From positions 1 through 10,730 of the forward strand of contig DRLF01000052.1 of assembly GCA_011051425.1 (NCBI GenBank): a DNA stretch of 10,730 bases, given 5' to 3'. Positions 1 to 10,730 of this stretch are shown here, piece by piece. A program made the translations under genes and the position numbers. Source of the stretch: Thiolapillus brandeum (lineage in GTDB: Bacteria > Pseudomonadota > Gammaproteobacteria > Chromatiales > Chromatiaceae). How positions within the stretch are numbered: position 1 is the first letter of the stretch; each line of letters starts with the position of its first letter. The notes below the pieces were generated by a model. The model searched no databases. It saw only the letters and a program-made list of their open reading frames with translations, and was not told where the DNA came from.

Positions 1-128
1 AGAATCAGCAGAATCAGCAGAATCAGCAGAATCAGCAGAATCAGCAGAATCAGCAGAATCAGCAGAATCAGCAGAATCAGCAGAATCAGCAGAATCAGCA
101 GAATCAGCAGAATCAGCAGAATCAGCAG
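1..128 (+). repeat. 9-bp perfect tandem repeat, 14 copies, coding (Asn-Gln-Gln)n
   Basis: The unit AGAATCAGC is repeated 14 times without a single substitution over 1-126, plus two further bases, and it runs off the left edge, so the true copy number is unknown. In the gene's frame (from base 3) each unit reads AAT CAG CAG, Asn-Gln-Gln. As the unit is a multiple of three, gain or loss of copies keeps the frame. The absence even of synonymous changes points to recent expansion by slippage. It lies in the low-complexity linker between the expected TPR part and the conserved tail. Confidence 0.97.
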
Positions 129-551
129 TCAGACAAGGAAAACCGGGAACAGAAAAGTTCCTCGGCTGCGAAAAAAAATCAGGAGAAGCAGTCTCAGGGC
201 GAGAAGCAGCAACAGGCCGGCTCACCGCTGAATGAAAAGGAGCAGAAAGAAAAGGAAAAGGCCAGGAAAGCTGCAGAAGCGGCACGGGCCGAGGAAGAAA
301 GAAAAGCCGAGGAAAAACACAAGGCCATGAAAGCCAGGCAGGCTGAAGAACAGTCTTCAGAGCAACAGGAAAAAAAGGATCGAATGCCCGCACAGGCCAT
401 CGGCCAGGAAGAGCCCATGGATGAGCAGCGCCTTTCCCGGGAACAGTGGTTACGGCGTATTCCCGATGATCCGGGTGGCCTGCTGCGTCGCAAATTCAAG
501 TACTACTATCAGAGAAAGCAATATGATGTCCCGCAACAACAACCCTGGTAA
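3..551 (+). CDS. C-terminal part of VWA/TPR (BatB/BatC-like) protein, 5' end outside window
   Basis: The reading frame is open from the left edge to the TAA at 549-551, so only the last 182 residues are seen. It starts inside 14 perfect Asn-Gln-Gln repeats, continues as a long Lys/Glu/Gln/Ala-rich, probably disordered or coiled-coil stretch, and ends in a conserved tail containing WLRRIPDDPGGLLRRK. From family knowledge, that tail closes the VWA-plus-TPR proteins of gammaproteobacterial Bat operons (BatB and BatC functions fused); the VWA and TPR domains would lie upstream and are not visible. The next gene, batD, overlaps its 3' end by 29 bp in another frame, as expected for this operon. Bat proteins are envelope proteins linked to oxygen and stress tolerance, with a poorly defined mechanism. 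The family call rests on the tail motif and on batD next door. Confidence 0.78.
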   Translation, partial: NQQNQQNQQNQQNQQNQQNQQNQQNQQNQQNQQNQQNQQNQQSDKENREQKSSSAAKKNQEKQSQGEKQQQAGSPLNEKEQKEKEKARKAAEAARAEEERKAEEKHKAMKARQAEEQSSEQQEKKDRMPAQAIGQEEPMDEQRLSREQWLRRIPDDPGGLLRRKFKYYYQRKQYDVPQQQPW

Positions 552-2355
552 GCCCACCAAGACAACCGACCGTGCGGTCATGGTCATCTTGCTGCTGCTT
601 TTTGGCAGCTGGGTTCAGGCCGCGCAGATCAGTGTGAAAACCGATCACAGTCCGGTCGCCGTGGATGAAACCTTTCAGCTGATCTTCACCGTCGATGGCG
701 AACCGGATGGCAGCCCGGACTTTTCACCTCTGGAACAGGATTTTGAAGTGCTGGGTACCAGTCAGTCCCGCAACATCAGCATCGTCAATGGCAAGGCATC
801 CCGTACCACCCGCTATCTGGTCAATGTCCTGCCCCGGCGCAGTGGCGAGCTGACCGTGCCCTCGGTTAGTTTCGGCAAGGACGTCAGCCCGGTGCTCAAG
901 CTGCTTGTGCAGGATGCAACAACCGGGAAAACGCCTGCTGCCGCTTCGGGCGAAGCGGTGTTCATGGAAGTGGATGTCGACCAGAACAAGCCCTGGGTAC
1001 AGCAGCAGGTAATACTGACTGTGCGCATCTTCAGCCGCATTCAGTGGAAGGAAGCCAGCCTTTCCGATCCCCAGTTTCGTGGCGGGGAGGTACTGGTGCA
1101 GAAGCTGGGAGAGGACCGGCGCTACGAGAAACAGAGGGATGGCCAGTCATGGCAGGTGATCGAACGCCGTTATGCCCTGTTTCCGCAGAAGAGCGGTGAG
1201 CTGAGCATGGATCCCCTGAGCCTGAACCTGCGCATACCTGCAGGCCGCAAGAAGCAGCGTTCGCCCTTTGGCAGTTTCAACGATCCTTTTTTCGATGATT
1301 TCTTTTCCAGCCGCAGCTATCGCAACAAGATGGTGCGCAGCAAGCCGCTGAGCCTGGATGTTCGCCCGATCCCACCTGCTTTTCATGGCAAGCGCTGGCT
1401 GGTGGCAAGGGATTTGCAGCTGCAGGAAAGCTGGTCTGATGCGCCTGAAGATCTGAAAACCGGCGAGCCGGTGACCCGCACCCTCGCCATCGTGGCCGAT
1501 GGTGTGACCCTGGGACAGCTGCCTGAACTGACCCTGCCACAGATCCAGGGGCTGAGAATCTACCCTGATGACCCGGTGAACAAGGAGCAGGCAACGGACA
1601 AAGGCATTCTCAGCACCAGTTCGCGCAAGTTCGCCATCATTCCCACCCATCCCGGCGACTATCAACTGCCGGCTGTGGAACTGAAGTGGTGGAACAGCGT
1701 TACCGGCAGCGAGCAGACGGCCCGCCTGGCGCCCAGGACGCTGAAAGTGACAGGTGCAGTGCAGAACGTGACGCCACCTGTGGCGGCCACGCCCCTTACT
1801 GCTGCGCCAGTTTCTTCGGCAGAGCAGCCGCCGAAGGCTCCCGCAAACAGCGTTTCCCCGGTGGCCGTGGCCGTGACGGCGAAGCCCGGGGGGAATGAGA
1901 TCAATATCTGGCTGATTGCCGGCAATGTCATACTGGCGACCCTGTGGCTGCTCACGCTTGTGCTGTATGTGCGCAGCAGAAAGACTGCGGGTTCCAGGGT
2001 AGTGCCGGAAGAGAAGACGGCTTCTGTCCCGGACATGAGCAGGCTGTGGCGGCAATTGCACCAGGCGATTCAGGCGGGCGATGCGGCAGCTGTACGGGCC
2101 TCCCTGCTGGAACTGGCCTCCGGTTTATGGCCGGAGCAGATGCCCAGGAGCCTGGAAGCCATGGCTGACAGGGTGGATGCTCCTCTTTCGGTTGAGCTGC
2201 TGAACCTGAGCCGTCACCTATATGCCGACCCGGCTGTTGCCTGGGACGGTGAGAAGATCGAGTCTGGTATGAAAGCTCTGCGGCATGGTGAAGCGCAGAA
2301 AAAGCCGGATGCCAAAGAGGGGGTGCTAAAGCCCCTGTATCCCAATGCCGGTTAG
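523..2355 (+). CDS. batD: BatD family protein (oxygen tolerance)
   Basis: This is a 610-residue envelope protein of the BatD family. Residues 1-34 form a signal peptide: a basic start, a hydrophobic core (VMVILLLLFGSW) and a likely cleavage at VQA-A. The mature part begins with the beta-rich BatD module (SVKTDHSPVAVDETFQL), with further beta-sandwich repeats to about residue 415. A Pro/Ala/Val-rich linker follows, then one membrane span at about 461-482 (WLIAGNVILATLWLLTLVLY) and a C-terminal cytoplasmic helical domain. Tandem ATGs stand at 523 and 526 behind AGAGAAAG; I chose 523. The frame is also open from an ATG at 421, but that would overlap the upstream gene by 131 bp and add a non-signal-like leader. 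The overlap with the VWA/TPR gene (523-551) implies translational coupling. BatD is thought to support BatA/BatB at the inner membrane; its biochemical role is unknown. Confidence 0.9.
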   Translation: MMSRNNNPGKPTKTTDRAVMVILLLLFGSWVQAAQISVKTDHSPVAVDETFQLIFTVDGEPDGSPDFSPLEQDFEVLGTSQSRNISIVNGKASRTTRYLVNVLPRRSGELTVPSVSFGKDVSPVLKLLVQDATTGKTPAAASGEAVFMEVDVDQNKPWVQQQVILTVRIFSRIQWKEASLSDPQFRGGEVLVQKLGEDRRYEKQRDGQSWQVIERRYALFPQKSGELSMDPLSLNLRIPAGRKKQRSPFGSFNDPFFDDFFSSRSYRNKMVRSKPLSLDVRPIPPAFHGKRWLVARDLQLQESWSDAPEDLKTGEPVTRTLAIVADGVTLGQLPELTLPQIQGLRIYPDDPVNKEQATDKGILSTSSRKFAIIPTHPGDYQLPAVELKWWNSVTGSEQTARLAPRTLKVTGAVQNVTPPVAATPLTAAPVSSAEQPPKAPANSVSPVAVAVTAKPGGNEINIWLIAGNVILATLWLLTLVLYVRSRKTAGSRVVPEEKTASVPDMSRLWRQLHQAIQAGDAAAVRASLLELASGLWPEQMPRSLEAMADRVDAPLSVELLNLSRHLYADPAVAWDGEKIESGMKALRHGEAQKKPDAKEGVLKPLYPNAG

Positions 2356-2424
2356 CGTGGGCATGATAATAAGCTATTGATTTTATTGTATTCTGTATAA
2401 CGCAGCTTCGCGCCATGACCGCAG

Positions 2425-2442
2425 GTCGGGCTTCAGCCCGAC
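2425..2442. repeat. REP-like palindrome between convergent genes
   Basis: A perfect 7-bp stem (GTCGGGC / GCCCGAC) closes a TTCA loop in the 100-bp gap between the stops of batD (+) and the methyltransferase gene (-). It has no T tract on either side, so it does not look like a standard intrinsic terminator. The sequence resembles the short REP palindromes with a GTCGGGCTTCAGCCCGAC core that I recall as common between gammaproteobacterial genes. Here the four bases before the stem are GCAG-like. It may still slow transcription or protect the 3' ends of both messages. A second small hairpin (AACTTC-ATG-GAAGTT, 2443-2457) directly abuts it and reaches into the methyltransferase stop codon. Confidence 0.6.
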
Positions 2443-2455
2443 AACTTCATGGAAG

Positions 2456-3241
2456 TTAGTCCAGGTCAGCCAGGGTATATCCCAGTGCCCGTAGCACCAG
2501 GATATCCGGGGTCAGGGTTTCTGCAGGCGGTATGACCAGCGTCGATGACTGACCCAGGGAAGCCCGGGGAAGGTCCTTGAGAGACAGTCTGTCCGCGCGG
2601 GGCTGGTGAATGGCCAGCACCGGCGCCTCATAGATGACGACCCTGTGTCCGACCGGATACCAGCGGCAGAGTTTGTCCACCAGTACCTGCAGTTTGTCTG
2701 TGGTGGTATCGAAACGGGTGCAACTCAGGTCGCCGGTCAGACCGATCTGCCACAGAATCAGCATGGCCGTTGGATCGATCTGCCGTTCATAGACAAGAAA
2801 CTGGGTGGCTTCCATGGAAGTACAGCCTTGCTTGCCCGGATCCATACCCAGGTCGGCGATAAGACAGTCTTCGGCTGAAATGCCGGGTTCCATGCGGGTG
2901 CTGTAGCCTTCAGCGCGCAGTTTTCTGACAGCTGCATGAGGGACGTCGGCAAATACGCCGGGGTGACCGTAAAACACGGCACAAACTTTGTGTCCTTCCT
3001 TCACCGCAGAAACAATGGCGGTTTCCATTTCCCGGTAGGTCTGGCGCCGGTCCTTTTCATCGCCATAATAGATATGCAGGGGCTGCAGGTCGGGTCGAAT
3101 GCCTTCTATCCAGCGGTAGGTGAAGGCATCGGTCATGCAGAAGACTTTGTCGGCCCGCTCGATTTCGCTGATGCTGCGTGCAGAGATATGGCGCCCGAGC
3201 TGAATGCCGCTCCCAACGATGACCAGTGAGCCGGCGGGCAT
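2456..3241 (-). CDS. Borosin-type peptide alpha-N-methyltransferase (split-borosin NMT, SonM/OphMA-like)
   Basis: This 261-residue protein has the tetrapyrrole-methylase (SAM-binding) fold, beginning GSLVIVGSGIQ near the N-terminus. Unlike corrin or porphyrin methylases, it follows the borosin methyltransferases almost motif for motif: YYGDEKDRRQTY (58-69), VFYGHPGVF (89-97), PGISAEDCLIADL (119-131) and VIPPAE near the end. Aligned by eye with OphMA from memory, Y59, R65, Y69 and Y91 correspond to OphMA Tyr66, Arg72, Tyr76 and Tyr98, the residues tied to backbone amide methylation. The chain stops where OphMA continues into its fused binding domain and core, as expected for the split bacterial form that acts on a separate precursor. 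Its likely substrate is the 71-aa protein at 5154-5369. The ATG lies one base beyond the TGA of the GGDEF gene, so the two should be translated together. Confident for family; the product is unproven. Confidence 0.93.
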   Translation of the reverse strand: MPAGSLVIVGSGIQLGRHISARSISEIERADKVFCMTDAFTYRWIEGIRPDLQPLHIYYGDEKDRRQTYREMETAIVSAVKEGHKVCAVFYGHPGVFADVPHAAVRKLRAEGYSTRMEPGISAEDCLIADLGMDPGKQGCTSMEATQFLVYERQIDPTAMLILWQIGLTGDLSCTRFDTTTDKLQVLVDKLCRWYPVGHRVVIYEAPVLAIHQPRADRLSLKDLPRASLGQSSTLVIPPAETLTPDILVLRALGYTLADLD

Positions 3242-3242
3242 C

Positions 3243-4982
3243 TCAGGCCTTTTTCCTGATATTCACATCGTTGTGGGTGATGATCTGGTTTCTTCCCTGG
3301 TTCTTCGCCTCGTAGAGTGCTTCATCCGCCTCGCGAACCAGTATGTCCAGTGCCTTGTATTCTCCATGGCTCACTGCCAGCCCATAGCTGAGGGTCACCT
3401 CGATTTTCTTTCCGAAATCGATCACCGGCCGAATGTCGTTACGGCAGTTTCTGACAATGGCTATCGCGGTCTCGAGATCGGTTTCAGGCAGAAAACAGGT
3501 GAATTCTTCACCTCCGGTGCGCCCGGCGATACCCACCTTTCCAAGATGTTTCTGCAACACACCGGCGATAGCTTGCAGTACCTTGTCGCCAGCCGCGTGG
3601 CCGTAGGTGTCGTTGACCCGTTTGAACCAGTCGATGTCCGCCACCACAACGACAAAGGGCTGTTTTCTGCGCATGCAGCGGTGAAATTCTTCTTCCGCGA
3701 GGGAATAGCAGTAGGCATGGTTGTACAGTCCTGTGAGAGGATCTGTTTGGGATAAATGCCTGAAATGGCTGCTTTCCCGTCGTGCTTTCCTCCATAGCAG
3801 GGCAGTTGCCAGCGCCAGTACAGCCAGGCCAAGGATCAGCAGCCAGGAATGGAGCAGTGTGGATTGCCTTTGCAGGGCAAGCAGCTCATTTTCTTTCTGC
3901 AGCAGATCGATGTGCTGTTCCTTGTTCTTGAACTCGTATTCCACCTGCAGTTTGGCGATTTGCAGGGCCTGGGTTCTGTCCAGGATTCTCTTCTCGGCAA
4001 GAAATCTTTTCTTGAACCAGGTCAGGGCTTCCTGGTGGTTGCCGGATTTTTCGCTGAGTTCAACCTGATAGGCATAGGCATCCTTCAGGGAATTCCATTG
4101 TTCGAGAGATTCAAGGAGGGGAATGACTTCGTCCAGTTTCTGTTGTGCAAGTTTGAATTCCTGCATGGCGATATGGCTCTTGGCTGTGTACAGCAGGCAG
4201 TAGCCTATGCCGATCTTGTATTTTACAGTGCGAAACATCCCCAGCGCCGTGTGCAGTTGACGCAGGGCTTCCTCGTGCCTGTTTTTCTTTTGCAGTGTCA
4301 TGCCAAGTCCCAGATGTCCGCTTGCTACAAACAGAGGGGCAGGTATGGCATTGCATTGCTGAATCATGTCTGTGTCCGTCTGCATGGCCTGGTCCAGCAT
4401 ATCCAGCTTGTAGTAGATCGTGCTAAGTTCATCATGCGCAGTACAAACATTCATCGGGCTGTTTGTTTGTTCAGCTGCTGCCAGTGCCTGTTTGGCATAC
4501 TGCAACGCCTTTTTCAAATCACCTGCGTCGATATACAAATCGGTAGCACTTGAAAGGACGAGGTACTTGATCGTCTTGTTATCTGTCCAAGGCAGGAGCT
4601 GTTGCGCCTGGTTGAGCAGGTCGAAGGCTTTGGTGAAGTTTCCCTGCACGTGATGGATCGTTATTGCTGTTATGTAGGCGCGGATGCGGTACTTGGGGTC
4701 AGCAGAAGAGCCGTCTATCTTGTCGACCAGCTTCAGTGATCCGTTAAAGTCTCCGAGAATGGCCAGATGGCGCAGACGCAGTAAATCAATGGCCGTCTGT
4801 TGTGCGGGTGTGGCCTGATTTTCCAGCGGGCCTATGTCTTGCAGCAGTTTTTCCAGCTGTTGGGTTGGAATCGTATCGATGGGGTCGAGTCCGGCCAGTA
4901 ACTGCTCCAGCGTTTGTGAATAGGCTCCCTGCGTAGTGAGCAGCAGCAGAAAAAAGTAGAGATAAGGTAATAAACGGCGCAC
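3243..4982 (-). CDS. Periplasmic TPR, transmembrane, GGDEF diguanylate cyclase
   Basis: The protein is about 579 residues when read from GTG at 4982. That start gives a clean signal peptide (RRLLPYLYFFLLLLTTQGAYSQ). A TTG at 4997 would add five residues (N-terminus MDIES); neither start has a good ribosome site, and a TGA lies just upstream of the TTG. Residues about 25-335 are TPR-like helical pairs, probably periplasmic. Next come a short coiled coil (335-372), one membrane span (about 376-397) and a cytoplasmic GGDEF domain (about 410-565). It has DPLTGLYN, the metal site VADIDWFKRVND and the active signature RTGGEEF (490-494), so it should make c-di-GMP from GTP. The residues where the RxxD inhibitory site would sit read GKVG, so product inhibition through that site is not expected. 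The TPRs may sense an envelope ligand. Unusually, the gene sits between a borosin precursor and its methyltransferase. Confidence 0.94.
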   Translation of the reverse strand: MRRLLPYLYFFLLLLTTQGAYSQTLEQLLAGLDPIDTIPTQQLEKLLQDIGPLENQATPAQQTAIDLLRLRHLAILGDFNGSLKLVDKIDGSSADPKYRIRAYITAITIHHVQGNFTKAFDLLNQAQQLLPWTDNKTIKYLVLSSATDLYIDAGDLKKALQYAKQALAAAEQTNSPMNVCTAHDELSTIYYKLDMLDQAMQTDTDMIQQCNAIPAPLFVASGHLGLGMTLQKKNRHEEALRQLHTALGMFRTVKYKIGIGYCLLYTAKSHIAMQEFKLAQQKLDEVIPLLESLEQWNSLKDAYAYQVELSEKSGNHQEALTWFKKRFLAEKRILDRTQALQIAKLQVEYEFKNKEQHIDLLQKENELLALQRQSTLLHSWLLILGLAVLALATALLWRKARRESSHFRHLSQTDPLTGLYNHAYCYSLAEEEFHRCMRRKQPFVVVVADIDWFKRVNDTYGHAAGDKVLQAIAGVLQKHLGKVGIAGRTGGEEFTCFLPETDLETAIAIVRNCRNDIRPVIDFGKKIEVTLSYGLAVSHGEYKALDILVREADEALYEAKNQGRNQIITHNDVNIRKKA

Positions 4983-5084
4983 GGATTCTATGTCCAATAT
5001 CGTTCAGAGACTTCTCTGGACAGAAAGAGATGTTTCAGGATATGTCCAAGGAAAGTCTTAAAATCCGTCCATGGTTTTTCAGGA

Positions 5085-5104
5085 GTGGGTTTTCCATTAC
5101 CCAC
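5085..5104 (-). other. Hairpin in the gap between precursor and GGDEF genes
   Basis: A 6-bp perfect stem (GTGGGT at 5085-5090, ACCCAC at 5099-5104) with an 8-nt loop lies about 50 bp after the precursor stop, in the 171-bp leader before the GGDEF gene. There is no U tract behind it, so it is not a standard terminator. It could act as an RNA-processing or partial-attenuation element that keeps precursor mRNA in excess. A weaker imperfect hairpin (AATTGT / ACAATT) lies next to it at about 5108-5128. The same gap holds a 9-bp direct repeat, TATGTCCAA, at 4989-4997 and 5041-5049. Confidence 0.35.
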
Positions 5105-5153
5105 CGAAATTGTTATTGGATCACAATTCCTTATCCTTGAATGTATACCCGGT

Positions 5154-5369
5154 TCATTTGTCGTAGGTTTTGATGACACTCTTGATTTTCTGACAAGAGG
5201 ACAGGCCGGTGGATTCTTCCAGCTTTTCCAGATCACCTTTCCTGAGCAGTTCCATTTCTTCTTTGGACAATCCGGCCTCTTCCATCACTTTTTGCGGATT
5301 CTTTTCGTAAGCTTCTGCAAGATCACTTTCTGCACCCAGGCGTTTCAGCAGTTGTGTGAGTTTGGACAT
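5154..5369 (-). CDS. Split-borosin precursor peptide: BBD plus C-terminal core
   Basis: This 71-residue protein has an ATG behind a good ribosome site. Residues 1-52 are an acidic helical domain with LAEAYEKNPQKVMEEAGL, then SKEEMELLRKGD. By eye this parallels the OphMA segment just before its core (KALADYKAD...LTPQERAALELGD) and the small helical domain of SonA, i.e. a borosin binding domain. Proteins like this are often annotated as LigA-like dioxygenase subunits. After the domain, residues 53-71 (STGLSSCQKIKSVIKTYDK) form a short tail with Ile62, Val65 and Ile66, the kind of hydrophobic or beta-branched residues that borosin enzymes N-methylate. As I recall, SonA is modified at about 63-65. 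The tail also holds one Cys (60). I see no recognisable protease site. The gene is first in a same-strand group with the GGDEF and methyltransferase genes. Family call strong; exact methylated residues are inference. Confidence 0.9.
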   Translation of the reverse strand: MSKLTQLLKRLGAESDLAEAYEKNPQKVMEEAGLSKEEMELLRKGDLEKLEESTGLSSCQKIKSVIKTYDK

Positions 5370-5374
5370 GGATT

Positions 5375-5380
5375 TCCCCC
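5375..5380 (-). promoter_or_regulatory. Ribosome binding site of the borosin precursor
   Basis: On the - strand GGGGGA lies five bases before the ATG at 5369-5367. It is clearly better than any site before the GGDEF start, which fits more translation of the precursor than of the downstream signalling gene. Confidence 0.6.
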
Positions 5381-5406
5381 AAGGTTATCCCGAACAATAG
5401 TATTTT

Positions 5407-5477
5407 TGTCACCCCGGTGTAGGCCGGAGTCCTTACTTATCGAGGTATTATAGATTCTGGCCTGCGCCGGAATGACA
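5407..5477. repeat. Two-armed REP-like inverted repeat (MITE/REPIN-like)
   Basis: Two 25-bp arms, 5407-5431 and 5453-5477, are inverted copies of each other with 19 of 25 matches; all six differences are transitions, so several would still form G-U pairs in RNA. They are separated by 21 bp. The outer ends are TGTCA and TGACA. Each arm has its own small palindrome, CCGG-N4-GGCCGG-like in the left arm (CCGGTGTAGGCCGG) and a related form in the right. This layout is that of mobile REP doublets or a tiny MITE. It lies between the borosin precursor (30 bp behind its ribosome site) and the divergent membrane-protein gene. Confidence 0.75.
5447..5452 (-). promoter_or_regulatory. Candidate -10 box of the borosin operon, inside the REP-pair loop
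   Basis: The - strand reads TATAAT, a perfect sigma70-type -10 hexamer, within the 21-bp loop of the inverted repeat. The matching -35 is poor: 17-19 bases upstream the right arm offers only TCATTC, GTCATT or TGTCAT. If used, the message would start near 5440 and carry the left arm as a hairpin in an untranslated leader of about 70 nt. A weaker alternative, TACTAT at 5397-5402, is closer to the gene but also lacks a -35. No convincing promoter for the + strand gene was seen. Confidence 0.4.
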
Positions 5478-5627
5478 TATTTGTTAGAGGTGCTCCCAAG
5501 TAAAAAATGGTGTTTGGTTGCCACTCGTGGTTTTGAGCCTTATTCTGTTTTATCAGACTGTCGCACTACCCTGTGATTTTTGCAAGGCCGACCTGCTGAA
5601 CAACCATTGAGGAGACCCCGAGGGTTT

Positions 5628-6290
5628 TTGAAAGAATCCAGAATAAAGAAGAAGTTGCTGATAGTGGCTGCGTCGGCATCGGTCGTTGTCGCTACGGCAG
5701 CAGGTGTGTATTACTGGGATGCGATGCTGGTGGGTATCGTGGCGGTATTGCTGTGGCTGAAAAAGATGGCGACCCTGAAAGGATTGCTGATTTTGCTCAA
5801 GAAACTGCCTTTTCTGCTGCTGCTGGGTATGAAACGTCTGGTGATCAAGGTAACAAGCCGCTTCCTGCTGTTCAGCGCCCACCTGCGTTTTTACCGGTTG
5901 CAAAGGTTACTGCGTTACCTTCGGGTACGTGCTTATCTGGTAAAAAGACGACTCAAATATCACTGGGGTGATCTCAGTGGTGTGGAGCAGATACTGGCCA
6001 CCGTGGCGGCATTGCCCCTGGTCATCGTACTGTCGGTACTGCTGGTGATCTTCGTATTGCCGAAAGCCGTTTTTTCCTTTCTGGGCAACAAGATCAAGGA
6101 GCATTCCAGTGCTGCGGTGCTCAAGCAGGCGGCGCAATTCGGCGTGAAGGAAAAGCTGCAACTGGCAGACAGGAAGATCAAGGAAAAAATCCGGGAAAAA
6201 CTCCTGCGAAAGCGGCGTGGGCAAGCTGCAGGCGGGAAAACGGAAGACGTTACTGCCGGGGCTGACGATAGAGAACATACAGAGGAGTGA
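5628..6290 (+). CDS. Basic multi-span membrane protein of unknown function
   Basis: I do not recognise this family. Read from TTG at 5628 it has 220 residues. It opens with a Lys-rich start (KESRIKKK) and a hydrophobic span at about 10-30. A second hydrophobic stretch covers 32-44, and another 49-68, interrupted by Lys pairs. A strongly basic amphipathic segment follows (85-111, rich in Arg, Tyr and Leu), then a clear span at about 121-145 and a Lys/Arg/Glu-rich cytoplasmic-looking helix to the end. The frame has no ATG before the first span. TTG codons at 5580, 5607 and 5628 are possible; GAGGAG at 5609-5614 and GAGGG at 5620-5624 lie near the last but with non-ideal spacing, so the start is uncertain. 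The 3' end overlaps the converging MFS gene by 41 bp. The hydrophobic/basic pattern supports a real protein; no function is proposed. Confidence 0.65.
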   Translation: MKESRIKKKLLIVAASASVVVATAAGVYYWDAMLVGIVAVLLWLKKMATLKGLLILLKKLPFLLLLGMKRLVIKVTSRFLLFSAHLRFYRLQRLLRYLRVRAYLVKRRLKYHWGDLSGVEQILATVAALPLVIVLSVLLVIFVLPKAVFSFLGNKIKEHSSAAVLKQAAQFGVKEKLQLADRKIKEKIREKLLRKRRGQAAGGKTEDVTAGADDREHTEE

Positions 6291-7425
6291 CCACCGCTGC
6301 CGCGATATAGCTCCATTGCAGAGCGCCGGGGCCGGCATTGCCTGTTACGTGAAGCAACGCGGCGCCGGCTCCAAAGCCCAGGGCAATGGCTGTCTGGGAG
6401 TAATAGCTTTTCAGGAACAAGTAACGGTGTGCCGAGGTATGTTTCGCCAGGTCGAAGAAGCGCTTGTTGAATGCCAGGCGGAAGAAGGATGTGCAGAAAG
6501 TGATCAGTATCAGCGTGGTGAACAGCCAACCCAGGCTGAGCCGGCTGTCCACCGTGGCCCGTATCAGCCAGGACAGGCAATAGCCGGCGACGGCAATCAT
6601 GTAGATCCGCTGGCTGGGCATGTGGTCGATGCGGTTCTTGATCAGGTAGAACAGGGCGCTGAACGTCAGCCCCAGCAGGATCACCAGCGCCCCCAGTTTC
6701 CAGAAACTTTCGTGAGCGAGAAGAAACAGGGAGATCATCCAGAAATAACTTTCCAGGAACAGGAAGGGACCGTCGAGGAAAAAAACCGGGCGGGAGCCAT
6801 ACGTGTCCCGGAACCGCAGCAGTTCCCCAAATCCCAGGGGTGGATCGTCCCGGAGGTTGGCCGGCAGCTCCATGGGACTGGAAAGCAGAAAGAAAGAGGT
6901 CAGGCCCAGTATCCCGATCAGTGACGAAATCAGGAACACCGACAGATAACCCGCCTTGTCCAGCAGCAGCCCGCCAAACAGCACGCCCATCTTGATAATG
7001 ATGACCACCACCACCTGAAAATTGCCGAACCGCTTGCCGGTGTTGGTATCGTCCAGGGTTTCGTAGAACAGGGCGCGCTGGGTTATCCAGAAGAAGCAGT
7101 TGTATGCGCCATTCACCAGGGCGAACAGGAACAGAAAGCCAGGCTGCTCTTCCAGGAAGACCAGTGCGAGCAAGGTGATTTCGATGAGGAAGGACGCTGC
7201 GATGATGAAGCTAAGCGGCAGTGTCTTGTGTACCCGGTCCCATGCCCACAGGGTCAGTACGAAGCCCACGCCGGTAGTGGCGATAAAACCGCTGATATCA
7301 GCGAGGCTGTATCCGAGTCGCCACAGGAATACCGGGATGAAAAACGGAAACAGGCCGATAAGAAAGGAATGCAGCCCCAGAAAGCGGTAGAAAAGGCGTG
7401 TGGCCGTGGGAAGGCTGGAGGCCAT
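6250..7425 (-). CDS. MFS-type transporter, last gene of the dioxygenase/ATP-grasp operon
   Basis: This 391-residue protein is hydrophobic throughout, with about 12 predicted membrane spans in two halves. A polar central loop at about 185-205 (SSPMELPANLRDDPPLGFG) is as expected for the major facilitator superfamily. A short basic loop after the second span (DRVHK) sits where MFS motif A lies, but the classic form is weak, so the subfamily is unclear. There is no signal peptide, and it would sit in the inner membrane. The ATG overlaps the TGA of the upstream ATP-grasp gene by one base (TGATG), so it is translated with it. By position it is most simply the exporter of whatever the operon makes; import of a precursor cannot be excluded. 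Substrate unknown. Confidence 0.85.
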   Translation of the reverse strand: MASSLPTATRLFYRFLGLHSFLIGLFPFFIPVFLWRLGYSLADISGFIATTGVGFVLTLWAWDRVHKTLPLSFIIAASFLIEITLLALVFLEEQPGFLFLFALVNGAYNCFFWITQRALFYETLDDTNTGKRFGNFQVVVVIIIKMGVLFGGLLLDKAGYLSVFLISSLIGILGLTSFFLLSSPMELPANLRDDPPLGFGELLRFRDTYGSRPVFFLDGPFLFLESYFWMISLFLLAHESFWKLGALVILLGLTFSALFYLIKNRIDHMPSQRIYMIAVAGYCLSWLIRATVDSRLSLGWLFTTLILITFCTSFFRLAFNKRFFDLAKHTSAHRYLFLKSYYSQTAIALGFGAGAALLHVTGNAGPGALQWSYIAAAVVTPLYVLYRQPRQ

Positions 7426-8333
7426 CAGAAAATATCCCGCTGATCGATTTCCAGGGCGTCAAGTCGCTGGAAGTGCGCGCTCAGATCCTCTGGCTTTCCA
7501 TAACGCGGCACGTCATGCATGGCGGTGAAAGGGCGGGAGTTCACTTCCAGGAAGATGCATTTCTGCTCGTTCCAGGGAGTCTCAATGCCGTCCTCCATGA
7601 TCACGTCGATGCCGAGGATGTTGGCTCTGAAGAGCTTCAGTATGCGGAGAAATAGTGTCCGGTTGACAGGTGGAAGGCTGTCAGCGGGGAGGGTTTCCAC
7701 AACGCCGCCGGGCGCGAGGGAGATGCGATTGAAAAGGATGATCTCCCGGTTTTCTTCAGGAATGGATGCGAGGCTCAGTCCCTGCTTTTTCAGATAGCGT
7801 CTTATCATGCGGGTTTTCGGTATGGGATGAATCACGGGATACAGTCCCATGTCCTTTCTCACCTGGTTTTCACGGTCGATGAGTTCGCCGATGCTGGCTG
7901 TACCGTCACCGGTCACGAATGGCGGGTAGCGCCGGATCACGGAAATGATTTCACCGTTTCCCACCAGTACCCGGTAATTCCTGCCCTGCAGGTATTTTTC
8001 GACCACCGACATGGGCCACCAGGTCTTCACCATCAGTGCTGCTTTCCACAGCTCGCGGTAGTTGCGGATAGGGAAATGACTGCCGCGGGAGAAACCCGAT
8101 ACGTTGGGTTTGATCACCAGGGGGAAACCGTGCTGTTGTGCAAAACGGTGAGCCTGCCAGGGACTGAAAAAGATTTTTCCTTCGGCGTGAGGAATGCTAT
8201 TTGCCGCGAACACCTCCCTGGCCTGCGCCTTGGAGCGGCAACTCTTGCGCACGTCAAGGGAGTTGTAGCTGGTGCAGCCGTGGAGGAACAGCCGGTCGAT
8301 CCAGGCATAGAGGGTCTTCTTCAGGAATTTCAT
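7425..8333 (-). CDS. ATP-grasp ligase (CphA/GshAB-like ATP-grasp domain)
   Basis: This is a 302-residue ATP-grasp enzyme. YNSLDVRKSCRSK at about 23-35 matches the helix that opens such domains. VIKPNVSGFSRG (73-84) supplies the nucleotide-binding Lys75, VVEKYLQGRNYRVLV (110-124) the hinge, and RRYPPFVTGDGTASIGELID (134-153) is the segment shared with cyanophycin synthetases and the GshAB ATP-grasp domain. GIDV (Asp243) and FLEVNSRP (Glu263, Asn265) supply the Mg ligands. Such enzymes join a carboxylate to an amine through an acyl phosphate, using ATP. The ATG at 8333 overlaps the previous stop in ATGA; the frame is open for 52 codons further upstream, but those lie inside the preceding gene. 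Substrates are unknown; an amine such as hypotaurine as acceptor is inferred from the neighbours. Confidence 0.9.
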   Translation of the reverse strand: MKFLKKTLYAWIDRLFLHGCTSYNSLDVRKSCRSKAQAREVFAANSIPHAEGKIFFSPWQAHRFAQQHGFPLVIKPNVSGFSRGSHFPIRNYRELWKAALMVKTWWPMSVVEKYLQGRNYRVLVGNGEIISVIRRYPPFVTGDGTASIGELIDRENQVRKDMGLYPVIHPIPKTRMIRRYLKKQGLSLASIPEENREIILFNRISLAPGGVVETLPADSLPPVNRTLFLRILKLFRANILGIDVIMEDGIETPWNEQKCIFLEVNSRPFTAMHDVPRYGKPEDLSAHFQRLDALEIDQRDIF

Positions 8334-9136
8334 GCGCGCATCCTGCTGTTGAGAAACAGCATGGGCCAGAAGATGTTCTTGCGGGGCTGTTTCAGGGGAA
8401 CGGACTTCGTCAGCAGCGCGAGGTCGCGCATGGCAGAACGGATGAACCGGTGATGCGCCCGGAAAGGTATGTTCGTGTCCAGCAGGCACAGTGGCATGGG
8501 GACGAACAGATTGATCTCGATGATCCGGAACTGCCCTTCCAGTACGGCTTCGAAACTGTCCGCATGCAGTCCGACGCGGGCAATGCGGAAGGCGGGCAGT
8601 TCATTCATGTATTGCCACAGCTGCTGCTGCGCTTCCTGTGTAAGACCGGTGACCGTCCTGTGGCGGGTCGACGGATTGAGGATGCTGTTGACCGGCCAGT
8701 CCTGTCCGCTGCTGTTGAGGGTTTCGGTCACGGAGAGCACTGCCGGTTGGGAACCGGATGCTTTGCGGCGGATATAGAACACTTCGAATTCGCGCCTGCC
8801 CGGGGCTGCTTCCTGAAACAGGTAGGGAATGTCACCGTTGAGCATGTTGTTGCGGAGCTTGTCGAAGCAACCCTGGTCGTTGGCAACCAGGATGCCTCTC
8901 GCGTTCTGTCCCCATTCGGGTTTGAGAAACACCGGCCAGCTTTCCGGCTTGCTGTCAGGGGTGAGTTTTTCCTGGTGCAGGCGCCATTTGCCGGGAATGC
9001 TGCTGTCCATTTCCAGCTTGGAGAACAGCCGCTTGCTGCTGCTGAACCAGGGAGCGTTCAGCTGGAAATAACGCCAGGGGCGGGCGCCGATGCGCAGGCA
9101 CCAGAACATGTACCAGAAGACCAGACGGATGCGCAT
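8330..9136 (-). CDS. ATP-grasp-like protein, divergent
   Basis: This 268-residue protein has a less conserved ATP-grasp core. WPVFLKPEWGQNARGI at 67-82 supplies the nucleotide Lys72. FQEAAPGRREFEVFYIR (107-123) looks like the hinge plus the beta strand that holds ATP, and RVGLHADSFEAVLEG...RIIEINLFVPMP (187-215) carries Asp193, Glu207 and Asn209 as expected metal ligands. The first 40 residues are aromatic and basic (FWYMFWCLRIGARPWRYF) and could lie on the membrane. It differs strongly from the second ATP-grasp protein next to it, so the pair is not a recent duplication; they probably act on different substrates or in consecutive steps. It starts two bases after the stop of the dioxygenase gene and ends in ATGA overlap with the next. 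Function unproven. Confidence 0.76.
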   Translation of the reverse strand: MRIRLVFWYMFWCLRIGARPWRYFQLNAPWFSSSKRLFSKLEMDSSIPGKWRLHQEKLTPDSKPESWPVFLKPEWGQNARGILVANDQGCFDKLRNNMLNGDIPYLFQEAAPGRREFEVFYIRRKASGSQPAVLSVTETLNSSGQDWPVNSILNPSTRHRTVTGLTQEAQQQLWQYMNELPAFRIARVGLHADSFEAVLEGQFRIIEINLFVPMPLCLLDTNIPFRAHHRFIRSAMRDLALLTKSVPLKQPRKNIFWPMLFLNSRMRA

Positions 9137-9138
9137 TG

Positions 9139-9630
9139 TCAGGTGAAGGCTTTCCCTTTCAGGGCGTCGTCGGAATAGACGTGCAGGCTGAGGCTGGGAG
9201 ACAGCGCGGTTACGCGATGAATGGCATTGTTGTAGCGGTTTGCATCGCCGGCGGCGTAGATGTGTTGCCCCTTGTTCCTGATGACAGTTTCCGTCAGCAA
9301 CAGACCCTGGTCCGTTTCGCGATAGTGCTCCATCTGCAGCTGTCCTTCCAGTACATAGACAAATGCAAACTGGGGGTGTCCGTGGACAGGCGTCACAGCA
9401 CCCTGATCCCAGCGGGCGACCATGACTTCTGCCCCATTGTCTTCGCGGAGCAGAATGTTGCGGGAATAGCAGTGTGGCGCATGGGGGAAATCCCCCTGCA
9501 GCCTGAAGCGGGCACTGAGCGTCAGCAGGCGTGCTTCGTCATCCAGCCCTGCAATGAGATCACGCAAAAGGACCCGGGTGTCGTCCGGCAGGTTGGCCAG
9601 GGTATGTGTTTCAGCCTTGCAGGTGTTCAT
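9139..9630 (-). CDS. Cysteine dioxygenase-type thiol dioxygenase (cupin)
   Basis: This 163-residue protein has the type I cysteine dioxygenase fold. The sequence holds a first cupin motif with His83 and His85 (VTPVHGHPQFAFVYVLEG) and a second with His138 (NAIHRVTA); these correspond to iron ligands His86, His88 and His140 of mammalian enzymes. SRNILLRED (Arg57) fits the carboxylate-binding Arg60, and SLSLHVYSDD (Tyr152) the catalytic Tyr157. The Cys that is crosslinked to this Tyr in mammals is Phe90 here, as in many bacterial enzymes that lack it. The expected reaction is cysteine plus O2 to cysteine sulfinate; other thiols such as 3-mercaptopropionate are possible. It overlaps the PLP decarboxylase gene by 20 bp, and that partner would turn the sulfinate into hypotaurine. 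Confidence 0.88.
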   Translation of the reverse strand: MNTCKAETHTLANLPDDTRVLLRDLIAGLDDEARLLTLSARFRLQGDFPHAPHCYSRNILLREDNGAEVMVARWDQGAVTPVHGHPQFAFVYVLEGQLQMEHYRETDQGLLLTETVIRNKGQHIYAAGDANRYNNAIHRVTALSPSLSLHVYSDDALKGKAFT

Positions 9631-10730
9631 GCATCAGCTCCTTGCCGGCGGCTACCAGGTTGCTGAAAAAGCTGTCCACATCAGCACGGGAATAGTCGGG
9701 ATGGGTAATCAGCAGCCTCAGGGTCAGTTTTTCCTCGATATAGGCGATGCCTACCAGGCTGATACCCTGCTTGAACAGCCGGTTGCGCAGTTCCAGGTTG
9801 AATTCATTGGCGGGTATGTTTTCCGGTGTCCTGAAGTGAAAGCAGACATTGAAGGATTCACGGGGTACGGTCATCTCCAGTTCCGGGATGCCATGCACAA
9901 CCTGCTCCGCGTATTCGCTCAGGGCGAGATAATGGCGTATGCGCTCAGCCAGGCCTTTCTTGCCGAAAAACTTCCAGTCGAGAAACCATTTCAGGCTGTC
10001 CACGCGGCGGCCGCACTGCAGGGAGGCGGTGCCCATGTCCAGTTCTGCATTCTTGTCCTCTTCGCGGAACAGGTAGCTGTGCTCTCCCGCGCTGCAGACA
10101 CAGCGCAGAGTGCCCCGGTGATGATTGAACAGCAGCACATTGCACATCAGATTGGTGCCGGCCATCTTGTGGAAGTCCCAGGTGAAGGAATCCAGCTGTT
10201 CGATGCCGGGAAGGAAATGCTTTTTCAGTTCATCGTCGAGCAGGGCAGCGCCGCCCCAGGCGCCATCGCCGTGCAGCCAGAAGCCGTATTTTTCCCGCAG
10301 TTCCACGAGTGGGGGAAGCGAATCATAAGCGCCCCTGACGGTGGTTCCGAGGGTGGCGCAGACAAAGAAAGGGATTTTTCCATTTTGACTGTGCTGTTGC
10401 AGAAGACGTTCCAGTGCCTGGGGCTGCATGCGACCGTGTTCGTCAACGGGCACCTTGACGAGGTTGTGAGTGCCCAGCCCCAGAATATTGGCCGCCTTGT
10501 CCAGGGAGTAGTGGGCATCGGCGGATACGAAGGCAAGCAGGGGGCTGTGGCCGAACAGGCCCTGTTCCTTGCCGGTTTCGATCGCCTGATTGCGTGCGGC
10601 GAGCATGGCAATCATGTTCCCGTTGCTGGAGCCCGTGGTCATCTGGCCTTCACCTTCTCCAAATCCGGCCAGATCCAGCATGGTATCGAGCATGTAATGC
10701 TCCATCAGCGTGGAAACCGGTGCGCCTTCA
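9611..10730 (-). CDS. Group II PLP-dependent decarboxylase (GAD/cysteine sulfinate decarboxylase type), 5' end outside window
   Basis: The frame is open to the right edge, so the N-terminus is missing; the first visible Met at 10705 lies inside the fold. Diagnostic parts of the glutamate/aromatic amino acid/cysteine sulfinate decarboxylase family are present. They include the glycine-rich loop MTTGSSNGNMIAMLAARNQ (cf. TSGGSEANLxAL), the HYS cofactor-stacking segment (ADAHYSLDKAA), HGDGAWGG (Asp pairing with the pyridine N), and DFHKMAG with the Schiff-base Lys (codon 10166-10168). GTASLQCGRRVDSLKWFLDWK matches the QCGR region of acidic amino acid decarboxylases. Substrate cannot be read off reliably: cysteine sulfinate, cysteate, aspartate or glutamate. 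The dioxygenase directly behind it favours cysteine sulfinate, giving hypotaurine. It is the first seen gene of the operon. Confidence 0.93.
   Translation of the reverse strand, partial: EGAPVSTLMEHYMLDTMLDLAGFGEGEGQMTTGSSNGNMIAMLAARNQAIETGKEQGLFGHSPLLAFVSADAHYSLDKAANILGLGTHNLVKVPVDEHGRMQPQALERLLQQHSQNGKIPFFVCATLGTTVRGAYDSLPPLVELREKYGFWLHGDGAWGGAALLDDELKKHFLPGIEQLDSFTWDFHKMAGTNLMCNVLLFNHHRGTLRCVCSAGEHSYLFREEDKNAELDMGTASLQCGRRVDSLKWFLDWKFFGKKGLAERIRHYLALSEYAEQVVHGIPELEMTVPRESFNVCFHFRTPENIPANEFNLELRNRLFKQGISLVGIAYIEEKLTLRLLITHPDYSRADVDSFFSNLVAAGKELMHEHLQG

Follow-up and report, generated by a model that had tools for sequence, protein, structure and literature searches.

Organization of the locus

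The window analysed here (the whole stretch of DNA, 10,730 nucleotides) represents an entire contig in its genome; the nearest named proteins belong to Thiolapillus, a gammaproteobacterial genus of Sedimenticolaceae. Inspection of the open reading frames (ORFs) reveals a borosin unit of three minus-strand genes: a precursor gene (5154–5369), a sensor gene (3243–4997), and a methyltransferase gene (2456–3241). A sequence-only reading of this DNA had described a split-borosin cluster composed of a methyltransferase and a 71-aa protein encoded 1.9 kb upstream on the same strand. Both ORFs are indeed present on the minus strand, with 1.9 kb from the precursor stop to the methyltransferase start, so the pair stands, but the TPR-GGDEF gene in the interval had been omitted. 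Since this gene, encoding 584 aa, fills the interval and its stop lies one base 5' of the methyltransferase ATG (a TGA-G-ATG junction), the unit has three genes.

Plausible ribosome-binding sites, as judged by eye, precede the precursor and methyltransferase ORFs alike. An Rfam search returned no match, and a promoter scan was uninformative, since shuffled sequences gave 2.4 sites on average and the actual sequence one. The unit is flanked by a BatD gene (421–2355), convergent to it, and by a hypothetical gene (5580–6290), divergent from it. These two genes, as well as those for an MFS protein, two ATP-grasp proteins, a cupin, and a PLP decarboxylase, were rejected as cluster members, since none of them has a match beside the three-gene unit of T. 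brandeum at locus L029.

The methyltransferase and its precursor

The product of the gene at 2456–3241 on the minus strand (261 aa, METHYLTRANSFERASE) was annotated as a SonM-like borosin alpha-N-methyltransferase from its PDB matches and conserved residues. Its residues 4–259 match SonM (7ltc_A) with E 1.9e-75, followed by dbOphM (E 1.5e-46), OphMA (~6e-46), and MroMA1 (3.5e-42); the PDB matches with E <1e-40 are exclusively borosin methyltransferases (SonM, dbOphM, OphMA, and MroMA). The residues placed by the sequence-only reading at the OphMA catalytic positions, Y59, R65, Y69, and Y91, are invariant across a 19-sequence alignment of homologs and lie opposite Y58, R67, Y71, and Y93 of SonM in a profile alignment read by eye. 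Thus, the comparison with SonM and OphMA proposed in that reading came out in its favor, and the outcome it had set against itself, best matches to cobalamin/siroheme methylases, did not occur. The notion of such a methylase lying beside an unrelated small ORF draws on the Pfam assignment to the broad TP_methylase family; its probability is negligible, with SonM and OphMA as the best PDB relatives, NCBIfam cobalamin/precorrin models scoring 12–17 bits against cut-offs of 163–391, and a small ORF encoding a conserved SonA-like protein, and this identity was rejected. Judging by its sequence, the 261-aa protein is a SonM-type alpha-N-methyltransferase with the catalytic residues kept and its activity predicted.

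The precursor gene encodes 71 aa; its annotation relies on the match to SonA and a 47-sequence family alignment. According to the available text of PMC8429565, SonA comprises a leader, or borosin binding domain (residues 1–53), a linker (54–61), and a core (62–71) methylated at L63 and I65. By analogy with SonA and from the model helices, residues 1–53 of the Thiolapillus protein (5211–5369) were assigned to the leader, and IKSVIKTYDK (residues 62–71; 5157–5186), matching the SonA core in position, to the putative core. Residues 1–61 match SonA (7ltc_B) with E 3.4e-8; neither this match nor that of the methyltransferase to SonM is due to chance. The structural model (pLDDT 72.8) features five helices (3–13, 15–23, 25–31, 36–44, and 47–54) and no helix after residue 54; used as a Foldseek query, it retrieved SonM–SonA entries as the top 30 PDB rows (E 0.012–0.31, TMq 0.62–0.71), none of them under E 0.001. 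The helical binding-domain character ascribed earlier to this protein is thereby borne out. Weak matches to the Os1348-type NHLP protein (NF038399; 20.4 bits, cut-off 40) and to the LigA subunit (18.8 bits, cut-off 25.3) were rejected, SonA fitting better in both cases; LigA-type folds are described as resembling the SonA leader in the accessible part of PMC8429565. By sequence and model, the 71-aa protein is a SonA-type precursor.

The precursor is single-copy in its own genome (search at E up to 10). Precursors of many relatives end in an xIKAYD/IKAYD-like C-terminus. A second precursor group (many loci within L070–L111) is marked by long acidic, Glu/Asp-rich C-terminal tails, often in loci with the order methyltransferase–precursor–sensor.

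The closest known system is SonM/SonA of Shewanella oneidensis, a type IV split borosin (PMC8429565) that likewise combines a separate methyltransferase of ~260 aa with a 71-aa precursor bearing a five-helix leader and a short C-terminal core. The catalytic residues of SonM are those of the Thiolapillus enzyme; the Thiolapillus system differs in its core and in the 584-aa TPR-GGDEF gene between precursor and methyltransferase. With a discrete precursor bearing a five-helix borosin binding domain (by sequence, model, and fold), encoded on the same strand as the methyltransferase with one gene between them and in an order kept in congeners, the Thiolapillus locus almost certainly belongs to the type IV split borosins.

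The TPR-membrane-GGDEF sensor

The third gene (3243–4997, minus strand; TTG start at 4997, alternative GTG at 4982) encodes a 584-aa TPR-membrane-GGDEF diguanylate cyclase, as suggested by Pfam matches to TPR families and GGDEF and by a model with pLDDT 91.8. In the model, TPR helices spanning residues 45–317 (4047–4865) form a superhelix, predicted to be periplasmic, followed by a long helix (321–417) and the GGDEF domain (3285–3749; Pfam E 1.9e-41). The latter carries an intact GG[DE]EF motif, GGEEF (3501–3515), and lacks an RxxD I-site in a motif check. Hydropathy predicts a membrane helix at ~residues 385–402 (3792–3845), within the long helix; the N-terminus resembles a signal peptide by eye and lies under the threshold of the hydropathy check. 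Both the N-terminal and the pre-GGDEF hydrophobic segments exceed the threshold in 71 of 86 precursor–sensor pairings among the matches listed. Two cysteines of the superhelix, Cys185 (4443–4445) and Cys215 (4353–4355), sit in neighboring helices of the model.

The RRNPP receptors (Rap, NprR, and their kin) are soluble cytosolic proteins in which a peptide-binding TPR superhelix is combined with a Rap or DNA-binding output. In the fold search with the TPR part, Rap rows came first with unrelated peptide-binding TPRs within ~1.5 Z, and in the profile search such unrelated TPRs outscored Rap; identity is ~9–14% in the top TPR rows. The protein described here differs in being predicted as membrane-anchored, with a hydrophobic segment preceding a GGDEF output, and its putative ligand would be backbone N-methylated and derived from a precursor in which no secretion signal is recognised.

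Linkage of the precursor and the sensor

The locus set was drawn from 80 genome contigs, chosen, among the matches listed, by methyltransferase similarity and not by GGDEF presence, together with five congener loci and the window itself; 83 loci were left after three duplicates were dropped. Among the matches listed, the precursor was found in 79 of the 83 loci, and in the other four the methyltransferase starts at most 868 bases from the contig start. The sensor lies between precursor and methyltransferase in the four congener loci free of a contig-end cut. Gene order varies among the listed matches: precursor–sensor–methyltransferase as separate genes in 18 of the 79 loci, the same order with sensor and methyltransferase fused in one frame in 23, and methyltransferase–precursor–sensor, with an unfused methyltransferase on the opposite side of the precursor, in 35. 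The last order is also that of the Shewanella relatives (L078, L091, L095, and L097), where a GGDEF ORF follows the precursor.

Three of the 79 listed loci appeared at first to be without GGDEF: L068 harbors a divergent GGDEF, L073 a TPR hybrid histidine kinase, and in L098 the contig ends inside a TPR ORF. With a TPR profile built from the linked GGDEF sensors, a sensor ORF starting at most 800 bases downstream of the precursor was detected in 79/79 loci and for 89/92 precursors among the matches listed; given the origin of the profile, L068, L073, and L098 represent the independent cases. The three precursors left over (in L076, L096, and L105) are supernumerary, each lying in a locus that has a further precursor–sensor pair; extra precursors are usually paired with sensors of their own. 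Since the genome of the window and that of T. brandeum (G007) yield 27 GGDEF matches each, repeated chance adjacency is unlikely. Thus, the sensor keeps adjoining the precursor although gene order and methyltransferase position vary, and the TPR-diguanylate cyclase is the most constant neighbor of the precursor, very likely its integral partner. Since almost every relative examined has the sensor together with the precursor, the peptides may act as signals.

The fused and adjoining arrangements bear on another explanation, i.e., an intracellular coupling in which formation of the methyltransferase–precursor complex, or its fusion to the cyclase, governs the dimerisation of GGDEF, or in which methylation depends on c-di-GMP, without the free peptide serving as a ligand. 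It agrees with the 23 one-frame fusions of the 79 loci among the matches listed, with the translational coupling implied by the TGA-G-ATG junction, and with the function of borosin methyltransferases as dimers (available text of PMC11285071). It is nevertheless unlikely in view of the 35 of 79 listed loci where the methyltransferase is unfused and separated from the sensor by the precursor; the histidine kinase outputs and the precursor–sensor pair without a linked methyltransferase in T. brandeum, both described below, argue in the same direction.

The constant neighborhood could also belong to a type IV split borosin whose natural product is secreted and acts on a different target, the cyclase only regulating production or sensing something else. 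Bioactive products are found among the fungal borosins, omphalotin being one, as stated in the accessible portion of PMC11285071. The evolution of the core follows that of the methyltransferase, which also fits a natural product. Sensor kinases and cyclases can regulate neighboring clusters, in line with this explanation as well. Still, it retains a minority chance: the sensor stays beside the precursor while order and methyltransferase position shift, extra precursors usually bring their own sensors, the pair outlasts the local methyltransferase in T. brandeum, and no shared exporter, protease, or immunity family was seen among ORFs of at least 120 aa within ~7.5 kb around the 83 loci. The largest non-cluster neighbor family occurs in 13 of the 83 loci among the matches listed and is GNAT-like by eye; this acetyltransferase (e.g., L084:7776–8327) is found mostly in methyltransferase–precursor–sensor loci.

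The core trend comes from a mirror-tree comparison whose support is mild; the TPR part diverges more quickly than GGDEF, and the contrast may therefore be one of resolution. The 80 pairs compared exclude L067 (aberrant motif) and L058, with only the precursor nearest its sensor kept in tandem arrays; a 39-row subset also excludes precursors >80 aa, L078, L082, L085, L091, L095, L097, L105, L107, and L109.

Output exchange and the cysteine pair

The sensor usually has GGDEF as its output; the wider set contains three loci where a hybrid histidine kinase follows the precursor. In L169 (7477–10446), this is a 990-aa TPR-HisKA-HATPase-receiver protein, and in L171 (7871–11128) and L073 (8318–12091), longer TPR hybrid histidine kinases. 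Hence, the TPR part is what remains beside the precursor when the output changes.

Cys185 and Cys215 are invariant in a set of 33 linked sensors and in 80/80 aligned linked GGDEF sensors among the matches listed; 84 of 85 linked ORFs (matches listed) and the L169 kinase carry the pair, which the L073 and L171 kinases lack. Neither cysteine occurs in 13/13 unlinked homologs with both columns aligned, ‘unlinked’ meaning that the precursor profile has no match at their places; in a fourteenth (L145), a single column is covered, with Cys there. Ten further TPR matches in the 83 listed loci have no detected precursor directly before them; eight carry the pair, and in the other two the alignment does not cover both columns.

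Methyltransferase loss and distribution

In T. brandeum (G007), the locus L126 shares the flanks of the window on both sides (PLP decarboxylase, cupin, two ATP-grasp, MFS, and hypothetical genes on one, BatD on the other) and retains precursor and sensor, the methyltransferase being reduced to a remnant of 20 codons with 70% identity (L126:9230–9289) between the intact sensor and BatD. The single methyltransferase of G007 accompanies a second precursor–sensor pair ~0.73 Mb away, and we infer that this one enzyme serves both precursors.

The methyltransferase is present in 6 of 15 Thiolapillus genomes, five of which also have the precursor and a strong TPR match, while a contig end truncates the locus of the sixth (G009); in 9 of the 15, none of the three was detected, leaving uncounted the methyltransferase matches of 4e-5 to 8e-4 over ~120 residues of longer ORFs in five of those nine. 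Precursor and methyltransferase thus co-occur across the 15 genomes except in the one with the cut methyltransferase contig, so the small protein is not one always found without the methyltransferase, a possibility that the sequence-only reading had raised against itself. The inheritance of precursor, methyltransferase, and TPR-GGDEF protein as a unit is supported by sequence and predicted fold.

Class-wide, 10 of 369 genomes encode the methyltransferase at E ≤1e-15. Strong TPR matches (<1e-70) occur in three of the 369, each with the methyltransferase, and a fourth genome has a linked kinase sensor. In the other six methyltransferase genomes, no such sensor was found around the methyltransferase; in five, no precursor was seen there either, and the sixth (L176) shows a weak precursor-like match. 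The precursor–sensor pairing, therefore, marks a clade and not all borosins. Precursor-leader-like matches (E 1e-7 to 1e-3) were also seen in 8 of the 369 genomes without a methyltransferase match (G088, G205, G234, G328, G345, G415, G423, and G439); around that of G088, near a contig end, neither sensor nor methyltransferase was seen.

Possible function and context

The favored explanation is that the cluster works as a peptide signalling module, with a chance estimated as approaching, yet falling below, even; that the neighboring sensor binds the N-methylated peptide as its ligand is suggested at the same level or slightly more tentatively. In the cytosol, the methyltransferase would bind the helical leader and methylate backbone amides of the C-terminal core, which a general protease could then release. 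The methylated core, being more membrane-permeable, might reach the periplasm without a dedicated exporter and bind the TPR superhelix of the neighboring sensor, and binding may shift GGDEF dimerisation via the long membrane-spanning helix, changing c-di-GMP; a hybrid histidine kinase would take the place of GGDEF behind the TPR sensor in a few relatives. Slightly more tentative than the module reading is a Gram-negative signalling class defined by an N-methylated, membrane-permeable ribosomal peptide, a dedicated Rap-like periplasmic TPR receptor, usually with the Cys pair, and interchangeable outputs (diguanylate cyclase or hybrid histidine kinase).

If the signalling reading is true, the split borosins of this clade would be autoinducers rather than antibiotics, a ribosomal backbone-methylated peptide signal would exist in Gram-negative bacteria, and N-methylation, which aids membrane passage, would find its reason. 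The link between the precursor and one particular sensor, which in one case is tighter than that between precursor and methyltransferase, makes the proposal directly testable. A later paper reportedly deals with a Shewanella borosin product. As of 2021, no type IV borosin pathway had been linked to a final natural product, according to the available text of PMC8429565.

GGDEF among borosin architectures is already in print: it is named as an element of borosin types in the Figure 1 legend of PMC11395268, to which the natural GGDEF–methyltransferase fusions among the relatives can be compared. The accessible text of that paper mentions no TPR sensor, GGDEF role, or signalling link. The accessible borosin literature, outside which key subscription papers lie, yielded no mention of the TPR receptor pairing, the output swap, or the Cys pair.

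Two further features of the window were observed. A compact minus-strand run at 6250–10705 encodes the MFS transporter, two ATP-grasp-like proteins, of which one resembles cyanophycin synthetase, a cupin/cysteine-dioxygenase-like protein, and the PLP decarboxylase; conserved together in L026, L030, and L126, it is possibly a separate small biosynthetic cluster. At the other end of the window (1–128), the 9-base unit AGAATCAGC is repeated in 14.2 perfect copies.
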